NCBI GenBank assembly: GCA_018670085.1
Contig: JABHRS010000007.1
Location: forward strand, 1 to 64,000
DNA: 64,000 nucleotides
From: an archaeon
GTDB lineage: Archaea; Nanobdellota; Nanobdellia; Woesearchaeales; GW2011-AR9
Direction of reading: 5' to 3'
The position numbers and the translations under genes were made by a program. This document shows positions 1 to 64,000 of this stretch, one piece after another (position 1 is the first letter of the stretch; each line of letters opens with the position of its first letter). A model generated the notes under the pieces. It was not told the origin of the DNA. It searched no databases and saw nothing but the letters and a program-made list of their open reading frames with translations.

Positions 1-2
1 AT

Positions 3-188
3 TCACGAACAATTGCAAGTTTGGATAAGGGTGAGGCGATTGTAACTTCAATATTTACTAGATTTGCTGTTCCTTTGATAATTCCATTTTATCCTGATTT
101 TGTTGCTAAACGAAAGAAAGAAGCTATGTTGAAACAAGCTGTTTCAGGTAATGGTGGAACAGTTACACCTGGGTTTATGGGGATTTGA
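3..188 (+). CDS. HerA/DUF87-like ATPase, C-terminal end (truncated by window edge)
   Basis: Frame ending TGA at 186-188 translates ..[43 protein letters not shown].., resembling the C-terminal 'L..L.KGEA.V....TRF.V' segment of HerA-type ATPases. Confidence 0.5.
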
Positions 189-245
189 ACTAGTTTTTTA
201 CTTTACAATAGTAATTAATTTAAATGGGGTTCATTTTTTTCTAAC

Positions 246-1007
246 ATGTCAAAAATTGTCTTCGGACCGTCAATAACACTTGGTAGAAAATTAACTCAGT
301 CTGATTTTTTAGCATCTGAATCCTCTTTAAGATCTTATACAAATCTTTTAGATTCTGGATCTGATGTTTCCTACGCTGTACTTGTTAACAATATTGGATT
401 TTCTGATACTTTGGCAAAATATGGATCTGGTGGAGTTGCAGAACTTGTGGATGAAATTTCTGAGCGACGTGATGATTGCAATGCTGAAGGACGTTTATGT
501 CAGATTGTACAAATGCCAGAAGAATGATTTGAAGCAGAGTTGTTTGATAAAGATTTATTATCTTATTCTTTGGACTTAGCTGATGGTAATTATCAAGGAG
601 AATTTTTACGAGCGAACGTTGAGCCTGAACTGTTAAAGAGATATATTAGTCAACTTGGTTTGCCAGATTCGTCTGTTTTGTTTTCAGAAACTAAGGCTAA
701 AAATCTTGTTAATAAAAGAATTAAACAGTCTTGGAGAGGCATTGTTCAAAAGGTAGAGGGTTCAAATTCCGCTTATATTGGGACTCAACAGATTCGAAGT
801 CGCAAGGCTGTACCAATGTGCCGAGGAATTATGCTGGCATTTTATGAGCGACTTGTGATGCAAGGTTATGAAAAAGGAGAATTTTTTTTAAATAAAAAAG
901 AGAATATTGCTTTTGAGGAAAGTTTTGCTCTATATCGAAGAATTGCTCACTTGTTGCCAAATACTGCAGAAAAACCAGTACTTGAAATAAAAACTCATTT
1001 TTTCTAA
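246..1007 (+). pseudogene. Hypothetical protein split by one in-frame TGA (ORFs 246-527 and 540-1007 share a frame)
   Basis: Both ORFs are in the same frame, separated only by TGA 525-527. The second half has only a TTG candidate start. Confidence 0.5.
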
Positions 1008-1012
1008 TTTAA

Positions 1013-1486
1013 TTAATACTCACTCATGCCTTGAGTCACCTGTGCTTTATTATAAGAAATCAACCTCTGCAAATAACTATGTAAATCAACAGATATTGGA
1101 ATAGCATCTATCTTTAGTTTTTTGCCAAGTTGTAAAGTGTAAGTGTCGAACTTTTTATCAAGAAAATTTTGTTTTCTTTCTAACTCAGGGATTGTTATAT
1201 ATTTGATTTTTCGATGGCCAATTTCTAAATGATCACTAAAGAATTTAACTCCATGTTTTACTTTGTTGCTGTTTAGAAAAATTCCTAAGATAATTAGTAA
1301 AAAAATAATCCCTGCTGCAGAAAATTTGATGATTCCTTCAGTACTTTTGTCTAAATCTAATAAAGAAATGTTAACTAAAATAGCTAAAAAGAATAATGTA
1401 GATAGGATAACTAGTGAAATTGTTTTTGGAATTAAGATTCGTGACTTGTGAAGTGGTAGTTGGTACAAAGGTTTCTGTGCTTGCAT
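1013..1486 (-). CDS. Small membrane protein with two predicted TM helices
   Basis: ORF with two hydrophobic stretches near the N-terminus. Confidence 0.5.
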   Translation of the reverse strand: MQAQKPLYQLPLHKSRILIPKTISLVILSTLFFLAILVNISLLDLDKSTEGIIKFSAAGIIFLLIILGIFLNSNKVKHGVKFFSDHLEIGHRKIKYITIPELERKQNFLDKKFDTYTLQLGKKLKIDAIPISVDLHSYLQRLISYNKAQVTQGMSEY

Positions 1487-1560
1487 GAAAAAATAGAATG
1501 TATTTGTGGTTATAATAGTTTCTTTATTAATGTGGTATAGAAAAGTTTATAACTAGCTCA

Positions 1561-2043
1561 TTGACTAGTAGTAACATGAACCAATATAACATGATGATTT
1601 TAGAAGATGGACCAATTGTAGGATTACACATATTACAAACAAGCGCCTATGTTACAATGATTAGAGAAAATCCAGGACTTTTACATGAAAATGTGGGGGA
1701 TTTTTATTCAAATACAGCAGTTGAAGATTTGGGAACTGTAATCCTGGCTACCGATGTGGAACATCAGGGAGCTTCACTTATGGATGATGTGGTGTTAGTT
1801 AATGCAAGTGAAGTTGATTCTTTGGATTGTAATACATCTACAGATTATGTGATTCAAGGGGAAACTGGGGTTAGACTCTATTCACCAGATGCACAGCTAT
1901 CTGGAAAGTCAGATGAAATTAGAACTATGTACAGTATGATATCATTGCCAGTTTTGGAAGCTTTATCAATTGATATGGAACGCGGATCAGTTCCACCACA
2001 ATTAAAAAAAATGGAAGCTACACTTGCTAGATTACTGAAGTAG
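1561..2043 (+). CDS. Hypothetical protein
   Basis: 160-aa intact ORF. Confidence 0.5.
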   Translation: MTSSNMNQYNMMILEDGPIVGLHILQTSAYVTMIRENPGLLHENVGDFYSNTAVEDLGTVILATDVEHQGASLMDDVVLVNASEVDSLDCNTSTDYVIQGETGVRLYSPDAQLSGKSDEIRTMYSMISLPVLEALSIDMERGSVPPQLKKMEATLARLLK

Positions 2044-2150
2044 GAAAACTTTTTTTATTTTAATATTAACAGCTATTCTTGAAAAACACTAACATCTCAT
2101 CTATTTTTTAATATAGTTATCTTTTTAAAATAATTTTGTAATTTGAACTT

Positions 2151-3101
2151 ATGACAAATTCAAATGAAAAATATGGTAAACACTTGCCAATAATTAGACT
2201 TCTTTCAATTCTGATTGTCGGAATAATTGTTCTTTCCGGAACTACTCATGCAAGATTTGCAGTACCAGGAGCAGATAGTGATTCAGATGGATTATCTAAC
2301 CTTGAAGAACGATTTTTGTATGGAACTGACCCATATGATTGGGACACTGACAATGATCATTTAAGCGATGGTGATGAGTTAAACATTTATTTTACAGATC
2401 CTCTTGATCAAGATATGGATTCAGATAGATTGTATGATTATGAAATTTTACAGTATGGGACTTCTCCATTTAAGGCGGACACAGATTATGATGGGTTATC
2501 TGATTATGAAGAAGTAACTCGTTATAACACTGATCCTAATTTGGCTGATACTGATAGTGACTTGTTTAATGATAGAGATGAGTTAATCTTGTATATGACA
2601 GATCCATTGGATGTAAATGATTTTCCAATGCCAGATTTAGTAGTAAATAATTTTTTGGTAGAATTTTTTGAAAATGAAACCAGTGAACTAAAAGGAGAAT
2701 ACCCACAAACAGTTGGAGTTACTGCTATAATAGAAAACCAAGGAAATTATCGGACTAATATTTGGCCTAATAGATTGTTGATGGATTATTATATAGAATA
2801 TACAGATTATGATTCTCAATTAGTTAGTTTTAGAGGAACTAGAACTATCTCTTTAACTGATGCAATTATTCCAGGAGAAATGCAAGTAGGGGAAGTGATT
2901 ACTATCTCAGAATTTTTAGTAACCTCTTTTGATGAAGCTACTTATGATGCGTTAGTATCTGGAAGTTTTTTGATTGTGTTTGATGTGGAATTTGAACTTG
3001 ATTCAAGTTATATGGTAATTGAAAGCGATGAACTGAATAATGAGTATACTGGGTCTTATTCGTTTTCTCCGAGAGGAGTTCCAACAATTTCAATGAGTTA
3101 A
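2151..3101 (+). CDS. Secreted protein with thrombospondin type-3-like Ca-binding repeats and a CARDB-like C-terminal domain
   Basis: Signal-like N-terminus; repeated DSDSDGLSNLEE / DTDNDHLSDGDE / DTDYDGLSDYEE motifs. Confidence 0.75.
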   Translation: MTNSNEKYGKHLPIIRLLSILIVGIIVLSGTTHARFAVPGADSDSDGLSNLEERFLYGTDPYDWDTDNDHLSDGDELNIYFTDPLDQDMDSDRLYDYEILQYGTSPFKADTDYDGLSDYEEVTRYNTDPNLADTDSDLFNDRDELILYMTDPLDVNDFPMPDLVVNNFLVEFFENETSELKGEYPQTVGVTAIIENQGNYRTNIWPNRLLMDYYIEYTDYDSQLVSFRGTRTISLTDAIIPGEMQVGEVITISEFLVTSFDEATYDALVSGSFLIVFDVEFELDSSYMVIESDELNNEYTGSYSFSPRGVPTISMS

Positions 3102-3181
3102 TTTTTTTTATTTTTTATTTTTATCTTAATTTTTGTGTTATTTTTTGTTTTTATCAATTACAAACATTTAACTAGTCAAAT

Positions 3182-4336
3182 TTGTTAGTTGTAATTATGC
3201 CACACTCAGATTTACATTTACCACACACTTGGAAATATTTTATGCATTCAGAACTTAATCAACTAAATATTTCTTTGGCAATTCGAGGATTTGCTTTTTC
3301 GATTTTATCATTATTTGTTCCTGCTTACTTACACAGTGAACTTGGTTACGCTGTTTCTGAAGTGTTATGGTTTTTTGTTTACTTTGCATTAGTACTTGCA
3401 ATATCGTCTCCATTTTTGGTATTAATTTCATCAAAAATTGGGTTTAAACATATGATGATTCTTAGTATGCCTTTGCAATTAATATATCTATTTTCATTAC
3501 ATTTACTATCAACACATACATTCTCATTGTTTTATGTGGCATTGGCGTTAGGTCTTGGTATTGCAAGTTTTAACATTGGTGTGCATTTAGAATTTCAATC
3601 AATAAGTCACGCTAAAAGTCGAGGAAAAGAAGTTGGTTCAAGGCAAGCAGCACGATTACTTGGTTTATTATTTGGTCCACTTCTTGGTGGAGGATTAATT
3701 CATTATTTTGGTTTTATTATTGTGTTTTGTATTGTTGCTGTGTTGGTTGCAATTTCATCATTATTTTTATTCATGAGTAAAGAGCACCATGGGAAATTAA
3801 ACGTATCTTGGAAAAGATTGGGTAAAGCATTTGATGTTAAATTGGCACTATATTATCTTTATCGTGGGTCTTGGATTATTGCAACCGGGGTACTTTGGCC
3901 TTTATTTATTTTTTTACAGCTTGGAAGTTATTTGGCGCTTGGAGTAATTGGAACATTGATGTCATTAATCACAGTGTTCTTAGTTTTTTACATGGGAAAG
4001 AAAAGTGATAAAATTGGAAAACATAAAATTGTTCATTTTTCAGCAGTCCCTGAAGCAATAGTTTGGATTTTTAGAGGATTTTTTGCAAGTTTAGGTGGAA
4101 TTGTCGGAATGTCAATATTTCAATCTTTAACAAGCAGTTCATTGATGGCACCACTTTTGGCAATTGAATACAACAAAGCTAAGAAAACTGGTACTGTTTT
4201 AGAGTATTATATCTGGAGACAATTATTTATTGGCCTTGGAAGAGCATTAATACTAGGGTTTACTTTAATTGTTGGAAGTTTTGTTGCTAGTTTTGCTTTT
4301 GTTGGTTTAGGAACTTTCTTTGTATTTTTACTTTAG
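3182..4336 (+). CDS. MFS-type transporter
   Basis: 384 aa, about 12 hydrophobic segments; 'SRGKEVGSRQAARLLGLLFGPLLGGGL'. Confidence 0.75.
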   Translation: MLVVIMPHSDLHLPHTWKYFMHSELNQLNISLAIRGFAFSILSLFVPAYLHSELGYAVSEVLWFFVYFALVLAISSPFLVLISSKIGFKHMMILSMPLQLIYLFSLHLLSTHTFSLFYVALALGLGIASFNIGVHLEFQSISHAKSRGKEVGSRQAARLLGLLFGPLLGGGLIHYFGFIIVFCIVAVLVAISSLFLFMSKEHHGKLNVSWKRLGKAFDVKLALYYLYRGSWIIATGVLWPLFIFLQLGSYLALGVIGTLMSLITVFLVFYMGKKSDKIGKHKIVHFSAVPEAIVWIFRGFFASLGGIVGMSIFQSLTSSSLMAPLLAIEYNKAKKTGTVLEYYIWRQLFIGLGRALILGFTLIVGSFVASFAFVGLGTFFVFLL

Positions 4337-4366
4337 ATTTCTTTTTATATTAGCTTTCTAATTAAA

Positions 4367-5014
4367 GTGATTATGATTAATGAATTCGAAGATAAACTGC
4401 TGATACAACTATTAGAACTGCAACATGGGGCAATTGAGATTTCGGAATTAAAAGAGACTTGCAGTCAGGTTGATTGGGCTAAAGGTTTTCCAGAATCAAA
4501 GGAGGCCTTTTGGAATTGTGCAGCTTTTATGTGGCAGCGAAAAATAAAGAAAGATAAGAGGGAGATGATTAAATTAGAGATTCAAAATTTATTAGGAACA
4601 AGTAAACATAAGAACATTGATATTGGGAGTGGAAGCTATTCTTACATCCCATCTGTTGCATTTGATTGTTCCAAAAAGATGTTGGATTTTAATGATTCTG
4701 TTTTGGAAAAAGTGCAAGGAGATATTGAGGCTAAGTGGCCGTTTGAAAATGAATCTTTTGAAACTGTGACTGCCGTGTTTGTTCTGAACTATTTGAAAAA
4801 TTTAGATTTAGTATTCTCTGAAATTAAACGAGTATTAAATCAAAATGGGAAACTCATAGCTGTGATCTCAGCTACTGGGGTAACTGGACTTCATAAGGCA
4901 CAAGAGAAACAACAAAGAAGCTTTGAATCTTGGAAGGAATTATTTAGTAATTATTTTGCGGTGGAAAAAAGTTATAAGAAGGATGGGCTGTGGTTTTTTT
5001 GTTTGGAATTATAA
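4367..5014 (+). CDS. SAM-dependent methyltransferase (class I)
   Basis: 'NIDIGSGSYSYIPS' and 'WPFENESFETVTAVFVLNYLKNLDLVFSEIKRVLNQNGKLI' motifs. Confidence 0.75.
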   Translation: MIMINEFEDKLLIQLLELQHGAIEISELKETCSQVDWAKGFPESKEAFWNCAAFMWQRKIKKDKREMIKLEIQNLLGTSKHKNIDIGSGSYSYIPSVAFDCSKKMLDFNDSVLEKVQGDIEAKWPFENESFETVTAVFVLNYLKNLDLVFSEIKRVLNQNGKLIAVISATGVTGLHKAQEKQQRSFESWKELFSNYFAVEKSYKKDGLWFFCLEL

Positions 5015-5027
5015 TAAACTGAGAACA

Positions 5028-5711
5028 TTAACGATACAAATCTGACTGAGAATTATCTTTACTTGCAACATACATTGCACTAACTTTATCCTTTAGAGCC
5101 AAAGATACACTAGCTGCTTTTGCAACCCGATCACTTTCGAATTGATAGTTACCCGCCTTTACATCAGCTAATTTGCGCTCAATTGCACTTTGTAATTCTA
5201 CTGCTTGTTCAGCTGAGTTGGCTGCAACATAACCCTTAGCTACACTAGTGTCATAAATATTTTTCATCTGGTCATAAAGTTGAGTGATTGGCTCTTGACT
5301 CATTTGAAGAATTTGTTGTTGATACTGCATAGATAATGTATTTTCATGGGGGATATGACCTGGTATTCCAAAAGTCTCATCAGCAACAGTAGCTTCTAAA
5401 GAATTATCTTTTTTTGATTTAGTTTTTTCTTCAAGAGATTTTTTTTCTTGGTCTTTTTCTTCTTCTTTTTCAGTAGAAGATCCTCTATGAGCTTCAAAGA
5501 TTTCTTTCTCAGCTGCACTCATTCCTTCAGAGGATGTAGCTGTAACTTGATCGATTGGAACTTTTTCTTCTAGTTCCTGTTCATCACGTAGATTTTTCTC
5601 AGCAGATTTTATTTTTGCTTTTAGTTTTTCAAGTTCTAATTTTTTTTTAAGCTGTTCTGCTTCTAATTTTTTCAAATCTTTTAGTGCTTGATTTGCGTCT
5701 TCAGTTGACAT
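5028..5711 (-). CDS. Hypothetical coiled-coil protein
   Basis: 227-aa ORF rich in K/E heptads. Confidence 0.5.
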   Translation of the reverse strand: MSTEDANQALKDLKKLEAEQLKKKLELEKLKAKIKSAEKNLRDEQELEEKVPIDQVTATSSEGMSAAEKEIFEAHRGSSTEKEEEKDQEKKSLEEKTKSKKDNSLEATVADETFGIPGHIPHENTLSMQYQQQILQMSQEPITQLYDQMKNIYDTSVAKGYVAANSAEQAVELQSAIERKLADVKAGNYQFESDRVAKAASVSLALKDKVSAMYVASKDNSQSDLYR

Positions 5712-5753
5712 ACTATTTAGAAGGAGAGGAACTTTAAAAGAACTTTGTTAAGT

Positions 5754-7157
5754 TTACCAAGTTACCATTCGGTGAGCTTTCTTAAAATAATGATAAGATG
5801 CCCAGCAAACTCCATGCGCCATTCCAGCACCATTACCTAATTTTTTGCTTTTTGTGGAAGAAGATTTATTCTTCTTTTTAGGTGGGTTTAAAAAATCACC
5901 AAAAAGTCGATGTAATAAAGGAAGTTGTTCCTTTTCTTTTCTGGAATTTTTGTTCTTGTTAAAAGGACTGCTATCAGAATATTTTCCTTTGATATCTAAG
6001 CCACAAGCCTCTTGATAGTATCTTTCAAGTTCACTCCCAAGCCCATGCATAGCAGTTAAAACTGATTGAGAAACATTACCAAGTAATTCCATATTCTCGT
6101 CGTTTTTCATTTTTTTGTATTTTGCGATAGTCTCTTTATCCCAATCATAAACCCGGTATTCCATATTTAATTCTCCAACATGGACAGGACCCCTTTGATA
6201 ACCATCTTGAACAAATTTCATATGAGGACGAGTTCGATATTGAAAAGTAATTAACACGCAATGTGATAAATCTGGATGATGAGCTACAATCTCAATATCA
6301 ATCATAGCACTTTCGAAAGCTGAAATTAATGATACAGAATCTTGATGGGAACCCTTCATCTGTAGACGTTGAACTGTTTTCAAATAAGGTTTGATCCAAG
6401 TTACATACATTTGAATGATATCAAAATGTTGACGAAGATATTTTAACTGAAATTCACGTCTATTTTCATGTTCTTTCCATGTACGCTTTTTCCATTCGAT
6501 AAAGTGTCTTAAATGTCTAAGCAATACTCTTCTAACTGACATGTTAAAGTCAGTTAACCCATCAACGTAATCTTCCATCTCTTTTGGATCTTTGAATGGT
6601 GGTGCATCAAAAAATAGATCTGGAAGTGCAACGAATTCTAACTGTGCTGCCATTCCAAACACACTACTTGGACTTTTTCCACCACCTTGAACTAAATCAA
6701 CAAACATTCCTTTAAGTGTGATTTCATCTGAGTTTTTTCTATCCTTCATAGCTTTACCTTCTTGAGCTCGGCTTCCACGATAGTATTCTCTTCTTTCATC
6801 AATAATTCTAAGTTCTCGAACCATTTGAAATAATTCTTTCACCATTTTTCCGATAGTTGCTAAATATTGGCCTACTTTATCTTGTTGAACTCCAAGACGT
6901 TGTTGTGTTACACCAAAAAAAGCGGAATTTTCACTAGCTGAAAAACTGTCTTCAATTTTTTCAATTAAAGGATAACTGTGTTTGAGCAAATCTAAAACCC
7001 AATAATAAGGTTCTTCAACGCTTAAATCTCCAATTTCATATCGAAGTTGGTAACGTTTTTCTGATTTTGGAAAACCAGTTTTTAGAAATTGGCCATTAAT
7101 AATTTCATAGATTTCTTCTTCAAAACCAAATTCCTCTAGAAGTTTGCTACTAACCAT
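5754..7157 (-). CDS. Hypothetical conserved-type protein (467 aa)
   Basis: Long intact ORF; no recognised domain. Confidence 0.6.
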   Translation of the reverse strand: MVSSKLLEEFGFEEEIYEIINGQFLKTGFPKSEKRYQLRYEIGDLSVEEPYYWVLDLLKHSYPLIEKIEDSFSASENSAFFGVTQQRLGVQQDKVGQYLATIGKMVKELFQMVRELRIIDERREYYRGSRAQEGKAMKDRKNSDEITLKGMFVDLVQGGGKSPSSVFGMAAQLEFVALPDLFFDAPPFKDPKEMEDYVDGLTDFNMSVRRVLLRHLRHFIEWKKRTWKEHENRREFQLKYLRQHFDIIQMYVTWIKPYLKTVQRLQMKGSHQDSVSLISAFESAMIDIEIVAHHPDLSHCVLITFQYRTRPHMKFVQDGYQRGPVHVGELNMEYRVYDWDKETIAKYKKMKNDENMELLGNVSQSVLTAMHGLGSELERYYQEACGLDIKGKYSDSSPFNKNKNSRKEKEQLPLLHRLFGDFLNPPKKKNKSSSTKSKKLGNGAGMAHGVCWASYHYFKKAHRMVTW

Positions 7158-7320
7158 TTATACCTCAATGAATAATAAAGCAGTTTGCCTTTAAATCTCT
7201 TTCTAATATGAACTTGCTTTGAAAGAAAATTCTTATATAGTTGTTTGAGTTATTTAATCAAGTTTTGTAATATTTATCATTCAAAATTAACTTTATTGAA
7301 AATTAACTGGTGAAATAAAA

Positions 7321-9504
7321 ATGGTGGAAATAGGTTCTGGATCTGGGTTTACAACAGGGTATCTTTCTGCTATGGATCGTGATAGTGGAGGGTCTGATCA
7401 TGGCCCTAACAGTGGTGGAGGACATCATTGCGGTGAAGATCATGGAACTGGTGGATCAACTGGTGATTTAGGAATTAAAGCCGGAGATTTTGGAATGAGT
7501 TTTTTGATGGGAATTGGATCAACTTCTACTGTGCCAGGAATTTTAGCAAAAATAAGAACAGGGGCTAAAACACTTGAGCTTGGACTTGGAAATCGTCCAG
7601 GTGGAAAAGGTGGACAAGGTGGACATAGTGCAGGAATGTATGGAAAAAAACAACGTCAAGCATTAAGAGAAGCTGCTAAAGCAAACAGAGTTGATTTTAC
7701 ATTACACACTTCAGTTGGAGTTCAAGGTTTAGCAGGACAAGGACAACAAGGTTTTTCTCGTGAAACTAAAGAGATGAGTATCCAAGAAATTAAACGGGCA
7801 TTAGAATTTGCAGCAGATGTTGGAGAAGGTGGACCAGTTGTTGTACACACCGGTGAATATCAACGTCCAATGAAAAGTGCTAAATGGAATGAAGATGGAG
7901 AATGGAAAGATAAATTTGAGTGGTATGATAACGAAGATCAACGTGGAAGTTACCAAGTTGTAGATACTAGAACAGGGCAAGTGATAACTGAGGCTAGACG
8001 AGGAAGAACTATTACAAGGCCAGTTTGGAAAAGATTTAATGAAAAAGATAAACTTTGGGCTGAGAAAGAAGGAAGAAGTTATACAGATTCTAACGGTACC
8101 AAAGTTGAAGAGGGAGATTACATTGATTATTGGGGTAATAAAGTTGAGAGGGCAACCAGAGTACCTGTATGGAATGAAAACAAACAGGAGTTCGAAACTA
8201 ATCAACTAACTTGGGATAAACTAACTGAAGAAGCTGGAGATTTAACTTTTGAAGCGAAGGAATTTTGGAGAGAGAATCGTAATGCAGGTGATAAAGTCTG
8301 GGATAAATCAATTTGGAAGAGATTTAAAGATGTGAAAGATGTGAATGAAATTAATGTGTATGAAGAAGAAGCGCATGTAATTAGTTCACTAGAAACACAA
8401 GCAGCAAGTTCTAGAGCTTTTGCACAGCAGTATGTGCAGGATTTTAATGAAAATATTAATGATCTTGAAAAACTAAAGAAGACTATGGAGATCTACAAAG
8501 AGATTGAAGAGACAACTGATGAAGATGAGAAATGGAGATTGTTAAAAGAAGTTCAAGTTGATAGATATGGTTTTGTTCCAAGAGATAAAAAATTACCAAC
8601 AGAACTTTTACTCCAAGACATTAAAAGTAAAGAAAGTAGAATTAGACAAGCAAGAGATTCAGCTGCAGGACAATTTTCTCAAGCACAAGATCAGATGGAG
8701 ACTTTAAAACATATTCAAAGTGCTCAAACTTACGCATTAAGTGAAGCTTATGACAGTTATGCAAGGGGTGGAGTTTACGCTTGGGAAAAATCAAAAGAGC
8801 TTGAGAGAAAAGGTAAGTTAAAGAAACACCTAAATCTTGCTATGGAAAATTTATTTCCTGAAGCGTATGGTGCGCACCCTGATGAGATTATTGATCTTGT
8901 AAAGAGTTCTAGGGATCGAATGCAGACTTTGATGATGCAGAAAGGATATAACGAAAAAGAAGCGAAGGATGCTGCTAAAAAAAGTTTGTCAATGACCTTT
9001 GATACTGGGCATATGAATATGTGGCGAAAATATTGGAAAGGAGACCCTAGCAAAGATCCAGCACAAAATGATAAAGATTTTGATAAATGGGCTTTGCAGA
9101 TGACTGGAAAAATGGTGAAAGCAGGTGTTGTAGGGCACGTGCATTTAGATGATAATTATGGGTATCAAGATGAACATTTGGCACCAGGTGAAGGCAATGC
9201 ACCAATTAAAGATATGGTTAGAATTTTAAAAGAAAATGGTTATGAAGGTGAATTAATTGTAGAACCAGGAGCAGATTTTACAACTGATAATGGAGGGTTT
9301 CAATCAGTTATGAAAACTTGGAAACATTTTGATACTCCAATTAAAGGAACTGGAAGCAATTTTGGTCGAGCTACAGCACAAGGAAAAAGCTGGGGTAATA
9401 TTCAGTATGGATTTTTTGGGCAGAATGCACCTCCATATTTTACCTTTGGTGGATATTCACCATCAGAAGATTGGACACTTTGGACTGGAGTTCCTTTGGA
9501 ATAG
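7321..9504 (+). CDS. Xylose-isomerase-like TIM-barrel (sugar phosphate isomerase/epimerase-like) protein with about 350-aa internal insertion
   Basis: N-terminal 'ALEFAADVGEGGPVVVHTGEYQ' and C-terminal 'MTFDTGHMNMW...VVGHVHLDDNYG..DEHLAPGEGNAPIKDMVRILKENGYEGELIVEPG' match AP-endonuclease-2 family motifs. Confidence 0.75.
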   Translation: MVEIGSGSGFTTGYLSAMDRDSGGSDHGPNSGGGHHCGEDHGTGGSTGDLGIKAGDFGMSFLMGIGSTSTVPGILAKIRTGAKTLELGLGNRPGGKGGQGGHSAGMYGKKQRQALREAAKANRVDFTLHTSVGVQGLAGQGQQGFSRETKEMSIQEIKRALEFAADVGEGGPVVVHTGEYQRPMKSAKWNEDGEWKDKFEWYDNEDQRGSYQVVDTRTGQVITEARRGRTITRPVWKRFNEKDKLWAEKEGRSYTDSNGTKVEEGDYIDYWGNKVERATRVPVWNENKQEFETNQLTWDKLTEEAGDLTFEAKEFWRENRNAGDKVWDKSIWKRFKDVKDVNEINVYEEEAHVISSLETQAASSRAFAQQYVQDFNENINDLEKLKKTMEIYKEIEETTDEDEKWRLLKEVQVDRYGFVPRDKKLPTELLLQDIKSKESRIRQARDSAAGQFSQAQDQMETLKHIQSAQTYALSEAYDSYARGGVYAWEKSKELERKGKLKKHLNLAMENLFPEAYGAHPDEIIDLVKSSRDRMQTLMMQKGYNEKEAKDAAKKSLSMTFDTGHMNMWRKYWKGDPSKDPAQNDKDFDKWALQMTGKMVKAGVVGHVHLDDNYGYQDEHLAPGEGNAPIKDMVRILKENGYEGELIVEPGADFTTDNGGFQSVMKTWKHFDTPIKGTGSNFGRATAQGKSWGNIQYGFFGQNAPPYFTFGGYSPSEDWTLWTGVPLE

Positions 9505-9654
9505 AACTAGATTATTTTTTTCGCTTGTTTTTCTGAACTCTTTTTGTTGATTTAATAAATAATGGGACTTGTTAACCTGGTTTTAAATTTTAGTTATTTT
9601 ACTTTTAACTAGTATATATTTATAAAGTTTTAATGTCCGTAAATATTCATAAAC

Positions 9655-11679
9655 ATGGTAGAAACTATTGAAAAGCGAGATGGCAGAACTGTTCCTTTTT
9701 CACAGAGTAAAGTGACCACGGCTATTTGTAAAGCGTTTGCTAGTGTTGGGAAGGAAGATGCTCAAATTTGTCAATTATTAAGCGATATGATTGTTGATTA
9801 TGTAGAACTAGCTGGAAACGAACCAACTCATATTGAAGATATTCAAGATTTAATTGAAAAGGCCTTGATGGAAGAAGGTCACACTGATGTTGCTCGAAAT
9901 TTTATACTGTACAGATATCAACGAAAACAATTTCGCGAAGCAAAAGCTCATGCGGGCGTAACTGATGATTGTAAACTGGGACTTAATGCAATTAGAATTT
10001 TAGAATCAAGATATTTGCATCGAAATGAAAAAGGAGATGTTACCGAAACACCTCGGCAATTATTTGAACGGGTTGCAAGACATGTAGCACTTGCTGAGCG
10101 TAAGTTAAACGGAGATGAAGGAAAATATCGTGAATTATTTTTACAGATGATGCTCAATTTGGAATTTTTACCAAACTCTCCAATGTTTATGAATGCAGGT
10201 AAACGTGGAGGATTGTTAAGTAGTTGTTATGTTCTGCCACTTGAAGACAGTACCGAAGGAATTTTTACAACTCTTAAAGACGCAGTTATTATTCATAAAC
10301 GAGGAGCTGGAACTGGTTTTAGTTTTTCTTCTATTCGACCAAAACGTGATAGTGTTCGTGGAATGCCAGGACTTGCTTCAGGGCCAATCTCTTTTTTGAA
10401 GATATTTGATAGAGCAACTTCGGAAATAAAACAAGGAGCACGTCGTGCTGGTGGAAATATGGCTATTCTCAGAGTTGATCATCCAGACATTATTGATTTT
10501 ATCACAATAAAGGATGAAAGAGATACAGTTTCAAATTATAACTTGTCAGTTGGAATTACAACAGAGTTTATGCATGCGTTAAAACGTCGTAGCGATTATA
10601 ATTTATATGATCCAAGGACAGGTGAAGTTTGTGGAACACTTAATTCTAAACGTATTTTTGATCTAATTGGTTTGATGGCTTGGAAAAATGGAGATCCAGG
10701 AATTGTATTTTTGGATCGAATGAATAATGAGCGAAGTAATCCAACTCCAAACCTTGGTGTTTGTGAAACTACAAGCCCTTGTGGTGAATATCCACTTTTA
10801 GCTTATGAATCTGTAATCTTAGGTTCAGTTAATTTGTCAAAACATTTAAAGGGAGAAGGGTCTGCGCGTGAAGTAGACTTTGAAAAATTAGGACGCACTG
10901 TGCATTTGGCAGTCAGATTCTTAGACGATGCAACTGAATTAAACGGATTTCCATTAAGGCAAACACGTGAAATTGTTTCTGGAAATAGAAAGATTGGGCT
11001 TTCTATAATGGGATTTGCAGATTTATTATTTATGCTTCGAATTCCATATAACTCCAGAAAGGCTTTGAATTTAGCTGAAAAAATAATGGAATATATCCAA
11101 ACTGAAGCTAGGGCTTCTTCAAGAGAACTTGCTAAAGAAAGAGGAGTGTTTTTGAATTTTGATGAATCTTTACTCAAGGATAAAGGGGCTGAGTATAAAC
11201 AAAGGAATGCAACTCTCACAGCTATTTCACCAACTGGAACAATTTCACTAGTTGCATCATGTAGCCCATCAATTGAACCAATTTATGGAATTTCTTTTTT
11301 GCGTAAGACTGCTCGTTTTGAATTTTTAGAAGTGAACCCTTATTTTGAGGAAGTAGCTAAAGAGCAAGGATTTTATTCAGAAGAAATGTTTAGGAGAATT
11401 GCTGGACGATCATCCATTCAAGAGGTACAAGGAATTCCAGATGACGTAAAAAAAGTGTTTGTAACAGCAATGGATTTATCTCCAGATGATCATGTTAAAA
11501 TGCAAGCTGCTTTTCAAAAACATTTAGACTGTGCTGTTTCTAAAACAGTGAATTTTCCAAATAGTGCTTCAGTTGATGAAATTCAAAGAGTGTTTATGCT
11601 TGCATATGAACTTGGATGTAAGGGGATTACAGTTTATCGAGATGGAAGCCGAGATGTGCAGGTTTTGAACAGTAGGTAA
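9655..11679 (+). CDS. nrdJ: Adenosylcobalamin-dependent (class II) ribonucleotide reductase
   Basis: ATP-cone N-terminus; 'NSPMFMNAG', 'GAGTGFSFSSIRP', 'TSPCGEYPLL', 'ISPTGTISLVASCSPSIEP'. Confidence 0.9.
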   Translation: MVETIEKRDGRTVPFSQSKVTTAICKAFASVGKEDAQICQLLSDMIVDYVELAGNEPTHIEDIQDLIEKALMEEGHTDVARNFILYRYQRKQFREAKAHAGVTDDCKLGLNAIRILESRYLHRNEKGDVTETPRQLFERVARHVALAERKLNGDEGKYRELFLQMMLNLEFLPNSPMFMNAGKRGGLLSSCYVLPLEDSTEGIFTTLKDAVIIHKRGAGTGFSFSSIRPKRDSVRGMPGLASGPISFLKIFDRATSEIKQGARRAGGNMAILRVDHPDIIDFITIKDERDTVSNYNLSVGITTEFMHALKRRSDYNLYDPRTGEVCGTLNSKRIFDLIGLMAWKNGDPGIVFLDRMNNERSNPTPNLGVCETTSPCGEYPLLAYESVILGSVNLSKHLKGEGSAREVDFEKLGRTVHLAVRFLDDATELNGFPLRQTREIVSGNRKIGLSIMGFADLLFMLRIPYNSRKALNLAEKIMEYIQTEARASSRELAKERGVFLNFDESLLKDKGAEYKQRNATLTAISPTGTISLVASCSPSIEPIYGISFLRKTARFEFLEVNPYFEEVAKEQGFYSEEMFRRIAGRSSIQEVQGIPDDVKKVFVTAMDLSPDDHVKMQAAFQKHLDCAVSKTVNFPNSASVDEIQRVFMLAYELGCKGITVYRDGSRDVQVLNSR

Positions 11680-11714
11680 TTTTTGTTTATAATAAAAATA
11701 ATCATAATAATAAA

Positions 11715-12350
11715 ATGGAAAGAGTAGGAAAAGTTCAGGTTTATACAGGAGATGGGAAGGGTAAAACTACAGCTTCACTAGGTCTTGCTATGCGTGCCAT
11801 TGGTCAAGGATTCAAAGTTTTTATGATTCAATTTATGAAAGGTGGCTCTTACACTGGTGAGTATGTAGCAGCTTCTAATTATTTGCCAAATTTTTCGATT
11901 GTTCAATACGGTAGGCATTGTATTAAACAACAAAAGCAAATGAAAATGAAAGGATTTTTTGATTTGACTAAAGTTGAGCAGAAAAGTAAATTGTTTGATT
12001 ATATTCGTGATGATATTGAATGTGGAAGTTGCAGATTTTGTTTTCTAAATGATGATATTCAAAAGGATTATTGTGAGGAAGCTTTGAAGCATGCGATGGA
12101 AGTTGTAGAAAGTGGTGAACATCATTTGGTGATTCTTGATGAAATTAATGTGGCCCTGCAACTTGGAATGATTAAAGAATCACATGTTTTGGATTTGATT
12201 TCAAAAAAACCAGAACATGTAGAATTAATATTAACTGGCCGAGGAGTTCCTGATTCAATAAAGGAAGCAGCTGACTTGGTGACTGAGATGAAATTGCATA
12301 AACATTATTTTAATGATGGTGTTAATGCAAGGCGCGGGATAGAGTATTGA
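11715..12350 (+). CDS. Cob(I)alamin adenosyltransferase (CobA/BtuR type)
   Basis: 'VQVYTGDGKGKTTASLGLAMRA' P-loop and 'HHLVILDEINVALQLGMI'. Confidence 0.85.
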   Translation: MERVGKVQVYTGDGKGKTTASLGLAMRAIGQGFKVFMIQFMKGGSYTGEYVAASNYLPNFSIVQYGRHCIKQQKQMKMKGFFDLTKVEQKSKLFDYIRDDIECGSCRFCFLNDDIQKDYCEEALKHAMEVVESGEHHLVILDEINVALQLGMIKESHVLDLISKKPEHVELILTGRGVPDSIKEAADLVTEMKLHKHYFNDGVNARRGIEY

Positions 12351-12790
12351 GAATGGTTTCTTTAGTTAATTTTAAAGATGATTTAGGATCAATTTTGTCT
12401 GGTGCAAGAAGACTTAGTTTGGCAGTTTCTACTGGAGATGCTATGCCTCAAGTTTCATTGATGCAATTTGTTGTTGGTTCTGAATTTAGAATTTTTATGA
12501 AATTTTTTAGTAGTTCTAGGAAATTTTCTGTCTTGAAAGAGAATAAAAGTGCTGCAATTTGTGTTTATGATAATCCTAAATATACTCAAATGGAAGGCAC
12601 TGTTGATTTTATTGATTCAGTTGAGGTTATAGACGCTGTGAAGAATTTATTTTTAGAAAAGTATGGTGATTCTGAGCAAATGAAATTGTATCTTGCAGAC
12701 AAATCTTTAGTGTTTGTGGAATTTGTTCCGAAAGCAGCAAAATGCAGGTTGAGGGAAAGTTATCCGTTTGGATCAAAAGTATTATTTTAG
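12347..12790 (+). CDS. Pyridoxamine 5'-phosphate oxidase-like flavin-binding fold protein
   Basis: PNPOx-like pattern (..LSLAVSTGDAMPQVSLMQFV..FSVLKENKSAAICV..). Confidence 0.5.
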   Translation: MRMVSLVNFKDDLGSILSGARRLSLAVSTGDAMPQVSLMQFVVGSEFRIFMKFFSSSRKFSVLKENKSAAICVYDNPKYTQMEGTVDFIDSVEVIDAVKNLFLEKYGDSEQMKLYLADKSLVFVEFVPKAAKCRLRESYPFGSKVLF

Positions 12791-12800
12791 GTGAAGGAAG

Positions 12801-13244
12801 ATGAAAAAAGGAATAGATTACCCCGGAGTTACTGTAGTGTTTATGTGCCACGATGGTGCTGGTAACTTTCTTTTGAATAAAAGGTCAGTTAATTGTCGTG
12901 ATGAACATGGGAAATGGGATGCTGGCGGTGGTGGTGTAGATTTAGGAGAAGGTGTTATTGAAACTTTAACCAAAGAAATCACTGAAGAATATGGGACTGA
13001 AATTTTAGATCATGAGTTTTTAGGATATCGTGATTGTCATCGGGTACATAATGAAAATAAGACTCATTGGATTGCATTGGACTTTTTGGTACATGTAGAT
13101 CGTAGCAAAGTTGTAAATAATGAACCTCATAAATTTGATGAAATTGGGTGGTTTAAGTGGGGAGAGTTCCCTGAACCTCGACATTCATTGTTTCCTCTGT
13201 TTTTTGATACACACAAAGAACAGTTGAGTCGGTTTGAGAAATGA
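12801..13244 (+). CDS. NUDIX hydrolase
   Basis: 'GGGVDLGEGVIETLTKEITEEYG' NUDIX box. Confidence 0.85.
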   Translation: MKKGIDYPGVTVVFMCHDGAGNFLLNKRSVNCRDEHGKWDAGGGGVDLGEGVIETLTKEITEEYGTEILDHEFLGYRDCHRVHNENKTHWIALDFLVHVDRSKVVNNEPHKFDEIGWFKWGEFPEPRHSLFPLFFDTHKEQLSRFEK

Positions 13245-13348
13245 TCGTGCTTATTTTATTCTTTTGAGTAAATTATATAAACGAATTTTACTTTCTTTTA
13301 TTATTAGTTTTGTAATATTAAAAATAATAACACTTAATCAAATAATAA

Positions 13349-14536
13349 CTAAAACTCTTCAATCTCAAGCTTTCCTTTCTTACTCTTAATCACATAATTT
13401 TCAAGTTCGGAAAAACCTGTCATCTCAGTAACTAATTTTGGTAAGATAATTCTTTCACCTTTAAACTGTAAATTTGTAATTAATTCACTCTTATTAGCTT
13501 CTTTATTTTTCATCTCTTTAATCACAGCCTGTTTGTGCATATCAGCTTCAGTACTTAAATTTGCAATTGTTTGTTGGTACATATGTTTTGCAATTTCTCT
13601 TGCGACATTAATTCCAGAAGCTGCTGTGATCCCTTGCAGACCAGGGGAGATATTTGCTTCAATTACAACTGAACCAAGTGGTCCTTCTAAAATATCAACT
13701 CCACAAATATCTGCACCTAATGCTCTGGCGGTCTTAATTGCAAGAGTTTTTGTTTCGCGATTAACAGCAACTAATTGTCCTGATCCACCTGCATGAATAT
13801 TTGCACGCTTTTCATCAGTTGTTGCTTTTCGCTCCATTCCAGCAATAGCTCTGTCACCAATTACAATTACTCGCAAATCAGTTCCACCAGTTTCGACGTA
13901 CTCTTGGATGATAAATGGTTGATTTAATGCACCTAGTGCATCTAGTAATGAAGATGCTGAAGAAATACTGTCTGCAAACATCACGCCTTTTCCTTGTGTA
14001 CCTTCTGGAAATTTCATTACAATAGGATAATTTACTTTTTTTAGAAGTTTTTTTGCGGATTCAATATTAGGTGATACATATGTTTTTGGCATTGGAATAT
14101 CATGTTGTTGAAGTGCCAAATGCGTTAGAAGCTTATTATGAACAATTGTAAAAGATGCTGCTGGCAGAGGGATAAATGGTACTTTCCCTTCTAGCATACT
14201 AGTTATTGATCTGAGTAAATGTTTGTAGCGAAATGAACCTTTAATGTATAGACAATCATAGTATGGTAGATTTTTTCCCTGATAGAATACTCCTGCGTTT
14301 TTTCCGAGAATAACTTCCATCTCCTTTAGTTGGATCATATCAACTTGTTCAAAGAATTCACCAAGTGCTTCAGCTGTCATTTTTGAACTTTTGGAACCAA
14401 GAGAAATAACTCCTGCTTTTAATCCATTTTGAATTTGAGGGGCAGCAGTTTTTTTCTCAGAATTTTTTGATGCTTCTAACTCTTTAGCATCATGTGCCCT
14501 TGCTTCTTCTACTAGTTGCTCTGTTGAAAGTCCCAT
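13349..14536 (-). CDS. RimK-family ATP-grasp ligase
   Basis: 'NYPIVMKFPEGTQGKGVMFADS', 'FIIQEYVETGGTDLRVIVIGDRAIAGMERKA', 'VVIEANISPGLQGI'. Confidence 0.85.
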   Translation of the reverse strand: MGLSTEQLVEEARAHDAKELEASKNSEKKTAAPQIQNGLKAGVISLGSKSSKMTAEALGEFFEQVDMIQLKEMEVILGKNAGVFYQGKNLPYYDCLYIKGSFRYKHLLRSITSMLEGKVPFIPLPAASFTIVHNKLLTHLALQQHDIPMPKTYVSPNIESAKKLLKKVNYPIVMKFPEGTQGKGVMFADSISSASSLLDALGALNQPFIIQEYVETGGTDLRVIVIGDRAIAGMERKATTDEKRANIHAGGSGQLVAVNRETKTLAIKTARALGADICGVDILEGPLGSVVIEANISPGLQGITAASGINVAREIAKHMYQQTIANLSTEADMHKQAVIKEMKNKEANKSELITNLQFKGERIILPKLVTEMTGFSELENYVIKSKKGKLEIEEF

Positions 14537-14601
14537 ATTTTTTCTCGTTATTTTTCTGGTGAAATTTTTATTTTTTTATTTTTATTTTTTTAAATGTTTT
14601 A

Positions 14602-14958
14602 TTAATCAATTAATGGATCAACTAAAAATGTTCCTTGTTTTAGATGATTCTGGCCGATTAGTACAGGATACTTCATCGCTTTTCTGTCTGCTAATGAAAA
14701 TTCTCCTTCAATATTATTCCCTTGAATCTTGGCAATTGCTCTAACTACTGGTCTGCGTTTTTTTCCACTAGCACTTTTGACTAATTTTTCTCTAATAATT
14801 GGACCAATTTGAAGTTTTCCAGCCAAATCAATATCAATTGAGGAAATAGTAGCCCCAGTATCAATTCTTGCGATAACTGTTTTTGTTGGAGCGTCTTTTT
14901 TATTGCTTGCAAAGATAGTAATCTCTGCTGTAAGGCCTAGGATTGGTCTTTTTGTCAT
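14602..14958 (-). CDS. RimB/retropepsin-like aspartic protease
   Basis: 'VIARIDTGATISSIDIDLAGKL' Asp-Thr-Gly motif and 'YPVLIGQNHLKQGTFLVDP'. Confidence 0.8.
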   Translation of the reverse strand: MTKRPILGLTAEITIFASNKKDAPTKTVIARIDTGATISSIDIDLAGKLQIGPIIREKLVKSASGKKRRPVVRAIAKIQGNNIEGEFSLADRKAMKYPVLIGQNHLKQGTFLVDPLID

Positions 14959-15065
14959 CTTAGCTTATCTTTTGCTTATAGCTATTTAAGGATTTTGTCT
15001 ATATCATAAATATATCTGCATTTTGTAGTAATGTTTTTTAAAGAATACTGAATTTTGAGTTAAAT

Positions 15066-15323
15066 ATGGCAGAACTTGAAATGAACTTGGAGATGGAGCA
15101 GCTTTATGATTCGATAGAATCTGAGGGGCATCAGAAAATTATGATCCAATTGCCAGATGGTTTGAAACCAAAAGCAAAAGAGATTCAAATTGACTTGTTA
15201 TCTAGGTTTCCAGAGTTAAAGATTACTTTTTGGGCAGGAGATTGTTATGGTGCTTGTGATACACCTCAGGTTACTGGATTTGATCTGTTTGTAGCTTTTG
15301 GGCATTCTAAATGGAAGTATTGA
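15066..15323 (+). pseudogene. Truncated diphthamide synthase Dph2-like protein (N-terminal part only)
   Basis: 'IMIQLPDGLKPKAKEI...WAGDCYGACDTP...DLFVAFGHSKWKY' then TGA; 85 aa versus over 300 aa expected. Confidence 0.7.
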
Positions 15324-15424
15324 TTGGATTTTTTTGATGATTTCTTTGTGTTCTATAGTTGATTAAAAAGAAATCTAATTAAATAATATCTGTAGAAGAA
15401 AATAATCAATAAAAAAAATAATAA

Positions 15425-15739
15425 TTATACATTAACCATTTCAATCTCAATGTTAAGACCTTCTGGAATAAGAACTCTCATAATAAGACGTAATGTTCTC
15501 TCGTCTGCTGAAACATCAATTAGACGTTTATGAATGTTCATAGAATATCGCTCCCAACTTGCTCTTCCTTCACCATCAGGTGATTTACGAGTGGTTACTT
15601 TAAGTTTCTTTGTTGGAAGTGGAATAGGTCCGCGCATATCAACGCCAGTCTTTTCCACTATCTCTTGGATAGAAGAGGTTACTTGATTAATTTTTGCAAT
15701 CTCTGCAGATGTTAATTTTATTCGTGCTCTTGATGCCAT
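15425..15739 (-). CDS. rpsJ: Ribosomal protein uS10
   Basis: 'ARIKLTSAEIAKINQV...MRGPIPLPTKKLKVTTRKSPDGEGRASWERYSMNIHKRLIDV'. Confidence 0.95.
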   Translation of the reverse strand: MASRARIKLTSAEIAKINQVTSSIQEIVEKTGVDMRGPIPLPTKKLKVTTRKSPDGEGRASWERYSMNIHKRLIDVSADERTLRLIMRVLIPEGLNIEIEMVNV

Positions 15740-15889
15740 TATGCGTTTTCCTCTGTCACTTGTATTTAAACCTTACTGTTTAACCTTTGTTTTTGGTTAA
15801 TTTTTGATCTAAATACGTATTTTGTTTTGTAATTTTGTTTGTTTTGATATTATAAAAAAATAAATAAAAAAATAAAAAGGTAAAAAACC

Positions 15890-17194
15890 TTATTTTGCAT
15901 TAAGATCTTTTTTAACAAGATCAATACACATACCAGCTGCTACAGTTGTTCCGGAATCACGAATAGCGAATCTTGACATCTGTGGGATTTCTCCTTGCTT
16001 CTCAATTACTACTGCCTGAACAGGTCGTAATCTAACAATAGCTGCGTCTCCGTTACGTAGGATATCTTTTCCTTCAGTAACTTCTTGACCAGTAGCTGGG
16101 TTTAACTTTTTCACAATCTCAACAAATTGACAAGCAACTTGTGCGGTGTGAATGTGGAAAACCGGTGTGTATCCAACAGTTACAACAGTTGGGTGGTTCA
16201 TGATAACGATTTGTGCAGTGAACTCAGTTACTACAGATGGTACATTATCTGCGTGTCCAAGAACGTCTCCACGGGCGATATCTTTTTTACCTACTCCACG
16301 TACGTTGAAACCGACATTGTCTCCAGGACCAGCTTCGCTGTGTTGTTCGTGGTGCATTTCAATTGTTTTAACTTCACCAGAAACTCCTTTACCTTCACGG
16401 CCAGGAACGATGATAACTTTGTCACCAATTTTCATTAGTCCAGTTTCAATACGTCCTACAGGAACTACTCCAATTCCAGTAATGTTATACACATCTTGGA
16501 TTGCAAGTCTTAAAGGTAAGTTAGTTGGTTTACCAGGTACTTCAAATTTGTCAACAGCTTGTAATAAAGTGTCTCCAGTCCACCATGGCATGTTCGCTTC
16601 ATCGTTTTTAGTGATGTTTGAACCAGGTAAAGATGCGATTGGTAAAAATCGAAGTTTGTCTACAGGCCATCCTGCAACTTTTGCTTCATTTTTAACTTGT
16701 TCAACAACTTCGTTGTATCTTTTCTCACTCCAGTCTACTCCTGAAATGTCCATCTTGTTAACAGCAACTACTAATTGTCCAACTCCGAAGATTCTGGATA
16801 ATTTTAAGTGCTCTTTAGTTTGTGAGTTAACACCGTCGTTAGCTGCAACTACAATAACTGCACAGTCTGCTTGGGAAGCTCCAGTAATCATATTTTTAAT
16901 GAAGTCCTTGTGGCCAGGTGCGTCGATAATTGTAAAGTAATATTTGTCAGTATGGAACTTTTTGTGAGCAAGATCGATGGTTACTCCACGTTCTTGTTCT
17001 TCTTTTAAGTTATCCATTACGAATGCGAATTCGAAACCTTTTTTACCTAATTGCTCTGCTTTATCTTTTAATTTACGCATAGCTTGTTCGTCAACGTTTC
17101 CTGTATCAAACAGTAATCGTCCAACAGTTGTTGATTTTCCATGATCTACATGACCGATGAAAACCAAGTTAATATGTTCTTTTTCTTTTGCCAT
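15890..17194 (-). CDS. tuf: Translation elongation factor EF-1 alpha
   Basis: '[26 protein letters not shown]', '[20 protein letters not shown]'. Start placed at MAKEKEH (17194), with GGAGG upstream; the ORF track extends to 17245. Confidence 0.95.
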
Positions 17195-17245
17195 TTTATT
17201 CTTATTTCCTCCAAAATCGGGTTGGTTGTTTATTTTATTATACAT

Positions 17246-17267
17246 AAAAACGGTTTGAGCCGTTTTT
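17246..17267. promoter_or_regulatory. Perfect 8-bp hairpin AAAAACGG-N6-CCGTTTTT in the EF-1A leader
   Basis: Read directly; a second hairpin TAAAAATC-TTT-GATTTTTA lies at 17275-17293. Confidence 0.6.
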
Positions 17268-17589
17268 GGTATGCTAAAAATCTTTGATTTTTAACATGAT
17301 TATTATTGTAACCCCTTTCTAACTCGGTTAATACCAGAAAAAATACGAATTTTGTGCATAATTTCTATATAATTTGAGTATAGGCGGTTGGGCTTGGGAT
17401 GGTTTATAAAGGTTTCTAACAATTCCGTATAAAATGGTGATTTTAGAACCTCAAAATTTTTGTAATTTTTGTAGGTTTCTCTTGTTTTGAGTGGTTTTTA
17501 TGGGAGAATGTTTGGTTTTTAATGATTCAAAATGATTGTATGAAGATTCTAGAAATTTGAATAAAATAAAAAAAATAAAAAAAGAAAGC

Positions 17590-18207
17590 TTACTCTTCTA
17601 CAAAGTCCGCAATTTCATAATTTTCAAGCTCTTGGTCACCACGAAGGATTCCATTTGCTCGTAAATATTCACGGGTTATAATATACAGTAATAATCCAAT
17701 TGATTTTTTTCCTTTGTTGTTTGCAGGAATGATCAAATCTGAATTATTTGGTTCGTTGTTAGTGTCACAGAAAGAAACTACTGGGATTCCTGCTTTACTA
17801 GCATCGACTACTGCGTTTTTATCTGGCCAAGGATCACAAACAATCATCACTTTTGGTTCGAAAAATGTTTCTAAATTTGTGTTGGTTAAGATTCCCGGCG
17901 GATATCTGCCAGTAATAATATTGATTCCAGTTAACTTTTTTAGAATTCTAAGTCCTTTCCAACCGTTTTCACGACGGGAAACTATTAAAATTTCTTCTGG
18001 TTTGTAGTTGCTTAAAAATTTACAAGCAACTCTCATTCTTTCATCAATTTTTTTAAGGTTTAATACACTTAAACCGTCAGGTCTAGTTTTGTAAATAAAC
18101 TCTTTCATATATCTAGTTTTAAACTTGGTCCCGATATGAACTCCTGCTTTGAGGTATTCATTGGTATCGACAAGCAAGTTCTCTTCTTGTTGTGGTTGGT
18201 CTGTCAT
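17590..18207 (-). CDS. rpsB: Ribosomal protein uS2
   Basis: 'YLKAGVHIGTKFKTRYMKEFIYKTRPDGL', 'GRYPPGILTN', 'PVVSFCDTNNEPNNSDLIIPANNKGKKSIGLLLYII'. Confidence 0.93.
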   Translation of the reverse strand: MTDQPQQEENLLVDTNEYLKAGVHIGTKFKTRYMKEFIYKTRPDGLSVLNLKKIDERMRVACKFLSNYKPEEILIVSRRENGWKGLRILKKLTGINIITGRYPPGILTNTNLETFFEPKVMIVCDPWPDKNAVVDASKAGIPVVSFCDTNNEPNNSDLIIPANNKGKKSIGLLLYIITREYLRANGILRGDQELENYEIADFVEE

Positions 18208-18235
18208 TTTTTGTTTACCTTTTTTGTTTTTATTT

Positions 18236-18382
18236 AAGAGTTGTATAGGCGCTGGCCAAGACCGGACTATTTCATTCGACTACACAAAGATTTTGATATG
18301 CTTTGCGTAATCAAAATGTTTGTCGAAAATCGTTGGATTTTTTTGATTTTCCGGTGAGGAGGCGAGCGCGCCTACAACTCTT
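18236..18382. ncRNA. Structured intergenic element with inverted-repeat ends; candidate ncRNA or 5'-UTR element of rpsB
   Basis: AAGAGTTGTA-ta-GGCGC ... GCGCC-TACAACTCTT close the element; inner long hairpin 18275-18327 (TTCGAC...GTCGAA with ATTTTGAT/ATCAAAAT). Confidence 0.55.
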
Positions 18383-18548
18383 GATATTAGTGTGCAAAAG
18401 ATGCTTAAGAATTAGGTAACGATTGTCACTTAGTTCTCTGCAGTTTCTTTTGCCTCATGCAGCAGTGTAAATCAGCAATTTAGATTTACGTTGGCTATGA
18501 TGTGGCTAGAATCAGTTTGATTTAAAAATGTTGTGTTAGAAATAAGAG

Positions 18549-19433
18549 TTAAATTTTTGCTAATAAATTTTCAATGTTTTCATTAGCAGATCCAATTTCG
18601 ATTCTTTCAATAATTTTAGCATTGCTTCCAAATTTGTTCACACCAACAACTACTCGAATATGAACTGGGCTGTTATCAATTTGGTTGTGTAAATCTGAGA
18701 GATAATATTCAACATTAATTTTTTGATTTGTTCTGATTATTATAATAGGAGCGAGTATTGCCATTAACAATAACGAAACGATGATCCAAAACTGAGGACG
18801 AATATTTTGGGTGTTTGTTGCCCAAGCATTTCCAACAAGGTTCTTTGTAAAAGAAAATGCTCCGTCTTCGCCAATAATTTTTCCATTAGCAAGTAATCCT
18901 AACAATGTATCACCACAGATTTTTGATTCAACATTCACTGCATCACTACATGCATTAGCATCATAACAGGTTCGTTGAATTGTTTCTCCTTGTATACAAT
19001 CTTCTGGTGTCCAGCTAGTACATTCAATATCACTAGTACATCCAATTAAAGTTTCTTTAATTTGATCCACCAATGTCTCTGATTCTTCAGAACTGCTGTC
19101 ATCTGACTCAGATATTTCTTCTTCTTCCTCCTCCTCTTCTTCTTCTTCTTCACCTTCTTCTACAGTTGGGTAACTGGATGCTCCACGTCCACCACTAACT
19201 TCTGGAACATCACTATCTGCACAGGCACCGCAATCTTCACTACAAATAGAACAAGTTTCATTATTATTACAAATAGCATCTCCACAATAAATACCCACTG
19301 AAATAGACGCTGTACCTGCAACAGCACTAGTTGGATCTTGATTTAATTCATAAATTATTGTTCCTGCAACATTGAACACTGTGAGTGATAAAACTAATAA
19401 TATTAACACAGAAACTAAATTTGTTGACTTCAC
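18549..19433 (-). CDS. Membrane-anchored protein with Cys-rich motif and poly-Glu tract
   Basis: 'CGDAICNNNETCSICSEDCGAC', E(14)-type tract, C-terminal TM helix. Confidence 0.65.
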   Translation of the reverse strand: MKSTNLVSVLILLVLSLTVFNVAGTIIYELNQDPTSAVAGTASISVGIYCGDAICNNNETCSICSEDCGACADSDVPEVSGGRGASSYPTVEEGEEEEEEEEEEEEISESDDSSSEESETLVDQIKETLIGCTSDIECTSWTPEDCIQGETIQRTCYDANACSDAVNVESKICGDTLLGLLANGKIIGEDGAFSFTKNLVGNAWATNTQNIRPQFWIIVSLLLMAILAPIIIIRTNQKINVEYYLSDLHNQIDNSPVHIRVVVGVNKFGSNAKIIERIEIGSANENIENLLAKI

Positions 19434-19566
19434 CTCGTTAATCCACCAATAAAAATTCTTTTTTATGTTTATATATAATTATTGTTTTTTAGAAGGTAAA
19501 ATATACAAATATCAAATAATAGATAAACAAGGTAATGGACAAATTAATTAAAAATAAAAAATTTGA

Positions 19567-20847
19567 TTAATCAACATAATCAATACCAAGTTCTTTTCCC
19601 ATTCCCTCACGGCGCCTGGAAAAATAACTACTTTCAGGACCAAATATTTGAGATGAGTGAACTCCTGTTATGATTACCATTGTTCTAATTGTGTTTTCTA
19701 AATCTGGATAAATTTGAGCTCCCCAGATAATCTTTGCTTTATCATGAAGTTTATCGGAAACAGTTTCTACAATTTTGCGACTATCTTCAAGAGTTAAAGT
19801 TTCACCACCAGAGATATTTACTAAAGCTCCAGTTGCATTCCCAATATCAACATCAATTAAAGGATTTTCAAGTGCTTTATCTACTGATTCAATTGCTCTG
19901 TTTTCAGTATCACTTTCTCCAACACCAATTAAAGCAACTCCACCTTCACCCATGATTGTTTTAATGTCAGCAAAATCTAAGTTTACAAGTCCAGTTTTGG
20001 TAACTAATTCTGCAATACCCTTTACTGAGTTAGTTAAAATCTCATCTGAAACTTTAAAAGCTGTATGGAGTGGTAAATTAGGGGCTAAATCCAATAATTT
20101 TTCGTTTGGAATTACAATTAAAGTATTAACAGCTTGTTCTAATTTTTCTAAACCAACAACTGCGTTTTCAAATCGGTGATTTCCTTCCATCTGAAAAGGC
20201 ATTGTTACAATTGCAACTGTTAAGATACCCATTTTTTTTGCAAGATTAGCTACAAATGGAGCTGAGCCTGTCCCTGTTCCACCACCAAGACCACATGTGA
20301 TAAAAACAATATCTGAGTTTAGAAGAAATTTTTTGATGTCGTGCTCGTTTTCACGAGCTGATTCTTCACCAATTTTTGGATTTGATCCAGCACCTAAACC
20401 TTTAGTTAGTTCTTTACCAATTAGAAGTTTCTTTTCAGCATTACAATACAAAAGATCTTGAGCGTCAGTATTAATTGCGATGGTTTGAACTCCTGCGATT
20501 CCAACTTCGTTGATTCTAGTTACAGTGTTATTCCCACCACCACCACAACCAATTACTTTAATTCTTGTCTTATTCAAAGCAATCATTTCTTCTAACTCTT
20601 GATCAATATTAGAATTTGCTTCTTTGTGAGAAATTTCTTTCAGCGTAAACTCTTTACTGGTTCCTTGAAGAGTGGAAACTTCATCTGATTGCGATGAGTA
20701 TGTGCTTTGCGGTTGAATTTGAGCAGCTTTATCTGAATTTTGTTTGGAATGTTGTGACTGCTGTTGCTGATTGTTCTGTTGATTTTGTGGTGATTGATTC
20801 TGATTATTTTGTCCTGAATTAATGTATGTATCCATAGTGTTCACCAT
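19567..20847 (-). CDS. ftsZ: Cell division GTPase FtsZ with Q/N-rich N-terminal extension
   Basis: 'VIGCGGGGNNTVTRINE', 'FITCGLGGGTGTGSAPFVANLAKK'. Confidence 0.95.
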   Translation of the reverse strand: MVNTMDTYINSGQNNQNQSPQNQQNNQQQQSQHSKQNSDKAAQIQPQSTYSSQSDEVSTLQGTSKEFTLKEISHKEANSNIDQELEEMIALNKTRIKVIGCGGGGNNTVTRINEVGIAGVQTIAINTDAQDLLYCNAEKKLLIGKELTKGLGAGSNPKIGEESARENEHDIKKFLLNSDIVFITCGLGGGTGTGSAPFVANLAKKMGILTVAIVTMPFQMEGNHRFENAVVGLEKLEQAVNTLIVIPNEKLLDLAPNLPLHTAFKVSDEILTNSVKGIAELVTKTGLVNLDFADIKTIMGEGGVALIGVGESDTENRAIESVDKALENPLIDVDIGNATGALVNISGGETLTLEDSRKIVETVSDKLHDKAKIIWGAQIYPDLENTIRTMVIITGVHSSQIFGPESSYFSRRREGMGKELGIDYVD

Positions 20848-21001
20848 AATATAATAAATTGAAGAAAAAAGAGACCCTCAAAACCACTTCTTTCCTCTTT
20901 GGATTTAGGCATCTTTTGCGTATTTAAAGTTTATTGTACTGTAGGCACTTAAGAAATCACTTAAGAAATTCTAATCTATTTGCAAGAAGGATTGTATTCA
21001 T

Positions 21002-21733
21002 CTAATGATGACAATTTGGTCCATGAGTATGTTCGCCCTTTAAAGTAGTTGGATTTTCTTTTGATAAATCAACTAATTTTTTAGTGAACTCCACTTTTTC
21101 AATGTCACTTAGAACTTTTTGAAACTTTTCAGTCATAGCTTCACGAAAAGAATCAGGTAAATCAAAAGGAAGACAAAGTACTAATGTTTTATCTTTTACA
21201 GAAATATCTAAATGTTCTGGTTTAATTGGCATAATATGGCTGATATAAGCTTTAGCTTGTTCAGTTGTATCTGTAATTTTTTTAAGAACCTCAACATCAT
21301 AGACTAATTCTTTTCCAGATAATGGATGATTAAAATTAACCATCACTCTGCCACCACTAATTCTTTGAACAACTCCAATTTGTCCGTCGAAATCAACTTG
21401 TAAACCTTTGAAAGGCTTTACTTTATGTTCATCAAAAGTAGTCATTGGGACTAATTGAACTTTTTTAACATCACGTTTTCCAAAACCTAACTCTGCTGGA
21501 ATGTTTAGAGTAAATTTTTGTCCTAACTCTTTGCCATTTAAAGATTGATCAATACCTTCTAGAATTTGGTGTTCTCCAACACAAATTTTTACTGGATCAT
21601 ATTTTTGTTTTGCTGAAAAGATTTTTTTCTCTTTTGCAATAGCTTCAACATTAGTATCAAAAGTTACACCATCATTGGTTGAACCAGTGTAAATCACTTC
21701 TATAAAATCTCCAGTATTAATTGTGTTTGACAT
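21002..21733 (-). CDS. FKBP-type peptidyl-prolyl isomerase (SlyD-like)
   Basis: 'GDFIEVIYTGSTNDGVTFDTN', 'NHPLSGKELVYDVEV'; His-rich C-terminus HTHGPNCHH. Confidence 0.88.
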   Translation of the reverse strand: MSNTINTGDFIEVIYTGSTNDGVTFDTNVEAIAKEKKIFSAKQKYDPVKICVGEHQILEGIDQSLNGKELGQKFTLNIPAELGFGKRDVKKVQLVPMTTFDEHKVKPFKGLQVDFDGQIGVVQRISGGRVMVNFNHPLSGKELVYDVEVLKKITDTTEQAKAYISHIMPIKPEHLDISVKDKTLVLCLPFDLPDSFREAMTEKFQKVLSDIEKVEFTKKLVDLSKENPTTLKGEHTHGPNCHH

Positions 21734-21795
21734 TTGTAATAAGATATTTGTGATGAATAGTTTATAAGTTTTACTGATCTATTAGTGGGTATTAA

Positions 21796-22371
21796 TTATC
21801 CATTGTTGGCATTTAGAAATTCTAACACTTTATCTGTTGCTTGATCTGCTGTAATATTCTCAGTATCAAGAACGAAGTTGTAGTGAGATAGGTTAGTATC
21901 ATCAACGCCATAATATTTAACGTATCTTTTTGTGTCTTGGGCTGTTCTAATTTTGATATGAGCTGCTAGCTCCTCAACAGAGTTGTACTGATTTTCATTT
22001 CTGGATTCTTTGGCTACTTGATTTTTTGTTTCTTCAAAGATTCTTTTGGCTGCAATCATCGGATCAACTGTGATGTATAATTTAACTGAATTTGGTAAAA
22101 AATGAAATTGGATTCGACCTTCAACAACAACTGTCTGCCCTTGTTTTTCAAGATCTAGTGCATGTTTTGCTGCTGCTTTATCAACATCAACATCGGTTTC
22201 AGGATGAGTTTTGGCATATTCATTTAACTCCTCAATTGTCATCCCTTTTTCTCTTGCAAGCTCCCGACGAATTCCACCAACATAAATTCTTTTTGCGTTT
22301 AATATTTTGATAAGATTTCTTGCAATGGTTGATTTTCCAGACCCTGCAGTTCCAGCTATTGTGATAATCAT
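21796..22371 (-). CDS. cmk: Cytidylate kinase (archaeal type)
   Basis: 'IITIAGTAGSGKSTIARNLIKIL...IYVGGIRRELAREKGMTIEELNEYA'. Confidence 0.88.
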   Translation of the reverse strand: MIITIAGTAGSGKSTIARNLIKILNAKRIYVGGIRRELAREKGMTIEELNEYAKTHPETDVDVDKAAAKHALDLEKQGQTVVVEGRIQFHFLPNSVKLYITVDPMIAAKRIFEETKNQVAKESRNENQYNSVEELAAHIKIRTAQDTKRYVKYYGVDDTNLSHYNFVLDTENITADQATDKVLEFLNANNG

Positions 22372-22471
22372 ATTTAGTAAGTAGAATATAATGATTATAA
22401 ATATTTGTATTAAAAATTTGTGTTTAAGATACTAAAGAAATAAATACTACTAACATGGCTTTACCTATATT

Positions 22472-23197
22472 ATGATGAATCGAAAATATAACAGTGTTGA
22501 GATTTCAGTGATAATTCCAGCTTTAAATGAGGAAAATTACATTTTGAAGACTCTGCAAAGTTTGGCTCATCAAAGTTTTAAAAAATTTGAAATTATTGTT
22601 GTTTTATCCGCTTGCACTGATCGAACTGAGCAAGTTGTGCAAAGGTTCATTAAATTGCGACCGGAGCTGCAAATTTCTTTAATCACAGAACATGATATTG
22701 GAGTTTCTCGTGCTCGGAATAGGGGAGCAAAATTTGCTAAAGGAAATTTACTATTCTTCTTAGATGCCGATACTACTCTTGACCATAATTGTTTGTTTAA
22801 AGCTAGTCGATACATGACAGAAAAAAACTCTGTAGGAACTTGTCATAGTAAACCAGAACCTTGGAGCCTAATGTTTTCAATGTTAATTGGATTTAAGAAT
22901 ATGTTTCATCGGACTGGTTTAGTTAAAGGAGTACATGGAACTTTGCTTTGCTGGCGAGGTCATTTTGAAACTGTGCAGGGTTTTAATGAATCTCTAATCG
23001 TAATGGAACATTATGATTTAATCAAGCGATTGCTTGAGCATGGAGCTTATATCTGGATTCCAACTGCGTTTGCGAAAACTTCTATGCGAAGATGGCAGCA
23101 TAAAGGAATATTTGCCTTGTTTTATTTTTGGTTAGTTCAAGGATTAAAGAAATTTATGGGTAAAGATACTTTGAAGTATTATGAAGCTGTTCGTTAG
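22472..23197 (+). CDS. Family 2 glycosyltransferase
   Basis: 'ISVIIPALNEENYILKTLQSLAHQSF', 'GVSRARNRGAKFAKGNLLFFLDADTTL'. Confidence 0.85.
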   Translation: MMNRKYNSVEISVIIPALNEENYILKTLQSLAHQSFKKFEIIVVLSACTDRTEQVVQRFIKLRPELQISLITEHDIGVSRARNRGAKFAKGNLLFFLDADTTLDHNCLFKASRYMTEKNSVGTCHSKPEPWSLMFSMLIGFKNMFHRTGLVKGVHGTLLCWRGHFETVQGFNESLIVMEHYDLIKRLLEHGAYIWIPTAFAKTSMRRWQHKGIFALFYFWLVQGLKKFMGKDTLKYYEAVR

Positions 23198-23520
23198 TAT
23201 GGTATCACACTAGAATCAAATTCGCGCCAAGCTAAAATCCCAGCAATAAGATTCTTGACATTTTTGAAACCTTGTTCGGTTAGAAAATCTGTAGCAATTT
23301 TACTTCTGCCACCAGTTCTGCAATAAACCACAATTTCTAGGTCTTTAAATTTTTCAATTTCTTTGAATCTTTTTTTTATCTCAGGGAGTGGGATGAGAAT
23401 TGACTTTTTTGTGATTCTACCATATTGTAATTCGTTTTCATTTCTAACATCAATTAGAATAGGAGCGTTACCTGAATCGATGAGTTGCTTTAGTTCGTTG
23501 CTTGTGATTGTGGCTGTCAT
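23194..23520 (-). CDS. Rhodanese-like domain protein
   Basis: 'APILIDVRNENELQYG' and 'VVYCRTGGRSKIATDFL'. Confidence 0.88.
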   Translation of the reverse strand: MTATITSNELKQLIDSGNAPILIDVRNENELQYGRITKKSILIPLPEIKKRFKEIEKFKDLEIVVYCRTGGRSKIATDFLTEQGFKNVKNLIAGILAWREFDSSVIPY

Positions 23521-23558
23521 GTTGTTTATTTTTTTAAGATTTTAATTAACAAAAAAAG

Positions 23559-23783
23559 CGGGCCTGGGGAGACTTTCAGGATTCAAGATTTAATCTATAT
23601 CTTGGATCTTTTGAACTCCCGGTCTACAGCTCTCTCGCAGTATCTCCGATAACTCTCTTAATGCCATAGTGGCAATATTTCAAGACTCGTCACTGATACT
23701 ATAGGAGGCTGTCGCCCTATATACCTTACAGCAAATTCGTTAAATTTTGTGAATTTGAAGTATCCAGGCTAGGCTACAGGCCC
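23559..23783 (-). tRNA. tRNA-Arg(CCT) with three inferred introns (D-loop about 43 nt, 37/38 about 70 nt, T-loop about 37 nt)
   Basis: Mature fold: GGGCCTG TA GCCT AGCCTGGATA GGGC G ACAGC CTCCTAA GCTGT AGACC GGGAG TTCAAGT CTCCC CAGGCCC G; all stems pair (T13-G22 wobble); poly-T follows the 3' end. Introns sum to 150 nt. Confidence 0.8.
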
Positions 23784-23919
23784 GCAAGGTTAGAAATGTG
23801 GGTTTCTTTTTTAGTGTTTTGTGTATTTTAAATTTAATCTAATTAAAAAGACATATAAAAAGTGAATAATTACAATGATATTTAGAAAAAAGTTAAAACG
23901 ATTGTACTTGATTGAACTG

Positions 23920-24014
23920 ATTTGACCAGGCTGAAGGAATTGATTGATAGACTTATGGTTATTGATTCAAGTGAAGCTTTGGCAGCTGGATTAGTCAAGA
24001 AGTATTTGGAATAA
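23920..24014 (+). pseudogene. Possible C-terminal remnant of an Asp/Glu racemase-like gene
   Basis: Open frame '..LTRLKELIDRLMVIDSSEALAAGLVKKYLE*' without start codon. Confidence 0.3.
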
Positions 24015-24071
24015 GAAATAATCAAAATTGATAAGATAAGTTTTTATATTAAATAATATGAGGAAATAACA

Positions 24072-25379
24072 ATGGTAAAGACAGAATATATCACAGTACA
24101 AGACGCAATTACTAAGGGCAGTGGAGAAGTATCACTACATGGATGGGTTCACAGAGAACGTGGTTCAAAAAAACTTAAATTCATAGTTTTAAGAGATTCA
24201 AGTGAAATTATTCAATGTATCTTAAAGCGAGATGATTTTGATGAAAAAACTTGGGATAGTATTGATAAAATTCAAGTTGAAGCATCAGTTGAATTAACTG
24301 GAACAATTGCAAAAGATGAAAGAGCACCAACTGGCTATGAATTAAAGGTTAGCAAGTTCACATTAGTTGGAGAGAGTCATGAATTTCCAATTCAAAAAGA
24401 TGCAAGCAAAGAGCATTTAGCGGATCACCGTCACCTTCACTTAAGGTCACGTAAAATGACTGCAATTCTAAAAATCCGAAGTACTATCTTCGGTGCAATT
24501 GACCAATATTTTAGGGGAGTTGGATTTTATGAGTATCATTCACCAACTTTGCAAGCAGTTCAGTGTGAAGGAGGATCAGATTTATTTGATGTAGATTATT
24601 TTGGAAAAAAAGGAGTGTTCTTAGCACAAACTTGGCAATTGTACGCAGAACCTGCAGTATTTGCACTTGAAAAAATATATACTATTGCTCCAAGCTTTCG
24701 AGCAGAAAAATCAAAAACTTCAAGGCACTTAACAGAATATTGGCATGCTGAAATGGAAATGGCATGGTCAAATTTTGATGATATTATTGGGCATGGTGAG
24801 GCGCTTTTGAAACATGTGGTTGCAGCAGTATTAGCAAAACACAATAAGGAATTGGAAATTTTAGGTCGAGATCCTGCAAAACTCCAACCAACTGTAGATA
24901 AACCATTTGTTAGAATGACCTACACTGAAGCACTTAAAATCTTGAAGGAAAAATGTGATATGGAAATTGAATGGGGTAAAGATCTTAGAACAATTGAAGA
25001 AGATAAACTCTCTAAATTGTATGATGTACCAATAATTTGTACACATTACCCTAAGAAAGTAAAAGCATTTTACATGATGGAAGATCCTGATGATCCAAGA
25101 ACTGTACAAGGTGTTGATTTTATTGGAACCGAAGGATATGGAGAACTCATTGGTGGAAGTCACCGAGAACATGACATTGAAAAAGTAAAAGCAGCTTTGA
25201 TCGAAGACGGAGAAGATCCAAGTGAGTATGAATTTTATTTAGATACTCGTCGCTATGGGACTGTTCCACATGGTGGGTTTGGAATGGGTGTTGAGAGAAT
25301 CATCTCATGGATTTGTGGTTTAGAAACTATCAAAGATGCAATTCCATTTCCAAGAACAATGGAACGATATAAACCATAG
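24072..25379 (+). CDS. asnS: Asparaginyl-tRNA synthetase (class IIb)
   Basis: 'VSLHGWVHRERGSKKLKFIVLRDSSEIIQCILKRD', 'SPTLQAVQCEGGSDLFDVDYFGKKGVFLAQTWQLYAE', 'GFGMGVERIISWICGLETIKDAIPFPRT'. The Asn versus Asp call is by overall resemblance. Confidence 0.82.
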   Translation: MVKTEYITVQDAITKGSGEVSLHGWVHRERGSKKLKFIVLRDSSEIIQCILKRDDFDEKTWDSIDKIQVEASVELTGTIAKDERAPTGYELKVSKFTLVGESHEFPIQKDASKEHLADHRHLHLRSRKMTAILKIRSTIFGAIDQYFRGVGFYEYHSPTLQAVQCEGGSDLFDVDYFGKKGVFLAQTWQLYAEPAVFALEKIYTIAPSFRAEKSKTSRHLTEYWHAEMEMAWSNFDDIIGHGEALLKHVVAAVLAKHNKELEILGRDPAKLQPTVDKPFVRMTYTEALKILKEKCDMEIEWGKDLRTIEEDKLSKLYDVPIICTHYPKKVKAFYMMEDPDDPRTVQGVDFIGTEGYGELIGGSHREHDIEKVKAALIEDGEDPSEYEFYLDTRRYGTVPHGGFGMGVERIISWICGLETIKDAIPFPRTMERYKP

Positions 25380-25423
25380 AAGCAAAATTCTTTTAAATTC
25401 TTTTTTCTTATTTTTTAATTATA

Positions 25424-25933
25424 ATGGTACTTGATTTTACACGAATTCTCAATGATTCGTTGTTGACTATTGGTTCAACTAAAGAAACTGCGGAGTTTGT
25501 AATATTTGACATGGATCAACCATGTTCGCCAGAAGAGATTCAAATTCGATATAGTAAAGCTCTTTGGACAGTAGTAGAAGTGATTAATGGTCGTTATGCT
25601 TCTAAATTACCATTTGAATTCAATTTGTACAACTGGATAGAACATAATCATAAAGATGAACTGGCATATTTCTTAAATGAGGCAAGTAGTAATTGTATGA
25701 ACTATTCTGATTATAAATCATCATATAAATTTGTAATACATTTTGGAGAGAAAGGATTCATTGTTGGAGTTTTACAGCAAGGGAAGGGATTTAATGCAGA
25801 ATTGATTTTTGTGAATAAAGTAAAGAGTAATGAAGGCGCAGGTTTTAGGTTTTATTCTGATTGTCCATCTACTGTGTTTTTTGATGATGCCAAAAATGCT
25901 ACTGGATTGTATTTTGAATATTTGTTTAGGTAA
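25424..25933 (+). CDS. Hypothetical protein
   Basis: 169-aa intact ORF. Confidence 0.5.
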   Translation: MVLDFTRILNDSLLTIGSTKETAEFVIFDMDQPCSPEEIQIRYSKALWTVVEVINGRYASKLPFEFNLYNWIEHNHKDELAYFLNEASSNCMNYSDYKSSYKFVIHFGEKGFIVGVLQQGKGFNAELIFVNKVKSNEGAGFRFYSDCPSTVFFDDAKNATGLYFEYLFR

Positions 25934-25964
25934 TTTTAATAATGGGCTGTCAATTGAATTATTT

Positions 25965-27029
25965 ATGTATAAATTAAAGCAAATTCCTTCGGATTTCATA
26001 GTAGATGAGATTGCTGATTTTGAAGTGGAATCACTAAATCAAAAATCTGGAAAATATATCTATCTCAAATTGAACAAAGAAAACTGGAATACAATCTCTG
26101 TTGTTCGTGAGATGGCAAAGCTGCTAGGTATTGATGCAAAAGACATTAATTTTGCTGGGACTAAAGATAAAAATGCAATTACTTCTCAATTTGTATCGAT
26201 TAAGACAAGTGGTAGAAATTTACTTGATAAATTACCTTTAAATTTGCCCAAGGGAATTTCTTTGCGATTTGTTGGATTTGCAGACTCGCCGCTTTCTCTT
26301 GGAAAATTGCTTGGAAATAAATTTGGAATTACAGTTCGTGGATTGGATGCAAATGAATCATTTATTGATCGAAAATTTTTTGTAAATTATTTTGATGAAC
26401 AACGATTTTCAACTAGTAATGTAGCAATTGGTAGGGCGATTATTAAGAAAGATTTCAAAAAAGCAGCAGAATTAATTAATGATTTTAAAGTACAAGGACA
26501 ATTGAAGGATAGTCCAAATCAACCACTAAAGGCATTGTTAAAATTGCCTCGTAAATTGTTGATGTTGTACATTCATGCTTATCAAAGTTATTTATGGAAT
26601 GAAACTGTTAGTGAATATTTGTCTATTAAGTATGGCGAAAATTTACCTATTATCAATTATAGTCAAGGAAAATTAATAATTTGTTCTGATTCACAATTAA
26701 CAGATTTGGTTGATTTCCAAATACCTTTAGTTGGTGCATTGCCATTATCAAATACTTTAAATTCTGAAATTAAAAAAATTGTAGAGACTTTAATGTATAA
26801 AGAAAATATTGATAGGTATGATTTTGTGATCAGACAATTGCCAAACATGACTCCAGAAGGAGGAATGCGAGATGTGGTTGCTAAGATTCAGAACTTGAGT
26901 GTTGGTGAGAAAGAAGTAGATGAGCTGAACAAAGAACTGATGAAAATGACAGTGTCATTTGAACTTGGAAGGGGATCTTATGCAACTATGTTAGTAAAAT
27001 TTCTATTGGATAACAAGAATGTTGACTAA
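25965..27029 (+). CDS. truD: tRNA pseudouridine(13) synthase TruD
   Basis: 'KQIPSDFIVDEI', 'NFAGTKDKNAITSQFVSIK', 'YIHAYQSYLWNETVSEYL'. ATG at 25965; the ORF track begins at 25830. Confidence 0.9.
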   Translation: MYKLKQIPSDFIVDEIADFEVESLNQKSGKYIYLKLNKENWNTISVVREMAKLLGIDAKDINFAGTKDKNAITSQFVSIKTSGRNLLDKLPLNLPKGISLRFVGFADSPLSLGKLLGNKFGITVRGLDANESFIDRKFFVNYFDEQRFSTSNVAIGRAIIKKDFKKAAELINDFKVQGQLKDSPNQPLKALLKLPRKLLMLYIHAYQSYLWNETVSEYLSIKYGENLPIINYSQGKLIICSDSQLTDLVDFQIPLVGALPLSNTLNSEIKKIVETLMYKENIDRYDFVIRQLPNMTPEGGMRDVVAKIQNLSVGEKEVDELNKELMKMTVSFELGRGSYATMLVKFLLDNKNVD

Positions 27030-27099
27030 TTAAAAAATAATTAAAACAAAAAGAATTAATTAAAATAAATTAAAATTAATAAAAAAAAACCAGAAAAAA

Positions 27100-27594
27100 T
27101 TAAAAATCTGGAGAGATAATTAGACTATTTATTGGGTATCTGACTCCTTGATATCCAACAGTAACCACTCCATCTTCTTTGAAATTTCCACTTGCAGTTC
27201 CAGTCACTTCGTTTCCTTTTATATCATAAAAAATTAGTGCCCAGGTGCTAGTTGAAAGACTATTAATTTTAACATTTTTAATTTTTAAATCTTCTACTAC
27301 ACTGTTAACATATGCACATCCGCCTGGTGATTGACAGGATGTGAGTGATAACCTACTGATGTCTTTTTGATCTTGTAGCTCTAAATTAATCTGATATGCT
27401 TGACCTTGTGCTGGAAAATCTTGACTGGTCCAAACAACAAACCCAATTATAATAATTGAGATTATTGCAGTAATAATCATCTTTTCGTTATATTTATGAG
27501 CAGAAGTTTTTCTGGGACTAATCATTGATGCTTTTGATCTGGATGATTTTTTAGATCTACTTGTTTTTTTGTTTGTTGTTTTGCGTTTTGCCAT
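27100..27594 (-). CDS. Single-TM hypothetical protein with basic N-terminus
   Basis: K/R/S-rich N-terminus followed by one TM helix. Confidence 0.5.
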   Translation of the reverse strand: MAKRKTTNKKTSRSKKSSRSKASMISPRKTSAHKYNEKMIITAIISIIIIGFVVWTSQDFPAQGQAYQINLELQDQKDISRLSLTSCQSPGGCAYVNSVVEDLKIKNVKINSLSTSTWALIFYDIKGNEVTGTASGNFKEDGVVTVGYQGVRYPINSLIISPDF

Positions 27595-27695
27595 TGATAC
27601 ACCTCTTTGATCAATTCAAAAATTTGAACTGAGTAATAGCCTCTTTATGTTATTGATAATTATGAAGTATTGAGAGTATTTTAATGTTACTAAAA

Positions 27696-28370
27696 TTATC
27701 TCTTGCTTTTACTTTGATTTTTGCCTTTGCTAATCTTGTTTAATTTTTTGATAACTTCTTTAATCACTTCTTTTGGATTTTTACTAGCATCAACTGTGTA
27801 TAAAATATTCTGATCTGAATAATGTTTGATCAATGGTGCAGTTTTTTGATGATATACTCTAAACCTCTCTTTAATTATTTTTGGATTGTCATCATTTCGT
27901 CTGATGATTTTAGTTTTACATTTGTCACAAATATTTTTATTTTTTGGTGCAAAGAATTTAAGGTGATACTGAGTTCTACAATTTGGACAAACTCTTCTTA
28001 AACTTAAACGTTTGATAACTTCAGACTCTGGAACTTCAAGCATTAATACACAGTTGATATTTATTTTCATATCTTGAATGTACTCTGCTTGTTGTACTGT
28101 TCTTGGAAATCCATCTAACATAAACTTGGTTTTTTTGTGTACAATTAAATATATCAAATCTGAAACAAAATTTCCTGGGACTAATTCTCCTTTGTTTAGG
28201 TATTTGGCAATTTCTTTTCCTACAATGGTATCTTTTTTAATCTCATCTCGTAGTATTTGACCCATATAAACATCTTGCAGGGAATATTTTTTTGAGATCT
28301 GTTCAGCAACTGTGCTCTTGCCAGAACCAGGTGGACCCAATAAAACTAATTTTAGTGATTTTGCCATCAA
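27696..28370 (-). CDS. adk: Adenylate kinase with Cys4 zinc-binding LID
   Basis: 'LVLLGPPGSGKSTVAEQI', 'DGFPRTVQQAEYI', LID 'CPNCRTQYH...CDKC'. Confidence 0.9.
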   Translation of the reverse strand: MMAKSLKLVLLGPPGSGKSTVAEQISKKYSLQDVYMGQILRDEIKKDTIVGKEIAKYLNKGELVPGNFVSDLIYLIVHKKTKFMLDGFPRTVQQAEYIQDMKININCVLMLEVPESEVIKRLSLRRVCPNCRTQYHLKFFAPKNKNICDKCKTKIIRRNDDNPKIIKERFRVYHQKTAPLIKHYSDQNILYTVDASKNPKEVIKEVIKKLNKISKGKNQSKSKR

Positions 28371-28461
28371 TTACAATGTAGTGTTTAAGATTTAAATAAT
28401 TGTTGATTTTTGTTGATATTTTTAGATTTATATTCAGAAAGGTTTATAATAGACTAATTTT

Positions 28462-28477
28462 CCCATAATAATATGGG
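28462..28477. promoter_or_regulatory. Inverted repeat CCCATA-ATAA-TATGGG overlapping the start codon of the HTH gene
   Basis: Perfect 6-bp arms spanning ATG at 28473. Confidence 0.45.
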
Positions 28478-29048
28478 ATTCTACGGTGGAAGACATGATA
28501 AACGAAATGCTCGTCCAAAAACTGCGAAAGAATTGCAAAAAGATATAGATGCTCTTGATTTTCGATTGGAAACTGAGGCACTTAAATTCTCTGAAGAAAA
28601 AAAACTTCGTGGAACAATTCGTGATTTAAAGAAACAAAAAGTATTAACTTTAAAGAAAGTTAAACTGGCAGTTGAATCAAGAAACGCTAGTAGACCAAAT
28701 TCTTTGGTAGGCGGAAGGGTTTCAAGACAGGCTCCAGAACAAGTATTGTCAAAAGATTTTTCTAATAAGTTGAAATCTGCAAGGATTGCAAAAGGTCAAA
28801 CTCAAGAGGAGTTTTCTGCATTTTTGAATGAGCGTGAGAGTGTAGTCTCTAAATGGGAAAACGGGAGTTTGAAACCATCAATTGTAACTGCTAAAAAATT
28901 AGAAAAAATTCTGAAAATCACTATCGTTGTTGAAGCTGGAGTTGAGGCTGCTGATGCAAATGATATTTTGAAAAGTTTGAACCCAGCTAAAGGAAATAAG
29001 ACTGCAACTCTTGGTGATTTAGTGAAAGTAAAAGTTAGAAATCGCTAA
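28473..29048 (+). CDS. HTH (XRE/MBF1-like) protein
   Basis: 'LKSARIAKGQTQEEFSAFLNERESVVSKWENGSLKPS' helix-turn-helix. Confidence 0.75.
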   Translation: MGFYGGRHDKRNARPKTAKELQKDIDALDFRLETEALKFSEEKKLRGTIRDLKKQKVLTLKKVKLAVESRNASRPNSLVGGRVSRQAPEQVLSKDFSNKLKSARIAKGQTQEEFSAFLNERESVVSKWENGSLKPSIVTAKKLEKILKITIVVEAGVEAADANDILKSLNPAKGNKTATLGDLVKVKVRNR

Positions 29049-29103
29049 TTTTTTTTTTTAATAGTAATTACACTTCAGATTATAATTCAGATTATAACAT
29101 CAT

Positions 29104-29565
29104 TCAAATAATTCTGTTAATAATTAAGAAAGTAATAGTGCCAAGTGTGATCCCTGCTAAGATGTCAGGAATGTCATGACGTCTTAAATAAATTCTAGAA
29201 TAACAAACTGCTAAAGCTGAAACTGTTAGAAGAATTGAAACCCCTATTATTTGATAATATGTTCCAAAAATTAATGCCAAAAAAATAGCTCTGGCAGCGT
29301 GAATACTTGGAAAACTACTAGCTTCAATCCTTTCGATCCATGTTTTGTGAGGTAATTCTTTTGGTCTTGCTTTGTAATAAAATGTTCTGATTAAGACAGC
29401 TATAAAAACAATGATAATCAGACCAAGTATTAACTCTATCACTAAACTGATTTGCTGAATTAATAATAAAAAAATGACCAGTGCAGCATAAAATGGGGAA
29501 CCACCAAAGGTTGTAATATCACGGACCACACTTCCATAAAATGATTTGAATAATTGTTTGCTCAT
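29104..29565 (-). CDS. PAP2-family phosphatase
   Basis: 'KARPKELPHKTWIERIEASSFPSIHAARAIFLALIFG' and 'SRIYLRRHDIPDILAGI'. Confidence 0.8.
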   Translation of the reverse strand: MSKQLFKSFYGSVVRDITTFGGSPFYAALVIFLLLIQQISLVIELILGLIIIVFIAVLIRTFYYKARPKELPHKTWIERIEASSFPSIHAARAIFLALIFGTYYQIIGVSILLTVSALAVCYSRIYLRRHDIPDILAGITLGTITFLIINRII

Positions 29566-29679
29566 AAGCTTAGAAAAGTTTAATCAACTAAAAAGCTTTT
29601 GCATATCTATTGGAATTCTTAATGAGTACCTTACTTCATTTGACACATTTAAGGTGATTCTGAAATATTTGTCCTATTT

Positions 29680-30015
29680 TTGTCACATAGTTTATATACC
29701 ATTTTAGTCTTTGTTATTATTGAAATGTCTATAGAATATATACTGGGAAATACAGATGGTTGTGTAGAGGTACCTGTACCTTGGGGAAGAATAGGAATTG
29801 AATGGAAACCTAATTACCATGTACCGTCGCCTCCTGAAATTGGACAGTCTACTCCTGTAGATAAAAGTGAAGGTGAGTATGCTCCTTTAGGAATTGGTCA
29901 AAATGATCCAAGAAAGGAAGCATGGGACAAGTATCAATGGGAAGAAGCCCAAAGGAATAGGGATGAAGCAAATATTGATGGTTATGTAAATAATCAAATT
30001 AATTTTGAGATTTAA
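29680..30015 (+). CDS. Hypothetical small protein
   Basis: Intact ORF. Confidence 0.4.
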   Translation: MSHSLYTILVFVIIEMSIEYILGNTDGCVEVPVPWGRIGIEWKPNYHVPSPPEIGQSTPVDKSEGEYAPLGIGQNDPRKEAWDKYQWEEAQRNRDEANIDGYVNNQINFEI

Positions 30016-30027
30016 TTTTTTTTGTGA

Positions 30028-30660
30028 TTATTTTTTTAAACTAATCATTGCTTTATGAGCGGCTAACAGATCGGATTCATTGACATAAAGTAGAATTTCA
30101 GGAATAGATTCAATAATTCCTTGGATATTTACACCTTCTAAACTAAGCTCTAATCCAATTCTTGCGAGAAGCCCAACAACCTCTTTATTTTCTTTTGGAA
30201 AAGTTAAACGAATTTCAGCTAAGTTTTCTATACTACTCTTGATATTTTTTGCTTGAAATATTTTCTTTTTAGCATCATAATCTTTTTGATTCATGAAAAT
30301 TTTAATCTGCTCTTTACCTTTAATTAATCTAAAATTTTTTTTAAGAATATTTTTTGACAAATAATCTTTACAAATAGATAAAAACTCTGCATCCTTTAAC
30401 TCAATCAGTAAAATATTATTTTTAGTTGTAATGATCATGGATTGAAGATATTTTTTTAAATTTTTTTCTTCAAAATTATTGTTTTTTTGATTTTCAAATC
30501 TTCGAATTGCACTAATAATTGCATCAATTGTACCATCTACTCCTTGATCTTGTAAATATCTAGCTAAAGCCCTAGAATTAATTAGATCTCTTTGAAGATT
30601 TTTTTGAATAGCTCTATCACTTGTTAGAATTGTGTGAACTTGATGATGGATGTTTGTCAT
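30028..30660 (-). CDS. ACT-domain-like regulatory protein (lineage-specific)
   Basis: 'VGLLARIGLELSLEGVNIQGIIESIPEILLYV' ACT-like C-terminus. Confidence 0.5.
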   Translation of the reverse strand: MTNIHHQVHTILTSDRAIQKNLQRDLINSRALARYLQDQGVDGTIDAIISAIRRFENQKNNNFEEKNLKKYLQSMIITTKNNILLIELKDAEFLSICKDYLSKNILKKNFRLIKGKEQIKIFMNQKDYDAKKKIFQAKNIKSSIENLAEIRLTFPKENKEVVGLLARIGLELSLEGVNIQGIIESIPEILLYVNESDLLAAHKAMISLKK

Positions 30661-30701
30661 ATAAGTAGGTAGACTGAATTAGTATTTTAGTGTTTTGGAA
30701 A

Positions 30702-32273
30702 TTATGATAATTTATAATTACCAATGGAATAAAATGACAAAATACAGATATTTCTTTTAAAATTATATTCTACTTGTTGAAGAAGATTATTTTCATTATC
30801 TATTCTGTTTAGAAATTTTTCTTTTTCTTCTTTACACTCTGTATCTGAACTATGGCAAACATAATCACAATCCCTAACTAAGATATAACTATAATCTCCA
30901 GCCTTTCTTTCATAAACAGCATTGGCAAGAGAAATGTCAGCAGTTGGGTAAATCAAATTATCCACATGTTCTATGATGTAGGGACTTGAAGATAATATTG
31001 GTTCAGTAATTTTATTTTCAATAATATAATCACCTAATAATTCAATTTCTGAATCGTAGACAGTAGTTGTATAACTGATATTAGCAGCTGGAAAAACTTG
31101 AGCACCAATGATTGCAGTAATTATAATCACTACAGCCAGAAATGGTTGAAACTTTTGAAAAATTGATTTCTGAGTATTTGATTTTTTTTCTGAAGGATCT
31201 AACTTATCATTCTGAAATAATAACTGAGATATTCTGGTTTCAACTTTTGCAATGATGTCTGAGATTAAAATTATCCAAAAAGGGTATAACATGATTAAAT
31301 ATCTAATCTCTTTTCTTGGAACAATTAACCAGAAATATAAAAATAATAACGTGCTACTGGTAACTATTAATGTTTTGGATTCATTTTTGTAATCTTTATT
31401 TATAATAAATAATATTATTGCAAATGGAATAATTGCAAACAGTTGATAAACAGGGAAAAAGTCTGTAAAATAAAACCAAAAATTAGTATCATACTGCCAA
31501 AGAAAGGTTCCAACAATCCAAGACCCACTTGTAAATGGGAGTAGTGGGTCAGAATATAGAATATAATTTAAAATCAGATATGGGATAAATGGAATTGAAA
31601 ATCCAAATAATAAGAAAATACTCTCCTTTAATTGTTTTATTATCTGATGTTTAGTAATAACTTGTTTCCTTGCAATAATTTGTCTTGCAATTAAAGTTGA
31701 AAAAAAGATCATTGCTAATGGAAATTTTGTTAATGCAGCGATGGCAAAAATTGTTCCAATCATTAAATTTTTGTATTTATTTTTCCATGATGGAAGAATT
31801 GTCTCTCTATTAATGAATAGATAAACTGCAGCTAAACAAAGAGTTAAAGCTAATGGTTCGGTTAAAATCAAACCTGTGAACATAATGGAAAGTGGTGCGA
31901 TTGCTAAAATAAAAGCAGTATAATATGCAGCTTTTTTTGAATATACTCTCTTGGCAATTTTGTATGAAAGGATGATTGTGGTTAATGAAAAAATTAAATC
32001 TAAAAATTTTCCAACCCACACAACATTAGCGCCAATTTTCCAAAAAAATCCAAGTAATATTGGATGAATCAATGGACGATATGGTTCCCAAATTCCACTT
32101 GACCCTAAGGTGTAAATATATTTTGAGACTCCTAAATAAATTGAGGAATCCCACCACAAATTGAAATTTTGATTCAGATGTACTAAACGAAATACCAAAG
32201 CTATAATTAATATGGATATGATGATCCAATTATTTTTAACAGTTTTAAACATAGAACTAATTTTTGAATCCAT
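30702..32273 (-). CDS. GT39/PMT-like membrane glycosyltransferase
   Basis: Multiple TM helices; 'NLWWDSSIYLGVSKYIYTLG' N-terminal GT-C acidic motif. Confidence 0.75.
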   Translation of the reverse strand: MDSKISSMFKTVKNNWIIISILIIALVFRLVHLNQNFNLWWDSSIYLGVSKYIYTLGSSGIWEPYRPLIHPILLGFFWKIGANVVWVGKFLDLIFSLTTIILSYKIAKRVYSKKAAYYTAFILAIAPLSIMFTGLILTEPLALTLCLAAVYLFINRETILPSWKNKYKNLMIGTIFAIAALTKFPLAMIFFSTLIARQIIARKQVITKHQIIKQLKESIFLLFGFSIPFIPYLILNYILYSDPLLPFTSGSWIVGTFLWQYDTNFWFYFTDFFPVYQLFAIIPFAIILFIINKDYKNESKTLIVTSSTLLFLYFWLIVPRKEIRYLIMLYPFWIILISDIIAKVETRISQLLFQNDKLDPSEKKSNTQKSIFQKFQPFLAVVIIITAIIGAQVFPAANISYTTTVYDSEIELLGDYIIENKITEPILSSSPYIIEHVDNLIYPTADISLANAVYERKAGDYSYILVRDCDYVCHSSDTECKEEKEKFLNRIDNENNLLQQVEYNFKRNICILSFYSIGNYKLS

Positions 32274-32422
32274 TTTTAATGTTGATTTGTTGTAATTGTT
32301 TTTTTATTTTTATTGATTTTTTTAAATTTTTTATTTTTATCTTAAGCTGGGTAATAATTGTTTTATAATAATTGTCATTTTTGTCATGTTAATTATTATT
32401 ATATTAATTTTAACCATGTGGT

Positions 32423-33256
32423 TCATGAACAAATACTGAGATTTTCTTGTTCACTGCAAAATAACTCTTTTAATTCATCTTTATTAACATATCCTATATG
32501 GGTTGTGTCACCAATAACTACGCTTGGGAATTCTTCTATCTCATATAGTGAAAATAATATCTGGGCTAATGGTTCTTCACTTGCTAAAGCTTGATCTATT
32601 GGAAATACTAAAAGTGAATCTTCTAATATTGCTTTATAATAACTAAGAACTGTTCCTTGACTTGGACAATCTGGACATCCCTCATAATAAAAATAAAGAA
32701 CCGTAACAAAATCTTTTTCACATTTTTCGGCTGCTTGTTTTGCTAGCATCCAATATCTAATATTATCAAGGGTGTATCTTCTTTTGAGTAAAATAAATTC
32801 TTCATCTGGTAAGGTGTTCTCTTCTTCATATTCAACTATCTTAGCAAGAGAATCAGATAAATCATTGACTGAATCTTGTAGAGAAGTAGTTAGAATTGTG
32901 CAACTATCTTTATTTGGAGTGTTTGAATCTAAAACAGTTGTTAAAAACAAATATTGTAACTGAAGGGACAAGTATTCAACATCTTGAGCTTGATTAATGT
33001 CTTCTGCCCAGTTATATCTCTCATCTTCTAAAATTATCCCAAGAGTTAATCCTAAACTAAATATCAGAAAAGTTAAAATTGCTGCAATAATATACTTGTC
33101 TGTGCTAATTTTTCGAAAATTTCTTGACTTTTGTTGATCTTTTTGATTGTTCATATTATCTTGTTTATTATAATGCTGATTGGGAGAATTATTATTTACT
33201 ACAGCTGAACTGTTTGATTTATCATTCTCTGAGTTAATTTTGTGAATTGATGTCAT
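32423..33256 (-). CDS. Membrane-anchored thioredoxin-fold protein
   Basis: 'VLYFYYEGCPDCPSQGTVL' CxxC and 'IEEFPSVVIGDTTHIGYV'. Confidence 0.7.
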   Translation of the reverse strand: MTSIHKINSENDKSNSSAVVNNNSPNQHYNKQDNMNNQKDQQKSRNFRKISTDKYIIAAILTFLIFSLGLTLGIILEDERYNWAEDINQAQDVEYLSLQLQYLFLTTVLDSNTPNKDSCTILTTSLQDSVNDLSDSLAKIVEYEEENTLPDEEFILLKRRYTLDNIRYWMLAKQAAEKCEKDFVTVLYFYYEGCPDCPSQGTVLSYYKAILEDSLLVFPIDQALASEEPLAQILFSLYEIEEFPSVVIGDTTHIGYVNKDELKELFCSEQENLSICS

Positions 33257-33621
33257 ATAGAATTGTTGATTCTTTACTATTTATAAGGGTAGTGGAAATG
33301 AAGATAATACTCAAAATAACAAATTAGTATAAACTATTATCAGAACTATATAATCTAAAATATGGTCTAAACATTATCTAATCAAAATCTTTGTTTTATC
33401 ATTGGATCTAACCTATTAAATTATAAAAATTTATCATCTCTTATTTTTTTATTTTTTATGATTTATTTTTATTTGTATGATCATAGATTATTTGTTTGTT
33501 TATCACGAAAAAATCTTTTTTTTGTATGCGATATTACGAAAAATATATAAAGCAAAAATGCTTTGTAAACAGAATAGAGGAATTGAGATTAATTAAAATC
33601 TTAAACAAATGAGGTGAGTGA

Positions 33622-33873
33622 ATGGTTAAATCACAAGAAGTAAGTAATAAAACATTGTTGATTCTAATAGTTGCAGTAACAGTTGTAACAATTGTAAGTA
33701 CATGGTTTATAGTAGATTCTGTTTTTGATACTAAAGTATCAGTAGGAGAACCAGTTGGAAGTGCAGAAGTGTCATTAATAATTGAAGATCCTAACACAGA
33801 AGTTGTAGTTGAAGAAGAAGAGGAATCAGATTCTGAAGCTGAAGTTTCTTTAACAATAGAGGAATCAGAATAA
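33622..33873 (+). CDS. Small surface protein: N-terminal TM, acidic tail
   Basis: GAGGTGA SD before the ATG; TM segment; E-rich C-terminus. Confidence 0.6.
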   Translation: MVKSQEVSNKTLLILIVAVTVVTIVSTWFIVDSVFDTKVSVGEPVGSAEVSLIIEDPNTEVVVEEEEESDSEAEVSLTIEESE

Positions 33874-33904
33874 AAAATAGTTATAATAAGAGGTATGGAA
33901 AAAA

Positions 33905-34618
33905 ATGGAAGAACATAAATTATTAACAGGAATGCTACTTGTTGCTTTAGTGGTTTCAATTGTTGGAACTGTAATCACAGTAGATAGATTAGGTGCACTT
34001 GGTGGAGGAACAGACAGTTCATTTACTGGTGCAATTACAGGAAGTGCGAATTTAACAATTACTGTAGATACTACAATTAGTTTACCAAGTTCAGAAGTAA
34101 CTCTTGGTAGTGGGAATGTAGCAGCTAATGCATCATTTGCAACAATTGACACTTCACTTCCTTTAAGTGTTGATGATGGGACATGGGCGAATCAATCTTA
34201 TAACATCACAGTTAGAAATGATGGGAATGTAAAAGTTAATGTTACTATTCAGTCAAATGTGACTAGAGGAAATGGAACTGGAATTGTGCCAGATTCATGG
34301 AGTTTTGCTTGTTCTGGAACAACAGAGAACACTTGTGGGCTTGGTTTTAATAATGAATCAGGAGAGGAATTAGAGTTTGCGTATAAAGGAGCTGATAATG
34401 AAGGGAATTCTTGTAATCCAAATCATCTTAGCACTGAATATCAATCTTTTAATAATTCTCTAGTAGAATATCCATTATGTGGATGTCTTGACTATGCTTC
34501 ACAGGTTGACGAGGTTCTAACTTACTTAAAAATAGGAATTCCTGGTGATACTACTGGACTTAAAGAGGCAACAATAACATTTACTGCAGTTCAACCTGGG
34601 CCAACATGTCCGAGTTAA
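33905..34618 (+). CDS. Secreted surface protein, paralogue of 34802-35500
   Basis: 'EHKLLTGMLLVALVVSIVGTVITVDRLG' N-terminal TM; shared core with the next ORF. Confidence 0.7.
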   Translation: MEEHKLLTGMLLVALVVSIVGTVITVDRLGALGGGTDSSFTGAITGSANLTITVDTTISLPSSEVTLGSGNVAANASFATIDTSLPLSVDDGTWANQSYNITVRNDGNVKVNVTIQSNVTRGNGTGIVPDSWSFACSGTTENTCGLGFNNESGEELEFAYKGADNEGNSCNPNHLSTEYQSFNNSLVEYPLCGCLDYASQVDEVLTYLKIGIPGDTTGLKEATITFTAVQPGPTCPS

Positions 34619-34801
34619 TTAGTTAATTAATTTTTTTTTTTTCTTTTTCTTTTTTCATAATTTCTTTTTCTGGATTTAATTGTGTTCAAATTAATTTGAG
34701 TTTTGGTAGTTCTAAAATAAAAACGAAAATTTAATAAGCTAATTTTATTTACTTAAGATATAATTAATTTTTTGAATAATTAAATTATTGGGTGGATAAA
34801 G

Positions 34802-35500
34802 ATGGATGAACATAAATTGTTAACAGGGATGTTATTGATAGCTTTAGTAGTTACTGTTGTAGGTACATTAGTTACAGTAGATAGGTTAAGTGTAATTGAT
34901 GGTGGTAGTGTTTTAACTGGAGCAATATCTGGATCAGCAAACTTGTCCATTACTGAAGATATTACAATTAGCTTACCTTCAAGTTTGGTTGAGATTGGTT
35001 CTGGGAAAGTAGCAGCTAATGCAACTTTTGCGGTAGTTGATACTAGTAGTACAGTTGGAGTAGAAGACGGGACTTGGGCAAACAGTTCTTATAATATCAC
35101 ATTTAGAAATGATGGGAATGAAGGAGTAAATGTTACTGTTCAGTCCAATGTGACTCGAGGAAATGCATCTGGGGAAGATGGACTTACCTACAGCTTTGCT
35201 TGTTCTGGTGATACTGATGATTGTGGAAATGCGTTTACTAACAATACTGGGGATGAACTGGATTTTGCGTTTAAAGCATCTAACAATGAAGATGGGTCTT
35301 GTGCTGCAAGTTTTTTAACTAGTGCATTTCAATCATTTCACTCTGCAGACTTGGATTACAAACTTTGTGGATGTTTATCAGCTGATAACAGTAACGATGA
35401 AGTTGCAACTTTTTTTAAGATGGGTGTGCCTGACGACACTACAGGATTAAAAGAAGCCACATTAACATTTACTGCAGTATCCTCAGATGAGACTTGTTGA
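34802..35500 (+). CDS. Secreted surface protein, paralogue of 33905-34618
   Basis: 'DEHKLLTGMLLIALVVTVVGTLVTVDRLS'; shared 'DGTWANxSYNITxRNDGN', 'QSNVTRGN', 'DTTGLKEATxTFTAV'. Confidence 0.7.
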   Translation: MDEHKLLTGMLLIALVVTVVGTLVTVDRLSVIDGGSVLTGAISGSANLSITEDITISLPSSLVEIGSGKVAANATFAVVDTSSTVGVEDGTWANSSYNITFRNDGNEGVNVTVQSNVTRGNASGEDGLTYSFACSGDTDDCGNAFTNNTGDELDFAFKASNNEDGSCAASFLTSAFQSFHSADLDYKLCGCLSADNSNDEVATFFKMGVPDDTTGLKEATLTFTAVSSDETC

Positions 35501-35735
35501 TTAATGTAGTTGTATTTTTTTTATTTATTTATTTTTTATTTTATTTATTTTCTGTTTGATATTTTTTAAATGATGATATTTTTTTTTTTTTTTAAAGTTA
35601 TTCTCTGATAATTAGAAATTCTTGTTAAAAAGACACTGGAATATACTTATTTAAAACAAAAATTTTATAAGTAAGTTTTGAACTGATAATGTAGATAATG
35701 TTAATCCGATCATTTTGTTTTTATAGAGGTGGAAA

Positions 35736-36923
35736 ATGAGAAAAATACTGAGTAAATTAATTTTAATAGTAATCATGGTTTCTATTATTTCTGTTAGTGT
35801 CACAGCAATTGGTTTACAAGGTAGTCAACTATTTCTTAAAGGAATGTATGAAAGTGGAGTAACGTATTCTTACACTTATACAGTTAATTTTGCTGGAACT
35901 GATGATCAGTCTTTTGTAGAAGTTACAACTGAAGGAGATTTAGCAGATTACTTACACACATCAGTGACTGAGATTTATCCATTGCAAGGTGATAGTTTGG
36001 AATTTTCTGTTGATTTTATCATGACAGATGATTTACCTGAAGCTGGAAACAGGATGGGAAGGGTTTGTGTGTTAGAAGCTAGTACTGGTAGTGGAGTTAG
36101 TGCTAGAACAAAGTCATGTGCTGTTTTTGAAATGTTTGTTTTACATAATGGAATACATCCTGCTATTTCATTTAGTGCTGTAGAAGGTGGTTCTGAAGTG
36201 GATTTTTCTTTAGAAGTTACAAACCTTGGACAAGAAGATATTAGTTCTAGCTCAGCTATAATTGAGATTTATTCTCCTGATGAAGAGTTAATTGAAACTT
36301 TGAGTATAAATGGAGATGCAATTAGTTCTTCTGATGTGGTCACTTTATCAGCATCTTATAACAGTGTTGGTCTAGTTGCAGGTGATTATTCTGCTAAAGC
36401 ATATGTAGACACTGATGCTGAGTCAACTGAATCCTTAACTAATTTTAAGATTGGAACTGAAGATGTTTCAGTTGTTAGCTTTACGGAAACAGTTGAAGTT
36501 AATGGAATTCAAAAATTTGAGGTACTAGTATCTAATGAATGGGCTGGTTCTCAAGATGTAATGTTAAAATTAAATGTTGGATCTCAAACAGTAGATAGTG
36601 ATGAGAAAACAATTGGTAAATGGAGTGAAGAGAATTTTTTATTTTATTTAGAGACAGATGATTTTGATTATGGTGAACAATCTGCATTTCTGACAATATT
36701 TTTTGCAGATTCTGAACAGCGAGAAGAAGAATTACCAATTACAATTGTTGAAAAATCTACTGACAACTTAGTTGTTCTTGAAAATGATGGTTCTAATAGT
36801 TTGATATTAAATAATCCGTTGTTTTTAATTTTAGGAGTAATTGTAGTAATTTTAGTATTGCTAGGGACGTTTTTTGTGATAAAAAAGAAGTCTGATGCAG
36901 AAGAAAAAGAAGAAATGTTTTAA
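35736..36923 (+). CDS. Surface protein: signal peptide, Ig/CARDB-like ectodomains, C-terminal TM
   Basis: Signal sequence, 'VDFSLEVTNLGQEDISSSSAIIEIYS' repeat-type domain, C-terminal TM with KKK anchor. Confidence 0.7.
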   Translation: MRKILSKLILIVIMVSIISVSVTAIGLQGSQLFLKGMYESGVTYSYTYTVNFAGTDDQSFVEVTTEGDLADYLHTSVTEIYPLQGDSLEFSVDFIMTDDLPEAGNRMGRVCVLEASTGSGVSARTKSCAVFEMFVLHNGIHPAISFSAVEGGSEVDFSLEVTNLGQEDISSSSAIIEIYSPDEELIETLSINGDAISSSDVVTLSASYNSVGLVAGDYSAKAYVDTDAESTESLTNFKIGTEDVSVVSFTETVEVNGIQKFEVLVSNEWAGSQDVMLKLNVGSQTVDSDEKTIGKWSEENFLFYLETDDFDYGEQSAFLTIFFADSEQREEELPITIVEKSTDNLVVLENDGSNSLILNNPLFLILGVIVVILVLLGTFFVIKKKSDAEEKEEMF

Positions 36924-36926
36924 TTA

Positions 36927-37379
36927 TTGTTTGGGGGTAGAATTTTGATGAAAGAAAATATAAAATATCTGGTACTTGTTATAATGTTATTGTTGATATC
37001 TGTTGGATTAACAATAACAGCTTATTCAGTAATAGTAATTAAAGATGTGATTTATTTAGATACTTTTGTGAATGTAGAAGATGTCGTTGGTTTTAATATT
37101 GAAACTGATAAATTAAATTTTGGTACAATGCCAGCACATAATTTATCATCAGGAGATAGAAAAACAGTTTTCCATAACCCTTATGATCATTCAGTTAAAT
37201 TAACTGATAAATCCTATGGAGAAATGGAAGGTTGGGTTACAATGAATAACCCAGATAGAATATTCTTGCCTGGCGAAACAGATTATATTTATTTTACAAT
37301 TCGTTTGAATGATGAAATTGAAGAGAATAGAAATTATACTGGGTATACTAAGGTATTTGTAAGAAGAGTATTTTCATAG
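36927..37379 (+). CDS. Small secreted/membrane protein of the surface cluster
   Basis: N-terminal TM; 'LNFGTMPAHNLSSGDRKTVFHNPYDHSVKL' extracellular beta-type segment. Confidence 0.55.
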   Translation: MFGGRILMKENIKYLVLVIMLLLISVGLTITAYSVIVIKDVIYLDTFVNVEDVVGFNIETDKLNFGTMPAHNLSSGDRKTVFHNPYDHSVKLTDKSYGEMEGWVTMNNPDRIFLPGETDYIYFTIRLNDEIEENRNYTGYTKVFVRRVFS

Positions 37380-37478
37380 AATTTATTGATCTTTTTTAAT
37401 TTTTTTAATTTAAATTTTTTTTTTTTTCTCTGTTTAATTTGTTATCTTCTGTTGTCATATTTTGCAATAATTGGATAT

Positions 37479-37955
37479 TTAAATTAAATTCCAAATTTTA
37501 TCTCCAATAAAATGAACATTCTTTAGAGATTTACCAGTTTGCTTTGATTGCATTTCTTGCGTATCTAAAAGAGCTTTACCTAAACAAATAGCTGTGCCAT
37601 GGGTTTCATCAACTATTGCAACAATCTGATCTTTAGTTATATCTTGGTCTATTTTTTTGATACCTGGACGCATAATATCAGCACCACCCGCTACAAATTT
37701 AATTGCACCCATATCAACTGTTACTTTTTTTAGTAGATTTGGATATTTTTGTAAAAATTTTAATGTTGGGATTAATTTTTCAGAGTAGTAGAAAAAAGCG
37801 ATCTGATTGTTTATTTTGATGATTTTAACCTGTTGATCTTTATCTTCACAAACAATAATTGAATCTTTTTTGGAGATAGAAATCTGCTCTTCACTGTAGC
37901 CTGCAGCTTGAAGTTCTTGTTTAAACTGTTTGGATTTAATCCTTGTTTGTTTCAT
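37479..37955 (-). CDS. PUA-domain RNA-binding protein (MCT-1-like)
   Basis: 'VTVDMGAIKFVAGGADIMRPGIKKIDQDITKDQIVAIVDETHGTAICLGKAL' PUA signature. Confidence 0.8.
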   Translation of the reverse strand: MKQTRIKSKQFKQELQAAGYSEEQISISKKDSIIVCEDKDQQVKIIKINNQIAFFYYSEKLIPTLKFLQKYPNLLKKVTVDMGAIKFVAGGADIMRPGIKKIDQDITKDQIVAIVDETHGTAICLGKALLDTQEMQSKQTGKSLKNVHFIGDKIWNLI

Positions 37956-37975
37956 AGTAACGATTAAGGTAATGA

Positions 37976-40176
<2,201 letters not shown>

Positions 40177-40249
40177 TCACTTTTATTTGTAGAATTTAGG
40201 GCTTTATAAAGATGTTGTTTTTGTAGACCAAATATTGTTAATTTTATCA

Positions 40250-40798
40250 CTAATTATCGTACTCAAATATTCCAAAAGTCAAACCATCATAAACTGTGAT
40301 CTCATCTTCTTTAGTGAACCTGAATCCATCGAATAGTTTTAATGAATCTTTGTTTTTGTGAGGTGAGAGAGCTGCTGCTGCAATAATGGTGTTTTTCTTT
40401 GTATCATCTAAAAATGAAAGCATGAGCATTCTGCCATATTGTTTACCTTGTTGTTCTTTACTAACTACTAAAATGTCTGTGTAAACAAAATCATACTGGA
40501 TATTTTTTAATAAGTGTTGAACAATTTTGTCGCTGTTGAATTCTTTGTTTGAGAGAAATTTTTTGTGATAGCCAATCATAACTCCAATAAGTTTACCTGC
40601 TTTTGATCCTTGGTCTTCTGTTGCTTCACCTTCAAGAACACTGATGTAGCCATCTTTACTTTCAATTGTTTTTTTGATCAGATTAGGATCTTCTCTGTTT
40701 TTGTGATTTTTATTCTCAGAATTATTTTGTTGAATCAGAGAAATAATTGCATCAATATCATCAACTGTAGCACCACGCATCTTCATAATGTTCACCAT
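40250..40798 (-). CDS. GNAT-type acetyltransferase
   Basis: 'VYTDILVVSKEQQGKQYGRMLMLSFLDDTKKN' acetyl-CoA binding pattern. Confidence 0.7.
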   Translation of the reverse strand: MVNIMKMRGATVDDIDAIISLIQQNNSENKNHKNREDPNLIKKTIESKDGYISVLEGEATEDQGSKAGKLIGVMIGYHKKFLSNKEFNSDKIVQHLLKNIQYDFVYTDILVVSKEQQGKQYGRMLMLSFLDDTKKNTIIAAAALSPHKNKDSLKLFDGFRFTKEDEITVYDGLTFGIFEYDN

Positions 40799-41096
40799 TA
40801 ATTTTTTTTTTTTAATTGATGTATTCTATAAATGTTAAAATATTTAAATAGATTTGGTTTTTGAAGTACTATGGATATCGCAGTTGTATTAAAAATCGTA
40901 AAAAATCAGGGGCAGTTGGTTTATTTACAAAGTGGCGAGTAGATCGAAAGGAATATGTAAAGCAAGCTTTAATCATGGTATTAATTGGCGTTGAGAATAA
41001 CTATTAAATTTCCTTGTAGTTTTTTTTACACTTATTGTATTTGAGTAAACATATCTTTAAAAGCTCAAATTTGAAATTATTCTTTGGTGATTTATA

Positions 41097-41567
41097 ATGA
41101 ATATAGGAGATAGGTTAAGAACAATTAGTAAATATTTAGCAGCAAATGCTGATGAACTTGCAGGAACAATGTCAAATGAAGGATATTTTTCAGTTAAACC
41201 GGCAGAAACTGGAAATGGACGTTCAGGCAATTATTTAATTCATGGAAATCCAGTTGCTATTCTTGAACATCTAATTGATCAAAGGAGTTTTTTCGGAGCT
41301 TATGTCACAGAAAGTCCTGATTTTGTATCAAATTGTAACAATGCAAACATATCTAAATTAGATCCTTCAGGACCTTTGAAATTTAGTGGAGACTATAAAG
41401 TAATGTTAAATGATTCCAATGAATTGGTTTTAGATGTTCCAAGAATTAAACTGCTAGAACCAACTGCTAGTATGTACACAACTGAAGAAAATTTTGTTCA
41501 GAATGCAAGAATGTCTGGAGTAGTAGGTGACTTGGCAGCAATTGCAAAAAAATTGTATCAGAGATAA
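41097..41567 (+). CDS. Hypothetical protein
   Basis: 156-aa intact ORF. Confidence 0.45.
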   Translation: MNIGDRLRTISKYLAANADELAGTMSNEGYFSVKPAETGNGRSGNYLIHGNPVAILEHLIDQRSFFGAYVTESPDFVSNCNNANISKLDPSGPLKFSGDYKVMLNDSNELVLDVPRIKLLEPTASMYTTEENFVQNARMSGVVGDLAAIAKKLYQR

Positions 41568-41632
41568 TTGTAGTTTTTTTAATTTTTTTTTAATTTTAAT
41601 TTTATAACATTCATGTAAGATCACATTGTTAA

Positions 41633-42712
41633 TCACACTTCATCAGTACGCCACTTACAATTAACTTCCATCTCTGGATGATTGTCTTTTCTTAAGAAAC
41701 CTTCCCAGGCAATCATTGCACCTTGATCACCAGCTAAATCTATTGGGACATTGTAAAAAGTTGCATTTCGTTCTTTGCACATTGTGTTTAACATTTCACA
41801 AAATCTTTTATTTGCTCCAACACCACCAACTAAAATTAGTTCGTTTTTATTGCATCCAGCCATCGCACGTTCAGCAATTTCAGTCGCTGCTGCAAATGCA
41901 GTTTCTTGAAGTGAGTAACAAATATCTTCCTTTCTAATATGTTCTTGTTTTCGCCATAATTTTTGATTGGAAGGAACTGTTTTGTCATCAAATTTTTTAT
42001 CAAAGATGATCATTTTATTTGGATATAATTTTCCCCATTCTGGTTTTCTCTCCCATAATTGTTGGCATTTTGTTAGAAGTCCTGAAAAACTAATATCCAT
42101 TCCTTTCACTGAATATGGAAGTTCAATAAATTCTCCTCCTTTAGCTAACTTTTCAATGCCAGGACCTGCAGGAAAACCTAAACCTAAGATTCGACCAAGT
42201 TTGTCAAGCATGTTTCCCATTCCATTATCTAAAGTTTCCCCAAGAATTCGATATTTGTTATCTTCTTGAACAATAACTTGAGTGTTAACGCCAGAAACAT
42301 AAAGGTAACAAGGATCTTTGGCATTGTTAATAATTTTTCCAATGCTTAAATGAGCTGCACAGTGATTAACAGGAATTAATGGTTTCTGATGTTCTTCTGC
42401 TAAGGCTTTAGCATATTTTTGCCCTACCCAGAGAATTGGATCAATTCCAGGCCCTGCACTGTAGGAAATAGCATCTATTTGCTTCCATGTGACCTTTGCA
42501 GCCGATAGAGCGTCATTTAAGACCTGTTCTTTGCATTCATGATGGTGAGCTACAATCTCTTCAGGAACCATCCCATGTTCTTTGTTACTGTATCTATCAT
42601 AAACATTAGCTAGAACTTCACAGTTATCATTTGAAGCACTTACAACCCCAACACCAAAAGTGTGTGCTGTAGATTCTATCCCAAGGATTATCATTGAATT
42701 AGTTGTAGTCAT
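41633..42712 (-). CDS. kae1: Kae1 (tRNA t6A synthesis, KEOPS)
   Basis: 'ILGIESTAHTFGVGVV', 'VNHCAAHLSIG', 'SGVNTQVIVQ', 'LVGGVGANKRFCEML'; no Bud32 domain fused. Confidence 0.92.
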   Translation of the reverse strand: MTTTNSMIILGIESTAHTFGVGVVSASNDNCEVLANVYDRYSNKEHGMVPEEIVAHHHECKEQVLNDALSAAKVTWKQIDAISYSAGPGIDPILWVGQKYAKALAEEHQKPLIPVNHCAAHLSIGKIINNAKDPCYLYVSGVNTQVIVQEDNKYRILGETLDNGMGNMLDKLGRILGLGFPAGPGIEKLAKGGEFIELPYSVKGMDISFSGLLTKCQQLWERKPEWGKLYPNKMIIFDKKFDDKTVPSNQKLWRKQEHIRKEDICYSLQETAFAAATEIAERAMAGCNKNELILVGGVGANKRFCEMLNTMCKERNATFYNVPIDLAGDQGAMIAWEGFLRKDNHPEMEVNCKWRTDEV

Positions 42713-42762
42713 TGTTGCTGTGTAGATTACTGTGCTTTAAAAAATTATTGAGAAAGAAAGTG

Positions 42763-43185
42763 TTAATTACATTGATATTGATTTTCTGCTTCTTGGAATA
42801 TCTCATTGATTGCTTTTGGTGCTTCTCCAACTCGTTCCCAGATTGTTGGATGAAGAGTTCCTGAGGTCCAATAATCAGCTACTAGAGATTGCAGTTCGAG
42901 AAATGCTCCATATAGATCATTTACTGTTTTTTCTTGCGCAGTTGTTACTTCGTTTCCTGATTTATTGAAGTTTGTCCATTTGAGATTCCAGTTATCACCT
43001 TCACTGTAGATATGAATTTTTATAAATGGGTCTTCATAAAAAATTCCTGATGCTGATTGCTCGACATAAGGATGGATAGACCAGCGCTCATCTGGGGTGT
43101 CCTGTATTCTTGCTTCTAATTGAGTTTCTGATCTAGAAAATGCGTTTATTACTTGATCTTTGATGCTTTTTTTTTTGGGAGACAT
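42763..43185 (-). CDS. Hypothetical protein downstream of uS7
   Basis: 140-aa intact ORF. Confidence 0.45.
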   Translation of the reverse strand: MSPKKKSIKDQVINAFSRSETQLEARIQDTPDERWSIHPYVEQSASGIFYEDPFIKIHIYSEGDNWNLKWTNFNKSGNEVTTAQEKTVNDLYGAFLELQSLVADYWTSGTLHPTIWERVGEAPKAINEIFQEAENQYQCN

Positions 43186-43226
43186 GTTAAAATTTTAATT
43201 AAAAATAAGAAAAATAAAGAAAAAGT

Positions 43227-43829
43227 TTATTTTGAACTTGCTGCTTGACGTTCTAAATCTCGCTTCTTTGCGATACTTACACTTCGAACATTGTTGTCAA
43301 AAGCCATCATAATTTCGTCAGCTAAAGCAGCTGCAATTGAAACTTTTTTGTTAAAAGACTTCTGATAAGCACCTTGGGTCATATGACGTAAAGCTAAATC
43401 TACACGACGCTGTGGAGCTACTTCAACTGCTTTTGGATATCTTGCTCCACCATATTCAATTGCGATAACTTCTTCACGAGGAGCCGCATTCTCAACAGCT
43501 TTAACTAAAACTGAGATGGGATTGATATTTTTTTTAGCTTCAATGGTCTCAAGAGCTTTTTCAACAATTCTTAAAACTGAGTTCTTTTTTCCAGTGTTGT
43601 GGCCGGAACTCATTAAGTGCTTTTTACTTTTATGTCCAGAACACATTAACTTCGCAGCTAACCTTTCAACAATAGAAGTATTAGACTTGTGAAACCTGTT
43701 TCCAGCATATCTCGCACCTGTTTTTGGCATAAGCCTTGGACTAGTTGTGATATACTTCACAAGCCCAGGGTCAGCTACAATTGCTGTTTTTGTGTCCCAT
43801 CGATTGAAAAATTTAATTTCGCTTTCCAT
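43227..43829 (-). CDS. rpsG: Ribosomal protein uS7
   Basis: 'ERLAAKLMCSGHKSKKHLMSSGHNTGKKNSVLRIVEKALETIEAKKNINPISVLVKAVENAAPREEV'. Confidence 0.93.
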   Translation of the reverse strand: MESEIKFFNRWDTKTAIVADPGLVKYITTSPRLMPKTGARYAGNRFHKSNTSIVERLAAKLMCSGHKSKKHLMSSGHNTGKKNSVLRIVEKALETIEAKKNINPISVLVKAVENAAPREEVIAIEYGGARYPKAVEVAPQRRVDLALRHMTQGAYQKSFNKKVSIAAALADEIMMAFDNNVRSVSIAKKRDLERQAASSK

Positions 43830-43863
43830 TTTTTCTTCCTATTATTGTTTAATTTTGATATCT

Positions 43864-44286
43864 CTATCTTCTAGCCTTTTCTAATTTACCGCCAAGTAAA
43901 GCAGGTAGACTTTGATCATTAACTTTGAGTACTTGCCATCTAACTCCAGGAATATCTCCTTTAGCACGGCCCATTTTTCCACCAATACATTCAATCACAA
44001 CTTCGTCGTGTTCGTTAATTAGTTTCTGAGCACCGTCACCTGGCATGAAAGCTGTTACTTGCTTTCCATTCTTTACAAGTTGGACTCTAGCACACTTTCG
44101 CATAGCTGAATTAGGTTGTTTAGCTTCAATTTGAACTTTCTCTAACACAATTCCTTTAGCTTGAGATGATCCTGCTAATGGGTCATGTTTTTTCTTTAAA
44201 TGAGCTGTTTTCTTAACCGGTTTTGATGCATTTCGGCGTTTTTGCAATTTATTTGCTGCTCTTAGTCCACGTGTTTTTTTTGCCAT
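43864..44286 (-). CDS. rpsL: Ribosomal protein uS12
   Basis: '[58 protein letters not shown]'. Confidence 0.95.
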
Positions 44287-44347
44287 TTGAGTTTCCTGTA
44301 TATTGTTATTTTTTGTTTTTTTTAGTAATTATTATTGTTTTCTGTGT

Positions 44348-44782
44348 TTATTGAATTTCCAGTGTTTTTTGAAAAAACCTTTCAATTATACTATTTAATT
44401 GTCTTAGTTTGCTCCCGCCAGGGCCTATTAATAAACTTTTTGTTTTTTTAGAAGAATCTGAGACTTTAACGCCCTTTTCAAACACTGAAATGGTCTCAAC
44501 TTGAAGAGGAGAAATCAGATTTTTAATGAAAATTTTTATATTTGGATGGAATTCAACTATCTTAATTCGTAGGTTCTGGTGTTGAGAATTTTTACTTGAA
44601 AGAGTGGATTGAAGTTTTTTGATGTTTTCAGCACCTTTTCCAATAGCTTTTCCTGCTTTACCCATAGGTACAATGAAAATCCACTCTGTGGAACTTTGTT
44701 GAAGCCCTTTGCATCGAACTTTACAAATACGTTCAAACAACTGCTCGTAAGCTAAAGAATCTAAATCTATTTTTATTCGCAT
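44348..44782 (-). CDS. NusA-like KH-domain transcription factor
   Basis: 'FIVPMGKAGKAIGKGAENIKKLQSTL'; position in the rpo-rps operon. Confidence 0.85.
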   Translation of the reverse strand: MRIKIDLDSLAYEQLFERICKVRCKGLQQSSTEWIFIVPMGKAGKAIGKGAENIKKLQSTLSSKNSQHQNLRIKIVEFHPNIKIFIKNLISPLQVETISVFEKGVKVSDSSKKTKSLLIGPGGSKLRQLNSIIERFFQKTLEIQ

Positions 44783-44972
44783 TGTTAATCTTTTGTTATT
44801 GTTTACTCATCTATTATATAAATTTTTAGAGAATTATGTTTTTTTTTTAATTTTCTTATGTTTTTTTTATTTTAATTTAAAAATTATATAAAAATAGTAA
44901 AACCTCTTTTGTTTTTTTAATTTTTGTTTATCTCTATAAATGAAAATGATGAATTAAATTATCATAAACTAA

Positions 44973-45257
44973 TTATGCAGTAACACCAATTATTGCAATA
45001 AAAAAGTTCTTTTTACAAATAATTCCAAGTTCTTCATTGTCTTGTTCAAGGACTTCTACTTCTACATCGCGTAACTTTGCATAATATTTAGCGTCAGAAA
45101 GTAGTTCTGCAGGTGCATTTTTTGCAACTAATATTTTGTTAATGGATCCATCTTTTAGACCACTAAGTACTTTGTTTTTCCCGATAATTGCATTTCCTGC
45201 TGCAATTAATTCTTTGATTTGTTGAATTTGTTTGACTGCGTCTTGTTTTGTTGCCAT
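44973..45257 (-). CDS. rpl30e: Ribosomal protein eL30
   Basis: 'IKELIAAGNAIIGKNKVLSGLKDGSINKILVAKNAPAEL'; operon context. Confidence 0.88.
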   Translation of the reverse strand: MATKQDAVKQIQQIKELIAAGNAIIGKNKVLSGLKDGSINKILVAKNAPAELLSDAKYYAKLRDVEVEVLEQDNEELGIICKKNFFIAIIGVTA

Positions 45258-45337
45258 GTTTAATCTCCTTTCTTTAACTTTTAATGTTATTTTTAAGTGT
45301 TTGTGTGACTTTTGTTATTTTGAAGGTTGTACGAACC

Positions 45338-46501
45338 CTATTTCATTTTGGTAATTAAACTTGGAAGCCCAGTTCCAAGAGGTACAGGTTGGTTAATCAT
45401 TACATTTTCAACAACTGATTGCAAACGATCAATTTCTCCTGACATTGCTGCTGTAAAAATATGTTTTACCGGTGTCTCGAAACTTGCTCTAGCTAAAACT
45501 GAAGATTTGTCTTTAACTACTCCAAACCTGGTGATTCCTTTTAACTGTCCACTAGCACACATAATGTCTGCTACAAGCATGATATGACGAATGTCAATGT
45601 TTAACCCTTGTGCTTCAATTACCTTAACGGTTTCTTCAATCACAGCGGATCTAGCTGCTTCAATTCCAAGCACAGCTTCGATTTCATACAAATCATTACT
45701 GGTTGTTTTCATTGAATCAACATCATCCATTGCAAGGATTTCCTTTAAGTTAGATCCAGAGGTTAAAATAACGTATTCGCCATTTCTTTCTACAGGAAGA
45801 ACTTGTTTAACTCCTTTCATTCCATGAATTTTGATCTTCTTGAGTTTAACTTTAATATTATGTAATTCTTTCAAATTTTCAGACTTACTAGATTTCATAC
45901 TTAATTCAATCTTATCTGTTTCTTCTCCTTGAACAACTGAAAATGTTTTTAATTTTGTTTTCAAAATCTTTGCGATTTCTTTTGTATCAAGACTATAATC
46001 AGCAGCTGCGTTAGGATCAATTTCAATAATTACTTTTTGATCTAAAATATCAATTGTAACATCCTTTAGAACTTCTGGAAGCAGAGTCTCTTTGATGAAT
46101 TTTGCAAATTGTTTAATCTGTTCTAAAGAGGATTTTCCCTCTTTTAGATAAACTTCCATCATTGGTGTTTTAATGGTTTTACGAGCATCAAAGATTTCAA
46201 TTAAACGTGGAAGACCAACTGTTACATTCATCTCAGCAACTCCTGCGAAATGAAATGTGTTTAAGGTCATCTGAGTACCTGGTTCTCCAATACTTTCAGC
46301 ACTAACTAAACCAACACATTCACCAGGACTTACAGTAGCTACAACTGCAGATGCCACTAGAGTATCCATGATTTGAGTTGCTTGTTTTTTTGTTACAGAG
46401 TCAGGAATTTCTTGAGTAGCTTTTTCAATTAAGAAAGGGCTAAGTTTATCTGCATAACTTTGAATGATTGATTCAATTTCTTTTTTCATAGTCTTCACCA
46501 A
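45338..46501 (-). CDS. rpoA2: RNA polymerase subunit A''
   Basis: 'GECVGLVSAESIGEPGTQMTLNTFHFAGVAEMNVTVGLPRLIEIFDARK'. Confidence 0.95.
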   Translation of the reverse strand: MVKTMKKEIESIIQSYADKLSPFLIEKATQEIPDSVTKKQATQIMDTLVASAVVATVSPGECVGLVSAESIGEPGTQMTLNTFHFAGVAEMNVTVGLPRLIEIFDARKTIKTPMMEVYLKEGKSSLEQIKQFAKFIKETLLPEVLKDVTIDILDQKVIIEIDPNAAADYSLDTKEIAKILKTKLKTFSVVQGEETDKIELSMKSSKSENLKELHNIKVKLKKIKIHGMKGVKQVLPVERNGEYVILTSGSNLKEILAMDDVDSMKTTSNDLYEIEAVLGIEAARSAVIEETVKVIEAQGLNIDIRHIMLVADIMCASGQLKGITRFGVVKDKSSVLARASFETPVKHIFTAAMSGEIDRLQSVVENVMINQPVPLGTGLPSLITKMK

Positions 46502-46530
46502 TGTTTAATATTTTAATTCATTAATTGTTA

Positions 46531-49107
46531 TTATTGTTTCTCACCAATAACTGCTTGAACAATTTCTTTTACATCAATTGAACCTGCTTTGGTTTTTGAT
46601 ACATCAAAACCATCTTCACCATACTTGAATTGTACAATTCTACCACTTGCATCACGCACAGTGTGATCGTATTCAACTTTCAAATCTTGCATAGCATTTG
46701 ATAATCTTCGATATAAGTATCCTGATTTAGGAGTACGTAGAGCAGTATCCATCAGAGCGTCACGACCTGTCATAGCTCCAAAAAAGAACTCAGCTGGGTC
46801 TAATCCACTCTTGAAAGAATTTTTAATAAATCCACGAGCAGCAGGAGAGATATCATGTTTCTTAAAATAAGAAAGAGTTCTATCAGTAAAACCTTTATCG
46901 ATTCTTCGACCACGTAGAGCTTGTTGCCCTGTGATAGCTGACATCTGAGCAATGTTTAAAATGTTTCCACGTGCTCCTGATCTTGCCATTACTAAAGCTG
47001 CATTTTCTTTAATTTGTTTCATTGCAACTTCACCGCTTTTATTACGAGCTTTGTTTAATACTTCAAGTAATCTTAATTCAAGAGTCTCTTGAACAGTACG
47101 ACCTGCTAACGCTGGTAATTTACCTGCCTCATATTTTTCAATAATGTCAAATGCTTTTTGCTCACTATCGTTGATACTTTGTTTAACAAGTTCTGCTGTT
47201 TTTGGCATTAAATCAAGGTCTCCAATTCCAATTGAAAATCCTCGTCTTAATAAAACTGCAATCCCTAGCTTCGAAATTTTCCCAAGTAGGTCTGCTGTAA
47301 AAGCTGCGCCATATTGGGAATATAAATTCCGAAGTAATAGTCCACTCTCTTCTCCGAGGTTTGCCTTATCCATCAAACCGCTTTTGAGTTTACCATTGAT
47401 AATTTTTACTTCATTTCCACTTTTATCTTTACCAAAGAATGTGAAATCAGTTGGGAGTAAAGCTGAAAATACTTCTTTTCCATCTAGTTTCTCTTTTTTA
47501 GCTAAATTAGATAAATCACTAACACCACAACTGTATAATAAATCAACAGACTCTGGGTATGATAAAATTAATTCTTTAGTTAGCAAATAGTTACCAGTGA
47601 TTGCGTCGTGAATACTTCCAACTACACTTAAACCGTCACGTGGACTAATTAATTGTGTTTGTACAAGCATTAAAACTTCAGCTTCACTTCTTGCTTCTTC
47701 AGTTTGAGGAACGTGTAAGTTCATCTCATCACCATCAAAGTCTGCGTTATAAGGGTGACAAACTGATGGGTTTAATCTGAATGTTTTACCAGGAAGAACA
47801 CGTACCTTGTGTGCCATCATTGACATTCTGTGTAGGGATGGTTGACGGTTGAAAAGTGCGATATCTCCATCTAAAAGATGACGTTCAACGATGTAACCTT
47901 CAGTTAATTCTTCAGTAATTTCATCCATTGTAAAATCTGCAATTGCTTTACGTTTTCCATCTGGACGAATAATGTAATTTGCACCAGGGTAAACTTTTGG
48001 ACCACGGTTAACAAATTCTAACAAATATGCTTTATTCCATTCAGTAATTCTTTCTGGAATTGTTAAGTGCATTGCCATTTTCTTTGGCACACCAACTTCA
48101 TTAAGACTAATTAATGGGTCTGGACTGATAACTGTTCTTGCTGAAAAGTCAGTTCTTTTACCAGCTAAATTGTGACGAATACGTCCTTCTTTACTTTTAA
48201 TTCTCTTTGTAAGAGTTTTTAGAACTTGTCCACCACGGTGACGTGCTGGAGGAAGCTGTGCTACTGTATTATCAAAATAAGTAGTTACATGATATTGTAA
48301 TAAGTCCCACAGATCTTCAATAATAATCTCTGGTGCTCCTGCGTTAATGTTTTCGAATAGACGCTGGTTAATTCTTACTACATCTCCTAACTTGTGAGTT
48401 AGGTCATCTTCACTACGTTCTCCACTTTCAAGAGTGATACTTGGACGCATAGTTACTGGTGGAATTTGAAGAACAGTTAGGATCATCCATTCTGGACGGA
48501 TAGCAACTGCATTCATACCAAATAATTCTAAATCTTCATCAGGAATTCTCTCAAGCCATGCTCGTAATTCAATTGGTGAGAGTTTACGATCTTCTTCATG
48601 GAAGGTGTATGGTTTTTCAAGTTTTATTTTTCCTTGTTTTGATGCACAATGAGGACATTTACCTTTCCCTTTGTATTTAGTTACAATCTCTCTAACTTGA
48701 CGTCTTTGAGCTTGAACACTTTGATCTTCACCGATTTCTTGTAAGGTGTCGGAATATCTTTTGATATCTTTTTGTGGGATTAAAACTCTTCCACAACTGT
48801 TACAAGTACATTTTAGAAAATCATACACTTGACGTACAAATTTAATATGAACTGTAGGCCTTGCAAGTTCAATATAACCAAAATGACCAAGAGTATCTTT
48901 TAGACGAAGACCGTCTGTTCGACAAACAAGCCCAGGATCAATTACACCAAGTCTTGTGTCCATAAGTCCACCATCTACAGGGTATCCTTCTCGATCGTAA
49001 AGTTCTGGAGTTACAATTTTAGCTGCAGCCATTGCTTTAATCATTTTTGGAGAGAGGACTCTAAATTGAATTGATCCTACTTTTTTGGAGATAAATTGTG
49101 GTCTCAT
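46531..49107 (-). CDS. rpoA1: RNA polymerase subunit A'
   Basis: 'FNRQPSLHRMSMMAHKVRVLPGKTFRLNPSVCHPYNADFDGDEMNLHVPQ'. Confidence 0.97.
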   Translation of the reverse strand: MRPQFISKKVGSIQFRVLSPKMIKAMAAAKIVTPELYDREGYPVDGGLMDTRLGVIDPGLVCRTDGLRLKDTLGHFGYIELARPTVHIKFVRQVYDFLKCTCNSCGRVLIPQKDIKRYSDTLQEIGEDQSVQAQRRQVREIVTKYKGKGKCPHCASKQGKIKLEKPYTFHEEDRKLSPIELRAWLERIPDEDLELFGMNAVAIRPEWMILTVLQIPPVTMRPSITLESGERSEDDLTHKLGDVVRINQRLFENINAGAPEIIIEDLWDLLQYHVTTYFDNTVAQLPPARHRGGQVLKTLTKRIKSKEGRIRHNLAGKRTDFSARTVISPDPLISLNEVGVPKKMAMHLTIPERITEWNKAYLLEFVNRGPKVYPGANYIIRPDGKRKAIADFTMDEITEELTEGYIVERHLLDGDIALFNRQPSLHRMSMMAHKVRVLPGKTFRLNPSVCHPYNADFDGDEMNLHVPQTEEARSEAEVLMLVQTQLISPRDGLSVVGSIHDAITGNYLLTKELILSYPESVDLLYSCGVSDLSNLAKKEKLDGKEVFSALLPTDFTFFGKDKSGNEVKIINGKLKSGLMDKANLGEESGLLLRNLYSQYGAAFTADLLGKISKLGIAVLLRRGFSIGIGDLDLMPKTAELVKQSINDSEQKAFDIIEKYEAGKLPALAGRTVQETLELRLLEVLNKARNKSGEVAMKQIKENAALVMARSGARGNILNIAQMSAITGQQALRGRRIDKGFTDRTLSYFKKHDISPAARGFIKNSFKSGLDPAEFFFGAMTGRDALMDTALRTPKSGYLYRRLSNAMQDLKVEYDHTVRDASGRIVQFKYGEDGFDVSKTKAGSIDVKEIVQAVIGEKQ

Positions 49108-49203
49108 GGTTTTTTCCTCGGTATGTTATGTGTATATTGTTATTGAATTTTTTGTTTGTTCTTTCTTTTTTTGTTTTTATTTGTTAAAATTGTAATAAAA
49201 AAA

Positions 49204-51009
49204 TTAAAACTTATCTTTCAAAGTTATATGTGGATATATTCCAAGTGAAAGTAACTCGTTTAATAATAGTTTAAACGCGTAACTCATCTCAACGTATGCC
49301 ATATCTGAGTCGTCACCATAAATTGGACTCTTTAACTGTTTAGTTCGTCCGTCAAAGTACCCAATTAAACCTGATTTCATACAAACAGGAACAGAGACTT
49401 TATCGGAATCGAATCTTTCTTTTAACAGTAAAGTTGCACCATGAGCTACGAATGTATCTTTCTCCATCTCTCCTAGTCTAAGTCCACCTTCACGAGCTTT
49501 ACCTTCAGTTGGTTGACGAGTTAAAAGTTGAATTGGTCCACGTGCACGTGATTGCATTTTGTTAGCTACCATATGTCTTAGACGTAAATAGTACATGTTA
49601 CCAACATAGATTCTAGCAACCATTCTTTTTCCTGAGATACCATCATACATAACTTCGGTTCCATCTTCTTTAAATCCTAATCTGGAAAGTTCATCTCTTA
49701 GATCAACTTCTTTTTCAGAATCAAATAATGATGCATCAACATGACGAGCAGCAAGTGCTCCAACTTTTGCACCAATTAGTTCTAATAAATGTGAAACTGT
49801 CATTCTTGAAGATACTCCGTGCGGTGTGAAAATTAAATCTGGAGTAACTCCTGATTGTGTGAAAGGTAAATCAGCACTTGGAATTAAAATACCAACAACT
49901 CCTTTCTGACCATGACGGGAAGTAAATTTATCACCAATCTCTGGGATTCTTTCTTCACGAAGTCTTACTTGGATTAATTTGTTTCCTTCTTCACTTTCAG
50001 TTAAAGTAATGAAATCTGCAATACCACGTTCACCGTGTTTTAGAGCAACTGAACTTTCACGACGTACACCAACTGATAAATTGTATTCATCTAAACTGTT
50101 AAGAAATCTTGGAGGTGAAGTTCTTCCAATAACAACATCGCCTTCATTAAGCTTTGCTTCTGGGTAAATGATTCCGTCTTCTTCTAAAAATTTATATTCA
50201 GCTTCAGTTCGGTATCCTTTGGTTTCTTTATCAGGAATTTCTAATTCATCTGTTAATCCACCACTGTATCTTAATAATTCAGCACTAACCGGTCTAAAAT
50301 AACTACTTCTAGCTAGACCTCTTTGGACACTACTCTTGTTTAGGATAACTCCATCTTCCATGTTATATCCTTTATAGGACATGATAGCAACTACAATGTT
50401 TTGACCTGCTGGATGTTCAGCGTAATTTGTAACGTCGTGTAATTGTGTTTTAATAATTGGATATTGTGGGTAATGCATTAGGTTAGAATCCATATCCATT
50501 CGAATATGATAGTTAGCTGCATAAAATCCGATTGCCTGTTTTTGGTTTTTACTACCAATAATTAAACGAGATGATGGGTTAAAGTTTCCAAAAGGTACAA
50601 GTGCAGTAGTAATCCCAACAATTGAACCTTGAGTGATCTCTACATGTGTATGGTTCTCTGTGATTTGGTCTTCAATAAATGCAACAAGTGCATTTTCTTC
50701 TTCACCAGCATCAAGATATTCAATAACTCCTTGTTTAGTTAAATCGTCCCAAGTAATTTCTCCTGCAGTTAATTGTTCAATATGTTTTTCAGTTAACAGA
50801 GATTTTCCGCCTTTCACAATAATTAAAGGACGAAGGCTACGACCTTTTTGTGAAGAAATGTGGATCTCATTGGTAATTGTGTTGTGATAAACATTTGCTT
50901 GGATCTCAACTTGACCTTTACGTCTTTGATCTTTGAAATCCTCGATGAATAGTGCAGCATTATCTACAGTACCTAGATATTTTTGATTTACATATACTTC
51001 TGTTGCCAT
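49204..51009 (-). CDS. rpoB1: RNA polymerase subunit B'
   Basis: 'VAIMSYKGYNMEDGVILNKSS', 'GDKFTSRHGQKGVVGI', 'GLRLGEMEKDTFVAHGA'. Confidence 0.96.
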   Translation of the reverse strand: MATEVYVNQKYLGTVDNAALFIEDFKDQRRKGQVEIQANVYHNTITNEIHISSQKGRSLRPLIIVKGGKSLLTEKHIEQLTAGEITWDDLTKQGVIEYLDAGEEENALVAFIEDQITENHTHVEITQGSIVGITTALVPFGNFNPSSRLIIGSKNQKQAIGFYAANYHIRMDMDSNLMHYPQYPIIKTQLHDVTNYAEHPAGQNIVVAIMSYKGYNMEDGVILNKSSVQRGLARSSYFRPVSAELLRYSGGLTDELEIPDKETKGYRTEAEYKFLEEDGIIYPEAKLNEGDVVIGRTSPPRFLNSLDEYNLSVGVRRESSVALKHGERGIADFITLTESEEGNKLIQVRLREERIPEIGDKFTSRHGQKGVVGILIPSADLPFTQSGVTPDLIFTPHGVSSRMTVSHLLELIGAKVGALAARHVDASLFDSEKEVDLRDELSRLGFKEDGTEVMYDGISGKRMVARIYVGNMYYLRLRHMVANKMQSRARGPIQLLTRQPTEGKAREGGLRLGEMEKDTFVAHGATLLLKERFDSDKVSVPVCMKSGLIGYFDGRTKQLKSPIYGDDSDMAYVEMSYAFKLLLNELLSLGIYPHITLKDKF

Positions 51010-51064
51010 TGTTTTTTGCCTTTATTTTTTTAATTATTATGTTCAGTAATTATCTATATGTTAA

Positions 51065-52546
51065 TTATTGTACTTCTTTTACTCCAAGTTCTTTTACTTG
51101 TTCAAGTAACTTAGTATCATCCATACTTTGGGAAATACTACAAAGCATTGCCATGTTTTTTCTAAGACCAATGTTTGTTCCTTCTGGAGTTTCAATTGGA
51201 CAAAGTCTTCCAATATGAGTACAGTGCAGAGCACGAGCTTCGAAGTTTTCTTGTGAACTGGAAAGTGGTGAGTTAACCTTTTGAAGGTGTGAAACCATTC
51301 CTAAAAAGTTAGCACGATCAATTCTTTGGGAAATACCTTGACGTCCGCCAACCCATTCTCCAGTTGCCATAGAGGAATAGATTCTAGACGTTAATAACTT
51401 ATCACGAATTATAACTCTAATTGATGGGAGTTTACCACGTTTAATGATTCTTTGAAAGTTGTAAAGAATATCATTAATTAGTAATTTGAAATTTGCACGG
51501 AATAAATCAAGTAATAAATCACCTGATAATCTTAGTCTCTTATTCATATAATGATCTTTGTCATTGAATGGAATTTCTCCCAGTTTTGCTCTAATTAATT
51601 TTTTGAACATTTTACACAAGTTTTTAGCTTTAACTGCTCGACTCGCTTTATCTCTCCCAATATGTGGTAAGAAATATTTGTCAATCATATCACGTGCTCT
51701 CTCAACTCTTACTTCTTTTGTTTGAGTGAACCCGCTTTTACGAGCTAAAGTATCAAATGCATCTTCTTGATCTCGAACATCTGCGAATTCAAATAAGTTA
51801 ATTAGAACATCTTCATAACTTTCATTGCCACAAATTTCTTTCATGATTTGTTCATCTTTTAACATACCAAGAGCTTTTAGAAGTACTACAATTGGAACTT
51901 CTTTCATTCTAGTAAAGGAGATTTGAGCAATTCCATCTTTCTTGTTAAAACTTAATAAATGAGGGATTTTATATGATCCTTCAGCTGAAAAGATTCTTCC
52001 AGTTGGAGACATTGTTTTTTGATCTTGTTCGATTACAAAGTTATTCTCTGCTAGATCTTCAATGGTAACTAGAACTCTTTCTGTTCCATTAATAATAAAG
52101 TATCCACCAGGGTCGTTAGGGTCTTCACCTTTAACAATTAATTCTTCTCGGTTTAGATCTTTAAGATTACAATAATCACTTCTTAGCATAATAGGTAATT
52201 TTCCAACTTCTGCTTGAAAGTTTTCTCTTTGAACATCGTTAATGTATGATGAAATCTCAAGAAAGATTGGTGCTGAGTAAGAAATTTTTCTAAGGCGAGC
52301 TTCACTTGGGAAAATTGCACGGCGTGAACCATCTGCTTCAATAATTTGAGGTTTACCAACAGTAATTTTTCCAAAACGGATTTTAAATGATTCAATATTA
52401 TGAGGGATAATGTTTGGTTCAGCTTCTTTATTTTCTTCAATAACCTCTTTGAGTCCTTGGTTTATGAAATTGTTAAATGACCGAATACTACTTTCAACGA
52501 ATTTTTTTTCTTCGAAATATTTCTTGATTAAGATGGATTTGTCCAT
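51065..52546 (-). CDS. rpoB2: RNA polymerase subunit B''
   Basis: 'GYFIINGTERVLVTIEDLAENNFVIEQ', 'ALHCTHIGRLCPIETPEGTNIGLRKNMAMLC'. Confidence 0.96.
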   Translation of the reverse strand: MDKSILIKKYFEEKKFVESSIRSFNNFINQGLKEVIEENKEAEPNIIPHNIESFKIRFGKITVGKPQIIEADGSRRAIFPSEARLRKISYSAPIFLEISSYINDVQRENFQAEVGKLPIMLRSDYCNLKDLNREELIVKGEDPNDPGGYFIINGTERVLVTIEDLAENNFVIEQDQKTMSPTGRIFSAEGSYKIPHLLSFNKKDGIAQISFTRMKEVPIVVLLKALGMLKDEQIMKEICGNESYEDVLINLFEFADVRDQEDAFDTLARKSGFTQTKEVRVERARDMIDKYFLPHIGRDKASRAVKAKNLCKMFKKLIRAKLGEIPFNDKDHYMNKRLRLSGDLLLDLFRANFKLLINDILYNFQRIIKRGKLPSIRVIIRDKLLTSRIYSSMATGEWVGGRQGISQRIDRANFLGMVSHLQKVNSPLSSSQENFEARALHCTHIGRLCPIETPEGTNIGLRKNMAMLCSISQSMDDTKLLEQVKELGVKEVQ

Positions 52547-52618
52547 TGTGGTTGCCTCATGATTATTTTGAATATTTTGTTGGTTTTTGATTAAATAATT
52601 TTAATTGGTATTTGATAA

Positions 52619-52847
52619 TTATTTATTAATTATAACTCGATAATATGTACTCACTCCTGCGCTTCTACTTTCTCGAGTAATTTTTACAATATCTCCTTGG
52701 TTCGGTTCTAAATCTTTAACTGCAGCATCAGTTGCTAAGATTTTTGGGAGTTCTCTAATAGAGATATGATAACTTGCTAGAATTTCAGCTTTTTGTTTAT
52801 CATTAAGTAAAGTATGTTCTGGGATAAAACTGTGGTTTTGGGTTGGC
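52619..52847 (-). CDS. rpoH: RNA polymerase subunit H
   Basis: 'FIPEHTLLNDKQKAEILASYHISIRELPKILATDAAVKDLEPNQGDIVKITRESRSAGVSTYYRVI'. Start set at 52847; the ORF-track extension runs into tRNA-Lys. Confidence 0.93.
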
Positions 52848-52909
52848 ATTGTTAATCTCCTGTGATTGTTGGTTGATGATTTTCTTTGAATTGTTTTGAA
52901 TGAAAAAAA

Positions 52910-53032
52910 TGGCGGGCCGGACGGGATTTGAACCCGCGACCACTTGATATCTTCACAATAAAAAAGATAAATCTCTCTTATCATTATACTTGACTAAAAG
53001 TCAAGTGCTCTACCAAGCTGAGCTACCAGCCC
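52910..53032 (-). tRNA. tRNA-Lys(TTT), one intron (about 46 nt, 37/38), CCA encoded
   Basis: GGGCTGG TA GCTC AGCTTGGTA GAGC A CTTGA CTTTTA[intron]A TCAAG TGGTC GCGGG TTCAAAT CCCGT CCGGCCC G CCA then TTTTT. Confidence 0.9.
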
Positions 53033-53076
53033 GCAATGATTTGGATTTTCTCGCTTCTTTACTTTTTAGTAAAAAA

Positions 53077-53158
53077 GCACCCTGGCCGGATAACAACAAT
53101 TCGCTGTGCAAATTCTTGAACCCGTCCAACTCATATCTCCTAACCATAAGATTAGGAA
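53077..53158 (-). other. Degenerate tRNA-like 3' segment downstream of tRNA-Asp
   Basis: GCaCCCTGGCCGG (53077-53089) repeats GCgCCCTGGCCGG of the tRNA-Asp 3' end (53159-53171), 12/13 identity; contains GGACGGGTTCAA plus hairpin AATTTGC-ACA-GCGAATT; followed by TTTTTT on the minus strand. Confidence 0.5.
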
Positions 53159-53159
53159 G

Positions 53160-53273
53160 CGCCCTGGCCGGGGATCGAACCCGGATCGGGGCCTTTCTTT
53201 GGAAGAGCTGAAATTTTGATTTTAACACCACTTCCTCGACAGGGCCCCATGATAACCATTACACTACCAAGGC
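53160..53273 (-). tRNA. tRNA-Asp(GTC), one intron (about 42 nt, 37/38)
   Basis: GCCTTGG TA GTGT AATGGTTA TCAT G GGGCC CTGTCG[intron]A GGCCC CGAT CCGGG TTCGATC CCCGG CCAGGGC G. Confidence 0.87.
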
Positions 53274-53447
53274 ATTATTTTGATTATGAGTTTTCCTGAT
53301 ATTTTTGTTTGAATTTTACTAAAGCGCTATCTCTACATTAAATCAATGATTTGTATAGAAGAATGCGCCACATTAAGTATGCATGCAAAGTGGCTCTTTA
53401 TAAATCTTTCTGTGAAAGAGGAGTATATTTGGCTTTTTGGCATGTTT

Positions 53448-53894
53448 TCAGGGTTTTTGGGGTGGATTTTGTTGCTTATTTTTTAGGTTTTTTTCGATAA
53501 TATTTTTTATTTTTTCTCGCAATGCATTAGGAATTGAAAATGTTTTGTCATAAGGTGCATAATTTTTACTCCATCTCTCATCTGTGAATTTAGTATTTAA
53601 AAAAGATCTATCTTTTTGATATCTAGGGATTATGTGGATATGTAAATGATTTGTTCGATTACCAAGGGAAGCATAGTTCATTCTGTCAGGCTGCCACAAT
53701 TCTGTTAGAGTGTTGTTAAGGTCTTTTGTTATTTTAAAAAATTCTTCTCTTTCTTTGGATGTGGTTTCTATAAAATCATCTGCATCTTTTCTTTTGCACC
53801 ATAAAATGCATCTTCCTAGGTGACATTGGTTTGGATGGAGCATAATATCCCAGAATTGATATTTTTTGATGATTAGTTGTTCAACATCTTCCAT
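53448..53894 (-). CDS. HIT-family protein
   Basis: 'NRTNHLHIHIIPRY' HxHxH motif. Confidence 0.82.
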   Translation of the reverse strand: MEDVEQLIIKKYQFWDIMLHPNQCHLGRCILWCKRKDADDFIETTSKEREEFFKITKDLNNTLTELWQPDRMNYASLGNRTNHLHIHIIPRYQKDRSFLNTKFTDERWSKNYAPYDKTFSIPNALREKIKNIIEKNLKNKQQNPPQKP

Positions 53895-53986
53895 CTGGCA
53901 TTGGAAATGTGTTGAGTTATTAATTATTTCTATTTATTGTTAAGATTGTTAAGAAAGTTTATAACCTCATTCTTTATGGTAGTTTT

Positions 53987-54595
53987 ATGATTAAAGTAAT
54001 TATTTTTGATCTTTGGGAAACCTTGGGTACTAAGAATGTAGGAATCTCTAGTACTTTGTTGAATCATTTTGGTTTCACAAAGAATCATGACTTGCTGGTA
54101 AAATATGAAAATGCTATCCAACTGAAAAAATTTTCAACAGTTGAAGATTTGGCAACTTCTTTTTTGAGTGATTTTGAACTTGATCAGAGTCAAGAGAATA
54201 TTAAATTCGTGGTGGATACTCTTCAGGCTGGAGTTACAAAAGCTACAATATTTGATGGAATTTATGAACTGCTTGAAGAATTAGCTGTTAATTATAGGTT
54301 GGGTTTGGTATCAAATACTACTGTCTTTGAATCAAAGTTGATTTTTGATTGGAAAATTGATCATTTTTTCGATGTTAAAATTTTCTCATGGGAAATTGGG
54401 CTGATTAAACCAGATCCTAAAGTTTTTGGATTAATTTGTTCTAAGCTGGATGCTCAATCATCTGATGTTCTGTTTATCGACGATGGATCGAAGAATGTGG
54501 TGGCTGCGCGGAAACTTGGGATGCAGGCGATTCGATTTGAATCAGTTGGTCAGTTGAAGCAAGAGTTGGGTGTTTTGTTGAAAAAAAGGTTATAG
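53987..54595 (+). CDS. HAD-superfamily hydrolase
   Basis: 'VIIFDLWETLGT', 'LGLVSNTT', 'IGLIKPDPKVF', 'VLFIDDGSKNVVAARKLGM'. Confidence 0.88.
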   Translation: MIKVIIFDLWETLGTKNVGISSTLLNHFGFTKNHDLLVKYENAIQLKKFSTVEDLATSFLSDFELDQSQENIKFVVDTLQAGVTKATIFDGIYELLEELAVNYRLGLVSNTTVFESKLIFDWKIDHFFDVKIFSWEIGLIKPDPKVFGLICSKLDAQSSDVLFIDDGSKNVVAARKLGMQAIRFESVGQLKQELGVLLKKRL

Positions 54596-55429
54596 TTACT
54601 TCCTCTCTTCTACTAAATATCCAATATTGTTATACAACATTTCCATTAGGCTATAGACTAGTCCATCTAAATATGTTCTTTTTGGATATTTTTTGATCGC
54701 AGGTTTGAGTAGTAGATATAGGTTGTCAAAATCTTTAGCAAATATCAAATCTACATATTTTTGAACTAAATCAGAGATTGCTTTTGCAACTTTTCTGTTT
54801 TTTTTGATATTTTTAGCAATATATCTTAGTTGATCTCCTACAGACTCAAAAGTTGCAAGTAATAAAAATTGACGATAACTTGCCTCATTTGATTGATACT
54901 TGTTTAGATATCTCATACAGTATAGGATGTGTTGATCTAAAATTCGTTCTTGGCTTTGATATTCCTTCTCAGTAATTTGATTTGATACAACTAGTTGGAT
55001 GTCTTCTGCTTGTTTAACCAATTGGTGTCCTGCTCTACGAAGAATAACTTCAAAATTATCCTCTGGAACTGCAACAATGTTGCGAAAAATTGTTTTTGTG
55101 CTACTATGTTTGGATATGGCAAAACCCATCATGTGAGGAACAATCTGATTCATTAGTTCCGGGGATCTGTGGACAATTTCTATCACATCATATCCATCCA
55201 TATATTTGCCGAGCAGAATGTGAAAAAACATACTGCGACGTTTACAATGACGAAGATCAAGGGAAGTTTTTTTTGTCGTCCTTTGTTTGCTGCTTTGAAT
55301 GACTAGTCTATCGTTGCCTTCTGTGACTTCTATAACTTGGCCTGCTGTTAATTTTCTTTCCTTGAGCCATTTACTCGGCAGTGTGACTGTGAGTGCTCCA
55401 CGTCCTTGTTTGACTAGTTTTCGTTGCAT
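54596..55429 (-). CDS. AbrB-domain/PhoU-like phosphate uptake regulator
   Basis: 'MQRKLVKQGRGALTVTLPSKWLKERKLTAGQVIEVTEGNDRLVIQ' AbrB/SpoVT N-terminus followed by PhoU-like helices. Start placed at 55429. Confidence 0.8.
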   Translation of the reverse strand: MQRKLVKQGRGALTVTLPSKWLKERKLTAGQVIEVTEGNDRLVIQSSKQRTTKKTSLDLRHCKRRSMFFHILLGKYMDGYDVIEIVHRSPELMNQIVPHMMGFAISKHSSTKTIFRNIVAVPEDNFEVILRRAGHQLVKQAEDIQLVVSNQITEKEYQSQERILDQHILYCMRYLNKYQSNEASYRQFLLLATFESVGDQLRYIAKNIKKNRKVAKAISDLVQKYVDLIFAKDFDNLYLLLKPAIKKYPKRTYLDGLVYSLMEMLYNNIGYLVEERK

Positions 55430-55454
55430 TTTGTTTCTTAAATCCTGGCAGTTA

Positions 55455-55474
55455 TATTTGTTATATAACAAATA
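55455..55474. promoter_or_regulatory. 20-bp perfect palindrome TATTTGTTATATAACAAATA (candidate operator)
   Basis: Self-reverse-complementary; lies in the divergent intergenic region of the AbrB/PhoU gene. Confidence 0.65.
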
Positions 55475-55492
55475 GAAGTTGAATATAAATGT

Positions 55493-55981
55493 TTGTTTTT
55501 CTTGGATATTAGTATGGCAAATGGTAAAGATTTGAGGACGAGAATAGGGGAGTACTTGGATGAACACAGTCCAGGTGGGAAAATCTATCAGAAACGAAGA
55601 AGTTTGGAACAAAAAGCTGCGTATGATTTTGCAAAACCAATTGCGGAATTATTTAACAGTGAAGAAATGAGTGCTTTGCTTGATCATAGACCTGGTTTGG
55701 AAGTTCAACTTTTCTCTCATTATACCAGCTCAATGGGTGCTGCTATGGGTGGATCCCCTCCAAGTTATGAAATTCTGGTCGACAAATCAGGGCTTTGTGT
55801 AAAACGCGATGGTGAAGTTTCAGAGAGGCATGTTTTGCCTGCAATATTGGACACTTGGGTTGAGGTAGTTCCATATGGTGGACAGTTTCACGATTCGTCT
55901 TCTGGTGATTATGAATTCAAACCAAGTTCTGAGAAATTTATGGATTATATTACGCGACAAATGGGGGAATATCTAAAATGA
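55493..55981 (+). CDS. Hypothetical protein
   Basis: 162-aa ORF overlapping the next gene by 4 nt; better ATG may be slightly downstream. Confidence 0.5.
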   Translation: MFFLDISMANGKDLRTRIGEYLDEHSPGGKIYQKRRSLEQKAAYDFAKPIAELFNSEEMSALLDHRPGLEVQLFSHYTSSMGAAMGGSPPSYEILVDKSGLCVKRDGEVSERHVLPAILDTWVEVVPYGGQFHDSSSGDYEFKPSSEKFMDYITRQMGEYLK

Positions 55982-56784
55982 ATAATCTAAAAAAAATTGA
56001 TTTAGAACAACTATTAATAGACGCTAGTTTGAGTGCTGGAAAACATCTGCGTGACCATGCATTTGATCCTGGAACAATTAAATGGAAAGGACCAGATGAT
56101 CCAGTAACTGTTAGAGACGTAGAGGCTGAAGGAATCATTGTGGATACTTTTTGTGAATATCTGGATCTGAAAATTATCGGTGAAGAATCTGGAAAAAGTA
56201 AAAGTTGCAGTGGTGATAGTCGTTACACTGCAATTATTGATCCACTTGATGGAACAAAATCATACTTGCGCCGCGATTTTGATTCAACGGTGAGTGTTGG
56301 TCTTGAAGAAGATGGCGTCTTGATTGGCGGAGTAGTTTATGATTTTATGCGAGACATTATGTATGTTGGTTTTAGAGGAGAAACATATCTGATGAATGCA
56401 GGATCCAAACATGACTTTGGATCGGTGATCGCAAACTCCAATCTTGGAATCTTAACAAACTCTGATCCCAAAAAAGTTAGCCCTGAAAATGCTTTAAAAA
56501 TCGAAGCTATGAGGGTTAATCCAGACTTTTATATCTCAGGTCGCCGTGGATCGATTGCTCTTGGAATGGCCCAAACTGCGTTTGGTATTCATGATGCAAT
56601 GATACATTTTAAACAGGGTAATGGGGGAAACATTTGGGATGTCGCTGCTGGTGCTTATCTTCTGCAATGTGAAGGCTTTACAATGCTTGATGGGAGAGGA
56701 GATGCTTATGATTACAAAAATCCAGGGAAGGGAATTGTAGTGTATAAGGAGAATGATTTGCAGACACTAATGGAGTATGTATGA
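55978..56784 (+). CDS. Inositol-monophosphatase-family phosphatase
   Basis: 'IIGEESG', 'AIIDPLDGTKSYLR', 'NIWDVAAGAYLLQCEGFTM'. Confidence 0.88.
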   Translation: MNNLKKIDLEQLLIDASLSAGKHLRDHAFDPGTIKWKGPDDPVTVRDVEAEGIIVDTFCEYLDLKIIGEESGKSKSCSGDSRYTAIIDPLDGTKSYLRRDFDSTVSVGLEEDGVLIGGVVYDFMRDIMYVGFRGETYLMNAGSKHDFGSVIANSNLGILTNSDPKKVSPENALKIEAMRVNPDFYISGRRGSIALGMAQTAFGIHDAMIHFKQGNGGNIWDVAAGAYLLQCEGFTMLDGRGDAYDYKNPGKGIVVYKENDLQTLMEYV

Positions 56785-56868
56785 TTTTTTTTTTTTAATC
56801 TTTTTTTAAAAATAACTTGATATTTTTAACTAGATAAGTTTATATTATCAATTTTATTAAGAATCATC

Positions 56869-57384
56869 ATGATTCAGGAATTGCTAGATGTTGTAGACTC
56901 CAAAGATAATGTTCTAAAACAAGTTGGGAGAAAAGATTGGTACTCACACAGCGCATGTGCAGGAGAATTTATTCGCTATGTTAATGCTTTTATTTTTGAT
57001 CCAGAAGGTTATTTGTTGTTGCCTATTAGGTCTGATAGTGCGTATTTATTTCCTGGCGCATTTGATTTTTCTTGTGCTGAGCATATGAGATCTGGTGAAA
57101 GCTATAATATTGCAATGATGCGTGGTTTAGAGGAAGAGAATGGCCTTGTTGGTTTGACTCCTGGTATGATCGGAGTCGTGAATCCATCATTAGGAGTCAG
57201 TGGATTCATTGGGTTGTATGAATTAGTTGTTTCTGATAGGAGCGATGTTGTTCTTGATGCAGATGAGTTTAAAGAGTGTGAGTGGAAAACAATAGAAGAA
57301 GTTCAGTCAATGCTGAAGGATGGTTCTAGTAGGTTTAAGAGTGATTTTCCAAAGGTGTTAGAGTTTTATTTGTCGAAGAAGTAA
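56869..57384 (+). CDS. NUDIX hydrolase (IDI-like)
   Basis: 'AFIFDPEGYLLLPIRS', 'FDFSCAEHMRSGESYNIAMMRGLEEENGL'. Confidence 0.75.
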   Translation: MIQELLDVVDSKDNVLKQVGRKDWYSHSACAGEFIRYVNAFIFDPEGYLLLPIRSDSAYLFPGAFDFSCAEHMRSGESYNIAMMRGLEEENGLVGLTPGMIGVVNPSLGVSGFIGLYELVVSDRSDVVLDADEFKECEWKTIEEVQSMLKDGSSRFKSDFPKVLEFYLSKK

Positions 57385-57409
57385 TTATTTTAGTCTTAAA
57401 AGAAAAAAG

Positions 57410-57538
57410 TGGTCCCCCCTCCCGGATTCGAACCGGGGATCTTCCCGTAACTACTGAGCTTTTATCATCAAAGCCAAACTTTGGCATATCAAAAAGCTGT
57501 CTACAGCGGGATGTTCTAAACCGCTGAACTAAGGGGGG
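57410..57538 (-). tRNA. tRNA-Tyr(GTA), one intron (about 52 nt, 37/38), CCA encoded
   Basis: CCCCCCT TA GTTC AGCGGTTTA GAAC A TCCCG CTGTAG[intron]A CGGGA AGATC CCCGG TTCGAAT CCGGG AGGGGGG A CCA; C1-G72 as expected for archaeal Tyr. Confidence 0.9.
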
Positions 57539-57630
57539 ATCAGGTTATCTACGGTTTCAATTTGTTATATAAAGTTTCTGGTGTTTTTAGAATAGATTAG
57601 GAAAAAGAAAATAATCTTTCATTTGTGTGA

Positions 57631-58089
57631 TTATTCTGAGATCGAAGGTTGATTACGATAATTTTGGTTTACAACTCCAACTAAAGTTTTAACATCAGCA
57701 TAAATTTTGTGGCCACTATGTACTCTACTATCAAAAGAATCCGGCCAAGCAGGAAATGGGTTAAAATCTTCTTTGAAATAATCCCAATCTTTTTGCAAGC
57801 CTGGAAATAATTTATTAGTAATTTTTCCAATAGTTCCATTCAAATACCATGGTGATTCAGGCGGGCTTCTTGGTTCAAGACATCCACCTTCTCCAGTTTC
57901 AAAATCAAACCAGTTACCTAAATTTTGGTCGTAAAAAAATGAAGGTTGTCGATGAAAATGATGGGTTTGGTTTGTAAGTGATGTACTTCCTGCATTAGCA
58001 AGACCACGATCATCGATTCCATTTCCTCTGAATGATAAATATGGCAATGTATCAAAAAAGTTTTCTGTTTGTGAGAGGTAAAAGTCCAT
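57631..58089 (-). CDS. Hypothetical protein
   Basis: 152-aa intact ORF. Confidence 0.45.
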   Translation of the reverse strand: MDFYLSQTENFFDTLPYLSFRGNGIDDRGLANAGSTSLTNQTHHFHRQPSFFYDQNLGNWFDFETGEGGCLEPRSPPESPWYLNGTIGKITNKLFPGLQKDWDYFKEDFNPFPAWPDSFDSRVHSGHKIYADVKTLVGVVNQNYRNQPSISE

Positions 58090-58157
58090 TTTTTATTATT
58101 TTAATAATTTCTTTTTAAATTTTTGTTTGTTGTAATGCTTTTCAAATAGAAAAATAA

Positions 58158-58174
58158 GCCCCAGCCGAGAGTTG
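58158..58174 (-). repeat. Imperfect copy of the tRNA-Thr 3' end
   Basis: GCCCCagcCGAGAGTTG versus GCCCCgggCGAGAGTTG at 59007-59023; 15/17 identity; same orientation. Confidence 0.65.
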
Positions 58175-58234
58175 CCACTAGCCACTGGTCAAGTACGAGT
58201 AGGGTTTATATCCTGGTTTGTCGACTATAACTGT

Positions 58235-59077
58235 ATGTTGTTGGATAGTTCTTCAATTGAAAAAAGTAGGTTTGATTTGCGTAAAGAGATTACTTTTCCT
58301 GAAGAAATGTCAGTTGAATTAGCTGAAATGATTGGGATTTTAGTTGGGGATGGTCATTTGTCTGTTTTGGAAAGAATAGATAATAAAGGGAGTAAATTTA
58401 CTCAATCAACAGTTTTTATTGCTGGAAATTGTAACGAACAGGATTATTTGGAGCATATCCAACGTCTTTTTTTGAAACTTTTCAATGTTCCTCTCACATA
58501 TAGAGAAGATAAAAGATCTGATGGAGTATTGCTTGTTTGTTATTCAAAAGGAATTGTGCAATATTTGAGTAAAGTATGTCAAGTTCCAGTTGGGAGGAAA
58601 TGTGCTATAGTAAAAGTACCTCAATTAATCTTTGATTCAAAAAGTGTGTTTCAAATGGCTTTTTTAAGAGGGTTGGCAGATACTGATTTTTCTCTTTGTT
58701 TTAAGAATAAAAGTAAAAAAGGTTATGCTTATCCTGTGATAAAGGGGAGTTTTCGAAGTAGATTTTTAATTCAGGATTTGGAAAGGTTATTCTCTTTTTT
58801 TGGGTTTATTCATTGTACTTGTTATGGATTAATAAGAAAAAATAATAAATTTGGATCTGATGTTGTGATGCATGCAATCTATCTCAATGGTGTGAAAAAT
58901 TTGGAACTATGGATTAACATTGTTGGTTTTTCTCAACCTAAATTTCAAAATAAAATCTTGGAATGGAGAGAAACAGGTCAATCCATACCTAAAAAGAAAA
59001 AAAAGAGCCCCGGGCGAGAGTTGAATTCGCGATGTATGGATTCTTCCACACATTCTCGCGACCTCTTGATTGCTTGA
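58235..59077 (+). CDS. LAGLIDADG homing endonuclease-like protein
   Basis: Two LAGLIDADG-like motifs 'LAEMIGILVGDGHLS' and 'MAFLRGLADTDFSL'. C-terminus 'SPGRELNSRCMDSSTHSRDLLIA' is read antisense through tRNA-Thr. ATG 58235; TTG 58172 possible. Confidence 0.8.
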   Translation: MLLDSSSIEKSRFDLRKEITFPEEMSVELAEMIGILVGDGHLSVLERIDNKGSKFTQSTVFIAGNCNEQDYLEHIQRLFLKLFNVPLTYREDKRSDGVLLVCYSKGIVQYLSKVCQVPVGRKCAIVKVPQLIFDSKSVFQMAFLRGLADTDFSLCFKNKSKKGYAYPVIKGSFRSRFLIQDLERLFSFFGFIHCTCYGLIRKNNKFGSDVVMHAIYLNGVKNLELWINIVGFSQPKFQNKILEWRETGQSIPKKKKKSPGRELNSRCMDSSTHSRDLLIA

Positions 59078-59151
59078 TATGCTTTTGTTTCTTTTGGAAA
59101 CATACCAGCAAGTGTACAAGTCAAGTGCTATAGCCACTAAGCCACCGGGGC
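59006..59151 (-). tRNA. tRNA-Thr(TGT) with two inferred introns (37/38 about 44 nt; T-arm 53/54 about 29 nt)
   Basis: GCCCCGG TG GCTT AGTGGCTA TAGC A CTTGA CTTGTA[i1]A TCAAG AGGTC GCGAG[i2]TTCAACT CTCGC CCGGGGC T, then poly-T. Confidence 0.83.
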
Positions 59152-59259
59152 AATAAAGTTTGCATGCTTCAAAGATGTTTATTAAGCTTTCTCTTGATTT
59201 GCACTTATTCTCTTAAATTTGGTCCAAACTACTCTATAATAGTAAAATTTATATAAAAA

Positions 59260-59277
59260 CTGTCTTAATTTAGATAA
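59260..59277. promoter_or_regulatory. Operator-like motif CTGTCTTAATTTAGATAA
   Basis: 16/18 match to the reverse complement of 60078-60095; lies just after an AT-rich TATA-like box. Confidence 0.5.
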
Positions 59278-59311
59278 TACAAACAAAGTAAGTTTGTTTT
59301 TTTAATTATTT

Positions 59312-60043
59312 ATGGGAGAAAATAAAATGCAAGAAATCAGTGCAGTATATGCAGCAAAGGAATTAGGAAGTCATTTAGTAGTTACTGTGCCTGAGCAGCC
59401 TAAGTATTGGAAAAGTAGGTTGACGACTTCTGTCAATCCTGTAAAATTAGTGGTAGATTTTTTTTTAAGATTAGAGGCGCAGATTAGTTTTGGTATGTTG
59501 TACCTAACTGATAAAACTGAATATCAAAGAATTACTGCTCACGCAAAAGCTGAAGTAGCCTATGGAATTGAACTTGAATCTGCACTTGAAGAGCAAGGTC
59601 AAGGTGAAATGGCTGAATTAAGAAGGCTGGGAATTGTTTCTGAAAGACAATTGGATGCATTAGAGATTTTTAACATGGCAAGTATGGCATTAGATAGTGA
59701 GATCAGTTTTGCAGGTAGTCGGGATGGGAATGTCTTTTATTCTGAGAGGGGATCTGTTCAGCGACTTGTTACTGATGGTGGAAGACTTGATGACTATATT
59801 CGCATTGCTGTAGCTGGTGGTGTTGAATGTTTAAAGGAAAAATATTGGATGCCAACTCCTGGTGTAAAACGACCTGAAATTGTGGGTTCTGAATTTGAAG
59901 GAATTGCAGCTGCTTGGTTAAGAGATGAACTTGATTCAAATTTGGTTGACAATAAAGAAGTTCTATTGCTTGAAAGATTGTTAGTTTCAAAACATGCTGA
60001 TGGTAGATACGATTTGAAGATACATAGAAAAAAGAATTATTAA
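59312..60043 (+). CDS. Hypothetical protein
   Basis: 243-aa intact ORF. Confidence 0.55.
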   Translation: MGENKMQEISAVYAAKELGSHLVVTVPEQPKYWKSRLTTSVNPVKLVVDFFLRLEAQISFGMLYLTDKTEYQRITAHAKAEVAYGIELESALEEQGQGEMAELRRLGIVSERQLDALEIFNMASMALDSEISFAGSRDGNVFYSERGSVQRLVTDGGRLDDYIRIAVAGGVECLKEKYWMPTPGVKRPEIVGSEFEGIAAAWLRDELDSNLVDNKEVLLLERLLVSKHADGRYDLKIHRKKNY

Positions 60044-60077
60044 TTATTACTTTCAAAGAGTAAAATTTAAATAAGAG

Positions 60078-60095
60078 TTGTCTAAATTAAGACAA
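60078..60095. promoter_or_regulatory. Operator-like inverted repeat TTGTCT-AAATTA-AGACAA
   Basis: 6-bp inverted arms; related to 59260-59277. Confidence 0.5.
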
Positions 60096-60096
60096 T

Positions 60097-60663
60097 GTGG
60101 CAAATAATGTTGATTTTTTAGGTTTACTTTCAGATGCAAGTTCAGATAATCTTTTTGCAGGTTACTCTAAACAATTAGACGCTGACAATGAATCAATTCT
60201 TTACGATCCTAACATTTTTAGAGTGGAGCGGCGAGTAAAATTTGATGGATTGACTAGGATGTTGCCGAATTTATTATATGAACAATTAAGTGTTGATTCA
60301 AATGTTCATAAAACGCAGAAATCTACTGTTCCACATCGTAGGTCATTTGCAAATTTACGAGGACATATTTATCGAATTTCTGGTTTAGAACTTTGGGATG
60401 ATACTGATTTACTCACCTCTAAGACTTTGATGACTGGGCTTGATGCAGGTCAGAAGAATCAATTGCTTGCAGATTTGAGAATTAGTACTGGGCTTGAAGA
60501 ATCTGGTGCTGCTTATTTTGATATTTCTTGTAGTGTTTATGATTCAAAACTGGTTGAAGCTATTCATGATGAATTTTTTCCTAAGGCGCGGCAGGTCGCA
60601 AAGGATTTGGATGCTTATATTTTGAGTTTGGATATTGATGATTGTTATTCTGTGAAGAGATGA
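60097..60663 (+). CDS. Hypothetical protein (GTG start)
   Basis: 188-aa intact ORF. Confidence 0.5.
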   Translation: MANNVDFLGLLSDASSDNLFAGYSKQLDADNESILYDPNIFRVERRVKFDGLTRMLPNLLYEQLSVDSNVHKTQKSTVPHRRSFANLRGHIYRISGLELWDDTDLLTSKTLMTGLDAGQKNQLLADLRISTGLEESGAAYFDISCSVYDSKLVEAIHDEFFPKARQVAKDLDAYILSLDIDDCYSVKR

Positions 60664-60743
60664 TAGGTAAATGTTGTAAATGTTCTCATCTTTCTTCTTT
60701 ACACCCTAAATCATTTTAAAGCTAAACTTTCTGATTTCTCTTA

Positions 60744-61538
60744 ATGGCAGAAGAATCAGGGGCAGCAAGTATCAATGGACTTAAAGAAGCTATTAAATGT
60801 TCAACTGGAAACCAGGATTTGAACTATTATATGGGTGGTGGATATGAAGCTGGGATTATCACAACCATCTTTGGACCAAGTGGATCAGGGAAAACAAATT
60901 TGGCACTGCTTGCAGCTGTTCGAATGGCAGAAACTGGAAAAAAAGTTTTAATCATTGACACCGAAGGCGGAATTGCAGCTGAGAGAATTACTCAAATGCT
61001 TCAAAATGATTTAATGAAAACAGAAGTTTTGTCAAGGCTATTATTTTTTCAACCGCTGAGTTTCAAAGATCAAGAAATGGTGTTTCATAGATTTAGTGAT
61101 ATCAATTGGGATGAAATTGGAATGGTGGTTGTGGATTCTATCTCAATGTTGTATCGATTAGAACTTGGACGAGCGGATGCAATATTTGAAACAAATAATA
61201 GTTTAGGTCGTCAGATAGCTTCAGCAGTTGAACTTGCTCGTCGACGTAAAATACCAGTAATTATGACTAATCAAGTTTATTCTGATTTTGGTAAAAGTGA
61301 TGGTGTTAAAATGGTTGGTGGAGACCTATTGAAGTATGGTTCTAAATGTTTAATTGAACTTCAGAAAGGCGAAGGGGTAAGAGCTTTACTGCTTCGTAAA
61401 CATCGAAGTTTGATGCGTGAGAATGAATTTGTGTTCAAGATTGTGGGCAAAGGTATTGAGAAAGTGGATGTTGGTGCTTCAGCTGTTTCAGAGGATGCTT
61501 TTGCTTCGAGTGATGCGAAAGATTTGTTTGGTTTGTAA
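60744..61538 (+). CDS. radB: RadB-type RecA-family recombinase paralogue
   Basis: 'IITTIFGPSGSGKTNLALLAAVRMAETGKKVLIIDTEGG', 'VVVDSISMLYRLE', 'VIMTNQVYSD'. Confidence 0.85.
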   Translation: MAEESGAASINGLKEAIKCSTGNQDLNYYMGGGYEAGIITTIFGPSGSGKTNLALLAAVRMAETGKKVLIIDTEGGIAAERITQMLQNDLMKTEVLSRLLFFQPLSFKDQEMVFHRFSDINWDEIGMVVVDSISMLYRLELGRADAIFETNNSLGRQIASAVELARRRKIPVIMTNQVYSDFGKSDGVKMVGGDLLKYGSKCLIELQKGEGVRALLLRKHRSLMRENEFVFKIVGKGIEKVDVGASAVSEDAFASSDAKDLFGL

Positions 61539-61577
61539 TAAAGTAATATTTATATTCTATTAATATATTTTTCTCCT

Positions 61578-62159
61578 ATGAGTCGATTTACAGGTATGGC
61601 TGCAGAGGATGCTGAACAAGTTTTGAATGATTTGCATCTTGGAATTGATGTTGGTAAAAAATTAGTTACAGCAACTCATCAGCTAGATGATAAATTAGCT
61701 TCTTTGTATATCTTGATGAATCATATAACTATGGAGTATCCTGAAGAGATTACAGATTTTCTTGAAAAAATTATTGTTGAAAGTCATGATTTTGTTCCTG
61801 AGTTAAAAAAATTTGAAAGTGAAGAATTGCATCTGGTATTATTGGAATCTGCAGCTGAAGCTGTGGGACCAAGGTGGATATTTTCACATCAGGCAAAGGT
61901 TGAGGCTGAGTTGAAAGAAGAATCAAAAGTTGTAAAAAAACATTTGCAGCATGTGCATAAATATTTGTTAATTATTCAGAAGGAATTTGTTGAGGCCAAA
62001 CATCTATTTTTGGTTGATATTGAAAAATGCAAAATAACTGAAATGAGAATTGATTTAGTGGGTAAAGAGAAGGAGTTTGAACATATCATAGAAAATTTAT
62101 TATTGTTTTTGAAAGTTTATTTGCATTTGTTGGAGTCGAAGTTGAAAGAAATGAAGTGA
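61578..62159 (+). CDS. Hypothetical helical protein
   Basis: 193-aa intact ORF, helical composition. Confidence 0.5.
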   Translation: MSRFTGMAAEDAEQVLNDLHLGIDVGKKLVTATHQLDDKLASLYILMNHITMEYPEEITDFLEKIIVESHDFVPELKKFESEELHLVLLESAAEAVGPRWIFSHQAKVEAELKEESKVVKKHLQHVHKYLLIIQKEFVEAKHLFLVDIEKCKITEMRIDLVGKEKEFEHIIENLLLFLKVYLHLLESKLKEMK

Positions 62160-62171
62160 GTTGCTTTTGTT

Positions 62172-62346
62172 AAATTCAGTACGGCTGCAGATTTGCAAAG
62201 CAAATCTTTGGCACACGGTCGGGGCTCAGTTCCGTTTCTCCTCGTTCGCAACTAACTTTGTTCGTTTTGCTCAGGTCGACTTGTTTAGCTCTTACGAATA
62301 TTATCTGCTTGGCCATGTTGACCCTGTGTGCGCCCGTACTGAATTT
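62172..62346 (+). ncRNA. Structured element closed by a 13-bp perfect inverted repeat; candidate ncRNA
   Basis: AAATTCAGTACGG (62172-62184) / CCGTACTGAATTT (62334-62346) followed by T6; inner hairpin AGATTTGC-AAA-GCAAATCT (62189-62207); GCACAC...GGTC pairs with GACC..GTGTGC. Strand uncertain. Confidence 0.55.
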
Positions 62347-62357
62347 TTTGGAGAAGA

Positions 62358-62867
62358 TTATACTTCATCCTTATGATCGCACTTTATCTCATGTTCTAAC
62401 AAATCAGAATAATCCCAGAATTTGATGATCTGATTTATTGTTGATATTTCATGATCCTTTAAGATGTTTGGAAACTTCATTCTAATCTCTCGCAGCATCA
62501 CATAGAAATCTTGAGCGTGTTTAGTTGCCATCACAATGGTAAAATCAAATCTGCCAGTAGTACTTTCTAAATAAACAATTGAGGGGTATTTTGCTAAGTA
62601 TGAGACAAATTGTTTTTCTTTTTTAGCATCAAAACGTTTGATATTAATTTGTACTTTATAGAGGGTGTGATAACCAATTTTGTGATAATTAATTTGAGTA
62701 CTAGTTGATCTAATTATTTTTTGATCTTTGAGTTTTTTAAGACGATATTTGATAGAATCTCTTCTTAGGCCGGTTTTTCTCGCAATTTTTGAAATCATCG
62801 CTCTGCCATCATGATAAATGAAACTCAAAAGGGTTCTGTCTTTTTTGTCGAGGGGACTGTTTTGCAT
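62358..62867 (-). CDS. Lrp/AsnC-family transcriptional regulator
   Basis: 'LDKKDRTLLSFIYHDGRAMISKIARKTGLRRDSIKYRLKKLKDQKII' HTH plus RAM-like domain. Confidence 0.85.
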   Translation of the reverse strand: MQNSPLDKKDRTLLSFIYHDGRAMISKIARKTGLRRDSIKYRLKKLKDQKIIRSTSTQINYHKIGYHTLYKVQINIKRFDAKKEKQFVSYLAKYPSIVYLESTTGRFDFTIVMATKHAQDFYVMLREIRMKFPNILKDHEISTINQIIKFWDYSDLLEHEIKCDHKDEV

Positions 62868-62993
62868 ATTGTCTATAATGGTGGTGATTGTATTTAAAAC
62901 TTACCCAAAATACGTAGTTTTTCTCCGAAATTAACTTATTCTGAGTTTGCTCTGATCTTATCATAGCGAAGGTCAAATTACGAAAAATCAAAA

Positions 62994-63446
62994 ATGACTT
63001 TTGCAAATCGGAGGAAAATAATAATGAACACATATAGTGGTTTGGATAACAGACCAGTTGAAGAAATAATTAGAGATTGTAAATACCCATATCAAAGAAT
63101 GGCAAATGATTTGTCGTCAATGGTAGGTAATAGTTTAGATAATAAATATGTTCAAGCAGGATTAGTTGGAACTGTTGGAGCTGCTGCTTTAGTAGCTGCA
63201 GGTCCAGCGTATGCTGGTGAAGTTGCAGCTGGCGTTGAATATGGGTTTTTTAGTGGAGCATGGGATGGATTTTTGGTAGGTCCAAACATCATCATGGACT
63301 TAGTTGGTTGTGAATCAACTTGGGCTGCAGATGGTGCTGGAGTTAGAAGTACGCCAAACACTGGTCTTGGATACTGGATTGGTTTCTACTTGATGGCAGG
63401 AACAGAGGGAACCATATTTGGTGTTATCGGTGGTAGCGGAGATTAG
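62994..63446 (+). CDS. Hypothetical Gly/Ala-rich membrane protein
   Basis: ORF with hydrophobic Gly/Ala segments; probable ATG downstream at MNTYSG. Confidence 0.45.
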   Translation: MTFANRRKIIMNTYSGLDNRPVEEIIRDCKYPYQRMANDLSSMVGNSLDNKYVQAGLVGTVGAAALVAAGPAYAGEVAAGVEYGFFSGAWDGFLVGPNIIMDLVGCESTWAADGAGVRSTPNTGLGYWIGFYLMAGTEGTIFGVIGGSGD

Positions 63447-63497
63447 GTAATCTATTTTTAATTTTTATTTTTTAGAAATAGTTTTTAATATTTTTTT

Positions 63498-63899
63498 ATG
63501 GGGGATAAAATGAGTAATAACAATGAATTAGGAGGGAACTCTATCAAAAATATTTTAGTTGATATTTTGTCAAACGAATTTGCACCTTTTGCTATGGGTT
63601 TAGCTGCTGGTGCATACACTGGATTCAGTGGTGAATCTTATGCATCACCTGTTTTAATGGAAACTATTGTAATTGGAACATTTTCAACTGGGGTTGCCAG
63701 GATGTTTAGACCACAAGACAGATTTTCAAAAACTTATGGAGAGAATTATGATAATTTGCCAAAATTTAATCGAGATTTAGTCAATGAAATGGATAGGGCT
63801 GAACATCGATATGGTGTAATCACAGGTTTTACTGACGGTACAATCTATAGTATGATTGGTTTTGGAGTTGGGTATGTTGCCGGGAGAATTGTCAATTAG
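63498..63899 (+). CDS. Hypothetical Gly-rich membrane protein
   Basis: ORF with hydrophobic Gly-rich segments. Confidence 0.45.
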   Translation: MGDKMSNNNELGGNSIKNILVDILSNEFAPFAMGLAAGAYTGFSGESYASPVLMETIVIGTFSTGVARMFRPQDRFSKTYGENYDNLPKFNRDLVNEMDRAEHRYGVITGFTDGTIYSMIGFGVGYVAGRIVN

Positions 63900-64000
63900 T
63901 GATGAAAAATTGCGAGGGTTGTACTTTGTCGTAATTTTAAAGTGGTAGTTTCAGTAAGTTTTATAAAATAGAGTGAGAAAATGAAAGTCTAATGGTAAAT

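Follow-up and report, generated by a model that had tools for sequence, protein, structure and literature searches.

The window analyzed here, a stretch of 64,000 nucleotides, comes from an archaeal genome which belongs with the Woesearchaeota (DPANN): The earlier note on this DNA had described it as DPANN-like, and its closest named relatives are in fact Candidatus Woesearchaeota MAGs. The window contains the only tRNA-Arg(CCT) gene that we have found in this assembly. Very probably, its three introns, all with bulge-helix-bulge (BHB) motifs, are spliced to leave a normal tRNA, and the intron in the anticodon loop is a box C/D RNA which guides methylation of C1920 in 23S rRNA and belongs to an order-wide family. 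Once expressed, the transcript would fold into three BHB motifs, EndA would cleave them and RtcB would join the exons into a normal tRNA. In the D and T loops, the introns resemble ordinary BHB introns of recent gain or loss. The one in the anticodon loop would be freed by splicing and probably circularised; bound by proteins such as L7Ae, Nop5 and fibrillarin and assembled into an RNP, its guide would pair with 23S rRNA and direct 2'-O-methylation of C1920, in helix 69. Members of this family are found across the order, some within the tRNA-Arg(CCT) gene as this intron, others bounded by a BHB and outside the intron, in most cases a short way downstream of that tRNA.

The tRNA-Arg(CCT) gene and its introns

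The precursor, of 225 nt, occupies positions 23559–23783 of the minus strand, to the base where the earlier note had placed it; features given below are on this strand unless otherwise stated. In the spliced-product reading, exon 1 (tRNA positions 1–19) lies at 23764–23783, exon 2 (20–37) at 23702–23720, with the anticodon CCT at 23705–23703, exon 3 (38–59) at 23610–23631 and exon 4 (60–73) at 23559–23572. Excision of 43, 70 and 37 nt, the intron lengths already proposed, leaves a 75 nt RNA, GGGCCTGTAGCCTAGCCTGGATAGGGCGACAGCCTCCTAAGCTGTAGACCGGGAGTTCAAATCTCCCCAGGCCCG, which ARAGORN calls as a canonical tRNA-Arg(cct), the identity previously assigned. The unspliced precursor gives zero ARAGORN calls, and the raw genomic locus is missed by both ARAGORN and Rfam RF00005. 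A weak, sub-threshold Rfam match on the raw locus, to the C/D snoRNA snoR26 (E 0.48), was a useful hint. The stems keep all of their 21 pairs, and the conserved tRNA positions are preserved as well. GGGCCUG pairs with CAGGCCC in the acceptor stem, the discriminator is G73, CCA is not encoded, and a T-run is found 3' of the gene. The intron helices described before (CAAATTC/GAATTTG, AGTATC/GATACT, TGCCA/TGGCA and CAAGAT/ATCTTG) are all present. No second tRNA-Arg(CCT) gene has been found in the 94% complete assembly; this includes the uninterrupted copy which, according to the earlier note, would speak against a triple-intron gene. The remaining arginine tRNAs in the assembly are TCT, GCG and TCG. 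The 5' exon is identical in a genome of the same genus (G002) and in the tRNA-Arg(TCT) of this genome.

BHB modelling had been suggested as a check, and the minimum-energy fold places a BHB at every junction. Intron 1 (D-loop, 19/20, 43 nt, 23721–23763) has bulges GG↓A and AU↓A around the helix GCCU/AGGU, where arrows mark the cuts. Intron 3 (T-loop, 59/60, 37 nt, 23573–23609) has bulges AA↓A and AG↓U around UUCA/UGAA. Intron 2 (anticodon loop, 37/38, 70 nt, 23632–23701) has a central helix of 3 bp, CUC/GAG, whose fourth pair is a C.C mismatch; its 5' bulge of 3 nt spans the end of exon 2 and its 3' bulge is AGA. The D and T junctions, with central helices of 4 bp and bulges of 3 nt, are thus 3-4-3 motifs, and the BHBs are near-strict overall. 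If each bulge is cut behind its second base, the canonical loops are obtained exactly. At the D-loop intron, the cut may shift by up to 3 nt because of a direct repeat, AUA, but the product stays the same. In the GTDB family, the central helix is 4/4 paired in 15 of 18 T-loop introns and fully paired in 10 of 19 D-loop introns, a few of which are relaxed; 3 of the 4 central pairs are present in 19 of 23 anticodon introns.

We have built a scanner which allows introns in the D, anticodon and T loops. The locus scores 19.95, against a best of 19.25 among 500 versions of the window randomised by a first-order Markov model; five chance matches with 21 pairs appear in these versions, all with lower scores, so the score by itself is only suggestive. 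The real proof lies in the relatives. The gene adjoins a class II Asp/Asn/Lys-type tRNA synthetase (24072–25379, plus strand), through which we have reached 60 related and 80 named genomes. In many relatives tRNA-Arg(CCT) is also found near this synthetase, and these homologues carry introns at the same positions with different sequences, so the triple-intron gene is real. Combining the synthetase neighborhood with a search for the 5'-exon pattern in 51 family genomes, we obtain 27 distinct tRNA-Arg(CCT) genes: 12 have three introns, 9 have two and 6 have one. These counts cover the genes which the scanner can parse; two others with different layouts (L223 and L243) have been read by eye and stand outside them. 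Three introns are common in the tRNA-Arg(CCT) of this GTDB family, a feature missed in the earlier note. Within the genus, G002 has all three introns, with different sequences, while G001 has only an anticodon intron, of 38 nt, and uninterrupted D and T loops. The D-loop intron is absent in the congener L062/L033.

Splicing enzymes

The earlier note proposed that EndA should be found and classified. A single EndA gene has been found in the genome (L030, 1474–2283, minus strand), which codes for a protein of 269 aa of the catalytic alpha type; a gene for RtcB is also present. About 100 aa at the N terminus of EndA form an extension rich in Lys and Ala, which varies among relatives. EndA is found above the cut-off in 59 of the 61 genomes compared, nearly all of them with only one.

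Splicing by a broad-specificity endonuclease was implied according to the earlier note. This kind of specificity has been tied to enzymes of the (alpha-beta)2 or epsilon2 type with special loops, while alpha4 enzymes are tied to strict BHBs (PMC6379350, PMC4033280). The closest PDB sequence is the catalytic subunit of the (alpha-beta)2 enzyme of Nanoarchaeum, followed by Methanopyrus and the alpha4 enzyme of M. jannaschii, which is compatible with a broad enzyme, as are the 3 bp centre of the anticodon BHBs and the few relaxed D introns of relatives. Nevertheless, we consider such an enzyme unlikely. Aligned with the M. jannaschii alpha4 sequence, the N-terminal region shows no insertion, and at the sequence level no sign of the crenarchaeal loop (CSL/ASL) is seen at this site. 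Neither a second, structural subunit nor a three-unit fusion has been found in this genome; in nearly all 61 genomes, one EndA of the catalytic alpha type stands above the cut-off. Weak second matches fall below it; the best of them, a beta candidate at G018:C2:624701, has been dropped, as no plausible subunit ORF coincides with it. One alpha-type EndA, no insertion and near-strict BHBs do not support the implied broad specificity. With D and T junctions which deviate little from a strict BHB, a narrow EndA could suffice.

A box C/D-like RNA in the anticodon intron

The starting clue was a resemblance, in five genomes, between long introns in the anticodon loop. To judge from its sequence, the intron in this loop is a conserved small RNA of box C/D type, which had escaped the earlier note. 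In the window, this RNA corresponds to 23640–23698 (covariance model R1, 61 bits). Its C box, UGACGA (23687–23692), and its D box, CGGA (23645–23648), are each one base away from the consensus sequences, UGAUGA and CUGA. The founding set contains 11 copies, ten intronic and one downstream, which were picked by location and not by guide. The kink-turn core of both boxes, UGANGA and CNGA, is invariant in all 11. The terminal stem joining the C and D boxes covaries, and so does the hairpin. In an alignment of 28 matches, 93.8% of the cells pair and covariation reaches a score of 0.522, while shuffled alignments give 0.219 (none of 500 shuffles is as high) and slid controls at most 0.133. This alignment was fitted to the structure, and the score leans towards it accordingly; sliding the partners breaks the pairing.

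The covariance model finds matches in 25 of 51 family genomes (E<=0.1), with few second matches, and, in an evenly drawn set of 247 genomes from the order, it finds them in 28 (E<=0.001). Rfam gives nothing at gathering thresholds in eight loci of this guide-RNA family: There is no Rfam family for it. In the window copy, a hairpin replaces the usual short C'/D' spacer and D' is degenerate; no second (D') guide can be recognised in this copy, nor does its D' side give a convincing rRNA match.

Predicted targets in 23S rRNA

The 13 nt directly before the D box, UUAAGAGAGUUAU (23649–23661), are a perfect complement of AUAACUCUCUUAA, in helix 69 of 23S rRNA, and the D+5 rule gives C1920 (E. coli numbering) as the predicted target nucleotide. 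The target has been read from the LSU of G001, of the same genus, because the assembly itself (G000) has no match to SSU or LSU rRNA, although it is rated 94% complete. None of 100 shuffled guides matches C1920 as well as the guide in the window.

With the register fixed at D+5, we have scored the guides of 48 copies against one LSU reference of 5480 positions. C1920 is among the top 5 positions for 26 copies and C2498 for 9, while neither is for the other 13. Guide conservation in the order-level copies is partly circular, because the search model includes the guide. In the founding set, eight of the 11 copies are aimed at one of these sites, four at each. The family is thus predicted to be aimed at C1920 or C2498. 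In bacteria, C2498 is a target of RlmM and a known 2'-O-methyl site. C1920 is the 2'-O-methyl target of TlyA in bacteria (PMC7317525). A pooled search for conserved pairing between the small RNA and rRNA gives nothing above the control, because it mixes the two guide types, not yet separated.

Some order-level copies contain another segment, CAUUUCGCUA, whose complement, UAGCGAAAUG, lies next to the C1920 site. Seven order-level copies (L295, L297, L299, L304 and L307–L309) have UUUCGCUA before the hairpin, complementary to UAGCGAAA of 23S rRNA, near the C1920 site; a double guide is possible in these copies. Pairing of the small RNA with tRNA-Arg itself has been dropped: The best offset, 5.18 against 3.84 in the control, is weak and inconsistent between genomes.

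The triple-intron tRNA might be functional and its anticodon intron just a structured RNA with a kink-turn, whose complementarity to rRNA is not used. Kink-turns of the L7Ae type are found in RNAs other than guides, too, and the deviations in both boxes, the lack of a clear D' guide and the 13 copies for which neither site is among the top 5 would fit such an intron. We find this quite improbable, given that eight founding copies, chosen regardless of guide, reach in the D+5 register two known sites of bacterial 2'-O-methylation, and that independent BHB-bounded copies exist. A decaying pseudogene, with a normal tRNA-Arg(CCT) in the about 6% missing from this MAG, is hardly credible, as the pairs and conserved positions of the tRNA are all intact and many orthologues keep the architecture, several of them in assemblies estimated to be 95–100% complete.

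Two locations of the same RNA

The guide RNA, as we read it, has two locations. In 13 genomes of the family it lies inside the anticodon intron of tRNA-Arg(CCT). Another 12 copies lie outside this intron, most of them 13–30 nt downstream of the same tRNA; one is found 431 nt behind it, and two (L245 and L249) have no tRNA call nearby. A further weak copy outside the intron (L269) is the second one in its genome, G006. An outer stem and a BHB of the CUC-AAG / GAG-UAN type frame 12 of the 13 outside copies, with 3 nt bulges around a helix of 3–4 bp (shuffle p 0–0.04 each). For example, L252 has AACAG-ACUC-AAG / GAGU-AUC-CUGUU. Beyond the family, eight more copies are found in the same intron and three behind tRNA-Arg(CCT).

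Both states are found within single genera. In g18, the copy is intronic in G019 and outside in G069; in g30, it is intronic in G031 and G068 and outside in G067. Such pairs make the origin and movement of tRNA introns and guide RNAs directly testable. We would give even chances to a more general proposal: One family of rRNA-guiding C/D RNAs moves repeatedly, also within genera, between two locations processed by EndA, the intron of tRNA-Arg(CCT) and a BHB-bounded gene outside, so that splicing of one tRNA also produces a guide for ribosome modification. The moves may take place through the excised circular RNA, re-inserted at BHB-like sites.

Comparison with known systems

Three-intron tRNAs are known in the Thermoproteales, such as tRNA-Glu(UUC) of Pyrobaculum calidifontis and tRNA-Pro(UGG) of P. 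islandicum (PMC4390854). As in our case, one tRNA has three BHB introns, two of them at non-canonical positions, and T-loop introns are common to tRNAs of different anticodon (here, in relatives). On the other hand, the present gene is found in DPANN, with a single alpha-type EndA detected, and its anticodon intron carries a putative guide RNA. Triple-intron tRNAs are thus placed in a large DPANN group with an apparently simple EndA, and this calls into question whether a broad-specificity enzyme is required for genes of this kind.

The anticodon-loop intron of tRNA-Trp in Haloferax and Pyrococcus is also a box C/D guide (PMC7994747, PMC7714728), but it targets its own tRNA (C34 and U39), while the intron in the window is predicted to act on 23S rRNA. 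The guide RNA would give this tRNA intron a likely reason to exist. The comparable intron of Haloferax is dispensable according to work cited in PMC7714728, which counts against our preferred reading. In Nanoarchaeum equitans, also in DPANN, a C/D-like RNA is found in the intron of tRNA-Met and another directly behind a tRNA, as a dicistronic tRNA-Val/sRNA8 (PMC3491384). These are different RNAs in each place, whereas here both places, next to the same tRNA, are taken by one family, whose downstream form is bounded by a BHB of its own. TlyA and RlmM are bacterial 2'-O-methyltransferases for the same predicted nucleotides, C1920 and C2498, but they are protein enzymes which work without guide RNA. 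In the open-access literature, beyond which other papers may exist, we have found no report of an rRNA-directed C/D RNA in a tRNA-Arg intron, or of one RNA alternating between intronic and downstream locations. As to Woesearchaeota and tRNA introns, one paper in the same literature mentions both terms, and we have found no other report.

Other tRNAs with introns

The window contains a second multi-intron tRNA, tRNA-Thr(TGT) (59006–59151), with a 54 nt anticodon intron and an apparent intron of ~29 nt at the border of the T stem and loop (53/54); there is also a Thr(TGT) gene with no intron (L018). The tRNA-Tyr(GTA) at 57413–57538, missed at the Rfam gathering threshold, has a 52 nt intron which contains UGAUGA and may hold a kink-turn. 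Elsewhere in the genome, an initiator-like tRNA-Met(CAT) (L025, G000:C32:8601-8706) has a T-arm intron of ~31 nt near 53/54, and the scanner finds D-loop and anticodon introns in tRNA-Glu(TTC) (L028, region of G000:C4:79338).

Among relatives, the T-loop introns of L195/L214, L198, L215, L233 and L236 share 76–93% identity over the matched stretches. Similar T-loop introns span tRNA-Arg genes with anticodons CCT, TCT and TCG, once within a single genome (G028), which looks like intron transposition. Those of 80–95 nt are so well conserved that they could be another small RNA. Finally, several tRNA-Arg(TCT) genes of relatives (L178, L183, L185, L198, L199 and L203) are interrupted within the anticodon stem, by an intron on the 5' side of the anticodon.
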